Positions 1-64,000 of a stretch of 64,000 nt of DNA are shown in pieces. Where the stretch lies: assembly GCA_016787295.1 (NCBI GenBank), contig JAEUUX010000100.1, positions 1-64,000 of the forward strand. Reading direction: 5' to 3'. The notes beneath the pieces are model-generated. The model did no database searches, was not told where the DNA came from, and saw nothing but the letters and a program-made list of their open reading frames with translations. The stretch is from Chitinophagales bacterium (lineage in GTDB: Bacteria; Bacteroidota; Bacteroidia; Chitinophagales; UBA2359). Each line of letters begins with the position of its first letter. Position 1 is the first letter of the stretch. Position numbers and translations under genes: made by a program.

Positions 1-3
1 TAC

Positions 4-260
4 CTTTCGCTAAAAAATTAACTCGAAAAAAAGATTCGGGTATTTTTAGGCTACATTTAGCATGAAAGTGTTCTTTTTTACTCGGATGGGCAGATTTGCT
101 AATCGACATATTGTATCGTTGAAGCTCTATTACAACAAAAATAGGTCAAAAGTGACAGCATTTTAGCGTTCTGCACATTATTCTCACGTATTTGAGGCGT
201 AAAATGGGGCTTTGAACTAAGTATTTCAATTTGTTTTTTGCCAATATTTTTTAGCGAAAG
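4..260. repeat. Putative 257-bp element bounded by 15-bp inverted repeats
   Basis: Positions 4-18 (CTTTCGCTAAAAAAT) and 246-260 (ATTTTTTAGCGAAAG) are exact reverse complements. The match stops at both outer ends. The inside is AT-rich with no convincing ORF, so it could be a MITE-like non-autonomous element or a transposon scar. No clear target-site duplication is visible: TAC lies on the left and CCA on the right, and the left flank is cut by the window edge. The whole stretch 1-324 holds no gene I can support. Confidence 0.45.
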
Positions 261-324
261 CCAAGTTTAATTGATAATCTAAATAAAAATTTCAAAAATT
301 ATTATTAATTAATATGGTTTAGTT

Positions 325-846
325 ATGAAAAATAAATTAATAGTATTTGTTTTATTGCTTTTATACATGAGTTGTGAACTTCCATCATCTAATAAACAGC
401 AAACTGATTTTTATCACAAATTGTTAATGGCAGTCTTAGAGGAAAAGGATAAAGGAATAGAGTACTTTGTCGAGGTGAAATCCCCTAAAATAACAGAATA
501 TAGGTTATGCTATTTGGGTTATATACAGAGTTCAAAACAGAATATAGATTTTATATATTCAACCTACTATTATGGTAATTACCAAGATGCTAAACATGCA
601 AGTTGTACTGTAGATTTATTTTTCAAAAACAAAAAAATAGGGTATTATTATATTGGCGGTGGTTTCAATGCTTTACCTCAAATAAATGGGTACGACTTGA
701 TATTTGACAATGACGATGAGGCGTGTGGTCAAAAAACATTTATTTCGTTTAGAGACTCTATTCCTAACGAAATATTTATTCATTGTAAAAAGAAAGATGA
801 AAATACAATGTCTGGTGATATTTTTACTTTTCAGAAAGAAGAATAG
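325..846 (+). CDS. Small putative lipoprotein, unknown function
   Basis: The 173-residue protein starts with a short hydrophobic segment ending in a lipobox-like YMSC, which predicts an SPII lipoprotein anchored through Cys17. No domain is recognised. The remainder is rich in Tyr, Lys and Asn, and codon use is much more AT-rich than in housekeeping genes further right, which suggests horizontally acquired DNA. It lies between the inverted-repeat element at 4-260 and the first Rhs core fragment, on the same strand as the Rhs tails. Small AT-rich genes also follow each Rhs tail downstream, so this gene could be the surviving partner (immunity-type) gene of an Rhs cassette lost to the left. That role is inference only. 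Confidence 0.6.
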   Translation: MKNKLIVFVLLLLYMSCELPSSNKQQTDFYHKLLMAVLEEKDKGIEYFVEVKSPKITEYRLCYLGYIQSSKQNIDFIYSTYYYGNYQDAKHASCTVDLFFKNKKIGYYYIGGGFNALPQINGYDLIFDNDDEACGQKTFISFRDSIPNEIFIHCKKKDENTMSGDIFTFQKEE

Positions 847-927
847 ATACACTATGAACAAATTTTTGGCGTGTTCCTAAATCTATTGGATCCAAAAAGC
901 CAATTTTATGGCACATTCACCCTCACC

Positions 928-1365
928 ACCATCTCCTCAAAAAAATGGTGCATGGTTTAGCGCCCATAATCCAATAAAAAGCAGTATATTTGCAGTATAT
1001 TTCCCCTCCTCGCCACCCAAGAACGCGGACAAAAACAATACGAACTAACCGACCACCTCGGCAACGTCCGCACCACCTTCTCCGACATCAAACAAGCCGT
1101 TGTCAAAGAACCCGAAACAGCCAAGTTAGGTAACTACACCGCCCAAGGCAACTCTGACGTAACCGTCCCCTACAACATCCTAACCGACAACGACAACTTT
1201 AAAGCCCGCAACCTCACGCTAAACAACTACTACCCCCTACGGTATGTTGCAGTTGCGCGGAGTGTGAGTACGGGGGCTTATAGGTTTGGGTACCAAGGGC
1301 AGGAACAGGATAATAAAATGGGCGGGCTGGGGCAGCATACTACTGCGCAGTTTTGGGAGTATGAT
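928..1365 (+). repeat. Rhs core direct repeat, copy 1
   Basis: This stretch is highly similar to 2539-2960, and its central part also matches 4585-4668. The similarity includes non-coding leader DNA (ACCATCTCCTCAAAAAA near 928 and the AATAAAAAGCAGTA stretch near 975) before the YD-repeat core. Repetition of leader plus core with different downstream tails indicates cassette duplication or recombination. Confidence 0.85.
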
Positions 1366-1491
1366 ACGTGGGCGGTTAAGCGGTGGAATGTGGATCCGAA
1401 ACCACAAGTAGGAGTAAGTGATTACGCTGTATTTTTGAACAACCCAATATATAATAACGATAGGGATGGCGATTATAGGAGCTTTTACTGA
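970..1491 (+). pseudogene. Rhs/YD-repeat core fragment, copy 1 (5'-truncated)
   Basis: An open frame with no start codon at its beginning runs from just after the in-frame stop at 967-969 to 1491. It encodes the typical Rhs-associated core: YELTDHLGNVRTTFSD, then a RFGYQGQEQDNK segment and a WNVDPKP motif, which is where intact Rhs proteins pass from shell to variable C-terminal toxin. Compared with copy 2 it carries a one-base insertion and a one-base deletion near 1237-1255 that cancel each other. The thousands of upstream bases of a full Rhs gene are missing. The frame ends at 1491, but the frame of the next ORF (1466) continues in Rhs-tail fashion, so one more frameshift near 1465-1490 separates core from tail. 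Probably a silent donor fragment or decay product. Confidence 0.8.
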
Positions 1492-2074
1492 ATATGCAGG
1501 TATTATTGGCAATAAAATGTTATTCGAGGATATGTCTTTTTCAGAAGCTAATGAAAGTTTGACATGGAAAGATGCCATCGATATTTCGGTAGCGGCTAGT
1601 TTTGGAGCAGCAAAAGGTACTCTTGATGGCGGAGCAACAACCTTTGCTACTTGGATAGCGAAACCAACAAATCAAAAGATTGTAAAAAAATTAGCCGATG
1701 TTGGCATTTCGACTGTTGAAGGCTGGTTAAAGGTATTTCTTAAGCAAGAAGATTTCGATTTAAAAAGTGTACTTGCAGGAGCGTTAACCGAAGTAGGTCT
1801 AGGTGATTTATTATCAGCCGATGCGTACAAGAATGTAGTGGAAAAAGCAACGAAAAATGCTTCTGCTGCTACAAAAAGGGTAGAAAAACTAGCAACCAGA
1901 AAAACGCCTAATCAAAAATTGATTAATACTGCCAGAAAACAAGCTGCCAATGAAAAAACCGTAGCAAAGATTACTCAAACCTTAGATGTTACTCATCAAG
2001 CAGTGACAGGAGGAGTCGCTAAAACGAATTCTAATAAGGCACAAAATGTAGCAAAAACAGAAAAACCAAAATAA
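1466..2074 (+). CDS. Putative Rhs C-terminal tail domain, copy 1
   Basis: This 202-residue ORF overlaps the end of the core fragment in another frame. Its start, with an Ala/Gly-rich IIGAFTEYAGIIGN stretch, resembles the alanine-glycine segment that follows the core in Rhs proteins, so I read it as the tail of the same protein separated by a frameshift. Next comes a predicted helical region (WKDAIDISVAASFGAAKG), also common in Rhs tails, and then a Lys-rich, Ala-rich C-terminus with no recognisable nuclease motif. The ATG at 1466 may not be a real start. The DNA is more AT-rich than the preceding core, as expected at a core/tip junction. The next gene begins 7 bp after its stop, which fits a tail/partner pair. 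Function unknown. Confidence 0.6.
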   Translation: MAIIGAFTEYAGIIGNKMLFEDMSFSEANESLTWKDAIDISVAASFGAAKGTLDGGATTFATWIAKPTNQKIVKKLADVGISTVEGWLKVFLKQEDFDLKSVLAGALTEVGLGDLLSADAYKNVVEKATKNASAATKRVEKLATRKTPNQKLINTARKQAANEKTVAKITQTLDVTHQAVTGGVAKTNSNKAQNVAKTEKPK

Positions 2075-2081
2075 TTTTTAT

Positions 2082-2444
2082 ATGCTTAAGATATTATTTA
2101 GAATTTTATTTATATGTATAGTATTAGTAAGTTTTAAAAAATATATTAATTACTCAAACAATGTTAATTTGCCTATAAAATATACATACATTGATACTAC
2201 TATCGATAATTGGCGCGGAACGAGTTATTTGATAAGAGTATTGTACAATGGTAGAAATTATGAAACTTATATAACAGAATCTATGTATGAGGGTATAAGA
2301 AATGCAAAATACCCTATGTTATACTATGCTACAGGTGAAGATGATGTATTTTCCGAATGGGAAATACGTAGACACTTTAGAATTGCTGTTGTATTTTCAA
2401 TATTCTTAGTTCTAACTTTTATTCCCATAAAAAAAGAGACTTGA
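2082..2444 (+). CDS. Small two-TM protein following Rhs tail 1
   Basis: The 120-residue protein has a hydrophobic N-terminal helix (roughly residues 3-20) and a second near the C-terminus (roughly 98-114, AVVFSIFLVLTFIPI). Between them is a hydrophilic, Tyr-rich region of about 75 residues probably exposed on one side of the inner membrane. The start lies 7 bp downstream of the Rhs tail stop, so the two are likely co-transcribed. Polymorphic-toxin cassettes commonly put an immunity gene exactly there, and the second Rhs tail at 4000 is likewise followed by a two-TM protein. The sequence itself is not recognised; the immunity role is inferred from position only. Confidence 0.6.
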   Translation: MLKILFRILFICIVLVSFKKYINYSNNVNLPIKYTYIDTTIDNWRGTSYLIRVLYNGRNYETYITESMYEGIRNAKYPMLYYATGEDDVFSEWEIRRHFRIAVVFSIFLVLTFIPIKKET

Positions 2445-2481
2445 AATTACACATCTTTAAAAGGTTTATATTTTTGAACAT

Positions 2482-2524
2482 AAACCTCCGCAACGCCCAT
2501 AGCACTTTCTCCGACATCAAACAA
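2482..2524 (+). repeat. Degenerate mini-fragment of the Rhs core
   Basis: A 43-bp stretch reads as a worn copy of the core segment at 1056-1094: it keeps the CTCCGCAACG...CTTTCTCCGACATCAAACAA pattern but has lost a few bases inside. It lies directly before the leader of copy 2, so it looks like the truncated end of another cassette joined to the next leader. Confidence 0.55.
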
Positions 2525-2538
2525 AAACCCAACCCGCA

Positions 2539-2960
2539 CCATCTCCTCAAAAAATTTGGTGCAGGGTTTAGCGCCCATCATTCAATAAAAAGCAGTACAT
2601 TTGCAGTATAATTCCCCTCCTCGCCACCCAAGAACGCGGACAAAAACAATACGAACTAACCGACCACCTCGGCAACGTCCGCACCACCTTCTCCGACATC
2701 AAACAAGCCAAAGCTACAGACACACCTCCATTAAATAGCAACTACACAGCCCAAGGCAACCCTCGTGACCGTACCCTACAACCTCCTAACCGACAACGAC
2801 AACTTTAAAGCCCGCAGCCTCACCCTCAATAATTACTACCCTTATGGTATGTTGCAGAGTGCGCGGAGTGTGAGTACGGGGGATTATAGGTTTGGCTACC
2901 AAGGACAGGAACAGGATAATAAAATGGGCGGGCTGGGGCAGCACCTCAACTACACCTACC
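2539..2960 (+). repeat. Rhs core direct repeat, copy 2
   Basis: Second long copy of the leader-plus-core repeat (see 928-1365). It matches copy 1 from the ACCATCTCCTC leader through the GGGGCAGCA triplet region near 2943, after which the two copies diverge completely. The end of identity marks the junction between conserved core and variable tail. Confidence 0.85.
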
Positions 2961-4000
2961 GAAACCATGACAGTTGGACAATACGCTTTGGTGCCGTAGA
3001 CCCGCTGGCTGCGAAGTATCCGCATAATAGTACCTATGCTTTTAGTGAAAATAGGGTGATTGATGGGATTGAATTGGAAGGGTTGGAGTGGGTTGCCACT
3101 ATTAATAGTCCTAATTTAGGAAATAGATTTAAAGCGGCTCTTCAAGCATTTGATATTTATTATGCTAGAAATATATTTACTACAGCTTTGTATAATAGAT
3201 TAAGCGATTTTGATTACAAACAGATGACAAAATCCTGTGACAATTGTGTAATGTCGGGTAATATGGAAGCATCGCTAATATATGATAAAACTGCCCCACC
3301 AGGGCTTACGATTAATTTTAATGTTGGGGCAGGTGGCAGGGGTGCTGATGATCCATATACCCAAATATGGTCACAAACTATGCACTTCGAACGTGGTGCT
3401 ATTTTAGGACAAGAGGATAAAGATTTTCCTATCGATGTAAGGGTTATAAATAATCCCGAATATGGAGATTATTATAGAAACTTCGATTTTATAGGCGAAT
3501 ATGGAGTATCTTCAACATCTGTGAATATTGGAGGTATTATTAGAGGAAAAGGACTTTGGGGATCTCATCAAGCTAGCTCTGGATATGTTAATGGATATTT
3601 AAAAGGCAGCGGTTTTGTGCAGTACTCTACTTCTGTTGCACTAGGAGCTAACTCTTCACGAGATCTTTTTGGTGTTTCTAGAGCAGGAGGAGGGTTGTGG
3701 GGTATAGCTTCTGAGAAAAAAACTGCTTATGGACCAGACATCCTTGCAGGTTGGGGAAATCAAGCAGGTGGTAGCTATGGTGGCAAAGGAGTATTTGGCG
3801 AAGGTGGATATTGGGGAAGTTTTAATGAATATCATGATGCAGCCATGCTACGTCCTCGTGATTCGAAAGCCAATATGTCAGGTATCTACACAGGATTTGG
3901 CGTTGGATTTAATCTACATTTGGGCAGTGATCCTACACGAGCAGGCGGAGGTTCTCTTTCAGGTGCAGTTACTTACTCTACATTAGACAGTACCAAATAA
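2612..4000 (+). pseudogene. Rhs core copy 2 fused to a glycine-rich variable tail
   Basis: Bases 2612-2764 encode the same TDHLGNVRTTFSD core as copy 1, but relative to copy 1 two bases are missing near 2760-2775. The longest open frame therefore begins only at a GTG at 2765 (411 residues to 4000). It contains the end of the core (RFGYQGQEQDNK, then a DPLAAKYPHNSTYAFSENR region, which is the canonical Rhs core end), followed by about 300 residues of different sequence. The tail is glycine-rich, with aromatic/Gly repeats around residues 230-390, and matches no toxin family I know. It could be a beta-rich pore-forming or adhesive domain. The upstream part of the Rhs gene is missing, so expression of an intact toxin is doubtful, but the tail frame is fully open. 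Confidence 0.7.
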
Positions 4001-4006
4001 TTTAGC

Positions 4007-4462
4007 ATGAAACCAGCATTACTAATCTTTTTTATTAGTTTTATTATTCTTCTGTATAAAAGGAAACACCTATCAGAAGGAGAAGATATTGTAGATTACT
4101 ACATACCACCTATTTTCTTTGCTTTCATGATCATTAGTAGTATCTATGCTAATTATTCGTATAGAAAAGCAGAAGAAGCACTTACATTTACTGGAATAGT
4201 AGAGTATTGTGCTTTAGATGGTAAAGTACGAGTCGTCGTTTTGGAAAATAATTTTGAATTTATACTTCCTTGTGTTACTTATTTTGGGTATGGTTTAATT
4301 CAGAAAGGAGATTCTGTAATCAAAACAAAAGGCACACGTTTATACACTTTTATTTCTGCCGACAAAATAGATACTATTGTGTTAGATGCAGATAACTGTC
4401 CTGACGATTTAATCATTAATTCGTTGATTCAAAAAAGGTTAGACCCTTTGCGAAATAAGTAG
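4007..4462 (+). CDS. Small two-TM protein following Rhs tail 2
   Basis: The 151-residue protein has two hydrophobic helices (about residues 3-16 and 33-48) and then a soluble C-terminal domain of about 95 residues with alternating beta-like segments. It begins 6 bp after the stop of the glycine-rich Rhs tail, repeating the arrangement of tail 1 and its partner at 2082. No homology is seen to the 2082 protein beyond size and membrane topology, as expected if each partner matches its own tail. Family unknown. An immunity or accessory role is inferred from synteny, at low certainty. Confidence 0.6.
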   Translation: MKPALLIFFISFIILLYKRKHLSEGEDIVDYYIPPIFFAFMIISSIYANYSYRKAEEALTFTGIVEYCALDGKVRVVVLENNFEFILPCVTYFGYGLIQKGDSVIKTKGTRLYTFISADKIDTIVLDADNCPDDLIINSLIQKRLDPLRNK

Positions 4463-4584
4463 TTGTACTTTTTTGCTTCTGAGTCTCAAAATTTGTTTAA
4501 CACATTCTCACAGAGCAGGAAATTATCTCCTGCTCTACCGTGTTGCGCTCGCCAAAAATTATTTCCCACTACCTTCCAAGTATC

Positions 4585-4699
4585 CCAACAAAAACAATAC
4601 GAACTAACCGACCACCTCGGCAACGTCCGCACCACCTTCTCCGACATCAAACAAGCCAAAGCTACAGACCATTTTCAGATTTTGAATATGCTTAATTAA
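4585..4699 (+). pseudogene. Rhs core fragment, copy 3 (truncated)
   Basis: Bases 4585-4668 repeat the core DNA encoding YELTDHLGNVRTTFSD plus the AKAT residues shared only with copy 2. The frame then runs into unrelated sequence and stops at 4697-4699. There is no tail and no partner gene: the array ends here, just before the strong hairpin at 4717. The frame is open upstream to 4463, but that part looks like random coding. Confidence 0.75.
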
Positions 4700-4716
4700 G
4701 TACAAAACGCAATAAA

Positions 4717-4751
4717 AACCCCCTTTCTAATTGCCAATTAGAAAGGGGGTT
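4717..4751 (+). terminator. Long perfect hairpin closing the Rhs array
   Basis: A 17-bp perfect inverted repeat (AACCCCCTTTCTAATTG / CAATTAGAAAGGGGGTT) surrounds a single central C. It is preceded by A-rich DNA and followed by only a short T run, so it is a probable bidirectional terminator between the Rhs remnants and the WbqC-like gene. Confidence 0.7.
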
Positions 4752-4830
4752 GCTGTGCGTAAAAACAAAAAAACAACATTCAACAGCAACAATCAAGGCA
4801 TCAAATACCCTGAATCACAAAAAAAATACC

Positions 4831-4838
4831 TACCTTTG
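4831..4838 (+). promoter_or_regulatory. Bacteroidota -7 box for the WbqC-like gene
   Basis: TACCTTTG matches the Bacteroidota sigma-A -7 consensus TAnnTTTG and sits 13 bp before the first candidate ATG (4852). This supports the shorter start and implies a very short leader. No convincing -33 TTG is seen at the usual spacing. Confidence 0.55.
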
Positions 4839-4851
4839 TCGCTTAATTTTG

Positions 4852-5496
4852 ATGAATATGATTTTGCTCAACACCCAATATTATGGTTCTATTCAATACT
4901 TCACTAAACTTTTGCTCCAACCCGAAGTCTATATTGACCAATACGAACATTATGAGCGTGCTTCGTTGCACAATCGTTGCTATATTGCAACCACCAACGG
5001 CATTTTGGCGTTGAGCGTGCCTTTGGAGAATGGACGGCAGCAGCGCAGGGCTATCAAAGATGTTCGCATTGCCTATCATCATGCTTGGCAACGGCAGCAT
5101 TGGCATTCTATTGTGTCTGCCTATCGGTCTTCGCCCTATTTTGAGTATTTCGAAACCGATTTTCAGGGTTTTTATGAGCAGCGTTTTGAGTTTTTGTTAG
5201 ATTTTAACCAAGCCATTTTGCAAACCTTATTGCGTTTGTTGCGATTAAAAACCACAATACTTTTAACAGAAAACTACCAAAAACACATAGACAAAGAAGA
5301 CACAGATTATCGCCACACCTGCTACACCAAAGCTCACTACCAAGCCAACGACCCACACTATCAACCACCTACTTACCACCAAGTTTTTAGTGCAAATCAA
5401 GATTTTGCGCCCAATATGTCCATCATCGATTTGCTGTTCAACACAGGCATAGACAGTTTTCAATACTTACAAAATGCTATTTTGAAACTTGACTAA
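4852..5496 (+). CDS. WbqC-like family protein
   Basis: The 214-residue cytoplasmic protein fits the WbqC family found in many Bacteroidota: an N-terminal QYYGSIQYF segment, a YIDQYEHYERAS block, a NRCYIATTNG strand and the WQRQHWHSIVSAYRSSPYFE block. WbqC proteins are associated with O-antigen and surface polysaccharide loci, but their biochemical role is poorly defined. No polysaccharide genes are adjacent here. The frame is open to 4750, but homology begins at the double Met (4852/4858) behind a TACCTTTG box, so I start there. Followed 74 bp later by an unrelated thioredoxin-fold gene. Confidence 0.85.
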   Translation: MNMILLNTQYYGSIQYFTKLLLQPEVYIDQYEHYERASLHNRCYIATTNGILALSVPLENGRQQRRAIKDVRIAYHHAWQRQHWHSIVSAYRSSPYFEYFETDFQGFYEQRFEFLLDFNQAILQTLLRLLRLKTTILLTENYQKHIDKEDTDYRHTCYTKAHYQANDPHYQPPTYHQVFSANQDFAPNMSIIDLLFNTGIDSFQYLQNAILKLD

Positions 5497-5570
5497 CAAA
5501 AATGGCACAAAAATTGCCGCTATCAAACAATAATTTATTCACTCCTGCGTTATACGATAAAATTTTTAGT

Positions 5571-7019
5571 ATGAGGAATTTTCTTTTAGCCGTTTTTTTG
5601 TGTGTTGCCGCACTCACTACCACTACAGCACAATCTGTAGCCATTATAGAAGGACAAATCCAAGACCCTTTGAGTTTTATGCACGAGGGTAAAATGCACC
5701 GTTATGGCATTAAATTTTATCCCAATAGTACTGTTTTTAGTGACGAATATGCCGAAATTCCTGATTCAACGGGCTTTTTCCGAGCGCAAATTGTGTTGCC
5801 TCAAAACAACATGCCCATTACAGTAGAATATAGCGACCAATTTACGACTATTTTTTTAAGCGCCCAAGACACAATAAAAATGAAATTTGTGGGCGAAAAA
5901 ATGACACAAAGTTTGGAATATAAGGGCAAAAATGCGGCAGCTCTTGCCAACAACTATATCGCCAAATTTAATCGCTTATTTGATACAACGATTGAAGACG
6001 AAAGCCTATTCCGAAAAATAGAACTGAGTAACCGTTATACTTATCAAAATCATTGTGACGATTTTAAGAATCAACACACCGTTTTTTTGACAGAATATGT
6101 GCGACAAAATCCACAGTTAAGCGAAGATTTTCAGAAATGGGCAAAGGCAGAAATTACTTATCGTGCTGCTTTGCGTATGCAGGAATTTTATTTTAATAGC
6201 CGCACCAAAAGCACCGACGATTATCGCACTTATGCCACTTCTGTCAATTGGAACGACCAAGATGCCCGCAATTCCTACCAATACCAAAGTCTTTTGGACA
6301 TGCACTTGCGACAATTGGCAATGCGTGATCCCGAAAGTTTGCGCAGCCAGCGCGAAGCAAATAGGTTGCCTTGGGTGGTGCGTGGAATGGAATTGAGCGA
6401 AAAAGAATACAAAACAGACATCAAAGAGTTGGCACAAGCCAAATTGCTCATCAATCTCATCGAGGCAGAATATGCCGAAGCAGGCAACTATTATAATAAT
6501 TGGATAAAAACCAACCCAAATCCTATACTACAACAGGCTGTAGGCAAGCGCTATGGAAAATATACCGATTTTCTAAATGCCCCTCCACCAGCCAACGCAC
6601 ACTTATATATACCCGGCAGTAACAACCCCATCAGTTTCAAGCAACTCACCGACCGCTACAAAGGCAAGGTGATATATATCGATATTTGGGCATCGTGGTG
6701 CGCGCCTTGTTTGAGCGAAATGCCATATTCGCAAAAATTATATAAAGAATATTCCAAAGATGACATAGTGTTTGTATATCTTGCTGCCAACGACTCCGAA
6801 GGTAAATGGCGAGCCAATATTGCCCGTCATAATGTTGCAGGAGAACACTACCTTATGGACAATAATCTACAACAAGAGGCATACATCAATTTATTTATCC
6901 GCAGCATTCCGCATTATGCTTTGATAGATAAACAAGGCAAAATTGTTGATGCCAACGCCAAACACCCCAGTAATCCCGAACTCCGAAACGATATTCAGCG
7001 TTTATTATACACCGAATAA
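5571..7019 (+). CDS. Exported TlpA-like thioredoxin-fold protein
   Basis: The 482-residue protein has an N-terminal signal peptide (hydrophobic core up to TTTTAQS), about 320 residues of unassigned sequence and a C-terminal thioredoxin/AhpC-TSA domain (about residues 350-480). The redox motif WCAPC lies in the IDIWASWCAPC context, and a cis-Pro loop occurs at RSIPHYALID. It probably works in the periplasm or on a membrane-facing surface in disulfide exchange. The layout, a long N-terminal domain plus TlpA, is common in Bacteroidota. The Met at 5571 directly precedes the signal peptide; the upstream in-frame Met at 5502 would destroy it. A strong terminator follows at 7027. Two other TlpA-like proteins lie at 38745 and 39885 but differ in the N-terminal part. 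Confidence 0.85.
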   Translation: MRNFLLAVFLCVAALTTTTAQSVAIIEGQIQDPLSFMHEGKMHRYGIKFYPNSTVFSDEYAEIPDSTGFFRAQIVLPQNNMPITVEYSDQFTTIFLSAQDTIKMKFVGEKMTQSLEYKGKNAAALANNYIAKFNRLFDTTIEDESLFRKIELSNRYTYQNHCDDFKNQHTVFLTEYVRQNPQLSEDFQKWAKAEITYRAALRMQEFYFNSRTKSTDDYRTYATSVNWNDQDARNSYQYQSLLDMHLRQLAMRDPESLRSQREANRLPWVVRGMELSEKEYKTDIKELAQAKLLINLIEAEYAEAGNYYNNWIKTNPNPILQQAVGKRYGKYTDFLNAPPPANAHLYIPGSNNPISFKQLTDRYKGKVIYIDIWASWCAPCLSEMPYSQKLYKEYSKDDIVFVYLAANDSEGKWRANIARHNVAGEHYLMDNNLQQEAYINLFIRSIPHYALIDKQGKIVDANAKHPSNPELRNDIQRLLYTE

Positions 7020-7026
7020 AACCCTA

Positions 7027-7064
7027 AAACCCCTGCCTAAACCGTTCAGTTTAGGCAGGGGTTT
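7027..7064 (+). terminator. Rho-independent terminator after the TlpA-like gene
   Basis: AAACCCCTGCCTAAAC and GTTTAGGCAGGGGTTT form a perfect 16-bp stem with a 6-nt loop starting 7 bp after the stop codon. It is followed by CTACTTTTTA. Confidence 0.85.
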
Positions 7065-7077
7065 CTACTTTTTAGGA

Positions 7078-7603
7078 ATAAAACAATAAACAAAACAAAA
7101 GCCGAACGTGTTTATAACGACAATTTATACTACATTGAATACAGTCTTCGGATTTTGTAAAATGTTGACAGTCAAATAATTGCGGTCACAAAAAACGCAC
7201 ATCTGCTTACATTATTTTCGTTCTCCGAAATAGTGCTGTTTCGGTCGTTGAGGCATGAAAGTCACGGCTAAACAGACAAAAAACGATAAACTGCCTCAAC
7301 GATTGCCTACATTTTGTGGTAGCTAATACGATAAAATAGACAAAATGTCTACGATTTTGCTTGCTACCACAAAATTAAGCAAAGACCACAGCACGCCGGA
7401 CGAATCCACTCGAAAAAGAACACCCTTTTTTGCTGCTTTTTTGGGTGAGCAAAAAAGCAGAATCACCATTTGTCATTTACGAAAGCAACATTTGGAGGAA
7501 TGGCAAATTGCCGTTAATTGATGTTGCATTTTGGGACAAGTACGTAACATCGTTCATTATCAAATCCGAAAAGTATTTTCAATTCAGTATATCTACCCAA
7601 AAT
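7078..7603. other. Gene-poor stretch with two nested inverted repeats
   Basis: No confident gene is seen. Two hairpins stand out: TCGTTGAGGCA (7245-7255) with TGCCTCAACGA (7292-7302), and ATTTTGTGGTAGC (7311-7323) with GCTACCACAAAAT (7363-7375). The second encloses a further AGAC/GTCT hairpin near 7338-7350. A 91-codon ORF starts at 7430 but runs into the 3' end of the peptidase gene on the other strand. Its first 50 codons (FVIYESNIWRNGKLPLID...) could be a gene scrap; I do not recognise it. The two adjacent hairpins suggest a structured RNA or a small mobile-element remnant. Confidence 0.45.
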
Positions 7604-8518
7604 CTATTGCTCACTACCCATACATTGAGAAGATTGAGAGCTTATAGAAAGATCATCACCACACTCGATGTAATTACCAGCACTATCAACCAAAGCAGTA
7701 TCTAATGGAGTCGGTTCTTCCGTATTGTTATTAACATTTTTGGAAGGACGTGGCGTATGAGTTGCGGCTTTGAGTTGTGGATAAAACCGCATTGGACGAA
7801 TATCATTATCAGGTGCTACTTGATAATAACACAAATGCAGGTGTGTTTGCGAACGTTCTTTATTGGCATTAGCGCCTGTGCGACCCATCGTTGCAATGAC
7901 TTGTCCGGGTGTCACTATATCACCCACCTTCACAAATAAGTCGTTGTTGTGGGCATAATAGAAAAAACCTTTAGTGCTTGGGTCATACAACCAAATGTAT
8001 TTGCCACCACGCGCCGTTGTACCTTTTTTCCATTGCTCCTCAACATCTACCACAATGCCACCTGTCATTGCCAAAATATTGACCCATTCTTTTGTGCGGT
8101 CATCTTTGCCGTCGTTGTTGAGGTCGCGAATAAAAATGTCGTATGCAGGATGTCCGGGATTGATACCGCGGTCAAAAAAATTGCACCCGTTATCCACAAA
8201 ACCATGCCTATTTTTTTTGTCGTTACCAATGGCTCGGGCAGTATATCCTTGCACAGGAAAATACCATTCGGAGGTATCGTATTTTTTTTGTGCTTGATGT
8301 CGAAAATAATAATCGTCAAAAATACTTATGAGTGTATCTATGGCGATGCGTGCTTCGGGAATATTGATGTAGTCTTTGTTCAGTCCTATATATACCGCTT
8401 CGAATTGTTGACAAGCAACCATTAGACGCTGCTGTTCAATAAGAGCGATATTGTCGGCTTGACGATTAGACTGGCACTGTGACAAAACGAAAATTAACAA
8501 TAAAAAAATCTGTTTCAC
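7604..8518 (-). CDS. M23 family metallopeptidase lipoprotein
   Basis: The 304-residue protein begins with an SPII signal (hydrophobic stretch to LSQC, lipid Cys at about residue 15), then carries a Zn-dependent M23 (LytM/peptidoglycan hydrolase) domain at roughly residues 100-235. The metal motif GHPAYD (HxxxD), the conserved YYAHNNDL strand and the final HLHL (HxH) are all present, so it should be an active endopeptidase. The substrate is probably peptidoglycan cross-links, acting from the outer or inner membrane leaflet. The C-terminal 60 residues are Thr/Asn-rich and unstructured. It reads toward the gene-poor stretch at 7078-7603, and its start is 63 bp downstream of the DinB-like gene, so the two may be co-transcribed. 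Confidence 0.88.
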   Translation of the reverse strand: MKQIFLLLIFVLSQCQSNRQADNIALIEQQRLMVACQQFEAVYIGLNKDYINIPEARIAIDTLISIFDDYYFRHQAQKKYDTSEWYFPVQGYTARAIGNDKKNRHGFVDNGCNFFDRGINPGHPAYDIFIRDLNNDGKDDRTKEWVNILAMTGGIVVDVEEQWKKGTTARGGKYIWLYDPSTKGFFYYAHNNDLFVKVGDIVTPGQVIATMGRTGANANKERSQTHLHLCYYQVAPDNDIRPMRFYPQLKAATHTPRPSKNVNNNTEEPTPLDTALVDSAGNYIECGDDLSISSQSSQCMGSEQ

Positions 8519-8581
8519 TATGCTAAAATGCTTAGATGTAGATATGACAAAAGAAGAGTGACCAATAGGAAATAACGCAAC

Positions 8582-9394
8582 TTAGTTTTGGGGTGGAACG
8601 TCTAAAGATGGGGTTTTGTAATCCGAATAATTTTCTGAAGAGGTATCTTCTTCCTCCAAAAAAACACCGTCGATAGATGGTGTTTCGTTATGCAAAAACA
8701 ACGCAGTATCAAGCGAAGGAGCGTCTTGGGCAGCTTTGGGGAGTGATAAATCTGTCGCGAGTATATCAGTCATATTTTTAGGAAAAACCTTTTGTTGCAT
8801 CACTGTTTGGGCTTGCAAAATGTGCCTTTGTTCATGCACCACAATGATAGCTGCCGCATCTTTCAACGAATAGGTAACAAAACTTGCTACGGGCGAAGTA
8901 AGAATGGTTTTGTGATGGTCAATGGCATTTAAGCGCTGCAAATATCGTGCTAACTCCTCCTGATGTGCCACAAACTGCGCCACAATATCGCTACTAATGG
9001 CGCTTTGAGCAGGCAAGTATTGCTCCACAGCTTTGTGTTTTTTGGCTTGTTGTGGATCTAATTCTTTGAGTAGAATTTTGCCAAAAAAATGTGCCAAAAA
9101 AGAAAAGGATTCGAGAAAAGACGTTTTTTTGTCGCCACTAATGATTTGCTCGAAAACAGGAAAGTAGCTACTATTGATTTTGATGAGATGTTCCAAACAT
9201 TGTGCAACACTCCATTTTTCGGGATTTTGTTGCCAATTGAGTTGTTCAGCGGTGAGCGCGCCAAATTCTGTTTCCACTTGTCGACTGTTTTTGGCAATAT
9301 CGGTCACATATTCTTGCCAATATTCAGGAGCAACAGCAGGTGTTGTGGTATCAGACAAAGGAATTTCGGTAGGAGGTAAGTTTTCGTTAGACAT
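8582..9394 (-). CDS. DinB-like (DfsB) putative metal-dependent protein
   Basis: The 270-residue protein has a DinB-like four-helix bundle over about residues 30-190. The pattern LNWQQNPEKWSVAQCLEHL near the start and HEQRHILQAQ near the end supplies the His residues (LEHL, HEQRH) that bind a metal ion in the family. DinB/YfiT-like proteins act as thiol-dependent transferases or hydrolases, or in stress responses; the specific reaction is unknown. About 75 C-terminal acidic residues are extra and probably disordered. A TACCTTTG box at 9462-9469 on this strand lies about 70 bp upstream of the ATG. Confidence 0.85.
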   Translation of the reverse strand: MSNENLPPTEIPLSDTTTPAVAPEYWQEYVTDIAKNSRQVETEFGALTAEQLNWQQNPEKWSVAQCLEHLIKINSSYFPVFEQIISGDKKTSFLESFSFLAHFFGKILLKELDPQQAKKHKAVEQYLPAQSAISSDIVAQFVAHQEELARYLQRLNAIDHHKTILTSPVASFVTYSLKDAAAIIVVHEQRHILQAQTVMQQKVFPKNMTDILATDLSLPKAAQDAPSLDTALFLHNETPSIDGVFLEEEDTSSENYSDYKTPSLDVPPQN

Positions 9395-9461
9395 ATAACA
9401 CCATTTTTGAGATTACAGATTTAGATATTGGGTAGAAAAACAAAACTCTCCCAACAAACCG

Positions 9462-9469
9462 CAAAGGTA
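9462..9469 (-). promoter_or_regulatory. -7 box upstream of the DinB-like gene
   Basis: CAAAGGTA on the plus strand reads TACCTTTG on the minus strand, matching TAnnTTTG. It probably drives the DinB-like gene and possibly the M23 peptidase gene. Confidence 0.5.
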
Positions 9470-9537
9470 CGCCAATATTTCCTTTATCGGTGTGTTTGAG
9501 CGGTGTTTTTTTGTGATAATAAGTTTTTTTCACATAA

Positions 9538-9571
9538 AAAAGCCCTTAAGCCAAACGACTTAAGGGCTTTT
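9538..9571 (-). terminator. Terminator downstream of atpC
   Basis: AAAAGCCCTTAAG / CTTAAGGGCTTTT forms a 13-bp perfect stem with an 8-nt loop. It is flanked by A and T runs on both sides and lies about 32 bp after the atpC stop codon on the minus strand. Confidence 0.85.
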
Positions 9572-9602
9572 GAACAAAAAAATATGACAATAGGACAATG
9601 GG

Positions 9603-9848
9603 TTAGGCTTTCACGCCTTCTGCCAAAATCACTACATTATTGTTCAGTATTTCGGCAAAACCGCCCAGAATTTGGAAGTTGGTGGCATTACCTTTGGCGG
9701 TGATGCGTACCTCACCTTTGCGCAGGGCAGCAATCATCGGCGCGTGGCGATCCAACACCTCGAACACGCCATCGCTACCGGGCATTTTAACGCGGTCTGC
9801 TTCGCCACTAAACACCTTTTTTTCGGGCGTAATAAGTTCTACGTTCAT
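9603..9848 (-). CDS. atpC: ATP synthase F1 subunit epsilon
   Basis: The 81-residue protein is the N-terminal beta-sandwich of the F1 epsilon subunit: it starts MNVELITPEKKVFSGEA, with the conserved KMPGSDGVFEVLDRHAP loop and a GGFAEI strand. Epsilon is part of the central stalk and couples proton flow through Fo to catalysis in F1. The C-terminal helical hairpin (about 50 residues) that inhibits ATP hydrolysis in many bacteria is absent, a short form common in Bacteroidota. It lies 104 bp downstream of atpD on the same strand; no other ATP synthase genes are present, as is usual for the separate atpD-atpC operon of this phylum. Confidence 0.95.
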   Translation of the reverse strand: MNVELITPEKKVFSGEADRVKMPGSDGVFEVLDRHAPMIAALRKGEVRITAKGNATNFQILGGFAEILNNNVVILAEGVKA

Positions 9849-9952
9849 GGTGTTTGAGTTATATTAGGTTAAGAAAAATTATTACATTTCCTTCCAACGG
9901 ATAGGAATTATGAGGATAAGACAAAATAATTTTGCTTGAGGTTTATGTTATA

Positions 9953-11509
<1,557 letters not shown>

Positions 11510-11566
11510 TCATAGCCCAAAGCACTTGATTAGGTGCTTAATTTTGCTAACATGTTTTTTGCGGTG

Positions 11567-11597
11567 CAAAGGTAGTAACTTTTTTCTGTTATTCCAA
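11567..11597 (-). promoter_or_regulatory. atpD promoter with both -33 and -7 boxes
   Basis: Read on the minus strand, TTG (11597-11595), a 20-nt spacer and TACCTTTG (11574-11567) match the Bacteroidota consensus TTG-N17-23-TAnnTTTG. The box is about 106 bp before the atpD ATG, implying a leader of roughly 100 nt. Confidence 0.65.
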
Positions 11598-11847
11598 ACC
11601 TTTCTGTGCCGATACTATAAATTTTCTTGATAAGTTTGTATAAAAAAAATAGCAGAGGGCTTCTTAGGCTTTTTTGATACCCCAAAATGCCATAACATTG
11701 CACACAAAAAAGACTTTCTTTAGTATTTTTGGATAAAAAAAGACAGTTATTTAAATTTATTCTGCAAATTGACGTAACTTAGCACCCGATTAAGGGTATT
11801 TACCCAATATCCCTTATCATCTTTTAACTAAAAATAAACCAACCCGT
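11598..11847. other. Intergenic region between divergent atpD and amidase genes
   Basis: AT-rich, with no ORF I can support. An imperfect hairpin (TAAGGGTAT near 11790 and ATATCCCTTA near 11808-11817) sits about 30 bp before the amidase ATG and could be part of its leader. Confidence 0.4.
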
Positions 11848-12885
11848 ATGGAAAAAAGCAGAAACACGAAACTGATTACCGAAGTTGGCAATCGCTATAC
11901 TTACGAAGAATTGCTACAACTCGAAAAAGCACGAAACGCTACTGTCAAAACGCGTGGCTTGCGCGAAGTGGTGGAGAAAATAGAAGAAGCCTTGCAAAAC
12001 TTTATCAATAAGCAAAAAAAGCGCGGAGCAGCCACCGTCGTCGTCACCACCGAAACCACATCCACCACCACTATTCCCGAAACGCCATCTGCTACTGAGC
12101 CTATTACCACAGAAACTAATACTACACCGCCTGTTGATGTCGTAGTAACTCCACCTATTGTTACACCACCACCACCGCCCTCACCGCCAGCTATCCTAAA
12201 TTTTAGTGACCTTATTCAAGAAAACTTGTCTGATGCCAATGGTGAATATTTTCGAGCTATCTATCCCAAAAAACAAATCTATATCCATCACACTGTCTCT
12301 AATGGAAATCCTTTGGGTTCTATTAATTGGTGGCGAAAACAAGCTAACGGCGTAGCTGCTTTTGTGGTTATTGCAGGCAAGCAATTCACGCCCCAAGCCA
12401 CCTATAAAGATGGCGATATTTACCAATGTTTTTCGTCCAAATACTGGGCGCACCATCTGGGTTTGAAACAAGAACATTTGCTACCCAATGGACTATCTAA
12501 TATCCAACTCAATCGCGGTTCCATAGCCATAGAAATATGTGGTTGGGGAGCATTGAGCAAAAATGCAGATGGCACTTTTTCCCCCATAGGCTATTCACAA
12601 GTCATTCTGCAAGCCAACGAAGTGCAGCGCTATCCCAAAAAGTATAGAGGTGTTGAATACTATCAAAAATATACACCTGCCCAAATAGAAAGCCTTCGCA
12701 AATTGTTGGTCTATTTGTGCGATACCTATAAGATAGACTCTACCTACAAAGGTGATGCTATTTTTGATGTTGACCGTCGCGCCCTAAAAGGAGAAAATGG
12801 CATTTTTACCCACACCAGCGTGCGCCCCGACAAATCTGACTGTCACCCACAACCCGAATTGATTGCCATGTTAAAGGGTTTGTAA
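11848..12885 (+). CDS. N-acetylmuramoyl-L-alanine amidase (amidase_2-like)
   Basis: The 345-residue protein has an N-terminal 50-residue basic helical region, a Thr/Pro-rich linker at about residues 60-115 including a run of eight prolines broken by few residues, and a C-terminal amidase domain (about 130-345). Zn ligands fit the N-acetylmuramoyl-L-alanine amidase/PGRP fold: IHHTVS with the first His, and THTSVRPDKSDCHP with the later ligands. The domain would cleave the amide bond between MurNAc and the stem peptide. No signal peptide is seen, so it may be cytoplasmic, exported by another route or phage-derived; no phage genes are adjacent. The ATG at 11848 follows a long AT-rich leader. Confidence 0.82.
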   Translation: MEKSRNTKLITEVGNRYTYEELLQLEKARNATVKTRGLREVVEKIEEALQNFINKQKKRGAATVVVTTETTSTTTIPETPSATEPITTETNTTPPVDVVVTPPIVTPPPPPSPPAILNFSDLIQENLSDANGEYFRAIYPKKQIYIHHTVSNGNPLGSINWWRKQANGVAAFVVIAGKQFTPQATYKDGDIYQCFSSKYWAHHLGLKQEHLLPNGLSNIQLNRGSIAIEICGWGALSKNADGTFSPIGYSQVILQANEVQRYPKKYRGVEYYQKYTPAQIESLRKLLVYLCDTYKIDSTYKGDAIFDVDRRALKGENGIFTHTSVRPDKSDCHPQPELIAMLKGL

Positions 12886-12985
12886 ACCAAATTTTCCAGA
12901 CACGCCATTAAACCTTTGTCCATCATAAGCGGTCTCTATTTCGAACCATCATAGTCTACTTATTATTTCCTAAAAACATAATTTT

Positions 12986-15172
12986 ATGAAAATTTTTAAA
13001 CTTTTTCTGTATGTTTTGTTATTAGCTTGTTATAGCTATAGCCTACCTTTATTGGCACAACGTCAATGTGGTACACACGAGCATTGGCTCAAACAAGTAG
13101 AGCAAAATCCCAAATTGCTCAAAGCACGCCACCAACACAAAGAGCAAATACAACAATATATTGCCCACCATACCGACCAACAAGAACGCCAAGTGGTGAC
13201 AATTCCGGTGGTGGTGCATGTTGTGTATCGTGTGACTGCCGAAAATATTAGCGATGCACAAATCCAATCCCAAATAGATGTACTGAACGAAGACTACAGC
13301 AAAACCAACGCCGATATATCCAATATCCCCACCGCTTTTGCTGGTGTGGCTGCCAATTCACAAATCCAATTTTGTTTGGCGCAACAAACCCCCAATGGGC
13401 AGGCTACTAATGGCATTGAACGCGTTCAGACAACCGCAACAGGTTTTACAGACAACAATGCCGTGAAATTCCTTGACCTCAATGCAGCAGGGCAAAATGA
13501 AGGTGGTACACCTGCTTGGGATCCAACACGCTATTTTAATTTATGGGTTTGTAAACTTAATAGCGGTTTGTTGGGCTATGCACAATTTCCCGACAATCCT
13601 GACTTGAGTACCTATGGTGTGGTGATTAACTATAAGTATTTTGGCAGAAATGGAACAGCCGAGTCTCCCTACGATTTGGGACGAACAGCTACCCACGAAG
13701 TAGGTCATGCCTTGGGTTTATACCACATTTGGGGCGATGATGGCGGCAGTTGTTTTGGTTCCGACAACATCAACGACACGCCCAACCAAGCCGATGCCAC
13801 AGGTGGTTGCCCTAATTTTCCCATGACCGACTTTTGTACATCGAGCGGAGCAGGTATTATGTTTATGAACTATATGGACTATACCGACGATGCTTGTATG
13901 TATATGTTCACCAACGGACAATCGCAGGTGATGAATGCCACGCTCAACAACACTTTCTCATCGCTTATCAATTCCACCGCTTGTAATCCGCCTGCAACTG
14001 CCCAGTTTGATGCAGGGATTAGTAGCATTGTGAACCCCAATGGCGAGATTTGTGCTACAAGTTTTGCGCCTATTGTCCGTTTGCGCAACTATGGCTCCAA
14101 TACGCTGACCTCTTGCCAAATCCGCTATCGTATTGATTCGGGTACTACTTTGCAGTTCAATTGGACAGGAAGCCTCACCACCAACAATACTGTTGATGTT
14201 ACCCTGCCAACCATCAGCACCACAGCAGGTTCGCACAACTTTACGGCATTCACCCAAAGTCCTAATGGACAAACAGATAATAATGCGAGCAATGATTCGC
14301 GCACCCAAGCCTTTACAGCAACTTCGGCTGTGGGGGTGAATATTCCTTTGTTTGAGGGTATCGAAAATCCATCTTTTCCCACAGGCACACAATGGGAAAT
14401 TGACAACCCTGATAGTGATATTGGTTGGCAACGTACTACTGCCGCCAAAAAAACGGGTTTAGCATCTATTGTGGTAAACAACTATGACTATAGCGCAGCA
14501 GGACAAACAGGTAGCTCTATTGCCGATGATTTGTATTCGCCCAATATCAATCTTAGTAGTATTGCCCATGCTACACTTACTTTCCAAGTTGCTTATACGA
14601 CCTATACCGACCCTGCTACAGGTGGTAATACATGGGATAGTTTGCAAGTGTGGATAGTTGATGCTTGTGGCAACCAAGCCGCGCGTCTATACAACAAATT
14701 CTCCAGCACCTTATCTACGGCTTCGAATACAACCGATGCTTTTGTGCCTACAAGCAGCCAGTGGCGATTAGAAACACTAGACTTAACGCCTTATACGTCT
14801 TGGGGGTCAGTATATTTGGTGTTCCGCAATATATCTCACTACGAAAACAACCTTTATTTAGACGATGTTAACATCACAGGTTGGGCTGTTGGTATAGATT
14901 CTCCAACCGAAAAACAAGCTAATTTGCAGATATATCCCAACCCAATTGCGCAGGAGGCTGTATTGACCTATTACTTGCCCGAAGGACAATCAACTACTAT
15001 ATCTATAGTGGATATTTTGGGTAGAACATTGCAAACATATCAAATTCCATATCAAAATAGTGGTATGCACCAATTTACTATTGCTGATGCAGCATTGCCT
15101 GCCAAAGGAATGTATGTGGTGCAGATGCAAGTGGGCAATGAATGGATTATGCGCAAAATTATAAAAAATTAG
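12986..15172 (+). CDS. M43 family (cytophagalysin-like) T9SS-secreted metalloprotease
   Basis: The 728-residue secreted protease has a signal peptide (cleavage around LLAQR), a propeptide and an M43 zinc protease domain. The HExxHxxGxxH motif is HEVGHALGLYH at residues 237-247, followed by the Met-turn region MNYMDYTDD and FTNGQ. Then come about 100 residues of Ig-like (CARDB-type) sequence, a jelly-roll-like domain with WEIDNPDSD...GW and LDDVNI motifs, and a type IX sorting domain of about 80 residues (YPNP near the start, MYVVQMQVGN and a basic KIIKN end). It should cross the outer membrane by T9SS and digest extracellular protein. Active-site residues are intact. Downstream lies copy A of the dispersed intergenic repeat. 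Confidence 0.93.
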   Translation: MKIFKLFLYVLLLACYSYSLPLLAQRQCGTHEHWLKQVEQNPKLLKARHQHKEQIQQYIAHHTDQQERQVVTIPVVVHVVYRVTAENISDAQIQSQIDVLNEDYSKTNADISNIPTAFAGVAANSQIQFCLAQQTPNGQATNGIERVQTTATGFTDNNAVKFLDLNAAGQNEGGTPAWDPTRYFNLWVCKLNSGLLGYAQFPDNPDLSTYGVVINYKYFGRNGTAESPYDLGRTATHEVGHALGLYHIWGDDGGSCFGSDNINDTPNQADATGGCPNFPMTDFCTSSGAGIMFMNYMDYTDDACMYMFTNGQSQVMNATLNNTFSSLINSTACNPPATAQFDAGISSIVNPNGEICATSFAPIVRLRNYGSNTLTSCQIRYRIDSGTTLQFNWTGSLTTNNTVDVTLPTISTTAGSHNFTAFTQSPNGQTDNNASNDSRTQAFTATSAVGVNIPLFEGIENPSFPTGTQWEIDNPDSDIGWQRTTAAKKTGLASIVVNNYDYSAAGQTGSSIADDLYSPNINLSSIAHATLTFQVAYTTYTDPATGGNTWDSLQVWIVDACGNQAARLYNKFSSTLSTASNTTDAFVPTSSQWRLETLDLTPYTSWGSVYLVFRNISHYENNLYLDDVNITGWAVGIDSPTEKQANLQIYPNPIAQEAVLTYYLPEGQSTTISIVDILGRTLQTYQIPYQNSGMHQFTIADAALPAKGMYVVQMQVGNEWIMRKIIKN

Positions 15173-15201
15173 TGGTTTTGTGGTAAATACAATATTCTTG
15201 T

Positions 15202-15360
15202 AGGGGCGTTAGCCCGCCGAGAAAAAATCATAGACCATTGTTCGCACGGCGAAGCGCGTTAGGGATGTGGAGGGTGGCGTTAGCCAGTGCGGAGAGCAAC
15301 GAAGCACCAAGCAAAGCGAAGCCCGCAACAGCCCGACCCGCAGGGAAACGCCCAAAAATA
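15202..15360 (+). repeat. Dispersed intergenic repeat, copy A
   Basis: The main body is 15241-15360 (GCGAAGCGCGTTAGGGAT ... CCCGCAGGGAAACGCCCAAAAA-TAA). A further GGCGTTAGCCCGCC module lies upstream at about 15205-15218. It is GC-rich in AT-rich surroundings, begins 68 bp after the M43 protease stop and is oriented with that gene. The rest of 15173-15622 is AT-rich without a gene, apart from a GACTGCCGTCCCTAA/CTGCCGTTCGCTAA-like inverted pair around 15386-15435 that may be a terminator. Confidence 0.85.
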
Positions 15361-15622
15361 AATTTTAATTATAATTGACAATAAACTGCCGTTCGCTAAT
15401 GCTTTCGTTCAATGGAAGGATTAGGGACGGCAGTCTTTTTTTTGAAAAAGCCTATAAAGTTGGCTTGAAATGAAAAATTGAAAAAATAATTTTAGTCTCT
15501 TTGCTAAAAACGATACAAGGCATAGTATTTTTTAGTAGCTTTACACGTTTTTTCAAAAATTTTATTTTTTGGTGACATTTCGACCAAAAAGTAGTCATAA
15601 AAAAACAAACAAAATATTGCGT

Positions 15623-16585
15623 ATGGCTCAAGAAATTTACCACAATCAAGAAGTCAAGCGAACCATCTTACAACGTGAAGGCATTGCTACTCCGTTTTGG
15701 TGGAAAGCATTGGGTTGTTTGGCTTTATTGGGTTGGTGGGCTTTTGCTACCTATTGGTATGTTTGCAAGATTAAACATCATTGTGATGAAGTGCAAGCAG
15801 TAATAGCATCACCCACGCCCTCTCCTGTTGAAACAGTCGCCCCACCACCTGCTGTCAAAAGTTTTGTGGTTAGCGACGGTTCTCAAACTATTGTCGATGT
15901 GAAAGACGTGTTTAAATCGCGCCAAACCACCGACGCTGTTATCGTGAGTAATCCTTTGGGAGTGGGAGTCGAATCATTGGCTACCTACCTCAAAAACAAC
16001 AAAGACCGCGAACTAAATATCATTGGTTGGTATGGTAGGGACGAAAAAAATAATACCAAATTCCCCGACCTTGGCATTGCTCGCGCCGAAGATGTGAAAA
16101 AACGATTAGTTGCTCTTGGTATAGCAGCACAACGTATCTCTACTTCCTCACAAGTTCGTGACCCATACATAGCCCAAAATGATACTATGATGGATTGTAT
16201 TGCCATGAACATAGCAGTAACCAAAGCTATAGAAAAAGATATAACTATTCAGCCGCGCACCATTTATTTCCAAACGGGTAAGAGTGCTATTGCAATGACA
16301 CCCGAATTGGAGAAATACCTCAACGATGTTAAGGCTTATTTGCAACAAAAAAATACAGCTAAGGTATTGCTAACAGGGCATACCGATAATGTTGGGGCAG
16401 AAAACCTGAACGAACAGTTGGGTTTGGATCGCGCCCAAAAAACACAAAATGAGCTTACGAAGATAGGTATTACTGCCGACCGAACAGAGCTGGCTTCGAA
16501 AGGTGAAAGACAACCTATCAAAAGCAACGATACTCCCGCAGGTAGACAAACTAATCGCCGTTGCGAAATTGTAGTGGTGCAATAA
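15623..16585 (+). CDS. OmpA family protein with N-terminal TM anchor
   Basis: The 320-residue protein has one TM helix at about residues 27-48 (WWKALGCLALLGWWAFATYWY), a Pro/Ala linker, a middle domain (about 90-200, including a LNIIGWYGRDE segment that itself looks like a worn OmpA-type repeat) and a C-terminal OmpA/MotB peptidoglycan-binding domain. The signature TGHTDNVGAENLNEQLGLDRA, ending in RQTNRRCEIVV, is intact. It likely tethers an inner-membrane complex to peptidoglycan. The start is the ATG at 15623; the frame upstream to 15569 is AT-rich and lacks similarity. The next gene (coiled coil) starts 81 bp later and is probably co-transcribed. Confidence 0.88.
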   Translation: MAQEIYHNQEVKRTILQREGIATPFWWKALGCLALLGWWAFATYWYVCKIKHHCDEVQAVIASPTPSPVETVAPPPAVKSFVVSDGSQTIVDVKDVFKSRQTTDAVIVSNPLGVGVESLATYLKNNKDRELNIIGWYGRDEKNNTKFPDLGIARAEDVKKRLVALGIAAQRISTSSQVRDPYIAQNDTMMDCIAMNIAVTKAIEKDITIQPRTIYFQTGKSAIAMTPELEKYLNDVKAYLQQKNTAKVLLTGHTDNVGAENLNEQLGLDRAQKTQNELTKIGITADRTELASKGERQPIKSNDTPAGRQTNRRCEIVVVQ

Positions 16586-16666
16586 ACTTCCTACATATCA
16601 ACAAACAATCGTTTCACAATACTTCTAATTATTCTTTTTCTAATTCCACATTTAAAACTGTTCATA

Positions 16667-18565
16667 ATGACAAACGATATTATACAAATCCTGTTACTAC
16701 TTTTTATAGCCAGCCTTTTGGGTGCTTTGGTGTATTGGTTATTCAATCGTTCACGCTGGAAAGTGATATCCGAAGAACGCGAGCATTATTTCAGAAAGTT
16801 TAGCGAAACAGAGGACAAATATAAATTGCTTTCTACTCATGCTAATCAATTGGAAAGTACCAACAAAGATATTACTGACCAACTTAACCTTTCTTTGTCG
16901 AGCAACAATCGCCTTAGCCAAGACCTCAATGCATGGCAATTGAAATATAATGGTTTAGAAAAAACCTCTGCCGACCAACAAAACCGTATTGCGTTTTTGG
17001 AGCCTTTCCAAGCCAAAGCCGAATCCTTGGCACTAAACTTGAAAGATGCCGAAATAAGCATTACCAACCTAACCAATGATAAAAACAAATTGACCGCCGA
17101 CATCAACCAACTTAATGCTTTGAAAGCAAAGTTGGAAAAAGATATTGCCGACTTGCAAGCTAAAGTAGGGCAATTGAATGGCGAAATTGATAGCCAAAAA
17201 GCGATGATTATTGGCTTGAATGGTCAAATTACAGGCTTAAATGGCGATATCGATACCCACAAAACGACTATCAATGGTTTGAATGCCGACATTACCGCTC
17301 GCCAAGCAACTATTGCGGATTTGGAAGGACGTTTAGCAGATTTGAACGCTCAAATAGCTGCTCAAACTGCAACTATCAATGGTTTGAATGCCGATATTGC
17401 TGCCCGTCAAGCAACTATTGCGGATTTGGAAGGACGTTTAGCGGACTTGAATGCTCAAATAGCTGCTCAAACTGCGACTATTGATGGCTTGCGTGGTGAT
17501 GTGACTAATTTACAAAACGAAAAAGGCAAATTGTCGCTCGATCTTAGCAATGTGACCAATAGTTTGAGTTCAAACGAAGGTCAATTACATGCTGCCAATG
17601 CAGTACAAATGGGCTTAATGGCACAAATCAAAGACTTGCAAAATTTGGCAGTAGATCAAGACGGTGATTTGACAACCCTAAACGACCGCATCGCCGAATT
17701 GGAGGCATTAGCCAACAAACGTGCCGATTTGATAGCGGTTTTGAACGACGACATGAATCGTTTGCGCACACAAAGCGAAACTGACTTGCAAAGTAAGAGT
17801 GCCGAATTAGAGGCTATGTTGTTAGAATATAATACGCTCGAAGGTATGTATGCAGAATTGCAGGCAGCACACAATCGTCAAGATAACAACTTACAAGAAA
17901 AAGAAGGAGCTATTTTGCTATTACAAACTGATTTAGAAGCTTGTCGAGCTGCACAGCAAGCTGTTGTGGTGGCACCCGTAGCCCTTACTTCTGCAAGTGA
18001 CGAAGAGTTAGACCGTATTAAACAAAATCGTGACAAGTTGGATTTTGATGTTATTGGTCTTGCTGACGAAAACGAACAAGATAACCTCCAACTAATCAAA
18101 GGTGTTGGTCCTTTTATTGAGCGAAAACTACACGCCTTGAGCATTTATACTTTCCGCCAAATTGCTAATTTTACGCCCGAAATTCGCGACAAAGTGAACG
18201 AAGCTATCGAGTTTTTCTCGGGTAGAATAGAGCGCGAAAACTGGGTGCCACAAGCAGTTATTTTTGCTCAAAACCAATTGACCGATTACGAAAAAGAACG
18301 CTTGACCAAAAAAGCTGCCAAATTGGATTTTGCACAAATTGGTACTGCCACACCCGAAGAAGCACAACCTTTGGGCTATGCTATCGACGGACTAAAAGAA
18401 CTGACTCAGGTGCAATTGAACCACATCGGTATTTATACTTTCGAGCAGTTGGCTAAATGTCCTCTTGGTGTTTTAGCAGATGTGTTGGATTTTACGTCAC
18501 AACGTATTCGCGAAGAACGCTGGTTGGAGCAAGCCGCTGAATTGGCTAATAAAAATGTGGGCTAA
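16667..18565 (+). CDS. Membrane-anchored coiled-coil protein with C-terminal helix-hairpin-helix pair
   Basis: The 632-residue protein has an N-terminal TM helix (about residues 4-25), a long heptad-rich coiled coil (about 30-430) and two C-terminal repeats resembling the H3TH/helix-hairpin-helix domain of predicted flap-endonuclease-like or ribosomal L21/HhH families (LIKGVGPFIERKLHALSIYTFRQ, and later a HIGIYTFEQLAKC repeat). The coiled coil contains two consecutive 35-residue repeats (ADIAARQATIADLEGRLADL unit) encoded by 105-bp DNA repeats at 17267-17476. Bacteroidota encode similar fused proteins next to OmpA genes, as here. The role is probably structural (envelope or nucleoid tether); DNA or ligand binding by the HhH part is inference. 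Confidence 0.75.
   Translation: MTNDIIQILLLLFIASLLGALVYWLFNRSRWKVISEEREHYFRKFSETEDKYKLLSTHANQLESTNKDITDQLNLSLSSNNRLSQDLNAWQLKYNGLEKTSADQQNRIAFLEPFQAKAESLALNLKDAEISITNLTNDKNKLTADINQLNALKAKLEKDIADLQAKVGQLNGEIDSQKAMIIGLNGQITGLNGDIDTHKTTINGLNADITARQATIADLEGRLADLNAQIAAQTATINGLNADIAARQATIADLEGRLADLNAQIAAQTATIDGLRGDVTNLQNEKGKLSLDLSNVTNSLSSNEGQLHAANAVQMGLMAQIKDLQNLAVDQDGDLTTLNDRIAELEALANKRADLIAVLNDDMNRLRTQSETDLQSKSAELEAMLLEYNTLEGMYAELQAAHNRQDNNLQEKEGAILLLQTDLEACRAAQQAVVVAPVALTSASDEELDRIKQNRDKLDFDVIGLADENEQDNLQLIKGVGPFIERKLHALSIYTFRQIANFTPEIRDKVNEAIEFFSGRIERENWVPQAVIFAQNQLTDYEKERLTKKAAKLDFAQIGTATPEEAQPLGYAIDGLKELTQVQLNHIGIYTFEQLAKCPLGVLADVLDFTSQRIREERWLEQAAELANKNVG
17267..17476 (+). repeat. 105-bp in-frame tandem repeat in the coiled coil
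   Basis: Two units begin at 17267 and 17372 (ACTATCAATGGTTTGAATGC) and a third degenerate unit starts at 17477 (ACTATTGATGGC). The period is exactly 105 bp, or 35 codons (five heptads), so copy-number change would lengthen or shorten the coiled coil without breaking the frame or heptad register. Confidence 0.9.
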
Positions 18566-19063
18566 CTTTCTCTTGTAGATGGTGCAAACAGGACTAAACG
18601 AAAGCAAGTATAGCGATTTTGGTACAAATGTTGTAACCTATAATCATTAAAAAAGCACAAAGGCGGTTATCTCTGCTAATGGATAGCTGTCTTTGTGTTT
18701 TTAGTGTGTAGTGGTGGCAGGCGTTAGCCGCCACAAAAAAGGAGTCACAAAGAAAAGTTCGAATGGCGAAGCGCGTTAGGGATTGTAAGGGCAGCCGCAG
18801 GCTGGTGCTTGCACCAAAGCCCTGTAAAGCCCGACCCGAAGGGAAACGCCCAAAAAATAATTTTATTTTATCTCTTTCGTTAAACAATGAAGATGAATCA
18901 TTTGCCATTTGGGGAGGCATATAGAAATCGGAGGTTTGGAAACAACAAAAAAACTTAAAAATCCTTAATCTAACAAAAAAATCAATTTATAGCCGTATTT
19001 TTGCTGCCAATTTTGCTTTTTTTACATAAAAAAACACCCTATTCCGAATAATTTTTTAGAACC
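18566..19063. other. 498-bp intergenic region containing repeat B
   Basis: No gene is seen. It contains the dispersed repeat at 18713-18860, and AT-rich DNA from 18860 to the TPR gene with no clear TAnnTTTG box. Confidence 0.5.
18713..18860 (+). repeat. Dispersed intergenic repeat, copy B
   Basis: The body at 18758-18860 starts TTCGAATGGCGAAGCGCG and ends GGGAAACGCCCAAAAAATAA. The middle differs from copies A and C. The GGCGTTAGCCGCCAC module lies upstream at 18720-18734, as in copy A. It lies 3' of and parallel to the coiled-coil/HhH gene. Confidence 0.85.
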
Positions 19064-20905
19064 ATGAATAGTAAAATTTTGTTTATAAGTATATTGTTCG
19101 TGCTTTTTTCGTCGATAGTGGCGGCACAACCCACCAAAAAAGACCAAAAAATGCTGCAACAACAGACAGATATGAGTCTTGCTCAACAGTATTTTCAGAA
19201 TGGAGATTTTGAAAAGGCGAGTTTGTTGTATGCAACTTTGTATGAGGATAGTCCCAAAAATAACTTTTTGTATCGTCAATATGTGAAGTCTTTGATGGGT
19301 ATGCACCAATATGAAGAGGCAGAGAAAATAGTACGTCGACAGATGAAAAACAACAAAAATGACGTATCCTTATTGATGGATTTGGGCTTGATTTATAAAG
19401 AAACAGAACAAGCGGATAAGGCAACAGAACAATTTGAAGAGGCTGTTAAGAACGCTCGTCAAGAGGATATTGGCAATCTCGGCAACTTGTTTACGAACAA
19501 TAATTTGTCTAATTATGCTATTGCGATTTACAAAAAAGGTCGCCAGTTGAATAATGACCCTTTGTCGTATGCCTATGAACTGGCTTTGGCTTATCAGCGC
19601 GAAGGAGACACGGAAAACTTAATTAGCAGCTTTTTGGATTATGCCGAAAAAACGCCCGAACAAGTGGGGACGGTTTATTACAATCTGCAAAAAGTGGTGG
19701 CTACGGAGGCAGGTATGGAAGCATTGCAAAGTCAATTGTATGCCCGAATACAAGAGAAGCAAGACGAAATTATTTTTATCGAAATATTGGCATGGGCATT
19801 GAAGCAACAAAAAGATTTTGAGGGAGCTATGGTGCAGGTGAAAGCTCTTGACCGTCGTCGCAACGAAGACGGCAAACGCATTATGGAATTGGCACAACAG
19901 GCTTTTACCGAAAAATTGTACGATGTGGCTATTGATGGGTATGAATATATTATCGGAAAAGGGACAGATAACCGTTATTATGTGCCTGCTAAGGTGGAAC
20001 TATTACATGTTCGCAACGAAAAAGTGACCGAATCAGATAATTATACCACCGAAGACATCAATAATTTGTTGAATGACTACCAAACATTTTTTAATTTGCT
20101 GGGCAAAAATACGGGGACGGTCAATGCACTGTATGAAATGAGTGTGTTATATGCTTATTATCTCAATGATTTGGATAAAGCCATTGCAGTTGCTCAAGAA
20201 GTGGTGGATATGCCCAATGTGGATAACCGTGTTAAGGGCAAAGCTAAATTGTCTTTGGGGGACTATTATTTGATGAAAAACGAAGTTTGGGAAGCAACTT
20301 TGCTGTATTCGCAAGTAGATAAGATGTTTAAAGACGATATTTTGGGCGAAGAAGCGCGTTTCCGCAATGCCAAATTGTCGTATTTTAATGGTGAATTTGA
20401 TTGGGCGCAAAGCCAATTGGACATCTTAAAAGCATCGACTTCCGAATTGATTTCGAACGATGCGATAGAATTGTCTACTTTTATTATAGAAAATTTGGGT
20501 TTGGACACCACCGCCAATACGATGGAGATGTATGCACGTGCCGAATTGTTGATAGCCCAAAATCAATATCCACAAGCATTGGCAACCTTAGATTCTATCC
20601 AGCAATTGTATCCCGACCATGTTTTGGCAGATGATATATTGATGACACGCTCCAAAATTGCTATTAAAAAACGCGATTATAAAACGGCGGAAAATTATTT
20701 GAATACCATTATCGAAAAATACAAAGATGGTATTTTGGTGGATAATAGTTTGTTTATGTTGGGCGAATTGTATGAAAGACAATTCAATAACCCACAAAAA
20801 GCAATGGAATACTACCAAGATATTTTGCTTACCCAAGCGGGAAGCCTATTTATGGCAGAAGCCCGAAAACGCTACCGAAAATTGCGCGGCGACAAAGTGT
20901 ATTAG
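19064..20905 (+). CDS. Exported TPR-repeat protein
   Basis: The 613-residue protein has an N-terminal signal peptide (ILFISILFVLFSSIVAAQ) and then tetratricopeptide repeats almost throughout (AQQYFQNGDFEKASLLYATL, later YPQALATLDSIQQLYPDH, RDYKTAENYLNTII, and a final NPQKAMEYYQDIL). Such periplasmic TPR proteins act as scaffolds for envelope assembly or proteolysis complexes; the partner is unknown. The repeats resemble the YbgF/BamD type more than the canonical type in the last 200 residues. The Roco-like gene starts 60 bp downstream on the same strand. Confidence 0.82.
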   Translation: MNSKILFISILFVLFSSIVAAQPTKKDQKMLQQQTDMSLAQQYFQNGDFEKASLLYATLYEDSPKNNFLYRQYVKSLMGMHQYEEAEKIVRRQMKNNKNDVSLLMDLGLIYKETEQADKATEQFEEAVKNARQEDIGNLGNLFTNNNLSNYAIAIYKKGRQLNNDPLSYAYELALAYQREGDTENLISSFLDYAEKTPEQVGTVYYNLQKVVATEAGMEALQSQLYARIQEKQDEIIFIEILAWALKQQKDFEGAMVQVKALDRRRNEDGKRIMELAQQAFTEKLYDVAIDGYEYIIGKGTDNRYYVPAKVELLHVRNEKVTESDNYTTEDINNLLNDYQTFFNLLGKNTGTVNALYEMSVLYAYYLNDLDKAIAVAQEVVDMPNVDNRVKGKAKLSLGDYYLMKNEVWEATLLYSQVDKMFKDDILGEEARFRNAKLSYFNGEFDWAQSQLDILKASTSELISNDAIELSTFIIENLGLDTTANTMEMYARAELLIAQNQYPQALATLDSIQQLYPDHVLADDILMTRSKIAIKKRDYKTAENYLNTIIEKYKDGILVDNSLFMLGELYERQFNNPQKAMEYYQDILLTQAGSLFMAEARKRYRKLRGDKVY

Positions 20906-20965
20906 CCTAAAAATAACCAACTAAACCACATTGCAAATTCCTTTAAAAACGCTGTTTAACTTCCA

Positions 20966-23878
20966 ATGGATTTACAAGAAGCTCTCATGCGCATAGAACA
21001 GGCGCGCCAACAACAACTAAAAACCTTAGACCTTACTAATTGTAGCTTAACGGAGATTCCGAGTGCGGTATTTGCACTTTCGCAACTTACGGAACTAAAA
21101 TTGGGACATTGGTCGGACTATAGCAAACAACACAAAAACGCTATTCGCCAATTACCCGCTACCATTGCACAGCTCACCCATCTGCAAAGCCTCGAACTGA
21201 GTAGTAATGAAATTTCGCATTTGCCCGAAGAACTGTGTATGTTGAGTCATTTGCAACTCCTCGATTTGAGCAACAACCGCCTTCAACAATTACCCGAAAA
21301 TATCGGGCAGTTGCAACAATTACATACGCTCGATGTTAATAATAATCAACTGACACAGTTGCCCGATAGTTTGGCGGAGTTGGAACAGTTGCAACGCCTC
21401 AATTTTAGCAAAAATCGCCTTCATAGTTTTTTGCAACGCAACCCCAAATGGCAAAAATTGCAGCGTTTGGACATTAGCAACAACCAATTGACCGAATTTC
21501 CGACCGTTTTGGCAGGATTGGCTAATTTGGAGCAGTTAAGTTTGAGCAATAATCGTTTGAGTGCTTTGCCAGAAGCGATTAACCAATTTCCGACCATCAA
21601 AATTTTATATCTCAACAATAACCAAATCAAACAATTGCCTCAAGAATGGTACGGTTTGCGGGCATTGCGCCGTTTTTATCTCAACAACAACCAAGTAGAG
21701 TATTTGCCAAAAGGTTTTGCACAGCTCGCCGATTTGCATTTGCTCGATTTGGGTAACAATAACTTGGACGAATTGCCGCCTGTCTTGTTGGAATTGAAAA
21801 ATTTGGCATATTTAGATGTTCGCAAAAACCACATTTCTCATCTTCCCGAAGCACTTGCACAATTGCAGCAATTACAGATGCTCGATGTGCGCGATAATAT
21901 GATTGCGCAAGTGCCGTCGGCAATTGTGCGACTACCCAATTTACAACACCTCTATATATCCGAAAATCCATTGGAGTCGCCGCCACCCGAAATCGCCAAT
22001 CGCGGTTTAACTGCCATGCAAACTTATTTCACTGCCTTAGAAAAATCTAACGAACAAGATTATATTCACGAAATAAAGTTGTTGTTGGTAGGAGAGGGGC
22101 GCGTCGGTAAAACTTCCTTGACCAAATCAATCACCATTCCCGATTATGTTCTCGAAGACCACCAAAGCACCGAAGGCATAGACATTAGACCTTGGTACAT
22201 AGACAAAAACGAGTTGGGTACATCGCGCGATTTTCGAGTGAATATTTGGGACTTTGGCGGACAAGAAATCTACCACACCACCCACCAATTTTTCTTGACC
22301 AAAAGGTCGATTTATTTGTTGGTGACCGAGTCGCGCAAAGAGGATAAGCACGAGGATTTTTATTATTGGCTCAATATCATTCGTTTGTTGGGCGGTAGAA
22401 GTCCTGTTATTATTGTCCTGAACAAATGCGATCAACCTACCAAAGATTTGCCAATTAAGGAATATCGAAAAACGTTTACGAATATTGTCGATTTCAGCAA
22501 AATCAGTTGTCAACCTGACTATAAAGGAACTATCAATAGTTTGCAGCGAAAAATTCGCCAAATTTTACAAAGTCCCGAATTGTTGCCGCACCTTAGTACG
22601 CCATTGCCAAAAGTATGGGTAGATATTCGTCAAAAATTAGAAGATTTGCGCAATGAAAGTATCGATTACATCAGTTATCAGGATTACCTAAAAATCTGTA
22701 AACGCTATTATCAAAACGAAACCAACGCTTTGTTTTTGAGCGAGTTTTTCCATGATTTGGGCGTAATGTTGCATTTTCAAGATGACCCTATTTTGCGCGA
22801 AACCATCTTTTTGAACCATGATTGGGTGACCCAAGGTGTATATAAGGTGTTGGACAACCAAGTGGTGAAAAACAAACAAGGCAATTTCACCGAAGCCGAT
22901 TTGGAGACAATTTGGAGCGATTATCGCTATGCTAACCGTCGAAAAGAGCTTTTTGCTTTGATGCGCAACGATAAATTTGAGTTGTGTTTTGAGGTATCGC
23001 CCGGACATTATTTAGCACCGCAATTGTTACCAGTCGACGAAATTGAACACGATTGGCAGCCACGTGGACAGTATTTGCGCTTCGAATACCGCTATCAATT
23101 TATGCCCAAAGGTACTTTGACGCGTTTTATTGTTAAACAACACGCCAATATTTATCGCAATACCTATTGGCGCTATGGTGTTTTGTTGTCCAAAAACAAT
23201 ACACGGGCTTTGATTAAAGAAAATTATTTTGACCGAAAAATTAGCATTGCCATAGAGGGTGACAACAGCCAAGAACTTTTGCATCAAGCCCGCCAAACCA
23301 TTAACGAACTCAACAGTTCTTTTAACAATGTGATGGTAGACGAAATGGTGGCGTGCAATTGTTTGGCGTGTGCCAATAGCAAAACTCCGCATTATTTCAA
23401 GTTGGAAGTATTGTTGAAATATGCCCAAAATGCCAAACCTCAAATCGATTGCGAAAAAAGTTTGGCATCAGTAGAAGTATTGCGTTTGCTGCATACTGTT
23501 TTGCCCAGCGAAGATATTCGCGAGTTGGTGTGGGAAAGCGAAGACCAAGCCGCTACCGCCCGCTACGAAAATCTTAACCTGCCCAAAGAAGAAGACAAAG
23601 CTGAAATATCGCAACCTGCTCCGCCCGAAGCTGCTGTTGGCACTATTGAGGAGCTCGAACCTATTGCCACGCCGCAAAAAGCCGATGCTATTAGGCAGAC
23701 CTTAGCAGAAAGCTACAACCAGGGCAGTTCGAAGCTGTCTAATATTGTTAAGAATACCACAGACAATATAACTACTCCGCCCTCCGAAGAAAAACCTAAG
23801 TGGTTGATGTGGGTGAGTGTGGCGTTTTTGTTAGCTGTGTTTGCTGTAGCAGCCTACTTTTTGATGCAGTCTTTGTAG
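20966..23878 (+). CDS. Roco-type protein: LRR, Roc GTPase, COR, C-terminal TM
   Basis: The 970-residue protein has about 14 leucine-rich repeats (residues 10-350, consensus LxxLPxxIxxLxxLxxLxLxxN) and a Ras-of-complex (Roc) GTPase at about 365-535. P-loop GEGRVGKTS is at about 375, the switch-II WDFGGQE and the specificity loop NKCD at about 484. It continues with a COR domain (about 545-780), a Cys-containing segment (CNCLAC at about 795) and an acidic linker, and ends in a single TM helix (about 948-968). The catalytic Gln after WDFGG is present, so it is probably an active GTPase. Bacterial Roco proteins are the relatives of LRRK2 used as structural models. The C-terminal membrane anchor, with the LRR on the cytoplasmic side, is a less usual layout. 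Confidence 0.93.
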   Translation: MDLQEALMRIEQARQQQLKTLDLTNCSLTEIPSAVFALSQLTELKLGHWSDYSKQHKNAIRQLPATIAQLTHLQSLELSSNEISHLPEELCMLSHLQLLDLSNNRLQQLPENIGQLQQLHTLDVNNNQLTQLPDSLAELEQLQRLNFSKNRLHSFLQRNPKWQKLQRLDISNNQLTEFPTVLAGLANLEQLSLSNNRLSALPEAINQFPTIKILYLNNNQIKQLPQEWYGLRALRRFYLNNNQVEYLPKGFAQLADLHLLDLGNNNLDELPPVLLELKNLAYLDVRKNHISHLPEALAQLQQLQMLDVRDNMIAQVPSAIVRLPNLQHLYISENPLESPPPEIANRGLTAMQTYFTALEKSNEQDYIHEIKLLLVGEGRVGKTSLTKSITIPDYVLEDHQSTEGIDIRPWYIDKNELGTSRDFRVNIWDFGGQEIYHTTHQFFLTKRSIYLLVTESRKEDKHEDFYYWLNIIRLLGGRSPVIIVLNKCDQPTKDLPIKEYRKTFTNIVDFSKISCQPDYKGTINSLQRKIRQILQSPELLPHLSTPLPKVWVDIRQKLEDLRNESIDYISYQDYLKICKRYYQNETNALFLSEFFHDLGVMLHFQDDPILRETIFLNHDWVTQGVYKVLDNQVVKNKQGNFTEADLETIWSDYRYANRRKELFALMRNDKFELCFEVSPGHYLAPQLLPVDEIEHDWQPRGQYLRFEYRYQFMPKGTLTRFIVKQHANIYRNTYWRYGVLLSKNNTRALIKENYFDRKISIAIEGDNSQELLHQARQTINELNSSFNNVMVDEMVACNCLACANSKTPHYFKLEVLLKYAQNAKPQIDCEKSLASVEVLRLLHTVLPSEDIRELVWESEDQAATARYENLNLPKEEDKAEISQPAPPEAAVGTIEELEPIATPQKADAIRQTLAESYNQGSSKLSNIVKNTTDNITTPPSEEKPKWLMWVSVAFLLAVFAVAAYFLMQSL

Positions 23879-23891
23879 CGAACATAAAAAT

Positions 23892-23926
23892 ACTCCCGCA
23901 AATAGTCAAACACTATTTGCGGGAGT
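23892..23926 (+). terminator. Terminator after the Roco gene
   Basis: ACTCCCGCAAATAGT and ACTATTTGCGGGAGT form a perfect 15-bp stem with a 5-nt loop, followed by TGGTTTTT, 13 bp after the stop codon. It would also serve the convergent DUF1697 gene. Confidence 0.85.
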
Positions 23927-23964
23927 TGGTTTTTGGGGGAGGTGGAAAAGGTGATAGCAGGAAA

Positions 23965-24498
23965 TTATCTCCCCATCTCCAACAACTTAACCAAAGTAGC
24001 ATAATTGCGGGTAGTAGCGGTGACTTTGAGTTGTTTTTCCAAAAAAGCATTGCTCAATTTGGTATTACCATAGCCACCGTTGGGGCAATAAACATATACT
24101 ACTTGGTCGGTGAGGTGAAAACGGTCGGGTAGGTAGGCATCAGCGATAAGACGTGTGGCGTGTTGCGTGGGAGCAAATAGGATAGTGAAATAGGTATTCA
24201 CAAAATCGGGAGCAAAGGGGTTGTTTTGTATGATTTGCTCCAGCTCGCTGTGCGTCAAACACAACACTGCTACCTCAAAACCATAACGTAACTCGATAGC
24301 ACGGCTAACCGCTGCGGACACATCTTGCGCCGATAAATTGCTTTGGAGTACTACATTTCCGCTTTGAATATAGGTTTGCACAGCCACACAGCCACAGGTT
24401 TCGTACAACTGTTTGAGGTCTGCCATCAAAATTTTTTTGTTTCCTCCAACATTAATGCCTTTTAAGAGGGAGATGTAAGTATATAAATTGTTTGCCAT
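23965..24498 (-). CDS. DUF1697 family protein
   Basis: The 177-residue protein fits DUF1697: it begins with YTYISLLKGINVGGNKKILM, followed by YIQSGNVVLQS, the SGNV core of the family. The C-terminal half carries the YCPNGGYGNTKL segment. DUF1697 proteins are small cytoplasmic proteins of unknown biochemical function. I choose the ATG at 24498, which puts the family N-terminus at the start; the frame is open to 24579 but that part covers a terminator hairpin. Confidence 0.9.
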   Translation of the reverse strand: MANNLYTYISLLKGINVGGNKKILMADLKQLYETCGCVAVQTYIQSGNVVLQSNLSAQDVSAAVSRAIELRYGFEVAVLCLTHSELEQIIQNNPFAPDFVNTYFTILFAPTQHATRLIADAYLPDRFHLTDQVVYVYCPNGGYGNTKLSNAFLEKQLKVTATTRNYATLVKLLEMGR

Positions 24499-24524
24499 AA
24501 GTATCAAAAAATGATGAATAAAAA

Positions 24525-24555
24525 CTCCCTCCTCAACAAGGTGCAAAGGAGGGAG
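24525..24555 (-). terminator. Hairpin between the DUF1573 gene and DUF1697 gene
   Basis: CTCCCTCCT (24525-24533) pairs with AGGAGGGAG (24547-24555). It lies 25-55 bp after the stop of the DUF1573-T9SS gene on the minus strand and is followed by a T run there (AAAA on plus), so a terminator is likely. Confidence 0.65.
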
Positions 24556-24579
24556 ATAGTAATATTTTAAAAAAAACAC

Positions 24580-26145
24580 TTAGAATTTCTCTATTTTTCT
24601 CAATACTTTCAGTTTTTTTGTTTCTACCTGCACCATATAAACACCACTTGGAACGGATAATTCGATGATGCCCTTTTGGATCAAAGTGGTGTTTAAGACT
24701 GTTCTGCCTTGCAAATCCATGACTCTAACCATAGCACTACCACTGTCTTCAGGAAAATCGATGGTCAAATTGCCCGATGTATGAGTTGGGTAAACTTTGA
24801 TAGTATTGCTTTCATCTAAATCGGCGCGGTATTTTGATGGCGGAGCAGGTACACAAGCTGCATCGTGTTGATGGTCAGTGGTGGGTATCGGTGCCTCACT
24901 TTTGACATCGGCAGTCAATAAAATTTCGTAGTAATTGTTCGGCACATTGCCATTGACATACAATCTTTTTTCTAATTGCCCTACAGTTTCGCCGCTGTTC
25001 AAACGCACTTTAATCGTACCACTTTTGTTAGGTAAAATTGGTTTGGTAGGGCGTTTCAATACTTCGCAACCGCAACCGCAATGAATATTGTCTGCAATAA
25101 ATGGCAAATCACCTATATTTTTGAAACGGATAGTATAATTCAGATTTTCATTAGGCGTAACGGTGCCAAAATCGTGTTTCAAGGCTGGATTATTGCTAAT
25201 AATATCAGGATCATAACCATAATACCCCGCATCTTCCTCTTCTGAAAGCCCCATACTTTCAAACCGTAAGGAGGTTTGCAATTCTTCGCTCACATCACTT
25301 TGTGGTGTCTGTATCTCGGCTTTGATGGTCAAACGTGTGGGATTAGGGTCTGTATTGGCATTGATAGTTACTGTTTTTGTCTGTAACCCTGATTTACCTT
25401 GACTATCAAACACTACCTCAATAACGCCTTCTCCGTTCGGAGGGATAGGGTCTTTGGGATAAGATGGCACGGTGCAACCACAAGAACCTTTGGCAGCACT
25501 GATTAATAAAGGACTTGTACCTGTATTTCTGAAAACAAAGTTATATGTTACTTTGTCGCCTGCCTTAATCACTCCAAAATCATGCTCCATTTTTTCGAAC
25601 ATTATTTGAGTTTTCGGCATTTCCATAATGGTAGCCTGAATTTCACTTATAGCATAGTAATAAATACCCAATAGCTGGCTTTCGCGGGTAGCATCAGTGG
25701 CTTGAGCAGTTACTTCTATTGAAATAGATTGATAATTTTCTTCTTTTGCGGCAGTAAATGTTACCTTGATTTTGGCAGTTGCATTGGGTTGAATAGCTTC
25801 TTTGGGATAGTCAAACACAGCATTAGCAGTGATTTCTTTATTTAATTGCTCTATTTTTTCAATAGTGATTGGCTTGTCGCTGGTATTACGGCAGACAAAC
25901 TCTACAACTTGTTTCCTGTTGGCGGTAACATCTTGGAGTTCTATCTGTTCCTGTTCAAAAATTAACTTTTTAACAGGGGGTAAATATGCCTTATCGACAT
26001 AACTTTCATAATGCGTTTGCAGATAGTGGTCTGCTAATTTAACGATATTGTAGTATTCATGGAAAGGAGTTTGACCCCAAACAAACATACTACCGCAGTG
26101 CATAAAAAACACTGCAACTAAGAGCCATAAAGCGATACGTTTCAT
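24580..26145 (-). CDS. DUF1573 repeat protein with T9SS sorting domain
   Basis: The 521-residue secreted protein has a signal peptide (to about residue 25) and three Ig-like, ASH/DUF1573-type domains. Two are recognisable from FGVIKAGDKVTYNFVFRN...GSCGCTVPSYP and FGTVTPNENLNYTIRFKN...CGCGCEV, each with a CGC core. The C-terminal type IX sorting domain of about 80 residues contains IKVYPTHTSGNLTIDFP, VMDLQGRTV and a terminal KKLKVLRKIEKF. It is probably surface-attached or released through T9SS. DUF1573 domains usually mediate protein-protein interaction, and no catalytic residues are seen. The first domain is divergent. Confidence 0.88.
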   Translation of the reverse strand: MKRIALWLLVAVFFMHCGSMFVWGQTPFHEYYNIVKLADHYLQTHYESYVDKAYLPPVKKLIFEQEQIELQDVTANRKQVVEFVCRNTSDKPITIEKIEQLNKEITANAVFDYPKEAIQPNATAKIKVTFTAAKEENYQSISIEVTAQATDATRESQLLGIYYYAISEIQATIMEMPKTQIMFEKMEHDFGVIKAGDKVTYNFVFRNTGTSPLLISAAKGSCGCTVPSYPKDPIPPNGEGVIEVVFDSQGKSGLQTKTVTINANTDPNPTRLTIKAEIQTPQSDVSEELQTSLRFESMGLSEEEDAGYYGYDPDIISNNPALKHDFGTVTPNENLNYTIRFKNIGDLPFIADNIHCGCGCEVLKRPTKPILPNKSGTIKVRLNSGETVGQLEKRLYVNGNVPNNYYEILLTADVKSEAPIPTTDHQHDAACVPAPPSKYRADLDESNTIKVYPTHTSGNLTIDFPEDSGSAMVRVMDLQGRTVLNTTLIQKGIIELSVPSGVYMVQVETKKLKVLRKIEKF

Positions 26146-26183
26146 AGAAAAATATTTTTAGGAAGTGTAAAGTAAAAAAAATG

Positions 26184-26696
26184 TTAGTTTACACACAACA
26201 AGTACAAAGGTTGTGAGGTGAAACTATTGCTAACATTGCCTGAACGGTCTTTTATATAAACACTATAACGCACCGAATCGAAGGTGTTATAAACAGCATT
26301 AGGTGGTGGGAGGCAAGGAATGCCTGTTATGGGTGTACAACAAGCATTTTCGACAGACAAATGTATGGTTCCCGAAATGGATTTGTTGACGCTTGGCGAT
26401 TGCAAGTCGAAAGGAACGGTATATTCATAAAAATTATTGTTCCGTCCATCGGTTACAAAAACGTTCGATTCAGGTTCTGCTTCGGTCGAGCCAATGTCAC
26501 CGTCACCGTCTTGAAAATCTATGTTGATAACAAAGCTCTCGGCATTATTGAGGTGCATGGCGTTAACGGTGTCTTTGTTGAAATACACGTCCACTACTTG
26601 GGGATGGGGTGGATATATTTCGCTATTAGCGCAACTGCTATACAAGATGGTCAACCCCAAAATGCCTATTGTATAGAAAAAAAAGTGGTTTTTCAT
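26184..26696 (-). CDS. Putative lipoprotein, unknown function
   Basis: The 170-residue protein has an SPII signal with lipobox SSC (Cys near residue 22). The mature part has a beta-rich profile with a DFQDGDGDIGS segment that looks like a Ca-binding or beta-sandwich loop seen in Bacteroidota surface lipoproteins; no named family is assigned. It starts 32 bp after the stop of the 716-residue gene at 26729, on the same strand, and ends 38 bp before the DUF1573-T9SS gene, so all three may be one transcript. Confidence 0.7.
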   Translation of the reverse strand: MKNHFFFYTIGILGLTILYSSCANSEIYPPHPQVVDVYFNKDTVNAMHLNNAESFVINIDFQDGDGDIGSTEAEPESNVFVTDGRNNNFYEYTVPFDLQSPSVNKSISGTIHLSVENACCTPITGIPCLPPPNAVYNTFDSVRYSVYIKDRSGNVSNSFTSQPLYLLCVN

Positions 26697-26728
26697 ATAG
26701 TAAATTTTTGAAACGAATCGCGAATGGC

Positions 26729-28879
26729 TTAACGATTGGGACGGCTATAAATTTTATCGCGGTCAAATACTAAGTTGTTGAGCAGATGTTTTAGGTTGCT
26801 TTGGATAGGGTAGGGGGTATTTTCTACTTTTGCCACATCGGTACCTTGACTACGAATGTTCATATAGGTATTAGGTGCATAAATATCGTTGTCTGCCACA
26901 GCGCGGGTAACATCGATGGGCGTAATATCAGGCAACAAACCTGTGCTGGATTGATTGGGCATGGTGGTACGAAACACGCGTAACAAATTTTGAGCGATAG
27001 ATTTATGTTCGGCTAATTTGCGACGATGAAAATCCATCATAACGTTTTGTTCGTTGCGTTGGTCGCGCGCTGCCACAGCTTTGTCATAATTGTGACGCAC
27101 CACATTGAGCTGACACAAAGCGGTCAAATAGTTTTTTTGTCGTTCAAAATCGTCGTGGATAGTAGAACGTAAAGCGCGTGCTTTTTCGTATACAGAAAGC
27201 AAAATATCGTCAATTTTTTTTCGATAACTATTGCGCGCTATCCAAAATACCAAAGCGCCCAATAGTGCTGCAATTACCAAAGCCCCAATATAGTAGATTG
27301 CCAAAGTGCCACCGTCTTGGTTTTTCAAGCCCACATTGACAAAACCCAAGGTAGTCAGAACACTGGTGATGAGCAATAGATACACCAAAGTGCGCTGTGT
27401 TGGACGGCTAAACAATAAGGGTTTGAAGTTGCGTTCTTGTTCTTTTCGATAGGTATTCCAGTCGTAAGTAAAACTTTTGGTAAAAAATTGGTGTTGCACG
27501 GCTTGTTGCAAACTGCTGCGTTGGGTTGCCAAATCCTGCACCGTATTGTCAATGTTTGCCACTTCCACCGTTTTAAGGGTTTGCATTTGACGTTGTCCTT
27601 GACTGATACAATTTTGTATTTTTCGTTGTGCCAGAATGCTATAGTCTGTCACTTGTTTGTAGAGGGTGGCGTTCCAATCGTCCCATTTGGGCAAATCGCC
27701 TTGTGTTAGCACAAAACCCAATTGTAATTGTGGTGGTGCTGATTTTTCGAGTGTTTCGGTACAGCCACAATTGGTACTTTCCAACAAATCGAGCGATACT
27801 GGCAATGGATTCGACAAACGGTCACTTAAACGGCGTTCGGCATTGTGCAGGCTTTCGGTGTATAATCCCATGATTTGTTGCACCGATTCTGGTTTGATGT
27901 CCACTTTGACCGTATAATTTTTGCGCGACAAAGCCTTTACAATTTCCTCTTCTTCGGTGATAAGGCTAATGACCAATGCCAATTTGACCAAATGTTGTTG
28001 CAAAATATCTTCGTGGCTATAGGAAAGTGGGTAGCGAATCAGGCGAAACAACGATTGATTTTCTTCCGAAAAAATGCCAAAAATATCTGCTATGGAGCTT
28101 TTTAAAGCTTCTGACGGCAAAAATTCATTGTAGCGCGATGGGTCTTGTTTGGTACTTTCTAATCGACCATTAAAGGCATTTTGGACGCGTTCCAAACTTT
28201 TTTCGTCGATATAGTATACATTTGGAACAATACTAAATCGCTGAAGTTGGTTTTTGGGAACATCAAGATAGCCATTAACCAATTGTGTTATTTGTTGCGT
28301 GGCTTGGTTTACTTTGTTTTGTATGTCGGCTGGTAGACGGTTGAAACCCAGATTGATGATAGTACTTTGGTCTAAGGTAGCGTTTTGTTTCCAAATACTG
28401 TCCAATTGTTGCATCTGTGCTTCGCTAATAAAATAGCGGCTGGGATTGCGGATAATGCCTGTGGTATCCAACTCCCAGCTATCGCGATAGTTTTCGCTTA
28501 CTTGCAAAGCTGGAATAGCTTCGTCTTCGTTCAGGTGGTCGAGGGCGATGATAAAGCTATTGTGTGGTCGCAAATTTAGGTGCGGACTTTGCAAAAACAA
28601 TTGCTTAATGAGCGACATTTGAGCTGACAAACTATCCTGAAAAGCCCCTGCTTGGTCAGGTGCGATTTTCACCAAAAAAATAACTTGCCATTTAAAATAG
28701 GCAGAACGTTCCAAATGCTGTCGCACTTTCATGGCAGCATCTTCCAGCCTACGTGCTACGCTGTCGGTGGTGGAAAAAATGAGATGGAGCGTTTCGTTTT
28801 TTTGCAACGGATACAAAAATGGCTCGGCTAATGCCATGCTCGGAATGCCTGTATGTAAGTTAATAACAAATGTTAACAT
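26729..28879 (-). CDS. Large membrane protein of unknown function
   Basis: The 716-residue protein has a soluble N-terminal half of about 490 residues with alternating helical and beta segments and no motif I recognise, two closely spaced TM helices at about residues 500-560 (TLVYLLLITSVLTTLGFVNV and AIYYIGALVIAALLGALVFW), and a helical, charged C-terminal domain of about 150 residues. The N-terminal region contains a DHLNEDEAIP segment and several acidic loops, which might suggest an ATP- or ligand-binding domain, but none can be named. It lies directly downstream of the DUF937-OmpA gene (185 bp, with a terminator between), which may be a functional partner in the envelope. Confidence 0.7.
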   Translation of the reverse strand: MLTFVINLHTGIPSMALAEPFLYPLQKNETLHLIFSTTDSVARRLEDAAMKVRQHLERSAYFKWQVIFLVKIAPDQAGAFQDSLSAQMSLIKQLFLQSPHLNLRPHNSFIIALDHLNEDEAIPALQVSENYRDSWELDTTGIIRNPSRYFISEAQMQQLDSIWKQNATLDQSTIINLGFNRLPADIQNKVNQATQQITQLVNGYLDVPKNQLQRFSIVPNVYYIDEKSLERVQNAFNGRLESTKQDPSRYNEFLPSEALKSSIADIFGIFSEENQSLFRLIRYPLSYSHEDILQQHLVKLALVISLITEEEEIVKALSRKNYTVKVDIKPESVQQIMGLYTESLHNAERRLSDRLSNPLPVSLDLLESTNCGCTETLEKSAPPQLQLGFVLTQGDLPKWDDWNATLYKQVTDYSILAQRKIQNCISQGQRQMQTLKTVEVANIDNTVQDLATQRSSLQQAVQHQFFTKSFTYDWNTYRKEQERNFKPLLFSRPTQRTLVYLLLITSVLTTLGFVNVGLKNQDGGTLAIYYIGALVIAALLGALVFWIARNSYRKKIDDILLSVYEKARALRSTIHDDFERQKNYLTALCQLNVVRHNYDKAVAARDQRNEQNVMMDFHRRKLAEHKSIAQNLLRVFRTTMPNQSSTGLLPDITPIDVTRAVADNDIYAPNTYMNIRSQGTDVAKVENTPYPIQSNLKHLLNNLVFDRDKIYSRPNR

Positions 28880-29005
28880 GCAAAAAAAGTTTTTTTGATA
28901 CCTATGAGGGTTAGGTTGCTATAATTGCACAAAGTTAGGGTTTTTTACTTACAATTTAGCAACTATGCTTCAAAAAAAGCGTTACGAATGCTAAATAAAC
29001 ACAAA

Positions 29006-29042
29006 AAAAACCGCCCAACCCATAAAATAGGTTAGACGGTTT
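29006..29042 (-). terminator. Imperfect hairpin after the DUF937-OmpA gene
   Basis: AAACCGCCCAACC (29008-29020) pairs with GGTTAGACGGTTT (29030-29042) with one or two mismatches. It lies downstream of the stop codon on the minus strand and is followed by T-rich DNA there. Confidence 0.65.
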
Positions 29043-29064
29043 GGTATAGATTAAGAGAAAGGTT

Positions 29065-30429
29065 TTATTTTTTGGTCACACGGATGTCAATACGACGGTT
29101 TTTCGCACGACCTTCTGGGGTTGTGTTGTCAGCAACAGGGTGTTGGTCGCCATAACCTTCGGCGGTCAAACGTTTAGCAGCTACACCTAATTTAACTAAT
29201 TCTTGCATAGTTGTTTCTGCACGTTTTTGTGACAATTCCATGTTTTTTTGTTTGTCACCTGTATTGTCTGTATAGCCACCTAATTTGATTTCTACTTTAG
29301 GGTAAGCCTTCATGATAGCAGCAATGTTTTTCAATTGCTCTTGAGATTCTGGCTTCAAAGTAGATTTACCTGTTTCGAAATAAAGGCGGTCAAACGAAAA
29401 CCAAGTTGTTTTGTCTACTACTTTTGTTTTGTCTTCGATGAAAGTAACCAAACGGTTTTCTACACCATTTTCAGGTATGTTTAGTTCAACACCATCGGCA
29501 AGTTTGCGTTTGAACAATTTGCCCAAAGCTTCGGCAGTAGCAGTATAGGTATCGCTTACCACTTGACCTGCTGCGTTAGCTGCATTGCTTGCTGCTTGAC
29601 CTGCTGCATGAGCTGCATCACCCGCAGCGTTTGCCAACGAATCGGCAGCACCAGCTACCGCTTGACCTGCTGCATTGGCTGCGTCACCTGCGTTTTCGAT
29701 AGTAGTGTTAGCTACTTCGGTAGCTTCTTTGCCGCAACCTTTAAGGAAGTAGAATGCTCCAGCACCCAACAAACCTAACAATAACAATGGTAACAACCAT
29801 TTACCAATACCACCACCACCATCAGACGAACTATTAGCCGTAGCATAATTAGCGGCTAAAGCACCAGGGTTGAACAAACCATCCAATGATGATAGACCCA
29901 AAGCACCTGCTAAACCTGCCGGGGCAGCCGCTTTGATATGGTCTTTTTGACCCATCAAAAGTCCCATCAAACCAGCAGCATTCAAGCCGCCATCGCGAAC
30001 TTGTTTGCCTAATACACTTGTCACAATAGGAGCAAGGATGGATAACAAAGAGGAAGAGCTACTTTTTTGCATACCCGAAGAAGAACCCAATAGGTCGATG
30101 ATACCACCTAATTTTGAGCCGAAAAGAGTATCCAAAATAGGCTTACCCAATTGAACCAAAGAACCAATAGAAGACTCACCAGAACCAAGCATTGCCACTA
30201 ATTCACCGGCAGAAGTAGAACTTTGCTGTTTGCTGTTGAACAAGTTCAACAAATTTGCTGCTCCGCTTGTGGTGCCACCGTTAGACAAAAAGCCACTCAA
30301 TAATGTAGCTAAAGTGCTGTTAACGGCAGATTGTGTGCGTCCTTCGCTTTCGCCTAAAAACGAACTAAGATAGCTAATGGCACTACTGCCAAGTTGACTC
30401 TTAAGTAAGTCAAGTAAATTGATAGTCAT
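29065..30429 (-). CDS. DUF937 protein with TM helix and OmpA domain
   Basis: The 454-residue protein joins three parts: a DUF937/YidB-like N-terminal domain (about residues 5-190, Leu/Ser/Gly-rich with LSSFLGESEGRTQSAV and SILAPIVTSVLGKQ), a TM helix at about 210-230 (WLLPLLLLGLLGAGAFYFL), and an Ala-rich segment of repeated NAAGQA/DAANAAG units (about 240-290). The C-terminal OmpA/MotB peptidoglycan-binding domain (about 325-454) has the intact motif GGYTDNTGDKQKNMELSQKRA and ends KNRRIDIRV. It probably anchors an inner-membrane assembly to peptidoglycan. The fusion of DUF937 with OmpA is a recurring Bacteroidota layout, but its function is unknown. Confidence 0.88.
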   Translation of the reverse strand: MTINLLDLLKSQLGSSAISYLSSFLGESEGRTQSAVNSTLATLLSGFLSNGGTTSGAANLLNLFNSKQQSSTSAGELVAMLGSGESSIGSLVQLGKPILDTLFGSKLGGIIDLLGSSSGMQKSSSSSLLSILAPIVTSVLGKQVRDGGLNAAGLMGLLMGQKDHIKAAAPAGLAGALGLSSLDGLFNPGALAANYATANSSSDGGGGIGKWLLPLLLLGLLGAGAFYFLKGCGKEATEVANTTIENAGDAANAAGQAVAGAADSLANAAGDAAHAAGQAASNAANAAGQVVSDTYTATAEALGKLFKRKLADGVELNIPENGVENRLVTFIEDKTKVVDKTTWFSFDRLYFETGKSTLKPESQEQLKNIAAIMKAYPKVEIKLGGYTDNTGDKQKNMELSQKRAETTMQELVKLGVAAKRLTAEGYGDQHPVADNTTPEGRAKNRRIDIRVTKK

Positions 30430-31106
30430 TTCCTAAAAAATGTTGGTTAAAAAAAATAAAAAAAACTGATTTTTTTGCAATGTTCTGAATAACTGCAAAA
30501 CGTGCTAATTGGACGGAGAAACTGCTCAAATGTCACAGGTCAAAACAAGATTTAATGAAAAAAGCACAATTTTTTTTAAATTTTGTCACAAAAAATTACT
30601 TAGGCTAAGTTTTTTTTCAAAAAATACTTCTATTTGGGGCTTTTTTTTGTTACTGCCATCAACAACATACATCATTTCGACGGAACAATACAATGGGATT
30701 TAAAGCGTTACTTGGGTTTAAAAAAGTTTACAAGACACCCGCAGAAAAATATTTTTACAAAAATGGAGTGTGTTTTTTGCCCAAAAACAAGTATCTTTGC
30801 AGTCAGAAAATTGAACGATAGGAAAGTAGATATGAACGAAATTTTCGCATGAATTTAAACTATATCCTAAACCCCGATGAACTTGCCAATAAGAGTTTTT
30901 TAGTGTCTAAAATAGCTTGATTTTTATGTCAACTATCCCCTATTTTGCAGCGATACAAAATTTTTTGCCCAAATCATGGATAAGCCATTGAATTTTAACT
31001 TTTTTTCACTCTCAACGTCTAAGTAATAAGCAATATAAATCCCGTATTTTCGTTATGACTCCATAAATTTATTATCATTTTTTGTTAAACATAAAAATTA
31101 TTGACT
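30430..31106. other. 677-bp intergenic region with a possible 23-codon ORF
   Basis: No confident gene is seen. A TATCTTTG box (30791-30798) matching TAnnTTTG precedes two tiny ORFs: a 6-codon frame at about 30831-30851 and MNLNYILNPDELANKSFLVS plus three residues (ATG 30849, stop about 30920). This could be a leader peptide, a decayed gene start or noise. The rest is AT-rich. Confidence 0.35.
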
Positions 31107-31598
31107 ATGAAACAAGTCTTGTGCTTACTGATTCTATTTGTCTGCATCTGTCTTACAAGTACCGGAGCATTGGCACAAATGGGCGGTTATGCCGCTAATT
31201 CGTCGTCCTTGACCAAGGTACAACAAAAAAAACACAAACAGAAAAAAAGCAAATCTGCCTACACGCGTTGGGTGGCACGAGCTTTTGGCGAAAACATTAG
31301 TATCGCAAAAATGGAGCGCAAATCGCGCAAGAAATTACACGAAGCTCAACTCCGTGACCGTCAAAGAGAGGAAGAATCGGGCGTAGCAGAATTTTTCAAC
31401 AAACGCCACGTGTCAAATCCTAAAAAAGCTCTCAAAGAGGCTAAAAAACGCGACCATGAACGAGAGAAAAATTCTGGCGTGGCTGCTTTTTTTGAGGATG
31501 AGCATGTATCAGATTCTAAAAAAAACCTCAAAGAGGCTAAAAAGCGTGACCGTAAGCGCGAAAAATACTCAGGAGTGAATGAGTATTTTAAAAATTAG
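31107..31598 (+). CDS. Small exported basic repeat protein
   Basis: The 163-residue protein has a signal peptide (hydrophobic up to TGALAQ) and then a very basic mature chain. Its last part has a 32-residue repeat, SGVAEFFNKRHVSNPKKALKEAKK-type, with GGC/GGA codons exactly 96 bp apart at 31380, 31476 and 31572, i.e. 2.3 copies. Each unit has an SGV(A)xFF segment and a KKALKEAKKRD helix. The function is unknown; the composition suggests binding to nucleic acid or to acidic surface polymers. I start at the ATG at 31107 rather than the TTG two codons upstream. A terminator follows. Confidence 0.72.
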   Translation: MKQVLCLLILFVCICLTSTGALAQMGGYAANSSSLTKVQQKKHKQKKSKSAYTRWVARAFGENISIAKMERKSRKKLHEAQLRDRQREEESGVAEFFNKRHVSNPKKALKEAKKRDHEREKNSGVAAFFEDEHVSDSKKNLKEAKKRDRKREKYSGVNEYFKN

Positions 31599-31632
31599 GT
31601 ATTGCTGAGTGATGCATTGCGGCTATATGTCC

Positions 31633-31675
31633 AAAAAATCCGTATCAGACCCTAAAAGTCAGATACGGATTTTTT
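31633..31675 (+). terminator. Terminator after the small repeat protein
   Basis: AAAAAATCCGTATC and GATACGGATTTTTT form a 14-bp perfect stem with a 15-nt loop. It is bidirectional by composition, lying between this gene and the convergent mntH. Confidence 0.85.
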
Positions 31676-31737
31676 AGCGCTTAAAAATAATTGTAGATTT
31701 TCGAAAAATGTAGTAAAAATACCTACCTTTGCGGTGT

Positions 31738-33069
31738 TTAACTGCCCATGAAAGTTTCCCACAACAAATAGATGTTCAACGAACAAATGATAAATGCAAT
31801 TGCCCAACTGCTATAGGTAAGTATGGTGCCATTGACAAAAACACCCATTTTGGGACGATTGCTTGTAAAATATACTAAAGGGATAACCGCAAAACTTAAT
31901 TGGAGTGATAAAATAACTTGGCTCAAAACTAATAATTGTCCTGTGCCTTTTTCGCCATACCACAACGATACGATAAAAGCAGGAATGATAGCCACGAGAC
32001 GCGTCACTAAACGGCGCATCCAAGGTGGCAAACGCAAATTTAAGAAACCTTCCATTACTATTTGTCCTGCCAAAGTGCCTGTCAAAGTACTGTTTAGTCC
32101 CGAAGCTAACAACGCCACACCAAACAACATACTCGCATAACCTACTCCCAAAATAGGGTCTAAAAGATGATAGGCATCGGAAATGTCAGCTACATTGGCA
32201 TGTTCGGTGCCATGAAAAGTTGCCGCCGCCACAATTAATATAGCTGCATTGATAAAAAATGCCAACAATAAAGAGACAGTAGAGTCGATGGTTGCAAAAC
32301 GAATAGCACTAAATTTGCCGGCTTCGGTCTTTTCATAATTGCGAGTTTGCACAATACTCGAGTGTAGATACAAATTGTGGGGCATAACCGTTGCTCCCAA
32401 AATCCCAATGGCTACATACAGCATTTCGGGATTGGTGACGATTTGTGGTTGTGGCAAAAGACCATACAAAAGTGGGCTAATAGCCGGGTTTGAAACAATG
32501 ATTTCATATACAAAACATAATAATATTATAAAAATAAGACCTGCTACTATACTTTCTATCCACCTAAAACCTTTGTGCTGAAAGTATAAAACCACCAATA
32601 CATCAACCACCGTAATAACAACACCAATAGGCAACGGCAAACCAAATAGGAGATTCATGGCAATTGCCGCACCTAATACCTCTGCCAAATCGCAAGCTGC
32701 AATCGCAATTTCGCACAAAATCCATAGAGCGAAACTAACAGGGCGGCTATAGTGGTCACGGCAGGCTTGTGCCAAATCGCGCCCAGTCACAATCCCCAAT
32801 TTAAGGGATAAATGCTGCAATATCATCGCAAAAAAATTGGAAATCAAAATGACTGCCAATAAAGTATAACCAAATTTGGCTCCACCTGCAATATCGGTTG
32901 CCCAATTGCCCGGATCCATGTAGCCAACAGCGACCATTAAACCAGGACCCGTGAAAGCAAACAATTTGCGCCAAAAGCTCCCTGTCTTTGGCACAGGAAT
33001 AGAGGCATGAACTTCGGGTAGAGAGGGGGTATTTAACTCTCTGCTCCAAGCATTGTTTAATGTATTCAT
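31738..33069 (-). CDS. mntH: Nramp family divalent metal (Mn2+/Fe2+) transporter
   Basis: The 443-residue inner-membrane protein has about eleven TM helices. The family's metal-binding motifs are present: [19 protein letters not shown] in TM1 (DPGN) and the MPHNLYLHS motif in TM6. It should import Mn2+ (and Fe2+) with protons. Length is typical for bacterial MntH. The start at 33069 is preceded by a -7 box at 33236-33243 (on the minus strand) and a large palindrome at 33271-33292 in the shared upstream region with the divergent chrA-like gene, probably the metal-responsive operator. Confidence 0.92.
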
Positions 33070-33235
33070 ATATATATTATTTTTTTAAAAAATGTGATTA
33101 AGTTGGTTGCGCCTTATTGAAAGAAACTCAGCGAGTGGTGGGAATTTTTCTGAAAAGTGTTTTTAATTTTAGAATAAAATCAATGCCTAATTCGCTCTAA
33201 AATATAATAACGACTGTTTAGACTATTTTGTTTTG

Positions 33236-33243
33236 CAAAGGTA
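33236..33243 (-). promoter_or_regulatory. mntH -7 box
   Basis: CAAAGGTA on the plus strand reads TACCTTTG on the minus strand. It sits about 28 bp downstream of the palindromic operator, in the position expected for a promoter whose -33 region abuts the operator. Confidence 0.6.
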
Positions 33244-33270
33244 AAAACTTTTTTTGGATAAAAAGAAATT

Positions 33271-33292
33271 ATTTTTAGACTAGTCTAAAAAT
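33271..33292. promoter_or_regulatory. 22-bp perfect palindrome: candidate metal-regulator operator
   Basis: A perfect 22-bp inverted repeat has its centre between 33281 and 33282 and the core TTTAGACTAGTCTAAA. A related half-site, TTTAGACTA, occurs at 33217-33225 on the other side of the mntH -7 box. Size, symmetry and location suggest a DtxR/MntR-type repressor site controlling mntH, and perhaps chrA. The regulator gene is not in this window. Confidence 0.75.
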
Positions 33293-33332
33293 TTTATTTT
33301 TTTTAACCAAACTCTGATAAAAACAATGGTAT

Positions 33333-34643
33333 ATGTATTCACTTTCTTTTTGGTTTCGTTTAGGGTGGATTAGTTTTGGCGGTCCTGCGGGACAAATAGC
33401 TTTGATGCATCGTCATGTGGTAGAAGAGAAAAAATGGGTATCTGATGCTCGCTTTTTACATGCGCTCAACTATTGTATGTTGCTACCGGGTCCCGAAGCA
33501 CAACAATTGGCGACCTATTTAGGTTTTTTATTGCATGGTTATTGGGGAGGTATTGTGGCGGGTACATTGTTTGTTTTGCCTTCCATGTTGGTGCTTTGGC
33601 TGTTGAGTTATTGCTACGTGACTTATAGTCATTTGCCCGTATTGCAAGCTATTTTCTATGGTATACAGGCGGCTATGGTAGCCATTGTTGCTTTGGCATT
33701 GGTTAAAATTGCCAAAAAATCTCTGCGCCTACCTTTGCATTTTTTTATTGCTGGCATAGCATTTGTAGCAGCTTATTGGCATATTTCTTTTCCTTGGGTG
33801 GTTGGTCTTTGTTTGTTATTGGCAATTGGCATCAACAAAATACAACCCGAATGGTTACAAAAATCGGTAGGACACACAGCTAAACAGGAGAATGAAGCAG
33901 ATTTTTTGATAAAAACAAGTACAGAATTACCACATTTGCGATTTTCTTGGACAAAATTATGCGTTTTATTGCTTGTTGGTGTGTTACTGTGGTATGTTCC
34001 TTATTTTTTATTGGATTGCTGGGCGAACGGAAAATCGATGAGTGGTTTAATGGATTTTTGGGCAAACATTCGCTCGTTTTTTACCAAAGCAGCTTTTGTT
34101 ACCTTTGGCGGAGCTTATGCCGTTTTGCCCTACGTGGCACAAACAAGCGTAGAACAATTTCGCTGGTTACAACCCAAGCAAATGTTAGACGGGTTGGCGT
34201 TGGGTGAAAGTACCCCAGGTCCCTTGATTATGGTATTGGCGTTTGTCGGGTTTATGGCGGGTTACAACCAGTTTAACCATAGTCTAAGTATTGCAACTAT
34301 TACACTCGTTTTGACGACATATTACACTTTTTTGCCTTCTTTTTTGTTCATTTTGGCAGGTGCGCCACTTATCGAATACACTCATCAACAGCAAAATTGG
34401 CAGCGTTATTTGGGTTTGATTGCTCCTGCTGTGGTCGGTTTGATGAGCTATTTGGTGCTGTATTTGGCACAACATACGTTTGTGCAGGCAGACAAAGGCA
34501 TTGATGGGGTAGCTATATTGTGGTGTCTATTGTCGGTGGTGGCTTTGTATCGCTACCAAATTGGCATGATGACTTGGATTGCTGTAAGCTGTCTTTTTGG
34601 GGTGCTGGTAAAAGTGTTTTTGCCTTTTTTATTGATGTTATAG
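33333..34643 (+). CDS. chrA: ChrA-family chromate transporter
   Basis: The 436-residue membrane protein has two homologous halves, as in long ChrA proteins. The N-terminal half begins with SFWFRLGWISFGGPAGQIAL and has the LLPGPEAQQLATYLG loop; the second half has FVTFGGAYAVLPYVAQ and LGESTPGPLIMVLAFVGF. About ten TM helices are expected. It would export chromate (CrO4 2-) with protons. Shares an upstream region containing the 22-bp palindrome with the divergent mntH, which is unusual for chrA. Followed 49 bp later by an FkbM methyltransferase gene. Confidence 0.9.
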   Translation: MYSLSFWFRLGWISFGGPAGQIALMHRHVVEEKKWVSDARFLHALNYCMLLPGPEAQQLATYLGFLLHGYWGGIVAGTLFVLPSMLVLWLLSYCYVTYSHLPVLQAIFYGIQAAMVAIVALALVKIAKKSLRLPLHFFIAGIAFVAAYWHISFPWVVGLCLLLAIGINKIQPEWLQKSVGHTAKQENEADFLIKTSTELPHLRFSWTKLCVLLLVGVLLWYVPYFLLDCWANGKSMSGLMDFWANIRSFFTKAAFVTFGGAYAVLPYVAQTSVEQFRWLQPKQMLDGLALGESTPGPLIMVLAFVGFMAGYNQFNHSLSIATITLVLTTYYTFLPSFLFILAGAPLIEYTHQQQNWQRYLGLIAPAVVGLMSYLVLYLAQHTFVQADKGIDGVAILWCLLSVVALYRYQIGMMTWIAVSCLFGVLVKVFLPFLLML

Positions 34644-34692
34644 TGCTAATTTTCAATCAATTATAAATTTTAATTTTTAATCTATTTTCTTT

Positions 34693-35508
34693 ATGTGGTT
34701 TAAAAAAAACCGACCAAATACTACACAACTTACTGACGGAACAACAATTAACTGCATCAATGCGCCCGAAGCACAAATGCTTGACCGCCATGTAAAAGGT
34801 TATTTTGCTAATGGAATTGCGGTGAAAGATGGCGATACAATTTTTGATGTGGGAGCTAATATCGGTGTTTTTGCGGTTCGCATGACACAACAATATCCAC
34901 AAACTCGGGTCTATGCTTTTGAGCCTTTGCCACCAATTTATGATGTTTTGCAGCGTAATGCGTTGCGATATGCGCCACAAATTGTTGCCTTACCTGTGGG
35001 TGTGTCTGATGCAGAGGAGGAGGTAACGTTTAGTTATTTTCCCAATAGTCCTGCTTTGTCGACGGCTCATTTGGAGGATTGGGCAGACGACTCCAACAAA
35101 TTGGCACGCGCTGTCGAAGGAAATTTGCACCATGCACCTGCTAAATTTGCTTGGGTGAGATGGCTACCTAAGCCGGTTTTTCGCTGGATTGCCAATTATT
35201 TGCAAGCAGGCAAAAAAGACTATTGTTGCCGTTTGACCACACTATCAAAAGTGATAGCAGAACACAACATAAATCGTATTGATTTGCTTAAAATTGATTG
35301 TGAAGGTGCTGAATTAGCCGTTTTGAAAGGTATAGCAGCGGCAGATTGGCAAAAAATACAGCAAATTGTGGCAGAAGTGCATGATGTTCAGCATCGATTG
35401 GAGGAAGTTGTCGGTTTATGCAAACAACATGGTTTTGTGAAAATTACTGTGGAAAAAGACGTTGTTATGGGCGATACACCAATGTTTAATGTGTTTGCTA
35501 TACGGTAG
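34693..35508 (+). CDS. FkbM family SAM-dependent methyltransferase
   Basis: The 271-residue protein has the FkbM-type Rossmann methyltransferase core: glycine motif I FDVGANIGVFAVRM (near residue 54), acidic motif AFEPLPP and DLLKIDCEGAELAVLKGI (a conserved FkbM segment). The family methylates hydroxyl groups on sugars, glycans or polyketides; the substrate here is unknown. No signal peptide is seen, so it is likely cytoplasmic. It stands alone between chrA and a Nudix gene, with repeat copy C just downstream. Confidence 0.9.
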   Translation: MWFKKNRPNTTQLTDGTTINCINAPEAQMLDRHVKGYFANGIAVKDGDTIFDVGANIGVFAVRMTQQYPQTRVYAFEPLPPIYDVLQRNALRYAPQIVALPVGVSDAEEEVTFSYFPNSPALSTAHLEDWADDSNKLARAVEGNLHHAPAKFAWVRWLPKPVFRWIANYLQAGKKDYCCRLTTLSKVIAEHNINRIDLLKIDCEGAELAVLKGIAAADWQKIQQIVAEVHDVQHRLEEVVGLCKQHGFVKITVEKDVVMGDTPMFNVFAIR

Positions 35509-35529
35509 TGGTTACAAATATAACTATCC

Positions 35530-35656
35530 TTGCAAATAGCGAAGCCGCGTTAGGGATGCGGAGGGTGGCGTTAGCCAGTGCGGAGAGTAACGCAGCACCA
35601 AGCGAAGCGAAGCCCGTAGCAGCCCGACCCGCAGGGAAACGCCCAAAAAAATAAAA
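35530..35656 (+). repeat. Dispersed intergenic repeat, copy C
   Basis: AGCGAAGCCGCGTTAGGGAT opens the body and CCCGCAGGGAAACGCCC followed by AAAAAAATAA closes it. It has the GTGGCGTTAGCCAGTGCGGA centre shared with copies A and D, begins 22 bp after the FkbM stop and runs in the same direction. Confidence 0.85.
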
Positions 35657-35736
35657 AAAATTTAATATCCAAAAACAAGTATTTTCGTTTTGTATTTTAA
35701 GCCTATAAAATTTCTAAAGGCAACTAAATTTTAAGC

Positions 35737-36249
35737 ATGAAACTGAAAAAAAACGAACGTTTGCGCCTCAATGTGGCAAGTTTGATTCTCGAAAAAAACG
35801 GAGAGGTATTGCTACTTAAAAAAACCGGAAATAGGGGAGGGGAGTATGGTTTGGTGGGCGGACGGATAGAAGCGGGCGAATCGGCAAAGCAGGCTCTGCT
35901 GCGGGAAACTTTTGAAGAGGCAGGCATTACCTTAGACCCCAAAAATGTGACTTTGGTACTGACCATACATCGCTTGCGCATGGATACGCCAACGGTGCAT
36001 TTTTTCTTTTTTGCCGACCATTGGGAAGGGCATATCCACAACAAAGAACCACACAAATGCGAACATTTGCGGTGGGTGCCTTTCACACAACTGCCGAGCA
36101 ACACGGCTACGGTCATTAAAAGAGGTATCGAGGCGTTTGTGAAAGGTGAGACTTATCTGGAATTGGGCTTCAAAAGCAAACATCGTATTCCCAAAATTCC
36201 GCGCCAATTGCAAAGTAAACGACAACAATCGACCAATAAAGGCAAGTAA
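35737..36249 (+). CDS. Nudix hydrolase
   Basis: The 170-residue protein carries an intact Nudix box (GRIEAGESAKQALLRETFEE followed by AG), i.e. Gx5Ex7REUxEExGU, at about residues 46-68. It hydrolyses a nucleoside diphosphate linked to another moiety; the family substrate range is broad and cannot be resolved here. The Lys/Arg/Gln-rich C-terminal 25 residues are extra. The start at 35737 is the first Met before the homology. Confidence 0.9.
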   Translation: MKLKKNERLRLNVASLILEKNGEVLLLKKTGNRGGEYGLVGGRIEAGESAKQALLRETFEEAGITLDPKNVTLVLTIHRLRMDTPTVHFFFFADHWEGHIHNKEPHKCEHLRWVPFTQLPSNTATVIKRGIEAFVKGETYLELGFKSKHRIPKIPRQLQSKRQQSTNKGK

Positions 36250-36305
36250 TATTGCTTTTTATAGACAATTTAGTGGCAAGGTAGTAAAATACCAGAGAAT
36301 TTGCG

Positions 36306-36313
36306 TACCTTTG
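36306..36313 (+). promoter_or_regulatory. -7 box upstream of nusB
   Basis: TACCTTTG matches TAnnTTTG and lies 76 bp before the nusB ATG. Confidence 0.5.
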
Positions 36314-36388
36314 CAGCTTTAAAACCTATTTATGTTGGTGAGAAGCACTCACGCACACTCCCAATTTTGACCCACAAAAAAACAAACA

Positions 36389-37333
36389 ATGCTCAATAGA
36401 CGAACATTGAGGATAAAAACCATGCAGTGTCTTTATGCCTCCGACCACAACGAGGCGTATCAACTGCCCTCATTAGAACAGTTCCTACAGAAAAGCATTT
36501 TATATTTCGAGCAACTCTATTTGTATCATTGGCTAACGGTCGAACGAATCGTAGACTATGTGAAAAGTGACCGCGCGCGCCGACAAAAAAAACATATCAA
36601 AACCGAAGCGGACAAAAAATGGTCGGAAATCATTAACCAAAATCCTATTCCTGTTTTTGTTCGTACCAATAAGGATTTTTTGCAAACGGTTAAACAGGCT
36701 CATGTTGTATTGCAGCTCGAAGATGATGTGACACGCAAATTGTACCAGAATTTTACAAACACCCACACCTACCAATTGTATAGCCAGAAAACCCAACATA
36801 CTGTCAAAGAACAAACCGATATCATGCGGTTTTTGTTGGTAGAAATTTTGCAAAAAGATGAGTTGTATCAGAGCCATCTCGAAGACATGTTTTTTAACTA
36901 TTACGATGACATCGATATTATCTATCCTTTGTTGGTTAATCAACTCAACAACTTTTTTGATTCCAGCGGACTGAGCCTCTTGCCCGACCGCGAAGCCATC
37001 GACGACCGTCTCAAATTTGGTAGAGAATTGCTCGCAAAAACTTTGCAAAACGCTGATACTTTTAAGCAACTGATTGTGCCACAACTCCACAACTGGGATC
37101 CCGACCGCGTGAACAGCACCGATAACGTGTTGCTCCGAATGGCTTTGTGTGAACTGTTGTATTTTCCTAATATCCCAGTCAAAGTGTCTATCAACGAATA
37201 TGTTGACATATCTAAGCAATATAGCACACCCAAAAGTAAGGATTTTGTGAATGGTGTGTTGGACAAATTGATGAAAAAACTGACCAATGAAGGAAAAATC
37301 AAAAAAGTAGGACGTGGCGTTATTGGATTTTAA
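36389..37333 (+). CDS. nusB: Transcription antitermination factor NusB (long form)
   Basis: The 314-residue protein carries the NusB signature at both ends: the start MLNRRTLRIKTMQCLYASDH, and the C-terminal half with RVNSTDNVLLRMALCELLYF, then the INEYVDISKQYSTPKSKDFVNGVLDKL block. NusB forms the NusB-NusE complex on boxA RNA in rRNA antitermination. The family is about 140 residues in E. coli; Bacteroidota carry this long version with about 170 inserted helical residues between the first helix and the conserved C-terminal part. The role of the insert is not known. It overlaps the next frame (37314) but not the chosen start of the kinase. Confidence 0.93.
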   Translation: MLNRRTLRIKTMQCLYASDHNEAYQLPSLEQFLQKSILYFEQLYLYHWLTVERIVDYVKSDRARRQKKHIKTEADKKWSEIINQNPIPVFVRTNKDFLQTVKQAHVVLQLEDDVTRKLYQNFTNTHTYQLYSQKTQHTVKEQTDIMRFLLVEILQKDELYQSHLEDMFFNYYDDIDIIYPLLVNQLNNFFDSSGLSLLPDREAIDDRLKFGRELLAKTLQNADTFKQLIVPQLHNWDPDRVNSTDNVLLRMALCELLYFPNIPVKVSINEYVDISKQYSTPKSKDFVNGVLDKLMKKLTNEGKIKKVGRGVIGF

Positions 37334-37409
37334 CGAAAAAACCATACAACTTCCCCCAAAAAAATCGTATCTTTGCCAACCAAAGGTACGATTTTATTTT
37401 TTTTGTCAA

Positions 37410-38669
37410 ATGAAAAACACCACTGTCCGTTTAGTTGTTATATTGGGTATTTTTGCCATTACAGGCATTGTCGTTGTCCAAACTTATTGGATGTTGCGAG
37501 CGTGGGATTTGAAAGAAAAACAGCTTGACCAAAGCATTCAGATCGCGCTGCAAAATACCGCCCAAAAATTAGCCGCCCGCAAAAAAGTCACATTGCCCGA
37601 CAACACCGTCAAGCAAGTGTCATCGGACTATTATTTTGTCAATATCAACGACGAAATAGATGCCAATTGGCTTGAATACTATCTCCGAACCGAATTTATG
37701 CAACTACAAATCGGCTTAGATTTTGAATACGCCATATATGATTGCAATACCGACAAAATGATGTATGGCAACTACATTAAGGCAGAAAGTAATACAGAAA
37801 AAATAAAACGCACCAAAAATCTACCTAAATACAGCAAATTTACTTACTATTTTGCCGTCCACCTACCCACACGCACCACCTATTTGGTGACTTCTTTACA
37901 ATTGTGGATAGTTTTTTCGGGTATTTTGCTGGTGGTTGTTTTGTTTTTGGGTTATGCTATGGTCGTTATTTTGCAACAAAAACGCTTGTCCGAGCTGCAA
38001 AAAGATTTTATCAATAACATGACGCACGAATTTAAAACCCCTATTGCTACCATACAAATTGCTGCCAATGTGTTAGAACAAAATCCACAAATACAGCAAG
38101 ATCCGCGCTTGTGGCAATACACCAAAATCATTGCAGAACAGAATGCTCGTTTGAACAGCCAAACCGAAAAAGTATTGCAGGTGGCGCGCATGGATAAACA
38201 TGGTATTAAACTACAAAAAGAACGCTTCGATATACACACTGTTATACAACAAGTATCTGAGAGCATGAACATTAGAGCTGGCAGTGAAGCACCTATACAA
38301 CTGCATCTACACACTAACAAACCCATCATTTTGGCAGACAAACACCATTTCACAAATATCCTCTACAACCTCATAGACAATAGCCTGAAGTATTGTAACA
38401 CCACACCTCACATACACATTAGCACCCAAAACCACAAAAAAGGTGTATTGCTCCAAATAGAAGATAATGGCATTGGCATCGAGAAAAAGTATTGGAAACA
38501 GATATTTAGCAAATTTTTTAGAGTTCCCACCGGCGACATACATAACGTTAAAGGTTTTGGATTGGGCTTATATTATGTGGCAGAAGTGTGTCGCGCTCAC
38601 CATTGGAAAATACAAGTTGATAGTAATCACTCACAAGAGGGAAGTATTTTTAAGATTTTTTTGGGCTAA
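37410..38669 (+). CDS. Two-component sensor histidine kinase
   Basis: The 419-residue membrane kinase has two TM helices (about residues 7-28 and 170-193) around a periplasmic sensor domain of about 140 residues, then HisKA with phospho-acceptor His206 in the context MTHEFKTPIATI, and HATPase_c with N-box DNSLKYC, G1 DNGIGIEKKY and G2 GFGLGLYYV. No HAMP domain and no response regulator gene is adjacent, so its partner is encoded elsewhere. The start is the ATG at 37410, after a TATCTTTG box (37368-37375) within the downstream flank of nusB. Confidence 0.92.
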   Translation: MKNTTVRLVVILGIFAITGIVVVQTYWMLRAWDLKEKQLDQSIQIALQNTAQKLAARKKVTLPDNTVKQVSSDYYFVNINDEIDANWLEYYLRTEFMQLQIGLDFEYAIYDCNTDKMMYGNYIKAESNTEKIKRTKNLPKYSKFTYYFAVHLPTRTTYLVTSLQLWIVFSGILLVVVLFLGYAMVVILQQKRLSELQKDFINNMTHEFKTPIATIQIAANVLEQNPQIQQDPRLWQYTKIIAEQNARLNSQTEKVLQVARMDKHGIKLQKERFDIHTVIQQVSESMNIRAGSEAPIQLHLHTNKPIILADKHHFTNILYNLIDNSLKYCNTTPHIHISTQNHKKGVLLQIEDNGIGIEKKYWKQIFSKFFRVPTGDIHNVKGFGLGLYYVAEVCRAHHWKIQVDSNHSQEGSIFKIFLG

Positions 38670-38678
38670 TAAAAAATA

Positions 38679-38717
38679 TCCCCCCCTAACGAGATATTAC
38701 TCTTGTTAGGGGGGGGA
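38679..38717 (+). terminator. Terminator between the kinase gene and the TlpA pair
   Basis: TCCCCCCCTAAC pairs with GTTAGGGGGGGGA across a 14-nt loop, with A-rich upstream and TT-rich downstream DNA. It serves convergent genes. Confidence 0.8.
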
Positions 38718-38744
38718 TTGTGTTATATGGACAAGTGAAAATTT

Positions 38745-39785
38745 TTATTTTAACACTTCTGCCAATTTAGATTCTAAAGCGGGACCACGCAAGTTTTTGG
38801 CTATAATTTTTCCATCTTTATCAATTAGGAAAGAAGCAGGAATGGACTGTACGCCATAGAGCTGTGCGGCGGCTGATTGCCAATGTTGCAAATCGCTAAC
38901 ATGGTAGGGCCATGCCAATTTATCTTGTTCGATGGCTTTTTGCCAATTTTCTTTTGCTTTGTCTAATGATACGCTAAAAATAGTAAAGCCTTTGTCTTTG
39001 TATTTATCATAAGCTGCCACAACGGTAGGATTTTCTTTGCGGCAGGGACCACACCACGAAGCCCAAAAGTCGAGCAAAACGATTTTGCCATGCAAGTCAG
39101 ATAGTTTGTAGGTTTTTCCGTCGGGCGATTGCATTTGGATGTCGGGAGCATCACCACCAACGCTAATTTTAGACATTTTTTCCAACTGCATTAAGCGGTT
39201 ATTGAGGTCGGTGGTCAATTTGCTGCCGGGTAGACTGGCTTGCAAACGGCTTGCAACTGCTTTGTAGGTGTCTATATAATCGGATTCCGTAGGCAGATTA
39301 GTAACAGCAATATAACTCGCAAAAGGACTTTTACAAGTATCAGCAAACCCTTTTAGATATGCCATTTGTTCGGTAGGATTGGGAGTGCTGCGTACTTTGG
39401 AAATCAGTTCTTTAATTTGAATACCTTCGGGTGAGCCGCTAATCGTATATTCAGTAGGATTATTGGCATCAAGAGATAATTCTACGCGAGAATTGTTGTC
39501 CATAACAAACAGCACAGGAGACCCTTTCAAAGCGCCTCCCGAATGAGCTAAATTGACCAATGATTTGTTCGGCAATTGGCTGTTGAACAAAAAATTGCCG
39601 TTAGCATCAATAGTAGCAGTATCGATGAAATTAGGTTGTGTGCCTTCGATTTGCATCAAATAAAATTGAGAATTAGCAGGAGCGTTTTTGATAGTTCCTT
39701 TTAGGACATAGCCGTCTTTGAGGTTATTATTACAGCTAAAGTGCAAGAGAGCAATACCCAATAGGGCAAAGCATAGATGTTTCAT
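38745..39785 (-). CDS. TlpA-like disulfide reductase lipoprotein (DUF4369 N-terminus), copy 1
   Basis: The 346-residue lipoprotein has lipobox FSC (Cys18), a DUF4369-type beta-sandwich with VLKGTIKNAPANSQFYLMQI, a helical spacer and a C-terminal TlpA-family thioredoxin domain with the redox motif WCGPC in LLDFWASWCGPCRKENP. Such proteins keep cysteines of exported proteins or cytochromes reduced in the periplasm. It is about 60% identical by eye to its upstream neighbour at 39885-40922 in the thioredoxin domain and is probably a tandem duplicate. A terminator lies beyond its stop. Confidence 0.92.
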   Translation of the reverse strand: MKHLCFALLGIALLHFSCNNNLKDGYVLKGTIKNAPANSQFYLMQIEGTQPNFIDTATIDANGNFLFNSQLPNKSLVNLAHSGGALKGSPVLFVMDNNSRVELSLDANNPTEYTISGSPEGIQIKELISKVRSTPNPTEQMAYLKGFADTCKSPFASYIAVTNLPTESDYIDTYKAVASRLQASLPGSKLTTDLNNRLMQLEKMSKISVGGDAPDIQMQSPDGKTYKLSDLHGKIVLLDFWASWCGPCRKENPTVVAAYDKYKDKGFTIFSVSLDKAKENWQKAIEQDKLAWPYHVSDLQHWQSAAAQLYGVQSIPASFLIDKDGKIIAKNLRGPALESKLAEVLK

Positions 39786-39884
39786 GAGGAAAAAATATTT
39801 TTATTGCTGGATTAATGAATATTTAATTACGAAATTGCGAATAGCTGGTGCTGTAAATGACAAACATTCCGGGGGTGCAGTAGA

Positions 39885-40922
39885 TTATTGTCCAAAAATT
39901 TGTGTCAATTTGCTTTCTAATATTTCGCCGCGCAGGTTTTTGGCAATAATGATGCCTTTGGAGTCGATGAGGTAGGATTGAGGAATAGAACCGACACCAT
40001 AGATGAGAGCGGGTTTTGACTTCCAGCCTCCCAAGTCACTTACATGGTATTCCCAAGCCAGTTGGTCTTTGGCAATAGCTGTTTTCCATGCGTCCTTGTT
40101 AGAATCTAATGAGACGCTATACACCGTAAAACCTTTGTCTTTATACTTGTTATAGGCTGCCACAACAGTAGGATTTTCGCGCCGACAAGGACCGCACCAT
40201 GATGCCCAAAAGTCGAGCAAAACAGTTTTGCCACGTAAGTCAGACAGTTTGTACACAACGCCTTCGGGCGATTCGAATGCCAAATCGGGTGCTTCGCCAC
40301 CAATGTTAGTGCGTGTTAAGTTTTTCGCAGATTCCATGCCCGCTTTAAATTCGCTTAAGGCGCGCGTATTGGGCATTTGTGCTTCTAAGCGGAGCAACAC
40401 TTTTTCGTAACTCGAATAATGTTGGTCGATAGGCAAGTTGGTAACAGCAACATAACTCACTACTGCATTGGAGCAAGTATCTGCCCATGTTTTGAGGTAA
40501 GCAAATTGCTCGGCGGGAGATAGTTTAACCACTTCGTTCACCATTTGGGTCATTTGTTCAGAGGCTTTTGTACCTTTGAGACTATAGCCTTTCCAAGTGG
40601 TGTAGTCAAATTGGAGAGTCATTTTTTTGTTCTCCAATACTAGCAAAATTTGCTGGTTATTGGTACTTCGAATAAGTCCGAGTTGGATTTGTTCGCTTAT
40701 GCCGCGCAACGTAAAATTACCTTTGGCATCAGTATAGGCAGTATCGACGGGAGTACTATTCGAGCCATCTATTGCCAATAAATAGAAAGGCGTTTTTTCG
40801 GGTGCGTTGGCGGCGGTGCCGTTAATGGTATAACCCTTAAAATTGTCGACCGTTTTTTGTGGAAATCTATCACAAGTGGCGAACAACGTAAGAAACAATA
40901 AACTGTATAGATAAGTTGTCAT
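39885..40922 (-). CDS. TlpA-like disulfide reductase lipoprotein (DUF4369 N-terminus), copy 2
   Basis: The 345-residue lipoprotein has lipobox ATC (Cys17), the DUF4369 part (TINGTAANAPEKTPFYLLAI) and the TlpA-like domain with WCGPC in LLDFWASWCGPCRRENP. Domain order and length are the same as copy 1, with the best match in the last 120 residues and in the VAVTNLP spacer segment. The pair therefore arose by tandem duplication followed by divergence mainly in the N-terminal domain, consistent with different substrates. A 99-bp gap separates the two. Confidence 0.92.
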   Translation of the reverse strand: MTTYLYSLLFLTLFATCDRFPQKTVDNFKGYTINGTAANAPEKTPFYLLAIDGSNSTPVDTAYTDAKGNFTLRGISEQIQLGLIRSTNNQQILLVLENKKMTLQFDYTTWKGYSLKGTKASEQMTQMVNEVVKLSPAEQFAYLKTWADTCSNAVVSYVAVTNLPIDQHYSSYEKVLLRLEAQMPNTRALSEFKAGMESAKNLTRTNIGGEAPDLAFESPEGVVYKLSDLRGKTVLLDFWASWCGPCRRENPTVVAAYNKYKDKGFTVYSVSLDSNKDAWKTAIAKDQLAWEYHVSDLGGWKSKPALIYGVGSIPQSYLIDSKGIIIAKNLRGEILESKLTQIFGQ

Positions 40923-40948
40923 ACTTTTGGTCTGGTATGGGAATAGAT

Positions 40949-41224
40949 TTATGGGTGAATAAAATGCTTAAGATGGGCTAAAATGTGTATGATTTGTGCC
41001 AATTCGGTGGGGCGTGTCGCATCATAAGACGCGCTAAAGCAGTATCTGTTGTTGTGTAAGCTAGTAAAATGCCAATCTTTGCCCAAGAGATAGCACCCAA
41101 AAATGGTTTTATCATCTTGGTTGAGCGCTTGCGCCACAAGCAACCTGTACCGTTGACCATTGTTCCAATATGGGACAATCCATGCTTGTTTGCAAACCAA
41201 AATGTGCAATAATTTGGTCGACAT
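40949..41224 (-). CDS. Small hypothetical protein upstream of the TlpA pair
   Basis: The 91-residue protein has no signal peptide and no recognised domain. It is rich in aromatic residues and His, with a YRLLVAQALNQDDKTIFGCY strand pattern. It ends 26 bp before the TlpA copy 2 start on the same strand, so it is plausibly the first gene of that operon. Coding potential is supported only by strand, spacing and its natural amino-acid mix. Confidence 0.5.
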   Translation of the reverse strand: MSTKLLHILVCKQAWIVPYWNNGQRYRLLVAQALNQDDKTIFGCYLLGKDWHFTSLHNNRYCFSASYDATRPTELAQIIHILAHLKHFIHP

Positions 41225-41278
41225 TGTACTTTAACTTTTTGGCATTAAAAACACGCATTATCTAGACTTTTAAATTAA

Positions 41279-41396
41279 GTTTTTGGGCGTTCCCTACGGT
41301 CGGGCTGTTCTGGGCTTCGCTGCCGCTTCGGTGCTTCGCAAGCTACGCACTGGCTAACGCCACCCGCCACATCCCTAACGCGCTTCGCCATTCGAA
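41279..41396 (-). repeat. Dispersed intergenic repeat, copy D (reverse strand)
   Basis: Read on the minus strand it begins TTCGAATGGCGAAGCGCG, has the GTTAGCCAGTGCG centre and ends AACGCCCAAAAA. It lies 68 bp after the gatB stop codon and has gatB's orientation. Confidence 0.85.
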
Positions 41397-41463
41397 CAAT
41401 ATTAGCAACACAAAAACAATGCTTTAATTAGACAAAAATCATAATGCAACACACTAATTGGCT

Positions 41464-42927
41464 TTATTTCTTACGCGCCAACAATTGCTCCGTTAAACGC
41501 TGATTAAGGTTTTTGGGATCTATTTTTCCTTTGGCTTCGCGCATAATTTCGCCCAAAAACATACCCAACAAATTCTTTTTGCCATTGTATAGATAATCTC
41601 TTACTTTGTCGGGATATTTATCCAACACTTGCGCAATTAGACTATCCATCAGCGAACTATCTTGGTGGGTCACAATTTGCAGTTGTTCGGCTAAATGTGC
41701 TACCGATTCTGTTTCGGGTTGTTGCAACAAAGCAGGGAACAAAAACTGTACGGCTGCCGTATGACTCACTTCTTGTTGTTGGATAAGTTCGATAACTTGT
41801 ACGATTTGGGCTGGCGCAATAGGAAATTGTCCTATGGAAATATTATTATCATTCAGATAGGCTTTGATAGTAGTATTGAGCCAATTGGCAGCACTTTTGT
41901 AGTGGGTTGTTTGATTAATCAGCGCTTCGAAGTAGGCTACCATTTCGCGCGATTCGGTGAGCAGTTGGGCATCATATTCCGACAAACCCAATTGTTGGGT
42001 ATATTTGGCAACCAATTGCTGGGGCAACGGTGGCATAGCCGCACGAATTTGCTCGACGGCTGTTTCGTCCAGCACCACAAGGGGCAGGTCGGGTTCAGGA
42101 AAATAGCGATAGTCGTGTGCCATTTCTTTGCTGCGTTGCGAAAAAGTAGTACCTTTTTCCATATCATAACCGCGCGTTTCTTGCAATATCGTTCCGCCAT
42201 TTTCCAAAATATCTATTTGTCGTTTGGCTTCGTAGTCGATGGCTTTTTTGACGGCTCGAATAGAGTTCATGTTTTTGATTTCGGCGCGTTGTCCGAGAGT
42301 AGTCACACCTTTTCGGCGCACCGACACATTGGCATCGCATCGCAAACTACCTTCTTCCATATTGCCATCGCAAACGTCCAAGAACTGCACCAATTTTCGG
42401 ATTTCGGTGAGGTATTGGTAGGCTTCTTCGGAAGAGCGGAGGTCGGGTTCAGTCACAATTTCGATAAGCGGTGTGCCTGCTCGGTTGAGGTCTATTTGCG
42501 AAAAACGCGGATTTTGGTCGTGTATACTTTTGCCTGCATCTTCTTCGAGGTGGATGCGGTTGATGCGGATAGTGCGGCTCGCATCGCCCACTTTCACCGT
42601 CACATAACCGTTATAACAAATCGGCGTATCGAATTGGCTGATTTGGTAGCCTTTGGGCAGGTCGGGATAAAAGTAGTTTTTGCGTGAGAATTGGTTGTTT
42701 TTTTGTATGCTACAATGCGTGGCAATACCCATTCGGACGGCTTTGGCTATGACCGCTTTGTTGAGGACGGGCAAGGTGCCGGGGTGTCCCAAGGTAATAA
42801 AACTCACTTGGGTATTGGGTATAGCTCCGAAAGTCAGCGGGTCGGGAGCAAATATTTTGGTTTGGGTGTTGAGCTGTGCATGGACTTCCAAGCCCACTAC
42901 TATTTCATATTGCTCGTAGATACTCAT
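41464..42927 (-). CDS. gatB: Aspartyl/glutamyl-tRNA amidotransferase subunit B
   Basis: The 487-residue protein is the GatB subunit of GatCAB, which amidates Glu-tRNA(Gln) and Asp-tRNA(Asn) using ammonia from GatA. Conserved segments are IVGLEVHAQLNTQTKIF at the start, the ALGHPGTLPV-like GHPGTLPVLNKAV, the INRIHLEEDAGKS phospho-transfer block, and a C-terminal YqeY-like tail domain (VRDYLYNGKKNLLGMFLG). Length and motifs are complete. It is a housekeeping gene, yet its ATG overlaps the stop of the upstream DNA methyltransferase gene by ATGA, linking it to the R-M genes. Repeat copy D follows it. Confidence 0.95.
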   Translation of the reverse strand: MSIYEQYEIVVGLEVHAQLNTQTKIFAPDPLTFGAIPNTQVSFITLGHPGTLPVLNKAVIAKAVRMGIATHCSIQKNNQFSRKNYFYPDLPKGYQISQFDTPICYNGYVTVKVGDASRTIRINRIHLEEDAGKSIHDQNPRFSQIDLNRAGTPLIEIVTEPDLRSSEEAYQYLTEIRKLVQFLDVCDGNMEEGSLRCDANVSVRRKGVTTLGQRAEIKNMNSIRAVKKAIDYEAKRQIDILENGGTILQETRGYDMEKGTTFSQRSKEMAHDYRYFPEPDLPLVVLDETAVEQIRAAMPPLPQQLVAKYTQQLGLSEYDAQLLTESREMVAYFEALINQTTHYKSAANWLNTTIKAYLNDNNISIGQFPIAPAQIVQVIELIQQQEVSHTAAVQFLFPALLQQPETESVAHLAEQLQIVTHQDSSLMDSLIAQVLDKYPDKVRDYLYNGKKNLLGMFLGEIMREAKGKIDPKNLNQRLTEQLLARKK

Positions 42928-43985
42928 GAGGTTGATGGGGTTATGGTGTTGTTGGTTGATGCCAATTGTTCGATAGGAGAACGATAATGAACTTCAGCTT
43001 CGAATAAGGTACTTTTTTCGGTCTCTTCTTGCTTGCGGGTGTCGACGTTATAAGTGCTTTTGAGCGGTATACCAATAGGGATTTTGGACTTAAGTTGGAT
43101 TTTTACTTTGTCTATGTCCTCTATTTTTGTGGGTATGTGATAAAATTGTTGCAAATAGTCCCAATCTTTGTTGCGCAACGTCACTATTTCGTCGAGATAA
43201 TAACTCACCCACACATTGCCTAATTTTGAATTAGCAGTTTCTTGAGCTAATTTATTTTTGGTAATAGCCACATAGTCTGTATCCAACTCAAAACCAATAT
43301 ATTGTCTGCCCAAACGTTTGGCTGCAATAGCAGTAGTACCTGTACCATTAAAAGGGTCGAGAATGATATCTCCTTCATCGGAAGACATCAAAATAATGCG
43401 CTCCAATAAATGGATAGGTAACTGACAAGGATGTTCGTCACGATATTTGTTGTGTTTAACACGATGTATATCTGTCCAAACATCAGATACCAAAGGTCCA
43501 AAAGGGTGTAATAACCCTTTTTTCCCACCATAGTCTTTGGCTAACAAATGTTCTTTGCGAGTTCTTTTATGGGGATAACGAATTTCATGAAATTTCAGTT
43601 GGCGGACATCTTTGGCATAAAACAAGATGCCATAATGACCGGGCTGCAAAGTTTTACCCATAGGAGCAGTTGGAGCGTCCCAACTTATCCAGTGCTTAAA
43701 ATCGGCAATTTTGTTGAGATATCCTGTATAAAAAGTGAGCCATTTGGGTATATTATGCAAAAAAATACTTCCTGTTGGTTTGGTTATTCGCACCATTTCT
43801 GTTATCCAAACTTCGCACCAATCTAAATATTCTTGTATTTGAAGTCTATCTTTATAACTATTGTAGCCTTTTTTGAGGTTGAATGGTGGGTCTGCAAAAG
43901 TGACATCTACCGAATTATCGGGCATTGTTTTTAGAAGGCTTATGCAGTCACCCTGAACAATATCGTTTAAGTATTGTGTCACCAT
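42924..43985 (-). CDS. DNA adenine/N4-cytosine methyltransferase (R-M system 2)
   Basis: The 353-residue protein has the catalytic motif IV DVTFADPPFNLKKGY (DPPF) near residue 32 and, later, SAM-binding motif I LDPFNGTGTTAIAAKRLG. That order is the beta class of N6-adenine/N4-cytosine methyltransferases. A site-specific target domain lies between them. DPPF is a rarer form of DPPY/NPPY. The last 40 residues are probably unstructured. The start overlaps the stop of the endonuclease gene by one base (TAATG) and the stop overlaps the gatB start (ATGA), so all three are translationally coupled. The target sequence cannot be read from the motifs. Confidence 0.9.
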   Translation of the reverse strand: MVTQYLNDIVQGDCISLLKTMPDNSVDVTFADPPFNLKKGYNSYKDRLQIQEYLDWCEVWITEMVRITKPTGSIFLHNIPKWLTFYTGYLNKIADFKHWISWDAPTAPMGKTLQPGHYGILFYAKDVRQLKFHEIRYPHKRTRKEHLLAKDYGGKKGLLHPFGPLVSDVWTDIHRVKHNKYRDEHPCQLPIHLLERIILMSSDEGDIILDPFNGTGTTAIAAKRLGRQYIGFELDTDYVAITKNKLAQETANSKLGNVWVSYYLDEIVTLRNKDWDYLQQFYHIPTKIEDIDKVKIQLKSKIPIGIPLKSTYNVDTRKQEETEKSTLFEAEVHYRSPIEQLASTNNTITPSTS

Positions 43986-44953
43986 TATAAGTTTTGTTTT
44001 AAGAATTGTTTAAATCGTTCTATTTCTGTTTTTTCAAACGTAAAAACATCATCAAAAGCATTGACCATTCTCATCAAATCGCTTTTTCGCACATACCAGC
44101 CAATACCATCAACAAAACCAATGAATTTCGCTTGGGGATAGTATTTTTCGATTAACCGCTTGATAGTTCCTTCTGTTTTAGATTTATCACCTTGTCCCGA
44201 AGATGTTGTCATTACAAAAGAACTTTCGATAATGATTTTAGGTGTTTGTTTGTTTGGAATAATAAAATCCATAGTACGTTTGGCAACAGGTTCGTTGATA
44301 AATAGTTCTGTTAAATCGCCTTTTTGAAAACTGATGCCCATTTCGTCTAAAATACCTGCTAATAGATATTCGGGATTGTTTTCGCCTTTTCCTGCATAAC
44401 TACCTTTTTCTTTATAGCGAACCAAGGTGTCTATCAATGCAGGGATTTCGAAGTTTAGTTTTGAAATAGACAATTTTTTGAGTTCAAAAAGTGGCAATGT
44501 TGTAGCTAAAAAGGGAACGCTTGCTCCTTCAAAAAATAAATTTACGATGCCTTTGCGAAAAAAAACATTGGTACGAATAAGACTGTTTATCCGACTGTCA
44601 CCCCATTCAGAAACTACTACTTTGTCTTTTTCGGTAAGCCAATGTTGGGTCAATAATAGTTTTGATAACTCTTCATTATCTGCCACTCGAACAATAGTTA
44701 TTAAGCGTTTCAGGCTTTCATTGGCAAAACCCGTCAAAGCTAATAATGCTCTTAGCCCATGTTCTTTTTCGGCTAACAATTCCTCAAAAATAGAACGGCG
44801 CAGACCTTGTGTCTCTATCTGATTTTTTAGAGACAGTAGGGTTGCGTTCAAGGTATTGATATAGCTTTCGTATTTTTCTTGAAAAATTGGGTTATAGAAA
44901 TAAAAGGTGTTTTTATCGATAACCGTTCTAAATTTGATCTCGTTAGTTTTCAT
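43985..44953 (-). CDS. Putative type II restriction endonuclease (R-M system 2)
   Basis: The 322-residue protein is placed as the partner nuclease of the beta-class methyltransferase by its position and one-base overlap. In the C-terminal third, TMDFIIPNKQTPKIIIESSF could be a PD-(D/E)xK-type core (acidic Asp, then a hydrophobic strand with Glu), followed by AKFIGFVDGIGWYVRKSD, similar in pattern to DpnII/MboI-like enzymes ending in a VDGxGW strand. The canonical K of ExK is not obvious. The N-terminal 180 residues are helical and would contact the target. Family and specificity are inference; no motif is diagnostic. Confidence 0.7.
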   Translation of the reverse strand: MKTNEIKFRTVIDKNTFYFYNPIFQEKYESYINTLNATLLSLKNQIETQGLRRSIFEELLAEKEHGLRALLALTGFANESLKRLITIVRVADNEELSKLLLTQHWLTEKDKVVVSEWGDSRINSLIRTNVFFRKGIVNLFFEGASVPFLATTLPLFELKKLSISKLNFEIPALIDTLVRYKEKGSYAGKGENNPEYLLAGILDEMGISFQKGDLTELFINEPVAKRTMDFIIPNKQTPKIIIESSFVMTTSSGQGDKSKTEGTIKRLIEKYYPQAKFIGFVDGIGWYVRKSDLMRMVNAFDDVFTFEKTEIERFKQFLKQNL

Positions 44954-45041
44954 GTTGATAACAATGATTTTAATGCCATAGAGTTATGCGAGATAGAAAC
45001 GCTATGTAAGCATACTTAGATAAAGACACTAATGTAGATTC

Positions 45042-45986
45042 CTACAAACCACTAATAAGCGCTAATTGTCCGGTTGCCATAAATTTATTTTGCTGTTTAT
45101 CGTCGATATATTCTTTGATACAATTGGCAACATATTCGCCAAGTTTTACAGGAACGGCATTGCCTATCATTTGTTCAATATCGGTCTTGCTACCATTGAA
45201 AATAAAGTTTTCGGGAAATGTTTGTATTAAACTTCTTTCTTTGGTGGTGAGTGGTCTTACTTTGTCTGAAATCTCAACAGGGTCGCCTTCGTGTTTAGTA
45301 TAACCTTTGGGAATGGGTCTGTTTACTCCACGAATGGTAGGGCTTGGTTCATAAATACTAAATATCCCACGTCTTGCATAACTTCTTGGGTGGCGGTAAT
45401 AATACTTGATACCCAACGAATCGCCAAAATAATCACATAAGGTCATCGGTTTTCCTGACAAGTTTTTGTTAAAATAGGGAGTTAAAAAATTGTCAAACGA
45501 ATGCTTTTGTCCGACTAAAAAAAAACGTTTTCGCGATTGAGGAACACCACAAAAACTAGCATCGAGTACTTGATAGGATATGCCATAAGCTGCTTTTTTG
45601 AATATTTGCAATGCTTTTTTTAGTATATGGCTTTTGGTGATTCGCTCAACATTTTCCATAACAAACCATTCGGGTTTTGCAGCCGCTACGATATTAGCAT
45701 AAGCAATAGTCAGGTCGGCACGTCCCAAAGTTTCATCACGTTTGCCCGCACTTGAGAAATCTTGGCAAGGCGGACCTCCAATAATTATTTGAGGTTTGAG
45801 ACTTTTAACAAATTCGATGCCTTCTTTACCACCTAAATCTATATCGTAAATGGGGTGTTTGAAATTTTCGCTGTAAACTTTTATTGCTGGTTGCCATTGG
45901 TCAAAGGCTGCCAAAATTTCAAAACCAGCATTTTGAAAACCAAGTGATAGACCGCCGCAACCTGAAAATAAATCTACTGTTTTCAT
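45042..45986 (-). CDS. C5-cytosine DNA methyltransferase (R-M system 1)
   Basis: The 314-residue enzyme has all ten ordered motifs of the m5C class that I can see: FSGCGGLSLGFQNAGF (motif I), GGPPCQDFSSAGKRDE (catalytic Cys in PCQ), FVMENVERI (ENV), QSRKRFFLVG (motif VIII), and C-terminal GNAVPVKLGEYVA (motif X). Length is short but complete. The cognate nuclease is the gene 3-4 bp upstream (45983-47059), which resembles HindVP-type enzymes (GRCGYC); methylation of the central C of that site is expected, by family knowledge. The stop is followed by 88 bp before system 2. Confidence 0.95.
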   Translation of the reverse strand: MKTVDLFSGCGGLSLGFQNAGFEILAAFDQWQPAIKVYSENFKHPIYDIDLGGKEGIEFVKSLKPQIIIGGPPCQDFSSAGKRDETLGRADLTIAYANIVAAAKPEWFVMENVERITKSHILKKALQIFKKAAYGISYQVLDASFCGVPQSRKRFFLVGQKHSFDNFLTPYFNKNLSGKPMTLCDYFGDSLGIKYYYRHPRSYARRGIFSIYEPSPTIRGVNRPIPKGYTKHEGDPVEISDKVRPLTTKERSLIQTFPENFIFNGSKTDIEQMIGNAVPVKLGEYVANCIKEYIDDKQQNKFMATGQLALISGL

Positions 45987-47059
45987 CTTTTGAATAATTC
46001 TGGTGAATTGTAAATAATTGCGTCAAATCTTCTTTCTGGGCTTAGTAAATGTTGTCCGCCACCAAGAACAATGTTTTTGATTTCTTTTTTCTCAATTCTT
46101 GGTTTGGTCAACTCGGCACAAGACATATACCGCTGTGTAATTCTGCCACCTGCCGCAAAAGCTTTATCATTTTTGGTATTGTAAGAAAGTTCATCAATGA
46201 TTTTGTGATGATTGATTTGACCTTGTTTTGCAAAATCATAAAGCATTTTGAAAAGCCATATAATAGTTCTTACTTGGCGAGTAATTCTGTTGGCTCCGTC
46301 CTGTAATTCACCTCTTGCAACATCAACAAAAAGCTGGGTAAAAGCAAAATTTGACCATACAAAAACATCTAGGCAGTTATCAGCAAGTTGGGGCGATTTT
46401 CCGTTTGTTTTCCAAATGGGTTGCATTAGTAAAGGCTCTTGCTCATCTATCATCGAAAGAATAATACGGTCGAGAGCTGCAATCATATCTGTTAGATAAG
46501 TCCAAACAGCAACACCATCATTCCATTCGACTATTGCATCAAACTTATTACCAATAAGTTTTGCAAGTTTATCCTTATTGTCTTTGAATTTAACAACAAT
46601 ACTGCAAGCCAAATAAACGATAGTGTCGGGTCTGATAACTATTTCGCAACCATAAGACATCTCGCTCAGGTTGCAAGTCGAGTTGTCAGGTAAAGCAGTT
46701 AATTTGACTTCGATAGGTCGTAGGCATTGTCCATTGCTTCTTCGCAGAGTAACTAAATCAACTCTTGGTAAAGTTCCAATAATCAGTTGTTGGTAAGGTG
46801 TATAGGGGCTTTCGAAAGAGAAAAAAAGGTCATCTGAATTCGAATCAATACCATAAAGATGCTTTGTCGATATTTGGGTGTGTTTAACTTTTAACTCCTT
46901 GTCAAGGTAGAGGTAAATGTTTTTCAAATCTTTTGAAGCCAAAAAATTTGCTAAACCCACGGGAAAAGAAGAGTTAAATTGGTTCTTGCCCCATGTATCA
47001 GTTTGGGTAAAATCTCTATTGGAATGTTTTATTCCGAAGATTCCTGGTTCGTTATTCAT
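45983..47059 (-). CDS. HindVP-type type II restriction endonuclease (R-M system 1)
   Basis: The 358-residue protein begins FGIKHSNRDFTQTDTWGKNQFNSSFP, which resembles the N-terminus of the HindVP/HgiDI family (target GRCGYC). A PD-(D/E)xK-like core is seen at PRVDLVTLRRSNGQ...RPIEVKLTALPD (Asp, then EVK). The gene overlaps the C5 methyltransferase start by 4 bp (ATGA-type), the usual R-M coupling. Family recognition is from memory, so specificity needs a search. It is the first gene of the R-M-gatB series. Confidence 0.8.
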   Translation of the reverse strand: MNNEPGIFGIKHSNRDFTQTDTWGKNQFNSSFPVGLANFLASKDLKNIYLYLDKELKVKHTQISTKHLYGIDSNSDDLFFSFESPYTPYQQLIIGTLPRVDLVTLRRSNGQCLRPIEVKLTALPDNSTCNLSEMSYGCEIVIRPDTIVYLACSIVVKFKDNKDKLAKLIGNKFDAIVEWNDGVAVWTYLTDMIAALDRIILSMIDEQEPLLMQPIWKTNGKSPQLADNCLDVFVWSNFAFTQLFVDVARGELQDGANRITRQVRTIIWLFKMLYDFAKQGQINHHKIIDELSYNTKNDKAFAAGGRITQRYMSCAELTKPRIEKKEIKNIVLGGGQHLLSPERRFDAIIYNSPELFKR

Positions 47060-47238
47060 GTAAATAAATGCTTTTTAGATACAAAATTACCATAGTTTTC
47101 ACAAATACAATATTAAGAGATGGGAGAATTTTTTCATAATGTTAAAACCTTTATCCTATAAATTAGCCACCATAATGTTAAACAACCAACCCCACATCCC
47201 CTTAAACCACCAAATTTCGCCGCAAAGATAGGGAAAAT

Positions 47239-47892
47239 TTATTGAAATTGTGTTTTCTTTTTTTGTTGTTCCCAATGCCACAGTCCATAACTTGCCAAAA
47301 TCAAGAACACAAAATACTCCAAAGCAAAAAAACGAATGCCTTTACTATAGTATACTATAGTGGCGACTACATCAATAGCTATCCACAGCCACCAATTTTC
47401 TACTTTTTTTTGTGCCATCAGCACCATTGCTGCCACACTCCCAACGGCTATCCAGCTATCGGTATAAGCAAAAGCCACTTTTTGCGGAAACCAAACGGGT
47501 AGCCATTCGTGCAAATGTAGCATCACTTGCGCCCACACCCATGTTCCCAATATAATTGCCAACAATAGCATAGCACGTTGTGAATTAGGCAATATCGAGA
47601 TACCTTTATCTGTTTGTTGTTCTTTCCGCAACCAATTGTACCAACCAATAAAGGTCATTATCAAAAAATAGATTTGCAAAAACATATCGGCATACAAATG
47701 AACTTGGTAAAACACCCAAAAAGCACTAACTATATTGACTATACCAATGGGCCACGTCCAAATATTGGCACGAGCCGATAGCCACACCGCTGCCAAACCT
47801 GCTGCAACAGATATGGCTTCGATATAACTTAATGGATAATTGGCAATGCTAACCCAAACGTTGTTGGTGCTAAAAAAATCTATCCAATACAA
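47239..47892 (-). CDS. pnuC: Nicotinamide mononucleotide/riboside transporter PnuC
   Basis: The 217-residue inner-membrane protein has about seven TM helices and PnuC motifs: the VAAGLAAVWLSARANIWTWP segment in the first third and the YFLIMTFIGWYNWLR (WxxGWxxW-type) block. It carries out facilitated uptake of nicotinamide riboside for NAD synthesis. No NadR kinase is adjacent. The TACCTTTG box at 47937-47944 precedes it by 45 bp on this strand. Confidence 0.92.
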   Translation of the reverse strand: MYWIDFFSTNNVWVSIANYPLSYIEAISVAAGLAAVWLSARANIWTWPIGIVNIVSAFWVFYQVHLYADMFLQIYFLIMTFIGWYNWLRKEQQTDKGISILPNSQRAMLLLAIILGTWVWAQVMLHLHEWLPVWFPQKVAFAYTDSWIAVGSVAAMVLMAQKKVENWWLWIAIDVVATIVYYSKGIRFFALEYFVFLILASYGLWHWEQQKKKTQFQ

Positions 47893-47936
47893 AGTAATGA
47901 AATTTGGCGAAAAATAGAAATTGGGGCAAAGGTACG

Positions 47937-47944
47937 AAAAATGC
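47937..47944 (-). promoter_or_regulatory. -7 box upstream of pnuC
   Basis: CAAAGGTA on the plus strand reads TACCTTTG on the minus strand, 45 bp before the start codon. No thiamine- or NAD-type riboswitch is recognised in the leader. Confidence 0.5.
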
Positions 47945-48066
47945 TAATAACTTGTTGATTTCCCACCCAAACCGCTATAGTAATTGCCTATACTTAGTTT
48001 TGCAGACAGTTTATTAGGGTAATCTGCACACTTCTTCAAAAAATAAAAAAAATCACAAAAAAAACG

Positions 48067-48074
48067 TACCTTTG
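48067..48074 (+). promoter_or_regulatory. -7 box upstream of the SLBB protein gene
   Basis: TACCTTTG with TAnnTTTG consensus, about 64 bp before the chosen ATG at 48138; the frame before that ATG is therefore untranslated leader. Confidence 0.5.
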
Positions 48075-48137
48075 CACGTTATTTGGGCATTCTCTAATTT
48101 AAGATGCCCTTTTTTCATTAACCCTATAGCTGATAGC

Positions 48138-50747
48138 ATGTCTTTACGTCTCTGTTTTTTTATGTTGGTGATATTGCTGATAGGTATGCCAGCCTATCTT
48201 TTGGCGCAAATTCGCCCTGCCCAGTCCGACTATGAAAAACAACGTGCCAAACGTACCTACGACCGATACGATGTAGAAAAATACATCACAGGCAAAGAAA
48301 AAATGTCGCCCGAAGACTCTATTCTGTCGATGATGCGCAGTGGCGATTCTTTGAAAATGGTCAAAGATAAAATACTCTTAACACCCGAAGAACTGCGAAA
48401 ATTGGGTGTCGATGAGCGTTTTATTAGCCAACTAAGCGAACTCAATGGCATGGAAGATTCCATTAAGTTGGTACAAAAACAACACGAGCAAAAAATCAAA
48501 GAAGATTTTCGCAAAAAATATGACTTGCCTCGCGATGACACTATTAATACCGAAACTTTGTTGCGGCTGATAGCATGGCAAAAGCGCGAAGTCTTGGAAA
48601 AAGCCTTGCAACTGCCCGAACCTATTGTTTATGGGCAAGAGTTTTTTCGCAAAAGCACGCTGCGCCTCAATATGCTCGAACCCGAATTAGACCACAAAGT
48701 ACCCGAAAATTATGTCCTCTCGACTGGTGATGAAATTAGCGTTGCCATGTGGGGAAATATCGATTATAGCCAAACTTTTGTCATCAACAAAGAAGGATAC
48801 ATCAAACCTCCACTTGTGGGGCTTATCTACCTCAAAGGCATGACTTTTGCACAAGCCCGCGACATGGTGCGCCAAAAGTTTGCCAAAACTTATGACCTCA
48901 AAAAATCGCAAATCGCCATTAATGTGTCTTTTGTTCGCCTTATTGCAGTGAATTTTGTGGGCGAACTCCTCAATCCCGGCACCTACCGCTTTCCTGCACT
49001 AACATCGGTCTATAATGCTTTGGTGGCTATTGCAGGACCCAATCAATTGGGGTCGATGCGAAATATCTATATCAAACGCAACGGAACGACGGTGGCTACT
49101 TTAGATTTGTACCAATACTTATTTCAGCCTGATAGCCAACAAGATTTCTTTCTCGAACACAACGATTATATTGTTGTCACCACACAACAAAAAATCGTCT
49201 ATCTTGGTGGCGAAGTCAAGCGTCCCTATAATTATGAACTCAAAGAACAGGAAGGTTTGACCGACTTGGTGCGTTATGGCGGCGGACTTAAGGCTGAAGG
49301 CTATCGCAAAGCTATTCACATCAAGCGATATGCCGACAACCGCGAAACCTTGATAGATGTCGATTATGACGAATTATTGAGAGGTAGTGGTCAATTTGCC
49401 CTCCAAAATGGCGATTCGGTCATGGTGGCACGCGTGGAGGTAGGTTTTCGTAATCATGTTGTGGTAGATGGTGCTATTCGAATACCGGGGCAATACCAAT
49501 GGCGCGACGGCGACCGCATTACCGACCTTATAGCCAAAGCACAAGGCGTAACGGAATATGCCGACAACCACCGTGCCTATATTGTGCGGCTCAATCCGAG
49601 TGATAAATCTACTGTTTATATCCCTTTTAGGTTGGGCGAAGTATTAAAAAACCCAACTGCAACAGATAATTTTCTGCTACAAAACCGCGACACCATTCGC
49701 CTCGTGACCATTGCCTCGCCTTATGACGGTACCAAAATCAAAATTTCGGGAGCTGTTCGCAAAGTGGGCGATTTTCCTTTCACACAAGGCATGAGTCTGC
49801 GCGATGCTTTGTATCTTTCGGGCGGAATAGAAGTGCAGGCAGCCAACAACCGCATAGAAATTTCGCGCTTGGTGAATGTTAAAGAAGAAAACACGCAACG
49901 ACCCGTACAAGAACGAATCGTGGTCAAACGAATCGATATTAACCAAAACCTACAACTCGACCCCAATAGCGAAGATTTTCCGCTTCAGCCCTACGACCAT
50001 GTTTTTGTACGACAAGCAGAAGGATATGAACAACAACAAGTCGTTAAATTATATGGCGAAGTGGTATATCCGGGCGAATATATTTTGTTGAACAGAGACG
50101 AAGATTTGGCAACTTTATTGGAACGAGCAGGCGGTTTGACTCCTTATGCCTTTGGGACGGGGGCAAAACTCTATCGTTGGCGCGACAGTTTGGGTTATGT
50201 TTTGATGGACATCAGTAAGGCATTAACCAAACAAGAAGTGACCGCCAAACGCAAAAAGAAACGCCACGAACAAGAATTAGCCTTGCTCAACGATTTAAGT
50301 TACAATTACATTTTAGCCGATGCCGATTCTATTTTTATTCCCAAAGTGCGCAATTTGGTCACTTTGGCAGGAGCAATACAACATTTCGAAGTAGATACAA
50401 CCATCGCCCAAATCAGCGCACCCTACGAACCCGGACACGATGCCAAATACTATGTCATCAATTATGGTGCGGGATTTAGCCGATACGCTCGCCGAAAAGC
50501 AACATTTGTCCAAAAAGCTAATGGTGAAGTCAACCAAACGCGCCGCTTTTTGTGGTGGAAACGTTTCCCCAAAGTAGAGAATGGCGCAACGGTTTATGTG
50601 GCAGAAAATAGCCGCCGAGCGAAAGAAGAGGCTCGTTTAAGAAAAGAGATCAAAGATGGCAACAAAAAAGATGTGTTTAGCGATATTGCCACCAAAGTGA
50701 CCACCGTACTAACTATCTTGGTATTGGTTAATCAAATTCGTAATTAG
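48138..50747 (+). CDS. Polysaccharide export (Wza-type) SLBB-domain protein
   Basis: The 869-residue protein has a signal peptide (hydrophobic core up to YLLAQI), an N-terminal poly-export domain (VLSTGDEISVAMWGNIDYSQ) and at least five SLBB repeats, for example FVGELLNPGTYRFP, YLGGEVKRPYNYEL, VDGAIRIPGQYQW, ISGAVRKVGDFPF and LYGEVVYPGEYIL. It ends in a hydrophobic TM-like segment (VTTVLTILVLVNQI). Outer-membrane auxiliary (OPX) proteins of this kind form the export channel for capsule or exopolysaccharide. The Met at 48138 is chosen because it starts the signal peptide. It is unusual in standing alone, with no Wzc or glycosyltransferase genes near. The C-terminal TM is untypical for Wza and recalls multi-SLBB proteins of Bacteroidota. 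Confidence 0.9.
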   Translation: MSLRLCFFMLVILLIGMPAYLLAQIRPAQSDYEKQRAKRTYDRYDVEKYITGKEKMSPEDSILSMMRSGDSLKMVKDKILLTPEELRKLGVDERFISQLSELNGMEDSIKLVQKQHEQKIKEDFRKKYDLPRDDTINTETLLRLIAWQKREVLEKALQLPEPIVYGQEFFRKSTLRLNMLEPELDHKVPENYVLSTGDEISVAMWGNIDYSQTFVINKEGYIKPPLVGLIYLKGMTFAQARDMVRQKFAKTYDLKKSQIAINVSFVRLIAVNFVGELLNPGTYRFPALTSVYNALVAIAGPNQLGSMRNIYIKRNGTTVATLDLYQYLFQPDSQQDFFLEHNDYIVVTTQQKIVYLGGEVKRPYNYELKEQEGLTDLVRYGGGLKAEGYRKAIHIKRYADNRETLIDVDYDELLRGSGQFALQNGDSVMVARVEVGFRNHVVVDGAIRIPGQYQWRDGDRITDLIAKAQGVTEYADNHRAYIVRLNPSDKSTVYIPFRLGEVLKNPTATDNFLLQNRDTIRLVTIASPYDGTKIKISGAVRKVGDFPFTQGMSLRDALYLSGGIEVQAANNRIEISRLVNVKEENTQRPVQERIVVKRIDINQNLQLDPNSEDFPLQPYDHVFVRQAEGYEQQQVVKLYGEVVYPGEYILLNRDEDLATLLERAGGLTPYAFGTGAKLYRWRDSLGYVLMDISKALTKQEVTAKRKKKRHEQELALLNDLSYNYILADADSIFIPKVRNLVTLAGAIQHFEVDTTIAQISAPYEPGHDAKYYVINYGAGFSRYARRKATFVQKANGEVNQTRRFLWWKRFPKVENGATVYVAENSRRAKEEARLRKEIKDGNKKDVFSDIATKVTTVLTILVLVNQIRN

Positions 50748-50765
50748 CGTTGAACAAAAACAAAG

Positions 50766-50810
50766 AAAAAACCGCAGCAGAAAGGTATAAACTTTTTGCT
50801 GCGGTTTTTT
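50766..50810 (+). terminator. Terminator after the SLBB protein gene
   Basis: AAAAAACCGCAGCA and TGCTGCGGTTTTTT pair across an 18-nt loop, with a T run on the 3' side. Confidence 0.85.
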
Positions 50811-51723
50811 TTGCATATTTTAATAACAAGATTAAAAGGGTATTTTTTATTATTATCAAAACAAACTCAACAAGCCCAAAACAATAAAATGATTAACAAA
50901 AAAACCAGTAGCTTGACATTATTTTGCCAAACTATGATATAATTTCACTCCATCGGGCTTTATTTCTATCCCTTGTTCTGTTTTTTCTATAAACTATTGA
51001 TAGCACCAACAAGCCAACAATAAAGAAAATTCATTAGACAATTAAATGACAAAAGTATGACACAAAAACATTTTTCTGTCATCAACCCAAACAAAAGTCA
51101 ACAAAAAAATGTCCCAATAGCTGTTTTTTTGATAAAAATTGGCTTTTTGCCAAAAATATACCGTTTTTTGCTCAAAAATAGCCATTTCTGCCAAAAAACA
51201 AGGGTAAAAAGAAAAACTTTAGACCCCTAAAGAAAAACTTTAGACACGTTTAAATATTTTAAGGGGTGAATCAAAAAACTTTAGACCCCTAAAGAAAAAC
51301 TTTAGACACGTTTAAATATTTTAAGGGGTGAATCAAAAAACTTTAGACCCCTAAAGAAAAACTTTAGACCCCAGAAAAATTCCTTTTTGGGCATAATTTA
51401 CAAAAAAAATGGGCAAATAGTCTTTTTTTTCGGACAAATAAATGACAAAACACCGATGTTTAATGACATTTTGAGCCACATTTTCTTTGTTTGGAGGGTG
51501 TCGAAAACTCTTTGTTGGGTATGTTTTTGTGAATGTGGCACATTGCCATCAATCATTGTACTGTGAACAAGGTAATATTCTTTTTAATGTCGTTATCAAA
51601 TTGGAATGCGAAATGTTTTTGTCCAAAATCATAAATTTTTGTAAATTTACTAATGAAATTAATGACAACTCTAAAACTTTTGCTGAACAGTAACTTTTTA
51701 ATGTCGATAGGTGATAGACAAAA
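50811..51723. other. About 0.9-kb gene-free AT-rich region with an iteron-like array
   Basis: No gene is supported; the 68-codon ORF at 51487 looks random. The region contains the tandem array at 51216-51377, repeated ATGACA/TGACAAAA words (51046-51057, 51441-51449, 51462-51467) and two CTTTTTAATGTCG words (about 51579 and 51692). I saw no TTATCCACA-like DnaA boxes, so it is not an obvious oriC. Confidence 0.6.
51216..51377 (+). repeat. 62-bp tandem repeat with helically phased ACTTTAGAC iterons
   Basis: The word ACTTTAGAC occurs at 51216, 51237, 51278, 51299, 51340 and 51361, so spacings alternate 21 and 41 bp (period 62). Two full units (51216-51277 and 51278-51339, near-identical) are followed by a partial third. 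Each odd copy is followed by CCCCTAAAG, so CTTTAG-ACCC-CTAAAG forms a small inverted repeat. Each unit also contains CACGTTTAAATATTTTAAG and GGGGT. Spacings of 21, 41 and 62 bp equal whole turns of the DNA helix, which fits a protein-binding array. Confidence 0.92.
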
Positions 51724-51766
51724 AAAGTTCTCCTTTCTTCTATTTTACATAGACAAGGAGAACTTT
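51724..51766 (-). terminator. Terminator downstream of the DUF5606 gene
   Basis: AAAGTTCTCCTT pairs with AAGGAGAACTTT (12 bp) across a 19-nt loop, 27 bp after the DUF5606 stop on the minus strand, with a T run following there. Confidence 0.75.
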
Positions 51767-51792
51767 CTTATGCAGTTTGTGCCTTTATATGG

Positions 51793-52290
51793 TTACTCTG
51801 CTGTTTCGGTGGTTATTTCAGTATTATTTTCCTCTTCGCTGGTTTCTTCGCCTTTGTTTGTTGTTTCGGCGGCACTGGGAGCGGCAGGTTCGAAAAGATA
51901 TGCCAAATTTTGGTCACGCAAAATAGTTGCCCATTTTATCATTTTCTTAATATCTCTAAATGATACACGTTCTGGGTCATGCATGGGCAATATGGCAAAG
52001 AAATATTCGCGCAAAATGGGTTGGTCACTACCCGAGTCTATGATAGCCAAAGTGCCATCAGCATCGGCTTTGAGCATGGTATGAATTACTTCGGTGAGTG
52101 GCGTACCATATTCGTTATTGACGGTATACACCGTTACACCCATAAGTGCCGCAGAAGGGTTGGTGCGAGATGGAAAATACTGATTTCTATCGCTACCTAA
52201 TTGACGGGCAATAATACCCGCTTTGTTTTGTCCCACATATTGGAATAAACCACTTACTCCATTAATGGACACGAGATTTTTTAACTCCAT
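51793..52290 (-). CDS. DUF5606 family protein
   Basis: The 165-residue protein begins with a segment typical of DUF5606 (LVSINGVSGLFQYVGQNKAGIIARQL), common in Bacteroidota. It is followed by a MGVTVYTVNNEYGTPLTEV beta region and a C-terminal tail of about 30 acidic residues (Glu/Thr-rich, disordered). The function of the family is unknown; it is cytoplasmic with no TM segment. It precedes the hairpin at 51724 and lies 98 bp after the stop of the arginine decarboxylase gene. Confidence 0.8.
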   Translation of the reverse strand: MELKNLVSINGVSGLFQYVGQNKAGIIARQLGSDRNQYFPSRTNPSAALMGVTVYTVNNEYGTPLTEVIHTMLKADADGTLAIIDSGSDQPILREYFFAILPMHDPERVSFRDIKKMIKWATILRDQNLAYLFEPAAPSAAETTNKGEETSEEENNTEITTETAE

Positions 52291-52388
52291 TGATACAAAA
52301 AATTATACAGGAATAAAGTTTAGAGAAATTATTTACAAAAAAAATAGTAAGCTAATGTATTATTAAGAGCATTATTACTGGATTAGTA

Positions 52389-53783
52389 TTAATAACCCAG
52401 AAGGTCGAGCATTTGTTCGTGGCTTTGGGCAGGTGCAAACAATTGGTGTGTCAATTTGCCTTCGTCGTCGATGTCGAGCAATACAAATTTGGGCGAAGGC
52501 AACAAACAATGTTTCAAGCCGCCAAAACCGCTCAATGACTCTTGGTAGGCTCCCACATGAAAGAAACCAATATACAAAGGTTCTTTGCCATTGATTTTGG
52601 GCAGATAGACTTCGTTTCGGTGGACTTCGGAATTGTAATAGTCTTGTGAGTCACAGGTGATACCTCCGATGTTGATGCGTTGATATTCGCGCTCCCAATT
52701 GTTGATAGGCAAAACAATAAATCGCTGTCCAATGCCCCAACAATCGGGTACGGTTGTGATGAGAGAACTATCGATGAGATACCACACCTCGTTGTCGTTT
52801 TGTTGTTTTTCGCCCAATACAGAATATATCATTGCTCCACTTTCGGCAACGGTGAAAGACCCAAATTCGGTGAAAATATCGGGATGCGGCACACCCGCCG
52901 AGTCGCATACAGCTTTGACCTGTTGCACAATTTCGCTAATCATGTACTCATATTCGTAGGCATGTTCGAGCGAGTCGCGATAAGGAAAGCCACCACCTAT
53001 ATTGAGGCAGGTGAGTGTGGGGCAAATTTTGCGCAGTTCGCAATAAATTGTCAAGGCTTTGTTGAGTTCTGCCCAATAAAATTCGCTATCTTTCACACCC
53101 GTCGAAATGAAAAAGTGCAACATGCGTAAACGGAACTTGGGATGTTCGCGCAATTTTTCCTTATAAAAAGGCATAATGTCGCTATAGCGAATGCCCAAAC
53201 GCGAGGTATAAAACTCAAAGCGCGGTTCTTCGGAGGCGGCAATTCGAATGCCTACATTGCAAGTCGGTGCTTGAACGTATTGCTCATAAAAATCAAGTTC
53301 TTGCATATTGTCCAAAACGGGAATAGTGCGCGTAAACTCTTCATTGATGAGCTGGCTAATTTTTTGGGCATATTCTGCGGTCTTAAAACCGTTGCAGATG
53401 ATATAGGTTTGTTGGTCGATTTTTTTGTTTTTATACAAACGCCACGCCAAATCTATGTCTGCTGCCGATGAGGTTTCGATATGTACATCATTGTCTAATG
53501 CTTCGTTAAGGACAAACGAAAAATGCGAACTTTTGGTACAATAGCAATAGATATAGTCACCTTGATAGTTGATAGAATCCATTGCATTTTCGAACCAGCG
53601 TTTAGCTTTTCGGATTTGTGCGCCAATTTTGGGCAGATAGGTTAACCGCAAAGGCGTTCCGTATTGTTGTATAATATCGTGCAAAGGCACGTCATGGAAA
53701 TAGAGATACCCATCTTTGACTTCGAAACCTTCTTGTGGGAAGTAGAAAGATTGGTTAATAAGGTCGATGTATCTTCTGCGCAT
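52389..53783 (-). CDS. speA: Arginine decarboxylase-like PLP enzyme (fold III)
   Basis: The 464-residue protein belongs to the alanine-racemase-fold decarboxylases. The PLP lysine is K84 in YCYCTKSSHF, the substrate/PLP loop is LNIGGGFPYRDS (GGGFP) and the C-terminal subunit-interface cysteine region (near the SGFGGLKHCLLPSP segment) matches the short SpeA form in Bacteroidota. It would convert arginine to agmatine, the start of polyamine synthesis. It is the third gene of a minus-strand operon with an arginase and a small lipoprotein. Decarboxylation of arginine rather than ornithine or diaminopimelate is the likely but not proven reaction. Confidence 0.85.
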   Translation of the reverse strand: MRRRYIDLINQSFYFPQEGFEVKDGYLYFHDVPLHDIIQQYGTPLRLTYLPKIGAQIRKAKRWFENAMDSINYQGDYIYCYCTKSSHFSFVLNEALDNDVHIETSSAADIDLAWRLYKNKKIDQQTYIICNGFKTAEYAQKISQLINEEFTRTIPVLDNMQELDFYEQYVQAPTCNVGIRIAASEEPRFEFYTSRLGIRYSDIMPFYKEKLREHPKFRLRMLHFFISTGVKDSEFYWAELNKALTIYCELRKICPTLTCLNIGGGFPYRDSLEHAYEYEYMISEIVQQVKAVCDSAGVPHPDIFTEFGSFTVAESGAMIYSVLGEKQQNDNEVWYLIDSSLITTVPDCWGIGQRFIVLPINNWEREYQRINIGGITCDSQDYYNSEVHRNEVYLPKINGKEPLYIGFFHVGAYQESLSGFGGLKHCLLPSPKFVLLDIDDEGKLTHQLFAPAQSHEQMLDLLGY

Positions 53784-53814
53784 GAAAGTTTTATGGTTTG
53801 TTGTGGGGAAGTAT

Positions 53815-54039
53815 TTATGGTTGTGGCGTAGGGCTAATAGCTTTTGTTATCAAATAGTGTAATGCACCCAACAATTCGGGCAAATTTTTCAAGGCATAAA
53901 GGTCATTATCTATTGTCACGTCTTTGTTGTTGATTTGTAGGAAATTCCACTCTGTACGGCTATCTGGCTTAGAAGTTTGACAAGATGTATAAAACATAAG
54001 TACAAACACCAAACAATAAAAAATCTTAGCACTACCCAT
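53815..54039 (-). CDS. Small lipoprotein between arginase and arginine decarboxylase
   Basis: The 74-residue protein has SPII lipobox TSC (about residue 20; MGSAKIFYCLVFVLMFYTSC). The mature part of about 55 residues has no recognised domain. Its start overlaps the arginase stop by 8 bp and its stop is 31 bp before speA, so it belongs to the operon. A link to polyamine chemistry is inferred only from location. The frame is open further upstream (54066), but the signal peptide begins at 54039. Confidence 0.65.
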   Translation of the reverse strand: MGSAKIFYCLVFVLMFYTSCQTSKPDSRTEWNFLQINNKDVTIDNDLYALKNLPELLGALHYLITKAISPTPQP

Positions 54040-55072
54040 TATTCTCCGAATAATACAAATGCCCAATCAGTTCATATGCAACGACGGCTGTTTGGTTTTT
54101 GATGTCTAACAAAGGATTAACCTCCACCATTTCGAGTGCCACTACTTTGGGGTTGTGCCAGAAATGTGACAATAGGTCGCGTGCTTGTGCCACATTCAAG
54201 CCGTGTGGCACGGGTGTTCCTGTTCCCGGCACCAAGCCACCGTCGACCGAATCGATGTCAAAAGAAACGTAAATAATGTCACAATGCGACAAATGTTCTA
54301 TGGTTGCCATATAAATTTGGTGCATCGTGAAGTTGTTCATAAAATTGCTGCTGTGTGTATCAGCATAACGGTCAATACCGCCGCGAAAATGTTTAATATT
54401 GTGTTGTTTAATAATATCCCATTCTGCTTCTTCCAAATCGCGAATGCCAATAAACACCAAATCGGCAAAATCAATTTTGGGGCTAATATTGCCAAGATGA
54501 CACAAACGTCGCCATTTTTCGGCAACGTCTTCTGGAACGGCATTATTATACCATTCGCGCTCGTGTTGCTCGAGTGCCAGCGACACACCCACAGGCATGC
54601 CGTGCATATTGCCCGACTGACTTGTGTAGGGCGAATGTAGGTCGCCATGGGCATCTATCCAGACCACCCCTAATTTCTTGTCAGGCAAAGCCTGTCTGAT
54701 ACCTGCAATAGTGCCAGCCGCCGTCGAGTGGTCGCCCGCCAACACAAAAGGAAATGAACCCGCCCGCAATTCGTTGGCAATATCAGTAGCTACTTTTTGG
54801 CACACGGGCAGCAAATAATCGATGTGGCGCGCTGTGACCAAATTGCGCGGATACATATCATAAAAATACTGTTCGGTATTGTTTTTTTGGTAATCATAAT
54901 GTTCTTGTATAGACACGGATACTAAACTTTCATTATCAATAAACAGAGTAGACCCTTTAGTGATTGCCACCAACTTAATGGCATCGATACCCAATTCCGC
55001 ACCCATTTTACCGTAGGGTGACTGTCCGCATAAACCCGATTCTACTTCTACAAATTTGATAGGCCTCGCCAT
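54032..55072 (-). CDS. rocF: Arginase-family ureohydrolase
   Basis: The 346-residue protein has the binuclear Mn metal motifs of the ureohydrolase family: H115 in AGDHS, D140/H142/D144 in WIDAHGD, and a later SFDIDSVDGG with two Asp. The specificity segment TSQSGNMHGMP fits arginase (arginine to ornithine and urea). By genome context with speA it may instead make putrescine from agmatine, but the substrate loop favours arginase. The start at 55072 is preceded by TACCTTTG (55092-55099). It is the first gene of the operon arginase - lipoprotein - speA. Confidence 0.82.
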   Translation of the reverse strand: MARPIKFVEVESGLCGQSPYGKMGAELGIDAIKLVAITKGSTLFIDNESLVSVSIQEHYDYQKNNTEQYFYDMYPRNLVTARHIDYLLPVCQKVATDIANELRAGSFPFVLAGDHSTAAGTIAGIRQALPDKKLGVVWIDAHGDLHSPYTSQSGNMHGMPVGVSLALEQHEREWYNNAVPEDVAEKWRRLCHLGNISPKIDFADLVFIGIRDLEEAEWDIIKQHNIKHFRGGIDRYADTHSSNFMNNFTMHQIYMATIEHLSHCDIIYVSFDIDSVDGGLVPGTGTPVPHGLNVAQARDLLSHFWHNPKVVALEMVEVNPLLDIKNQTAVVAYELIGHLYYSENNG

Positions 55073-55091
55073 AAAAACTATATTTTTAGTG

Positions 55092-55099
55092 CAAAGGTA
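55092..55099 (-). promoter_or_regulatory. -7 box upstream of the arginase operon
   Basis: CAAAGGTA on the plus strand reads TACCTTTG on the minus strand, 19 bp before the arginase ATG. The leader is thus very short, as in the WbqC-like gene. Confidence 0.6.
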
Positions 55100-55231
55100 G
55101 TAATTCTCTATGGGATTTTATGTGTTTTCTACAAAATTTCGACAAAAATTAGCTTAGATGTGTCTTAAATTTGTGCTAAATGGAGAAATCTATTAAAAAA
55201 ACAGTACCTTTGCACTAAAATAAAGTGAGTT

Positions 55232-55897
55232 TTAAGGTGCTAAACGCTCGATGTGCCATATTCCTGTAGTGGCTTCATACTGATAAGCAATGCGGTCATG
55301 CAAACGGTTTGTTCTACCTTGCCAAAACTCAAAATAGTGGGGGTGCAAGCTATAGCCTCCCCAATGTTCGGGTCTTTGCGGTTGTTGTTTTTGTTGTTCA
55401 TATTGCTCGCTAAGGTGCGCCATACGGGTTTCCAATAGCTCGCGCGATTCTATCACTTCGCTTTGTGGTGAGGCAATAGCCCCAATTTGACTACCCAGTG
55501 GGCGCGACGAAAAATAACTATCCGATACTTCGGGTGCTATTTTTTGCAAAGTCCCCTCGATGCGAACTTGTCGGTGCAATTTGTCCCAGTAAAACAACAA
55601 AGAACCATGCGGATTTTGAGCGATTTCGCGTCCTTTGCGGCTTTGGTAGTTAGTAAAAAAAACAAAACCTTGTTCTACCCCAAAGTCTTTGAGTAAGACT
55701 GTTCTGATAGAAGGAATGGCTTGACTATTAGCGGTGGCTAAAATCATGGCATTTGGTTCATAAAAATTAGCTTCGATGGTTGCATTGAGCCATTGCCTAA
55801 ACTGCTCAAAAGGGGAAGATTGCACAGCCGTTTCAGATAAACTATATAGGTCATAATTTTGTCTAAAATCGGCAAGTTGTTGGTCATTTTTATTCAT
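55232..55897 (-). CDS. pdxH: Pyridoxamine 5'-phosphate oxidase
   Basis: The 221-residue FMN enzyme oxidises PNP/PMP to PLP. The family signatures are all visible: MILATANSQAIPSIRTVLLKDF, GFVFFTNYQSRKGREIAQNP (FMN-phosphate loop), GSLLFYWDKLHRQVRIEG, and the C-terminal EHWGGYSLHPHYFEFWQGRTNRLHDR. I use the Met at 55897 where homology begins; an in-frame ATG at 55933 exists. It makes the PLP cofactor used by neighbouring speA. Confidence 0.95.
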   Translation of the reverse strand: MNKNDQQLADFRQNYDLYSLSETAVQSSPFEQFRQWLNATIEANFYEPNAMILATANSQAIPSIRTVLLKDFGVEQGFVFFTNYQSRKGREIAQNPHGSLLFYWDKLHRQVRIEGTLQKIAPEVSDSYFSSRPLGSQIGAIASPQSEVIESRELLETRMAHLSEQYEQQKQQPQRPEHWGGYSLHPHYFEFWQGRTNRLHDRIAYQYEATTGIWHIERLAP

Positions 55898-55997
55898 GGT
55901 ATAAATTTTGCTAAATAGGCTACAAAAGTACATAAGTATTGTCAGATGACCAATACCTTCCTATTAATTACTTCATAAAAATCTAAATTTTAACGGT

Positions 55998-56327
55998 ATG
56001 TCACAAGAAAATATTAATCCACAAGGCTCTCAAATAGATGCCATGCGCGAGATATTGTTCGGCAACAATATGAAACAATATGATGCCGAATTTTCAGCGG
56101 TTCGTCAAATCATGACCAAAAACCGCACCGAAACCGACCGCGATATACAAACTTTGCGCAACGAAATGAACGAAGCTCTTAGCCGTATGGAACAACGCCT
56201 TAGCTTACAGATGCAACGCAACCATGAAGAAGTCTTGGAAGCCATTCAGCGCTTAGACATGATAAAAACCGACAAAACACAGTTGAGCAAGTTGTTAGTA
56301 GAAATTGGAACACAAATTGCTATGTAA
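55998..56327 (+). CDS. Small coiled-coil protein, first gene of the GTPase cluster
   Basis: The 109-residue protein is almost entirely helical, with heptads across about residues 30-95 (TLRNEMNEALSRMEQRLSLQ region), charged and without TM or signal. No family recognised. It begins the plus-strand series with the Roadblock-like, lipoprotein, Ras-like and kinase-like genes and gldF. It may act as an adaptor between partners of that cluster (inference). Confidence 0.65.
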   Translation: MSQENINPQGSQIDAMREILFGNNMKQYDAEFSAVRQIMTKNRTETDRDIQTLRNEMNEALSRMEQRLSLQMQRNHEEVLEAIQRLDMIKTDKTQLSKLLVEIGTQIAM

Positions 56328-56409
56328 GTTTGTTTTTTCGACAAAAAACACCTATTTTTGCATCTGATTAGACGTGCCATAATTGGTTGCTAATAGTATT
56401 AATTGAGCT

Positions 56410-57297
56410 ATGAACCCTAATACCGACTTAGAACAGCTACGGAATATTCTTTTAAACAGTGACCGCAAACAGCTCCAGCAGTTGCACGACGAACTGATGT
56501 CACTCACTTTTGAGATGCAAGATACCAAAAGTGATATGGAACGTTTGCGCCTATTATTAGATAGCTTGAATACTATTGTCGAAAATCCTGATAAGTTTGG
56601 TGACAAAGTGAATCCTTTGGTTAACTTAAAAATAGCGGAACTAAAAAATAATTTTTCGCAAGTTTTTGGCAACGAAATCCGTTCAACCGTCCAAACAGGT
56701 ATCCGACAATCGCGCGGTGAGTTTATTGATGCCATGTATCCCATCATTGGTAAATTGGTGCGGCGCTATGTGCGTTCGCAGTTCGATTCTTTTTTGGACG
56801 ATATTGGACAACGAATCGAAAATAGCTTATCCATCAATTGGTGGGCGCGAAAAGCCAAATCGCTGTTCTCGGGTGTAAGCGAACAAGAACTGCTGTTGAG
56901 CGAAGCGCTCCGATTTCAGATAGAAGAAGTGTTTTTTGTACAACACCATTCGGGTTTGTTGCTCGCCAGCTATTCGCGCAACAATACCTTAGATGTCGAT
57001 ATGATTGCGGGTATGCTAACAGCTATCAAATCGTTTGTAGAAAGTGCTTTTAACAATACCACCGACGATTTGGAGTCGATTAACTATGGCGATTATCGAA
57101 TTTTGCTGACCAATTTTCATAGTTATTATGCCGCCTCAGTCGTATCGGGAACTATCACTAATGCCAACAAACAAGCCATCGAAACAGTATTGACAGAATT
57201 TGCTGCCCAAAATATCCCCACCACTATAGACAATGTAGATAATTTTCTCTACGAATCCTTGTCATCACAGTTGAAACAGACTTTCGACAACCTATAA
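56410..57297 (+). CDS. Roadblock/LC7-like domain protein with N-terminal coiled coil
   Basis: The 295-residue soluble protein has an N-terminal coiled coil (about residues 5-75, QLQQLHDELMSLTFEMQDT), a central helical segment (about 90-155, including SRGEFIDAMYPIIGKLVRRY) and a C-terminal domain (about 165-285) with the beta-helix-beta pattern of Roadblock/LC7 proteins: a VFFVQHHSGLLLASYSRN strand pair, a long helix with IAGMLTAIKSFVESAF and an INYGDYRILLTNF strand. The central and Roadblock-like parts resemble the N-terminal regions of certain OmpA-family proteins in other phyla, but the OmpA domain is missing here. Roadblock proteins usually pair with small GTPases, and a Ras-like GTPase lies two genes downstream. 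The domain call is by pattern, not search. Confidence 0.7.
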   Translation: MNPNTDLEQLRNILLNSDRKQLQQLHDELMSLTFEMQDTKSDMERLRLLLDSLNTIVENPDKFGDKVNPLVNLKIAELKNNFSQVFGNEIRSTVQTGIRQSRGEFIDAMYPIIGKLVRRYVRSQFDSFLDDIGQRIENSLSINWWARKAKSLFSGVSEQELLLSEALRFQIEEVFFVQHHSGLLLASYSRNNTLDVDMIAGMLTAIKSFVESAFNNTTDDLESINYGDYRILLTNFHSYYAASVVSGTITNANKQAIETVLTEFAAQNIPTTIDNVDNFLYESLSSQLKQTFDNL

Positions 57298-57334
57298 ATA
57301 GAAGAAAGATTTGGACGGCAAATTACTATAAATT

Positions 57335-58168
57335 ATGGCGTATTTTATGTCTATCTACCACTCAAATTTTCTAAAACTAAGTCTTTTTGCACTGTCCCTC
57401 TGCCAACTATCCTGCTCTTTTTCGTCCGAAAAAACATCTTTAGTAGCAACACCAAACAAAGATAGTGTTGCTATGATATCTGCCACCAATTCGTTGACTA
57501 CCCCAGACAGTATTGCAACCATCGACTCAATGCAGCCATCACCTATTTGGGGGTATCGTTTGGCAATTAGTGGCGATTTTGATGGTAATGGCACGACCGA
57601 ACAATTGCTCGAACATTATTGGAGCCAACACACCCAAAAAGAAACCAACAAATTCTATGAAGGTTTGGCAGAATATGAACAATTGGTAGACCTGACTATT
57701 CAAAAAGCACCTTATTCTTTTTTGCTATCCAACAATACTGCCATAGACACATTGCTCATAAGCGATAAAGAACAACAGTTGGGTGTTTTTTATCTCAAAA
57801 ATGAAGGCGACTTGAATGATGATGGCACAGACGAAGTAGGATATGTGGTCAATTGGGCAGATTGGTCGAGCATCAATACCTACTATATTGTGTCTTTTGC
57901 AACTGGAAAATGGCATACTTTGTATGAATTTCCGATTTGGGATTGGCAACTGCCCGACCCACCCAATACCTCGCAACAATATGGTTTGTTTGGCTTGGAA
58001 AACACCCTTGTTGAGCCAACCAACGACACATTGATGGCTTCCGAGCAAAATTCGCCGCCATTTAGAGGTTTAGTTAAAAAACTTGGCACTAACAAAATCC
58101 AAGTTATTTATCGCAACGACGAAGCAGAAGAAGATTCCATGATAGTCCGCCTCAAAAAAAAGCGATAA
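57335..58168 (+). CDS. Lipoprotein with DxDxNG-type (EF-hand-like) loops
   Basis: The 277-residue protein has an SPII signal with Cys27 (ALSLCQLSC), assuming translation from 57335; the Met at 57347 also gives a good signal. The mature chain contains SGDFDGNGTTEQ and GDLNDDGTDEVGY, loops resembling Ca-binding FG-GAP or EF-hand-like motifs, in a beta-rich domain. No named family is assigned. It lies between the Roadblock-like and Ras-like genes with 37- and 149-bp gaps. An envelope sensor for the cytoplasmic GTPase module is a possible role (inference). Confidence 0.7.
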   Translation: MAYFMSIYHSNFLKLSLFALSLCQLSCSFSSEKTSLVATPNKDSVAMISATNSLTTPDSIATIDSMQPSPIWGYRLAISGDFDGNGTTEQLLEHYWSQHTQKETNKFYEGLAEYEQLVDLTIQKAPYSFLLSNNTAIDTLLISDKEQQLGVFYLKNEGDLNDDGTDEVGYVVNWADWSSINTYYIVSFATGKWHTLYEFPIWDWQLPDPPNTSQQYGLFGLENTLVEPTNDTLMASEQNSPPFRGLVKKLGTNKIQVIYRNDEAEEDSMIVRLKKKR

Positions 58169-58317
58169 CACATACACAAATTTCCAATGTCATATTCACT
58201 TCTTGGTGGTTTAGTCCATAAGAAGTGATGACCATCATATATTCTCAAATACTGTTTTTACGGAGTATAACAACCCAAAGTCCTATTTTTTTTAACTATC
58301 ACAACCAACAAAACTAA

Positions 58318-58818
58318 ATGATACGTTCTATCAGCAAAAAAATCATTTTGGCGGGTAGCTATGGTGTAGGTAAAACATCTTTGATTAGTCGGTTTGTTTA
58401 CCAACGTTTTTCTTTTAGCTATCAAGCAACACTCGGCGTTCGCATCGACCGAAAGGTAGTCAATTTACCCAATTTAACCCTCAATATGTTGATTTGGGAT
58501 ATTGGCGGTGATGTAACACAAGCTAAAATTCCAGAATCCTACTACTTGGGCAGTAGTGGCACCATCTATGTTTTTGATGTTAGCCGTCCCAATTCTTTTG
58601 AGCAAGTTGGCAAAGATATAGATTTGCTTAAAGACAAAATGCCCAATACCCCTATTTTGGTAGTAGGTAACAAAGCAGATTTATTAGAACCAAATCTGCT
58701 TCATGCCTTAGACCAGCAACTTCCTGTTCCTGTAAACTATTACACAAGTGCATTAGACGGAACAAACGTAGAAGAAACATTTTTACAATTAGCTCAATCC
58801 ATTGCCCAAAATGCCTAA
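58318..58818 (+). CDS. Ras-like small GTPase with Gln-to-Asp change in switch II
   Basis: The 166-residue protein has all five G boxes: G1 GSYGVGKTS (13-21), G2 Thr38, G3 DIGGD (61-65), G4 NKAD (118-121) and G5 TSAL (143-146). It is a Rab/Ras-type domain without lipidation signals or extra domains. In Ras the residue after the DxxG Gly is the catalytic Gln61; here the equivalent residue is Asp65, so intrinsic hydrolysis is probably slow and a partner may be needed. Its neighbours are a Roadblock-like protein upstream and a kinase-like protein 33 bp downstream. The similarity is to Ras-family GTPases of Bacteria (MglA/Rup type); no eukaryotic transfer is implied. Confidence 0.9.
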   Translation: MIRSISKKIILAGSYGVGKTSLISRFVYQRFSFSYQATLGVRIDRKVVNLPNLTLNMLIWDIGGDVTQAKIPESYYLGSSGTIYVFDVSRPNSFEQVGKDIDLLKDKMPNTPILVVGNKADLLEPNLLHALDQQLPVPVNYYTSALDGTNVEETFLQLAQSIAQNA

Positions 58819-58851
58819 TCCTCTATAATTTTTTTGCTCAACTAACCCAAT

Positions 58852-59928
58852 ATGTCCCTTGATGCTCTAAAATTAAGCTACATCGGTAAACGTTTGCAAG
58901 TTGTCATAATAGACAAAAACGGTTTTTTGATAGATACTTGCAATACATTGCTTACCATACCCGCTACAAGTATATCTTTGTTTGATAACATTGTGTTGTT
59001 GGATAGCCTCCGACACCATTTGAGCCAATTAAAAATAGAGGATACTCCTTTGTTTTTTCCAAACATAGAATTTATATACAACCAACAAACCATTGTGGTT
59101 GACTCTACTTTTTTTGTCAATACCCACAATGAGAGCCAAATCGTGTGGATATTGGACAATGACCCATACGATTATAGGGCTTTGTTCAATATGCAGCAGG
59201 AACGAAACGAATTAGCTATCCGTAGTTTTTATGGACATTGTAACAAAAAAATGGTCGAAAACCTACAAATTATCGACCAAGCCAACGAAAAAATGTACTA
59301 TACACTTGTCCAATATACTGCTGTGCAAGAACAATTGGCACAACCCATACAACATTTGGATAACGTAATTGCCACATTGCAAGAGTATGTAGGCAAAATG
59401 TATTTGCGCGAACTTATCGAACTAAGTAACCAACTACAGACTAATATCCAAAAAATTCCTGCACCTAAAACATATAGAGGCGAAGAACATTTTGTGCCGC
59501 TATTAAGTTTGCTGAATGGTGTCAGCAATGCCATCTGGGTTACGCCACAATTGACCTATAACCCTATTATTGGTATAATCAATTTACAAGAAAGTGATAC
59601 CAATATTTTGCTGCCCGAAATAGCGTTTCGCCAAATCCTATATAATTGGCTTTATCTCATTGTGTACTATTCTAAATCTGCACACATTAGCCTGAACACA
59701 ATAGTAGGACTTAATGAACTACAATTGTTGTGTTCGCACCAAGCACTCAATCCCGCTTACCGAGAGTCATATCATTGGCAATTATGCGAGGCTTGGCTCA
59801 ATGAGTCACACAGCCACATTAATATCGATGAGGCAGCGGAGCAAAGTTGTTTAACAATAACTGTTTTTCAAACTAATGCTATTAATGCAACACCTATAGC
59901 AACTTCATCTGCTAATATTTCTAAATAA
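58852..59928 (+). CDS. Degenerate sensor histidine kinase-like protein (PAS + HATPase-like)
   Basis: The 358-residue soluble protein begins with a PAS-like segment (LQVVIIDKNGFLIDTCNT) and has a central helical region (about 115-205), then a C-terminal part with QILYNWLYLIVYYSKSAHIS, resembling the N-box region of HATPase_c domains where Asn normally lies in NLxxNAxKYS. The canonical phospho-acceptor His, the Asn of the N box and the DxGxG/GxGxG ATP lid are not present. It is therefore likely to have lost kinase activity and to act as a binding scaffold. It begins 33 bp after the GTPase and ends 16 bp before gldF. The assignment is tentative and needs structure prediction. Confidence 0.55.
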   Translation: MSLDALKLSYIGKRLQVVIIDKNGFLIDTCNTLLTIPATSISLFDNIVLLDSLRHHLSQLKIEDTPLFFPNIEFIYNQQTIVVDSTFFVNTHNESQIVWILDNDPYDYRALFNMQQERNELAIRSFYGHCNKKMVENLQIIDQANEKMYYTLVQYTAVQEQLAQPIQHLDNVIATLQEYVGKMYLRELIELSNQLQTNIQKIPAPKTYRGEEHFVPLLSLLNGVSNAIWVTPQLTYNPIIGIINLQESDTNILLPEIAFRQILYNWLYLIVYYSKSAHISLNTIVGLNELQLLCSHQALNPAYRESYHWQLCEAWLNESHSHINIDEAAEQSCLTITVFQTNAINATPIATSSANISK

Positions 59929-59944
59929 TCCTGCTTAGAACAAT

Positions 59945-60676
59945 ATGTTTACCCTATTTAAGAAAGAACTTAGCACATATTTTAGCTCGCTGATTGGCTA
60001 TATCGCCATTCTCATATTTTTGGTACTTATGGGATTGTTCGTGTGGATATTTCCCGACACCAACGTACTAAGTTATGGCTATGCCTCCTTAGACCCTTTG
60101 TTTAGCATAGCGCCATGGGTTTTTATGTTTCTGGTGCCTGCCATCACCATGCGGGCTTTTTCCGAAGAATTTAAAAACGGCACCATTGAATTTTTAGCTA
60201 CCCGTCCGCTCACCGACCTACAAGTTATTTTGGGCAAATATTTTGCGGCGTGGTGCTTAGTGCTGTTTGCCTTGCTGCCCACATTACTCTATTATGTCAC
60301 CATCTATCAATTGGGAGCTACGCCCGGCAACATAGATAGCGGCGCCACGTGGGGATCATATCTTGGTTTGGTGATGCTTAGTGCTGTTTTTGTTGCCATT
60401 GGCATTTTTGCTTCTTCCATGACCCAAAACCAAATTGTGGCATTTTTGTTGGCTGTTTTTTTGTGTTTTTTCTTCTACATGGCTTTTGATTATTTGAGTC
60501 GGCTCAATGTTTTTTATGCTTGGATAGACGATATTGTCGAAAACATTGGCATCAACGCCCACTATCTTTCTATTAGTCGTGGCGTAATTGATACGCGCGA
60601 TGTTCTCTACTTTGCATCGCTAACAGGCGCTTTTATTGCATTGACGCATACTGTTATTGGTAGTAGAAAGTGGTAG
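59945..60676 (+). CDS. gldF: Gliding-motility ABC transporter permease GldF
   Basis: The 243-residue membrane protein fits GldF: N-terminal FKKELSTYFSSLIGYIAILI, the VPAITMRAFSEEFKNGTIEFL segment, LLATRPLTD-like ATRPLTDLQVILGKYFAAW and a C-terminal FYMAFDYLSRLNVFYAWIDD stretch. Six TM helices are expected. GldA-GldF-GldG form an ABC transporter needed for gliding in Flavobacterium; GldG normally follows directly. Here no gldG is found downstream; a decayed small ORF and a terminator follow. It is the last gene of the GTPase cluster. Confidence 0.9.
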   Translation: MFTLFKKELSTYFSSLIGYIAILIFLVLMGLFVWIFPDTNVLSYGYASLDPLFSIAPWVFMFLVPAITMRAFSEEFKNGTIEFLATRPLTDLQVILGKYFAAWCLVLFALLPTLLYYVTIYQLGATPGNIDSGATWGSYLGLVMLSAVFVAIGIFASSMTQNQIVAFLLAVFLCFFFYMAFDYLSRLNVFYAWIDDIVENIGINAHYLSISRGVIDTRDVLYFASLTGAFIALTHTVIGSRKW

Positions 60677-60715
60677 AATATCATTATCAACAACAAAAAT
60701 AAAAACTATAGTATC

Positions 60716-60874
60716 ATGTACAAAGAAAATTTACCACCAAACTGTCCTTCCAATGAAGCTAAAGAGTAGATACATTTGTTTATCGTCTTCTGAAAGATAA
60801 TAAATACTGCTCCTGCTTATAAAGAAACAAACATAGTTAATTTTGAAGACCCCAAACAAGACTATCTGAAATAA
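60716..60874 (+). pseudogene. Decayed small gene (two in-frame stops)
   Basis: A frame from the ATG at 60716 reads MYKENLPPNCPSNEAKE, then a TAG (60767), six to seven residues, a TGA (60791), and a 26-residue stretch ending at TAA (60872-60874). The LPPNCPSNEAK start is reminiscent of small Bacteroidota proteins that open with an LPPxCPxxxA motif, whose function I do not know. Two nonsense codons indicate loss of function. It would be the end of the gldF operon, followed by the terminator at 60901. Confidence 0.5.
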
Positions 60875-60900
60875 CCATTTCTATGCCATTACCACACTAA

Positions 60901-60937
60901 AAAAACGCTGATAGAATCTATTTCTATCAGCGTTTTT
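60901..60937 (+). terminator. Strong terminator after the gldF operon
   Basis: AAAAACGCTGATAGAA and TTCTATCAGCGTTTTT form a perfect 16-bp stem across a 5-nt loop, separating the plus-strand cluster from the convergent gene at 60966. Confidence 0.9.
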
Positions 60938-60965
60938 GCATTTGTAACAAGAGCAGCGAAAATAA

Positions 60966-61352
60966 TTACATCCACTGTGCTAAGAAATGACGAAACTCTT
61001 CTTTCATCTCTGCATAGATTTTTTTGAAAGTTTCCATTTCGTCGCGCAAATCGACATGGTCGGCAAACAGGGTGTGTCCGATAGCGATTTCGTTATGAGA
61101 ACGAGCGAAATTTTCTAACTCGTTTTCGCCGGCTTTGATGTTGTGTTTTACTTCGTCGATGACCTCTTTTTGACGAATAAATTGATTTTGAAAATGCTCT
61201 ACCTTTGCCAAAACCTCTTGATTGTTATTGCGGCTTGCAATGTCGGCAAGGCGACTCTCAAAATAGCTTAATTCGTCTTTGAAGAACAATAATTCCTTCA
61301 CCCAGAATCTATTTTCTTCGTGCAGTTCGGTTAAATGGTACTTTTTGGACAT
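60966..61352 (-). CDS. Small coiled-coil protein, unknown function
   Basis: The 128-residue cytoplasmic protein is strongly helical with heptads (about residues 10-90) and no TM. It resembles an uncharacterised Bacteroidota family by pattern (HEENRFWVKELLFFKDELSYFESRL), but I cannot name it. It lies between two terminator-like stretches and may be its own transcription unit. Confidence 0.65.
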   Translation of the reverse strand: MSKKYHLTELHEENRFWVKELLFFKDELSYFESRLADIASRNNNQEVLAKVEHFQNQFIRQKEVIDEVKHNIKAGENELENFARSHNEIAIGHTLFADHVDLRDEMETFKKIYAEMKEEFRHFLAQWM

Positions 61353-61549
61353 ATTAACTGATGTATTTTTAAGTTTAGAAAATTTACTGTGTTATTTTTT
61401 CTTTGGAAATAAACATTGGAACGAAACAAACAGAAGCAAAGTAATGCTTTTGAGGTGTGTTCAATTCGCCCGCTAAGGTAGGCTTTTTTGGGCAGAAATG
61501 TATCCCTTATTGCCATTTTTTTTGCTGTTTTTTCAGAAAAACGGCAAAA

Positions 61550-62293
61550 TTATCCTTTGTAAAGGTCAAATTTACTCACACCCAAGCGTTGTAGGCAGTG
61601 TTGGGCTGATACTTGCAACACACCCAAACCATATTGCATACTGCGTTTGAAATTGATAGATGATGCTTCGTCAAAGTATTTGGTAGGGCAGGTGATTTCG
61701 GCAATTTCGAAGCCTGCATAGAATATTTGTGACAGCATTTGGTTGTCAAAAATAAAGTCATCGGAGTTTTTTTGATAGGGAATACTCTCCAAGACTTGGC
61801 GCGAAAAAGCCCTATAACCCGTGTGGTATTCCGACAGTTTTTGTCCGATTAACACGTTCTGGCTATAGGTCAAAAAGCGATTGGCAACATATTTATATAA
61901 AGGCATACCGCCCCGCAAAGCGCCGCCGCCCAAAATGCGGGACCCCAGCACCACTTCATACAAACCCGAAGCGATAATATATGCCATCGAAGGGATAAGC
62001 TTGGGTGTGTACTGATAGTCGGGGTGTAGCATAATGACAATATCAGCACCAATTTCGAGGGCTTTGGCATAGCAAGTTTTTTGGTTGCCGCCATAACCTT
62101 TGTTTGAATCGTGTTTGATGACATGTTGTATGCCCAACAGACGTGCCACTTCGCTGGTATCGTCTTTGCTGGCATCATCTACCAAAATAACTTCATCGAC
62201 TATCGAAAAATCTATTTCGCGATAAGTTTGTTCGAGGGTTTTTGCTGCATTATAAGCAGGCATCACCACCACAACTTTTTTATTGTATACCAT
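61550..62293 (-). CDS. Family 2 glycosyltransferase
   Basis: The 247-residue GT-A fold enzyme begins VVVMPAYNAAKTLEQTY (GT2 nucleotide-binding start) and has the VDDASKDDT loop, the GNQKTCYAKALEIGADIVIMLHPDYQYTP segment with Asp (DxD-like HPDYQ) and a GSRILGGG-type loop. It resembles DPM1/polyprenyl-phosphate glycosyltransferases, which transfer a sugar to a lipid carrier. No TM helices are visible, in contrast to many GtrB-type enzymes. The Met at 62293 is chosen; upstream residues in the frame are AT-rich and hydrophobic noise. Confidence 0.9.
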   Translation of the reverse strand: MVYNKKVVVVMPAYNAAKTLEQTYREIDFSIVDEVILVDDASKDDTSEVARLLGIQHVIKHDSNKGYGGNQKTCYAKALEIGADIVIMLHPDYQYTPKLIPSMAYIIASGLYEVVLGSRILGGGALRGGMPLYKYVANRFLTYSQNVLIGQKLSEYHTGYRAFSRQVLESIPYQKNSDDFIFDNQMLSQIFYAGFEIAEITCPTKYFDEASSINFKRSMQYGLGVLQVSAQHCLQRLGVSKFDLYKG

Positions 62294-62405
62294 ATAATAT
62301 AGGTAGAGGAACTTAAAAAAGGAAAAAAGCAAATGTGTAGAGCGGTAGTGAAAAAAGAATAGGCAAAAAAGTACTATTAGGTTGCCAAACTATACAGCAT
62401 TTTTT

Positions 62406-63158
62406 TTATTCCAAGTTGATACGGTTTACAAAGTTTTCCATCACATACTCTTCCATGTTGATATAAAAAGTTTCTTCTTTTTCTTGCAAATGGTGGTAGT
62501 ACCACATGACAGGAATACTCAACAACAAGGAAACCAAGGTGGTATCAAATGCCACTTCCATAGCGTTGGTAATTTGCGACATCACTTCGGGATCTTGGGC
62601 TTTGTCTGCCAAACCCAACGAAGCTGCAATACCAACAACAGTGCCAATAAAACCCAAAGATGGAATTAACCACGCCAAATAACGGATATTTGACTGCCTA
62701 CTTTCGGCTTTAGCGGTATAGAGTTTCACTTGGTTGCTCACCACGTCCATTACCTCTGCCACCGAGCGATTGGAGCGAAATTTGGTACTTGCTTTTTTGA
62801 TAACATCAATAACTTGGTAGTTGTGTTGTTTTGCAAGGTCAATCATGCGAAGTTTGAGGTCGTTTACGTCGTTGGGTGTGATGACCCATTGTTCTTGCTC
62901 GGGCAACAGTTTCATGCGCAAACCTTGCTCTTCGTGTTTGATGTGTGACAAGCGGTCGCGTACCTCAAACATCGCCCAGAAAAAAGCAATGTAGGTCACA
63001 TACTGGATAAAACCAAAAGGCAGGTGTCCGCCAAACATTTCGCACACGCGCTTAATAATGTGGTTTTCTATTACTAAAAAACCGCCTACTACCACCGCCA
63101 TAATCGCAGTAGAGCAAACAATAGCAAGTATAAGGTTTTTGCCGATGTTTTTTTTCAT
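62406..63158 (-). CDS. MotA/TolQ/ExbB-type proton channel protein
   Basis: The 250-residue membrane protein has TM helices at about residues 10-30, 45-62, 158-180 and 200-225. Conserved parts of the MotA_ExbB family are SLGFIGTVVGIAASLGL and TTLVSLLLSIPVMWYYHH, with the LKLRMIDLAKQ helix. It should form the stator channel with an ExbD/TolR- or MotB-like partner, which is not next to it, powering an unidentified machine. The divergent relation to gliding stators (GldL/M) is not established. The next gene upstream is the partial HsdR_N-like protein. Confidence 0.85.
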   Translation of the reverse strand: MKKNIGKNLILAIVCSTAIMAVVVGGFLVIENHIIKRVCEMFGGHLPFGFIQYVTYIAFFWAMFEVRDRLSHIKHEEQGLRMKLLPEQEQWVITPNDVNDLKLRMIDLAKQHNYQVIDVIKKASTKFRSNRSVAEVMDVVSNQVKLYTAKAESRQSNIRYLAWLIPSLGFIGTVVGIAASLGLADKAQDPEVMSQITNAMEVAFDTTLVSLLLSIPVMWYYHHLQEKEETFYINMEEYVMENFVNRINLE

Positions 63159-63180
63159 TAGTATGGTTGTTGATTTTTTT

Positions 63181-64000
63181 TTAGTTTTGGGTATGAATAT
63201 CTTTCTTCAATATAACCTCGATGAGCAAACCCAAATTGAGTTTTTCGGATATAGTTTTTAAGTAGTCTGCTTTTGTTTTTGTGTCAGTATTAGTTATTAC
63301 GTAGTACTTGTCACTGATAATATGGGTGTCGTATTGCTGATTTCCCTGTAAACTAACTAATGGTAAGCCACAACATATCAGACCAATTTTCATAACTTGT
63401 TCTGCTCCTATGGTTGTTATTGTTTGTAGAAAAACGTCTTTTGCTTTGGTGTGAAAGATAGTTTTTTCATTAGGAAAAGTTACTTTTAAGGTACTTTGAG
63501 GAGCTTTACGCTTAGTAGATATATTTGCTGGAGTTGATATTAGTGGTTCTGGGGAAGAAACAGTAGCACTAACAGCTGAGATTTGACCAATATCCGTGGT
63601 ATGTTTTGGGATATTCAGAAAATTCTCATCGGTCGATAGCTTTTGCGACACAAATTTCCTTATTTCCTCCGTGTTTATATTTTTAACCTTTGGACTCAAG
63701 TTTAGTGTTGCTGCATTGCATATATCATCAAAGTGTATTTTCCATGCTTCTTCAAGTTTTGTTTGAATTCTCTTCGATTCGAGTTTTTCAATCTCTTCAT
63801 AAGAAATACAAAGTAACTTATTGATTTCAGTATCATAGTTATCGTATGTGGTAGCTAAATCTACTTCTATTACAATTCTATCTTCAAAACTTTGCTTAGA
63901 ATCAAGTTCCAATACTAACCATTGTATGCCATTAGTTAGCACCCCAAATTTAATTTTAGGTCTACTTGAGTACTTGGTAATCTGGCTAATGATTTTATCA
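63181..64000 (-). CDS. Partial protein with HsdR-N-like domain (edge of window)
   Basis: The frame is open from the stop at 63181 to the window end, beyond the GTG at 63942, so the true start is probably outside. The first visible residues, YSSRPKIKFGVLTNGIQWLV, match the end of the type I restriction HsdR N-terminal (HSDR_N) PD-(D/E)xK domain pattern, GxLTNGxxW. The catalytic Glu-x-Lys would lie outside the window to the right. The rest (about 240 residues) has a Ser/Pro linker and a C-terminal alpha/beta region of unknown family. It could be a restriction-type nuclease or a defence protein; the C-terminal domain does not look like a helicase. Confidence 0.7.
   Translation of the reverse strand, partial: DKIISQITKYSSRPKIKFGVLTNGIQWLVLELDSKQSFEDRIVIEVDLATTYDNYDTEINKLLCISYEEIEKLESKRIQTKLEEAWKIHFDDICNAATLNLSPKVKNINTEEIRKFVSQKLSTDENFLNIPKHTTDIGQISAVSATVSSPEPLISTPANISTKRKAPQSTLKVTFPNEKTIFHTKAKDVFLQTITTIGAEQVMKIGLICCGLPLVSLQGNQQYDTHIISDKYYVITNTDTKTKADYLKTISEKLNLGLLIEVILKKDIHTQN

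Follow-up and report, generated by a model that had tools for sequence, protein, structure and literature searches.

Orphan Rhs tip modules with probable immunity genes dispersed around a single main Rhs gene in a Chitinophagales genome

Anatomy of the array

The window examined in the present study comprises 64,000 nucleotides (positions 1 to 64,000) of contig JAEUUX010000100.1 from a Chitinophagales bacterium (GCA_016787295.1). Near its start lies an array of two cassettes, each consisting of an Rhs core, an unrelated tail and a small membrane-protein gene, together with two core scraps (Table 1). Leader plus core copies occupy 928-1337 and 2539-2943, and the scraps fall at 2484-2524 and 4588-4669. 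A repeat search of the window recovered copies at 939-1098, 2550-2709 (96%) and 4498-4657 as well as the scrap at 2484-2524 (85%), with the 3' half of the core repeated at 1158-1337 and 2764-2943 (90-96%). These results bear out the first-pass annotation, which had placed the same leader and core at 928 and 2539, in part near 4585, and as a scrap near 2482. Its description of unrelated tails, each followed by a small gene 6-7 bp on, also holds: the ORF of tail 1 ends at 2074, 7 nt before partner 1 begins at 2082, and that of tail 2 ends at 4000, 6 nt before partner 2 begins at 4007. Neither core has an N-terminal Rhs shell upstream, as had been claimed, and the proposal that C-rich cores and AT-rich tails mark the joints agrees with an abrupt shift in G+C content there (cores 49-52%, with C alone at 27%; tails 37-40%; partners 26-31%). 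As a correction, the leader (about 928-1007 and 2537-2617) is not Rhs coding sequence, homology to the main Rhs gene described below beginning only at 2618.

Table 1 Features of the Rhs array and its flank in the window
Feature	Coordinates	Strand	Evidence and remarks
Small lipoprotein-like gene, 173 aa, upstream of cassette 1	325..846	+	ORF; hydrophobic N-terminal segment ending SCE
Cassette 1 leader, non-Rhs	927..1007	+	Weak hairpin 927-950; GCGCCCATAA; promoter-like TATATTTGC at 985-993
Rhs core copy 1	1030..1465	+	Repeat; TIGR03696 E=2e-5, below cut-off
Tail 1	1439..2074	+	ORF from 1466, 202 aa; predicted helical
Partner 1, two-TM protein	2082..2444	+	ORF; TM prediction
Hairpin just 3' of partner 1	2462..2487	+	8-bp perfect stem
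Core scrap	2484..2524	+	85% over 41 nt
Cassette 2 leader, non-Rhs	2531..2617	+	Hairpin 2531-2568 (z=-4.4); GCGCCCATCA; promoter-like TACATTTGC at 2596-2604
Rhs core copy 2	2618..3079	+	TIGR03696 just above cut-off; 2-nt deletion near 2763
Tail 2, 306 aa	3080..4000	+	ORF
Partner 2, membrane protein	4007..4462	+	ORF; TM prediction
Boundary hairpin	4512..4548	+	AGAGCAGGA/TCCTGCTCT then TGTTGCGC; 0 expected in shuffles
Core scrap, third copy, without tail	4588..4669	+	100% over 82 nt

The lipoprotein-like gene upstream of cassette 1, whose product matched no family in the libraries searched, is possibly an orphan immunity gene. Positions 1-265 of the window hold a 260-bp MITE-like repeat bounded by imperfect terminal inverted repeats at 4-36 and 228-260. 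Full or partial copies of it number more than 15 across the genome, some of them near Rhs cassettes on contigs C146 and C193. An adjacency between contig C131 and the start of the window via a 139-bp overlap was considered and is not proven, the overlap lying within a repeat that also starts contig C32.

Two pairs of tails and partner genes

Two TM helices are predicted for partner 1 (1-19 and 98-116); for partner 2 the prediction gives one clear helix, at 28-46, and a hydrophobic N-terminus that falls under the 19-residue threshold. The earlier description of both partners as two-TM proteins is thus certain for partner 1 and reduces to one clear helix for partner 2. A homologue of tail 1 with 50% identity, fused in frame to an Rhs core, is present in a genome of another family of the same class (G167), where a homologue of partner 1 follows directly (BLASTP E=2e-20), so that tail and partner recur as a pair. 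Against these homologues dN/dS was 0.17 for tail 1 and 0.30 for partner 1, both values being rough since dS exceeds 2. No homologue of tail 2 was found in 295 genomes of the class or 395 genomes of the phylum, nor one of partner 2 in the 295 genomes of the class. Tail 2 had no Pfam, PADLOC, PHROG or PDB match, and neither tail matched a family in the libraries searched. Weak PDB sequence matches of the tails were taken as chance, and AlphaFold single-sequence models of both tails (mean pLDDT 44 and 32) were left unused. Partner 1 and partner 2 are both probable immunity genes.

The main Rhs gene and sibling cassettes

A full Rhs locus with a matching core, which the first-pass annotation had expected elsewhere in the genome, was found on contig C212. 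It encodes a 3,121-aa secreted Rhs shell with a signal-peptide-like N-terminus, a PKD domain and an RHS repeat, in an open frame that runs off the contig inside the core, and the contig end is identical to 2618-2726 of the window at 109 of 109 nt. The shell is single-copy, a 328-aa piece of it having no other match in the genome. The tail of the main gene itself is missing, cut off by the contig break, and the array of the window lies on a different contig with no link to the main gene in the assembly. On C146 (L023, 2-1963, minus strand) the end of the main shell occurs a second time, in 5'-truncated form and starting immediately behind a boundary hairpin.

Searching the organism's own genome (5.42 Mb, draft assembly of 296 contigs) at the protein level located this core at 29 places. 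Of 40 genomes searched, none from the same genus, 30 had no match to it. Further modules of the core family are present on C284 (three) and C193 (six), making at least nine cassettes, with single modules on C146 and C173 and a further occurrence on C159. One sibling tail on C193 is an AHH nuclease (PF14412, above cut-off) and the partner in another C193 module is Imm52 (PF15579, E=6e-11), the toxin of which is given as Tox-REase-5 by Zhang 2012 (PMC3482391). These two siblings with recognised domains provide the best evidence for a toxin-immunity arrangement of the window tails and partners, and support the earlier suggestion to that effect.

Several other features of the sibling loci were recorded. 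The first and last 141 bp of C284 (L021, 1-6443) are the same sequence, which is absent from the rest of the genome, such that the contig closes as a 6,302-bp loop consisting solely of three complete modules. This loop may be a circle, result from a tandem repeat or be an artefact of assembly. The argument that this self-overlap is an assembler k-mer loop fails, as overlaps of 39, 130 and 139 bp exist elsewhere. Two C284 tails (L021:1949-3220 and L021:4272-5360) carry an HExxxH-like motif (HETIAH, HEIAAH) beside lipoprotein partners, and are by this motif possibly metallopeptidases. On C193, three tandem lipoprotein paralogues without toxins (L031:434-2688), related to the partner gene at L021:3220-3921 and with a dN/dS of about 0.5, are probable orphan immunity genes, and C131 carries immunity-like genes without toxins. 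At least three more Rhs-core families with orphan tips are represented on C78 (L091), C79 (L030, L092), C194 (L029, L094) and C261 (L093), C79 also carrying a run of lipoprotein-type genes without toxins.

Leaders and module boundaries

Both leaders hold a hairpin, the GCGCCCATAA motif and the sequence TAnnTTTGC (at 985 and 2596), which resembles the Bacteroidota -7 promoter element. Upstream of window genes TAnnTTTGC occurs at 8 sites against 1.9 expected, an enrichment of about four-fold. A second boundary form, AGAGCAGGA/TCCTGCTCT plus TGTTGCGCCC, is situated between a partner gene and the next core at 4512, and recurs at several sibling boundaries. Clear hairpins were present at about 12 of the 16 boundaries examined. 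In a whole-genome DNA search, significant matches to both boundary forms were confined to cassettes of this family, bar one marginal short match on C137. The arrangement suggests that the leader or boundary may serve as a transcription boundary, with a terminator-like hairpin followed by a promoter. We rejected a reading of the hairpins as integron attC sites, their 5' side being without the complement of the GTTGCGCC motif; attC sites with complementary end boxes, as in an integron cassette array, were absent at the boundary hairpins examined.

Frame breaks and recombination

Frameshifts were confirmed in both window cores, core 1 having a compensating +1/-1 pair at the YPYGM region and core 2 a 2-nt deletion. 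Cassette 1 contains an extra frame break between 1439 and 1491, where the homologue reads through the corresponding stretch. Decay was compared among 11 cassettes with an assembled core, comprising two from the window, three from C284 and six from C193. The frame is uninterrupted in three of them, two on C284 plus C193_13412. Lesions are restricted to the core in five (window cassette 2, C284b, C193_15467, C193_11358 and C193_8986), and the remaining three have a break at the tail or within it (cassette 1 of the window, C193_7101 and C193_5120). The core or tail is therefore broken in 8 of 11 cassettes, whereas the partner gene is open in all 11; in eight cassettes the tail stays open past the final lesion of the core. 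About nine independent lesions in 12.7 kb of core and tail against none in 6.6 kb of partner sequence has, by our own arithmetic, a chance of about 0.02, a comparison biased in that a badly decayed partner gene might go unrecognised. With a draft of 296 contigs, some frame breaks could be assembly errors.

One deletion is common to 6 of the 11 cores despite their differing tails and leaders, and a permutation test of the core alignment indicates recombination (0 of 1000 shuffles as low, p<0.001). The cassettes checked for it have no in-frame start codon ahead of the core. The three cassettes that are open throughout could be more than remnants.

Origin and maintenance of the modules

We consider it likely that the region is part of a dispersed orphan Rhs-CT/immunity family of the C212 main gene, made up of displaced tips whose immunity genes have been maintained. 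New modules of tail plus immunity gene would enter the 3' end of the main gene by recombination in the shared core, pushing older tips downstream, and duplication together with core recombination would scatter these into several arrays. Displaced tips would lose the shell and start and then drift, and most are probably silent, given that those inspected have neither a shell nor an in-frame start before the core. Their immunity genes would probably be kept as a defence against kin in which the old tip is still in use, and the leaders, with their hairpin and Bacteroidota-type promoter motif, may keep each partner transcribed. Where the break lies upstream in the shared core, as in cassette 2, a crossover downstream of the lesion could still transfer the tip to the main gene.

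An alternative is an active silent store, in which cassettes persist mainly because they serve as donors for tip exchange with the main Rhs gene through gene conversion. The 100% identity of the main-gene core with cassette 2 over 109 nt, the recombination in the cores, the 8 of 11 tails open past the last core lesion (three cassettes being fully open) and the fusion of main and orphan genes demonstrated in Salmonella (PMC3967940) are all consistent with it. Three cassettes (window cassette 1, C193_7101 and C193_5120) are nevertheless broken at or inside the tail, partner genes are better preserved than the donors, and no exchange of tips was seen, the tail of the main gene being missing. In cassette 1 the break lies inside its own tail, such that a crossover in the shared core cannot restore the frame and no working toxin could be donated. 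Retention of immunity after displacement explains open partners in 11 of 11 cassettes, alongside a broken core or tail in 8 of 11, better than a pure store does, and we regard the store as unlikely. The first-pass annotation had favoured a silent store feeding the main Rhs gene; the matching C212 core, the single-copy shell and the recombinogenic core speak for that part of its account, and the tail break of cassette 1 and the partners that outlast their tips speak against a pure store.

It is very unlikely that the array is neutral debris, that is, functionless duplicated Rhs 3' ends of which the partner genes are equally a part. Core scraps without tails, the frameshift common to 6 of 11 cores and the MITE-like repeats nearby would fit such an origin, but the partner ORFs are open in 11 of 11 cassettes, pair 1 is conserved across families, and known toxin and immunity domains were identified among the siblings. 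We consider highly improbable a mobile store, in which modules exit an array as circles (compare the 6.3-kb loop of C284) and re-enter at Rhs cores, the leader with its hairpin and promoter acting as a dedicated boundary. That a leader promoter drives short core plus tail toxins of the cassettes' own from internal start codons is scarcely credible, since the TAnnTTTGC motifs in the leaders, the three fully open cassettes and an ATG within the core at YPYGM are set against frame breaks in 8 of 11 cassettes, no in-frame start before the core where checked and no secretion signal.

Relation to known systems and implications

The window cassettes are orphan Rhs-CT/immunity modules and represent a large new example of a kind already known. 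Their cores are without a shell, a matching full rhs gene is present, and unrelated tails are each closely followed by a small gene; homology of a tail to full Rhs tips elsewhere was found for tail 1 only, in G167. The orphan rhs-CT/rhsI modules of Enterobacteriaceae (Poole 2011, PMC3150448; Koskiniemi 2014, PMC3967940) are alike in their shell-less core, unique tail and adjacent small gene, and further in usually having no translation start, in their long homology to the main rhs gene and in forming arrays of many modules. For a related cdi locus, 11 orphan pairs have been reported (PMC3150448; PMC3967940). Return of a tip to the main gene via a shared-core crossover has been shown for Salmonella (PMC3967940), and earlier work had suggested for orphan modules both a reservoir function and the role of an immunity repertoire (PMC3150448). 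The present modules differ in belonging to a Bacteroidota-type secreted Rhs, in occupying several unlinked arrays, in that a non-Rhs leader bearing a hairpin and a promoter-like motif lies where modules meet, and in that their toxicity is putative.

A likeness also exists to the standalone toxin cassettes and polyimmunity loci of Zhang 2012 (PMC3482391), where cassettes are said to replace the main toxin domain; toxin-less clusters of immunity genes and standalone cassettes have been reported across bacteria, Bacteroidetes included (PMC3482391). In contrast to those cassettes, window tails 1 and 2 match no family in the libraries searched. In the T6SS effector arrays of Vibrio cholerae (Kirchberger 2017, PMC5361080), a new module similarly displaces the effector and the old immunity gene stays, whereas in the present arrays most of the old tails have also survived, many of them with an open frame. 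The TANFOR toxins of Bacteroidetes (Jana 2020, PMC7073777) resemble the present system in being large secreted proteins of Bacteroidota whose C-terminal toxins vary and which have an immunity gene downstream. The main gene described here differs in having PKD and RHS repeats, and TANFOR (TIGR02542) was not matched in the 3,121-aa protein by an NCBIfam scan, in which only the YD repeat scored above cut-off.

Together, these data describe a Bacteroidota genome in which numerous orphan Rhs tips and their probable antidotes accompany one main gene. Both pairs of tail and partner in the window are candidate toxin-immunity families outside the libraries searched. The antidotes look better preserved than the tips, which is relevant to the question of whether such modules are retained as weapons or as shields.

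Follow-up and report, generated by a model that had tools for sequence, protein, structure and literature searches.

The closest described relative of the locus studied here is the 'Group 1 Rup' small-GTPase system, which Wuichet and Søgaard-Andersen (2014; PMC4316618) described computationally. In the parts of that survey drawn on here, the Group 1 Rup GTPase is a single-domain protein with eukaryote-like G1–G5 motifs but without the catalytic Gln of G3, and its neighborhood includes an adjacent gene for a cytoplasmic coiled-coil partner, a protein with an unnamed conserved domain, often followed by a transmembrane (TM) segment and OmpA, and exchangeable outputs (histidine kinase or GGDEF/EAL) with an invariant Gln in their N-terminal domain. 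The same parts list Bacteroidetes among the hosts, draw the Rup model by analogy with the conservons, give the G3 motif of the MglA groups as TVPGQ or GTPGQ, and report that no Rup member had been experimentally characterized. The survey lists 71 Rup sequences. Our search of the open-access literature found no later experimental study of the Rup system.

A conserved four-gene module and its bystanders

Six open reading frames lie on the plus strand between positions 55998 and 60676 of the window (the whole 64,000-nucleotide stretch of Chitinophagales DNA that was analyzed), in agreement with the sequence-only reading of this DNA. Four of them, referred to below by their start positions, encode a coiled-coil protein (55998..56327, 109 aa), a helical stalk with a predicted longin/roadblock-fold domain at its C-terminus (56410..57297, 295 aa), a Rup-type Ras-like GTPase (58318..58818, 166 aa), and a PAS-like domain joined to a degenerate histidine kinase (58852..59928, 358 aa). 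Conservation of this four-gene module is strong. In 80 named Bacteroidota loci collected via the 56410 protein, the GTPase was present in 79, the coiled coil in 77 (directly 5′ of the longin/roadblock gene) and the PAS-kinase in 73, and 67 loci retained the gene order with gaps of a few bases, so the co-conservation on which the earlier reading depended was borne out. The module was found in 19 of 20 sampled genomes of the window's family and in 23 of 61 genomes overall; a single-protein scan of the genome contigs returned no matches. Its culturable hosts include Aquimarina latercula, Roseivirga ehrenbergii and Flexithrix dorotheae. Distant relatives (Nostoc, Rhizobium and other classes) retain the series coiled coil, longin/OmpA, GTPase and output. 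Judging from its gene content and motifs, the module appears to be a Group 1 Rup system and not, as had been proposed, a new one, at least by the parts of the 2014 survey drawn on here (PMC4316618).

The coiled-coil protein corresponds to the cytoplasmic partner of Group 1 Rup and would act as a scaffold component. It carries conserved motifs at its N-terminus (IDAxRxIxFGxxM) and C-terminus (KxDRxxLxxLLxxIG), and a homologue also precedes the longin/roadblock gene in most family relatives and adjoins the module in Nostoc and Rhizobium.

The remaining two genes are bystanders. The first, 57335 (57335..58168, plus strand, 277 aa), lies within the 1 kb that separates the 56410 and GTPase genes in the window; elsewhere these genes usually overlap or abut, with a median gap of −14 bp. 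It had been read as a Ca-loop lipoprotein belonging to the set. The two calcium-loop-like motifs (DxDGNG and DxNDDG) are present, and the protein may be secreted or a lipoprotein, although its lipobox is atypical; no homologue was found in 20 relatives, and the gene is interposed, outside the module. A search for a separate promoter or terminator between 57335 and the GTPase gene yielded nothing beyond a 9-bp inverted repeat at 58196-58228; promoter matches at consensus level were no commoner in this interval than expected.

The second bystander is gldF (59945..60676, plus strand, 243 aa), which begins 16 bp after 58852, as previously noted, and whose identity was confirmed by TIGR03518 (317 bits against a curated cut-off of 288.5). 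A perfect 16-bp hairpin with A/T flanks at 60901..60937 (an inverted repeat, with no strand assigned), 3′ of gldF, is probably a bidirectional terminator that closes the transcription unit. This hairpin did not appear in the output of a simple terminator scan.

With so short a gap and a shared strand, gldF is probably co-transcribed with the kinase-like gene. The sequence-only reading had the module feeding GldF and thereby controlling gliding or T9SS motility in space, comparable to MglA–MglB polarity in Myxococcus. The module is indeed common in Bacteroidota, but the association with gldF is specific to the window genome: neither the 22 other module genomes nor the 80 named loci include a case of gldF adjoining the module, the nearest being one genome (G015) in which both share a contig about 13 kb apart. 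Moreover, gldF occurs in 58 of 61 genomes, with or without the module (23 of 61), and is near-universal in the order, whereas no gldF match was obtained in three genomes with the module, including one that is 98% complete. It is normally part of a gldFG pair, with gldG next in 20 of 20 other loci checked; in the window genome gldG sits on another contig, apart from gldF. The module is also found in Nostoc and Rhizobium, whose phyla are not known to have gld genes. Thus gldF was split from its pair and came to adjoin the module by rearrangement, in this genome only; a conserved gliding link is not supported, and we regard control of motility through GldF as very unlikely.

A predicted longin/roadblock fold in the GTPase partner

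The protein at 56410 corresponds to the unnamed-domain protein of Group 1 Rup, though the window copy has no TM/OmpA tail. It had been called Roadblock-like, and structure prediction agreed. Its AlphaFold2 model places the roadblock/longin topology α-β-β-α-β-β-β-α at about residues 158-293, and Foldseek matched this model to TRAPP Bet5 (3cue_C, E = 1.7e-5), Mon1–Ccz1, p14/MP1 and Ragulator, with a probability of 1.00 for several longin/roadblock proteins. Model confidence was moderate (mean pLDDT 68, about 53-88 in the C-terminal domain), and whole-chain TM-scores were 0.3, the match being confined to that domain. At the sequence level, the C-terminal domain had no significant Pfam match; Fuz_longin_1 (E = 0.21) gave marginal support, and scans of 22 family members returned mainly coiled-coil noise, with weak Fuz_longin_1 matches in three. 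Since a profile search against PDB sequences gave only chance coiled-coil matches, the assignment rests on structure comparison. We propose, as a prediction from modeling that is new here, that the unnamed domain of the Rup system adopts a longin/roadblock fold, and that 56410 is a candidate regulator or scaffold of the GTPase. The pattern search used the 12 closest members, the alignment of all 22 being too diverse; no invariant Arg or Gln was seen in the longin domain, and GAP activity is therefore not indicated.

A C-terminal OmpA domain is found in 56410 orthologues from Nostoc, Mesorhizobium and other classes, where the OmpA proteins encoded beside Rup genes have a homologue of the 56410 domain in their N-terminal part (hmmsearch, about 1e-27 to 1e-59). 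Beside the longin/roadblock gene of Cytophagales lies a gene for a separate peptidoglycan-binding protein with a membrane anchor.

The GTPase and its modular output

The earlier call of 58318 as Ras-like was sound (Pfam Ras, 1.7e-28); among 12 Ras-type matches in the window genome it is the sole stand-alone Ras-like GTPase. Its P-loop reads GSYGVGKTS, G3 WDIGGD, G4 NKAD and G5 SA, so that G1–G5 are intact and an Asp takes the place of the expected catalytic Gln in G3, as in Group 1 Rup. The G3 Gln is seen in just 4 of 90 family members (86 lack it), and the distant copies read WDIEG in Nostoc and WDLAG in Rhizobium.

The presence of a small GTPase, a roadblock-type fold and a histidine-kinase-like protein also raises the reading that the system belongs to MglA–MglB or the conservons (MglA group 2) and not to Rup. 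The sequence-only reading had noted both likenesses. The resemblance in parts stood, but the class appears to be that of Rup, and we consider membership in either MglA system highly improbable: G3 is WDIGGD and not TVPGQ or GTPGQ, the motifs given in the parts of the survey drawn on here (PMC4316618); neither 56410 nor any other protein in the genome matches Robl_LC7 (PF03259); both a transmembrane HAMP kinase and a second unknown-domain protein (CvnC type) are lacking; and the nearest solved structures are Rab proteins, with no MglA among the 60 matches listed. As individual candidates, the conservon was rejected on its G3 motif and the lack of Robl_LC7 and a CvnC-like gene, and MglA–MglB on G3 and the lack of a Robl_LC7 partner.

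The output protein 58852 has a PAS-like domain (residues 1-~104), a signaling helix with QQERNE, and a degenerate histidine kinase. Although it has no Pfam match itself, its model was confident (mean pLDDT 82, 86-98 in the PAS region), its Foldseek matches are LOV/PAS histidine kinases, and its orthologues appear from their sequences to be active-type PAS/HisKA/HATPase kinases. The earlier description of a degenerate kinase holds: there is no phospho-acceptor His (the H-box reads AVQEQLAQPI), the second N-box Asn is replaced, and HATPase_c is not matched. The PAS-like region retains Q16, Q116 and N119. Gln16 is found in 74 of 79 members and is a candidate for the invariant Gln of Group 1 Rup outputs.

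The input domain of the output, newly recognized here as PAS-like, is fused to histidine kinase, hybrid kinase, LytTR or SpoIIE domains or stands alone, and follows the module even where the two lie on separate contigs; some modules (L032 and L033) have no linked output gene. In 61 genomes, 18 had both domain and module, 37 had neither, and 5 + 1 were discordant (Fisher p = 4e-10, with shared ancestry ignored and nearly all module genomes from one family). Since distant output N-domains aligned poorly, we do not claim homology of this domain outside Bacteroidia.

The dead kinase suggests another reading, in which the module is decaying in the window genome, its operon opened by an inserted gene, and may no longer signal. 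It is favored by the foreign gene (277 aa) and the 1-kb interval that part two usually overlapping genes, by the gldF gene that moved in behind, and by the long terminal branch of 58318 (0.5, against about 0.02-0.4 for close relatives, in a tree of the relatives found here and the Nostoc and Rhizobium copies, lacking an outgroup from MglA or Rup Group 2). Against this, all four reading frames are open and full length, with G1–G5 and the three PAS-region residues kept, and in three sister genomes that have lost the kinase in the same way the operon is still tight, pointing to a stable pseudokinase state. Decay is thus possible but unlikely.

Proposed relay and relation to known systems

With a probability of roughly 0.7, we read the module as a Bacteroidota version of Group 1 Rup, a small-GTPase relay working like an actinobacterial conservon. 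This reading builds on observed gene content, order, conservation, motifs and co-occurrence, together with the modeled folds. The coiled-coil and longin/roadblock proteins would hold and regulate the Rup GTPase, and the PAS-like domain of the output would read its GTP- or GDP-bound form. Cell-envelope state is the likely input, because of the OmpA fusion in other phyla and the peptidoglycan-binding neighbor in Cytophagales. What the output switches would usually be a histidine kinase, with DNA-binding or phosphatase domains in that role in some lineages; because the kinase catalytic residues are lost in the window lineage, its output would have to act through binding, as a pseudokinase, or else be decaying.

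A more specific version, which we put forward only tentatively, has a longin protein tied to peptidoglycan, directly or via a partner, set the nucleotide state of the Rab-like GTPase without a catalytic Gln of its own, which a dedicated, Gln-bearing PAS domain reads to drive interchangeable outputs. The invariant Gln of the PAS domain would perhaps complete the GTPase active site in trans, and the window output would be a pseudokinase effector resembling eukaryotic GTPase–effector pairs.

The association of longin/roadblock proteins with Ras-like GTPases is central to membrane traffic in eukaryotes and to Asgard archaea. The relay would carry it into a bacterial sensor-kinase pathway, in a system that spans Bacteroidota, Cyanobacteria and Proteobacteria, and the longin/roadblock partner and modular PAS-like reader offer concrete regulator and effector hypotheses that were previously missing. 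The predicted C-terminal fold of 56410 resembles TRAPP Bet5, Mon1–Ccz1 and Ragulator p14/MP1, which act on or hold Rab and Rag GTPases; unlike these regulators, with which it has no significant sequence similarity, it sits on a long helical stalk and is fused to OmpA in other phyla.

Myxococcus MglA–MglB likewise pairs a small GTPase with a roadblock-superfamily partner. It differs in GTPase class, and in the present module the partner is long and helical and bears a longin-like domain, the PAS/kinase output is encoded in cis, and there is no conserved motility gene. The conservons (CvnA-D) also combine a histidine-kinase-like protein, a roadblock-type protein and a small GTPase in one operon, but their MglA group 2 GTPase (GTPGQ), short-MglB CvnB, membrane kinase CvnA with an LPxR tail and DUF742-type CvnC were not seen here. 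Compared with the parts of the Group 1 Rup account drawn on here, the window shares the coiled coil, the unnamed-domain protein, the Gln-less GTPase and the Gln-bearing output; in contrast, the unnamed-domain copies of Bacteroidia lack TM/OmpA, and the locus in the window has a degenerate kinase and an operon split by the unrelated gene 57335. Beyond those parts, our analysis adds the predicted longin/roadblock fold and the LytTR, SpoIIE, adenylate-cyclase and sigma-54-activator output contexts.

Conservation and limits of the module

All six plus-strand genes proposed by the sequence-only reading were found: a coiled-coil gene (55998-56327), a longin/roadblock-like gene (56410-57297), a Ca-loop gene (57335-58168; 277 aa), a Ras-like GTPase gene (58318-58818; Pfam Ras, 1.7e-28; also small_GTP), a kinase-like gene (58852-59928) and, 16 bp further on, gldF (59945-60676; TIGR03518, 317 bits vs. 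a cut-off of 288.5). Only the GTPase and gldF are recognised by curated families. A search with the 56410 protein (genes are named by their start) found a homologue in 23/61 genomes, among them 19 of the 20 sampled from the window's own family. Around these matches, neighbourhood mapping gave a recurrent order of coiled coil, 56410 homologue and GTPase, usually followed by a 58852 homologue or another histidine kinase. Among 80 Bacteroidota loci collected via the 56410 family, the first 12 of which overlap in organism with part of the 61-genome set, the GTPase was present at 79, the coiled coil at 77 and the PAS-kinase at 73; median gaps were −14 bp (56410 homologue to GTPase) and 3 bp (GTPase to kinase). 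All four genes stood in the window's order at 67/80 loci, confirming their co-conservation. These four form one unit, outside which lie gldF and the Ca-loop gene; the latter, earlier counted as a member, has no homologue among 20 relatives.

Upstream of the module lies a divergent pdxH (55232-55933). About seven relatives within the family also have pdxH next to the module, which makes the left flank of the locus ancestral. Four Flavobacteriaceae loci (L096, L099, L103 and L106; Bizionia and relatives) carry two tandem PAS-hybrid kinases downstream of the GTPase. In one Cytophagales module, a LytTR response regulator (L060:13246-13938) follows the hybrid kinase; other Cytophagales loci have similarly sized genes there.

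The position of gldF

The module had been proposed to feed GldF and thereby gliding, an interpretation we reject: gldF is near-universal (58/61 genomes, irrespective of the module in 23/61), normally occurs as gldFG, and stands beside the module at 0/80 Bacteroidota loci. Three module genomes gave no gldF match, one of them (G005) 98% complete. At 20/20 other gldF loci examined, gldG follows directly. In the window genome, a full-scoring gldG lies on a separate contig (G000:C294:5916-7595), with no gldF over at least ~0.5 kb upstream; here, then, gldF was parted from gldG and now sits behind the module. This genome also has weaker paralogues of gldF and gldG (contigs C288 and C142). Here gldF is probably co-transcribed with the module; downstream of it, a 16-bp perfect inverted repeat with a 5-nt loop and A/T-rich ends (60901-60937) is a probable bidirectional terminator. 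In another genome (G015), gldF and module share a contig, ~13 kb apart. The placement of gldF reflects a rearrangement in a single genome rather than a conserved link, and gldF is a bystander.

Predicted folds and catalytic states

An AlphaFold2 model of 56410, built with 22 homologues, is helical over a long N-terminal stretch, followed by a C-terminal domain ordered a-b-b-a-b-b-b-a-a (pLDDT about 53-88). Foldseek against the PDB matched the model to TRAPP Bet5 (E = 1.7e-5) and to other TRAPP subunits, Mon1-Ccz1, Fuzzy-Inturned, AP-2 sigma, p14/MP1 and Ragulator, all longin or roadblock folds (probability 1.00), with target-normalised TM-scores of 0.5-0.69 for the best single-domain matches. 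A sequence search against the PDB returned no match, and the sequence-level hint was marginal (Fuz_longin_1, E = 0.21, residues 175-256). The description of 56410 as Roadblock-like therefore holds for its predicted longin/roadblock fold but not for family membership: 56410 is no member of Robl_LC7, which is absent from the whole window genome. Because the longin domain has no invariant Arg or Gln across the family sequences compared, a role as exchange factor or scaffold would be at least as likely as one as GAP.

The 58318 GTPase, the sole stand-alone one of 12 Ras-type matches in the window genome, retains its nucleotide-binding motifs, and its closest solved structures among the matches listed are Rab proteins. 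The catalytic G3 Gln is missing (Asp here, Glu in most members, Gln in 4/90); thus, slow hydrolysis would be expected unless a partner supplies a residue. In a seven-sequence sub-branch (L034-L040), the G3 Gly is replaced as well (WDIAD, not DxxG); in most of these genomes the PAS-kinase is unlinked, on another contig. A tree of 54 GTPases is broadly taxonomic, with Nostoc and Rhizobium copies outside Bacteroidia and the window GTPase on a long branch. Elsewhere in the window, a second Ras/Roc-type domain (22076-22453) lies within a 972-aa open frame, possibly a Roc/LRR-type protein.

As proposed, 58852 is a degenerate kinase-like protein: its H-box lacks the His and no HATPase was matched, whereas two orthologues (L021 and L023) have both HisKA and HATPase and others are degraded to varying extents. 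The loss is common to sister genomes (L026-L028), whereas most of the flavobacterial and cytophagal orthologues remain intact. Its AlphaFold2 model (mean pLDDT 82) starts with a PAS-like N-terminal domain (N-domain; pLDDT 86-98) that leads through a signalling helix into a part resembling a kinase, and matches LOV/PAS histidine kinases in Foldseek. N-domain Q16 is conserved in 74/79, and a second motif, Q116..N119, C-terminal to the domain, in nearly all linked copies. The N-domain is attached to hybrid kinases, LytTR or SpoIIE, or stands alone (133-139 aa); in the fusions at L118:6554-7804, L087:8802-9575 and L119:8721-9497, a SpoIIE-type phosphatase or a LytTR DNA-binding domain takes the place of the kinase. 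Across the 61 genomes, 18 have both N-domain and 56410 homologue, 37 neither, and the remaining 5 and 1 just one of the two (Fisher p = 4e-10, not corrected for common ancestry; nearly all module genomes belong to one family). In seven genomes the module lacks a linked N-domain, and an intact N-domain kinase lies on a different contig. That the N-domain tracks the module even when unlinked argues for function beyond neighbourhood, albeit largely within one family.

A probable member of the Group 1 Rup family

In the working we propose, the coiled-coil and longin/roadblock proteins would hold the GTPase and control it, with the envelope as the probable stimulus, and the PAS-like domain would read the GTPase state and drive the attached output. 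In the window lineage, the output could work solely by binding, or else is being lost; the inserted Ca-loop gene and long GTPase branch hint mildly at relaxed constraint.

Homologues of the coiled coil, 56410 domain and GTPase also cluster on Nostoc, Rhizobium and Mesorhizobium plasmids (L171, L172 and L173, respectively), as well as in further classes of the phylum. Where scanned, these distant 56410 homologues carry OmpA, and the next gene encodes a PAS-HK-REC-Hpt kinase, adenylate cyclase, sigma-54 activator or kinase. Next to the module in Cytophagales is a gene for a separate protein that combines an N-terminal membrane segment with PG_binding_1 (L057:8954-9580, L119:10819-11448), which fits the fused OmpA form elsewhere. 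Its gene shifts position along with module rearrangement (L087, L112, L119).

The module is real and conserved, yet it is not new, as had been suggested, but a probable member of a described family. According to Wuichet & Søgaard-Andersen 2014 (PMC4316618), Group 1 Rup GTPases lack the G3 Gln and are partnered by a coiled-coil protein and an unnamed-domain protein, often then with a TM helix and OmpA; the output is a histidine kinase or c-di-GMP enzyme with an invariant Gln in its N-terminal region, about which the authors speculated as a source of the residue that the GTPase lacks. By that survey and an open-access literature search, the family is experimentally untouched. What this analysis adds is a predicted fold for the unnamed partner, a PAS-like reader that is reused and co-occurs with the module, and a pseudokinase state of the output in the window lineage. 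The window module shows every testable feature in that text: a GTPase without the G3 Gln, a coiled coil, an unnamed-domain protein and a Gln-bearing output N-domain. The resemblance to conservons noted in the sequence-only reading is likewise one that the 2014 authors drew themselves for Group 1 Rup (PMC4316618).
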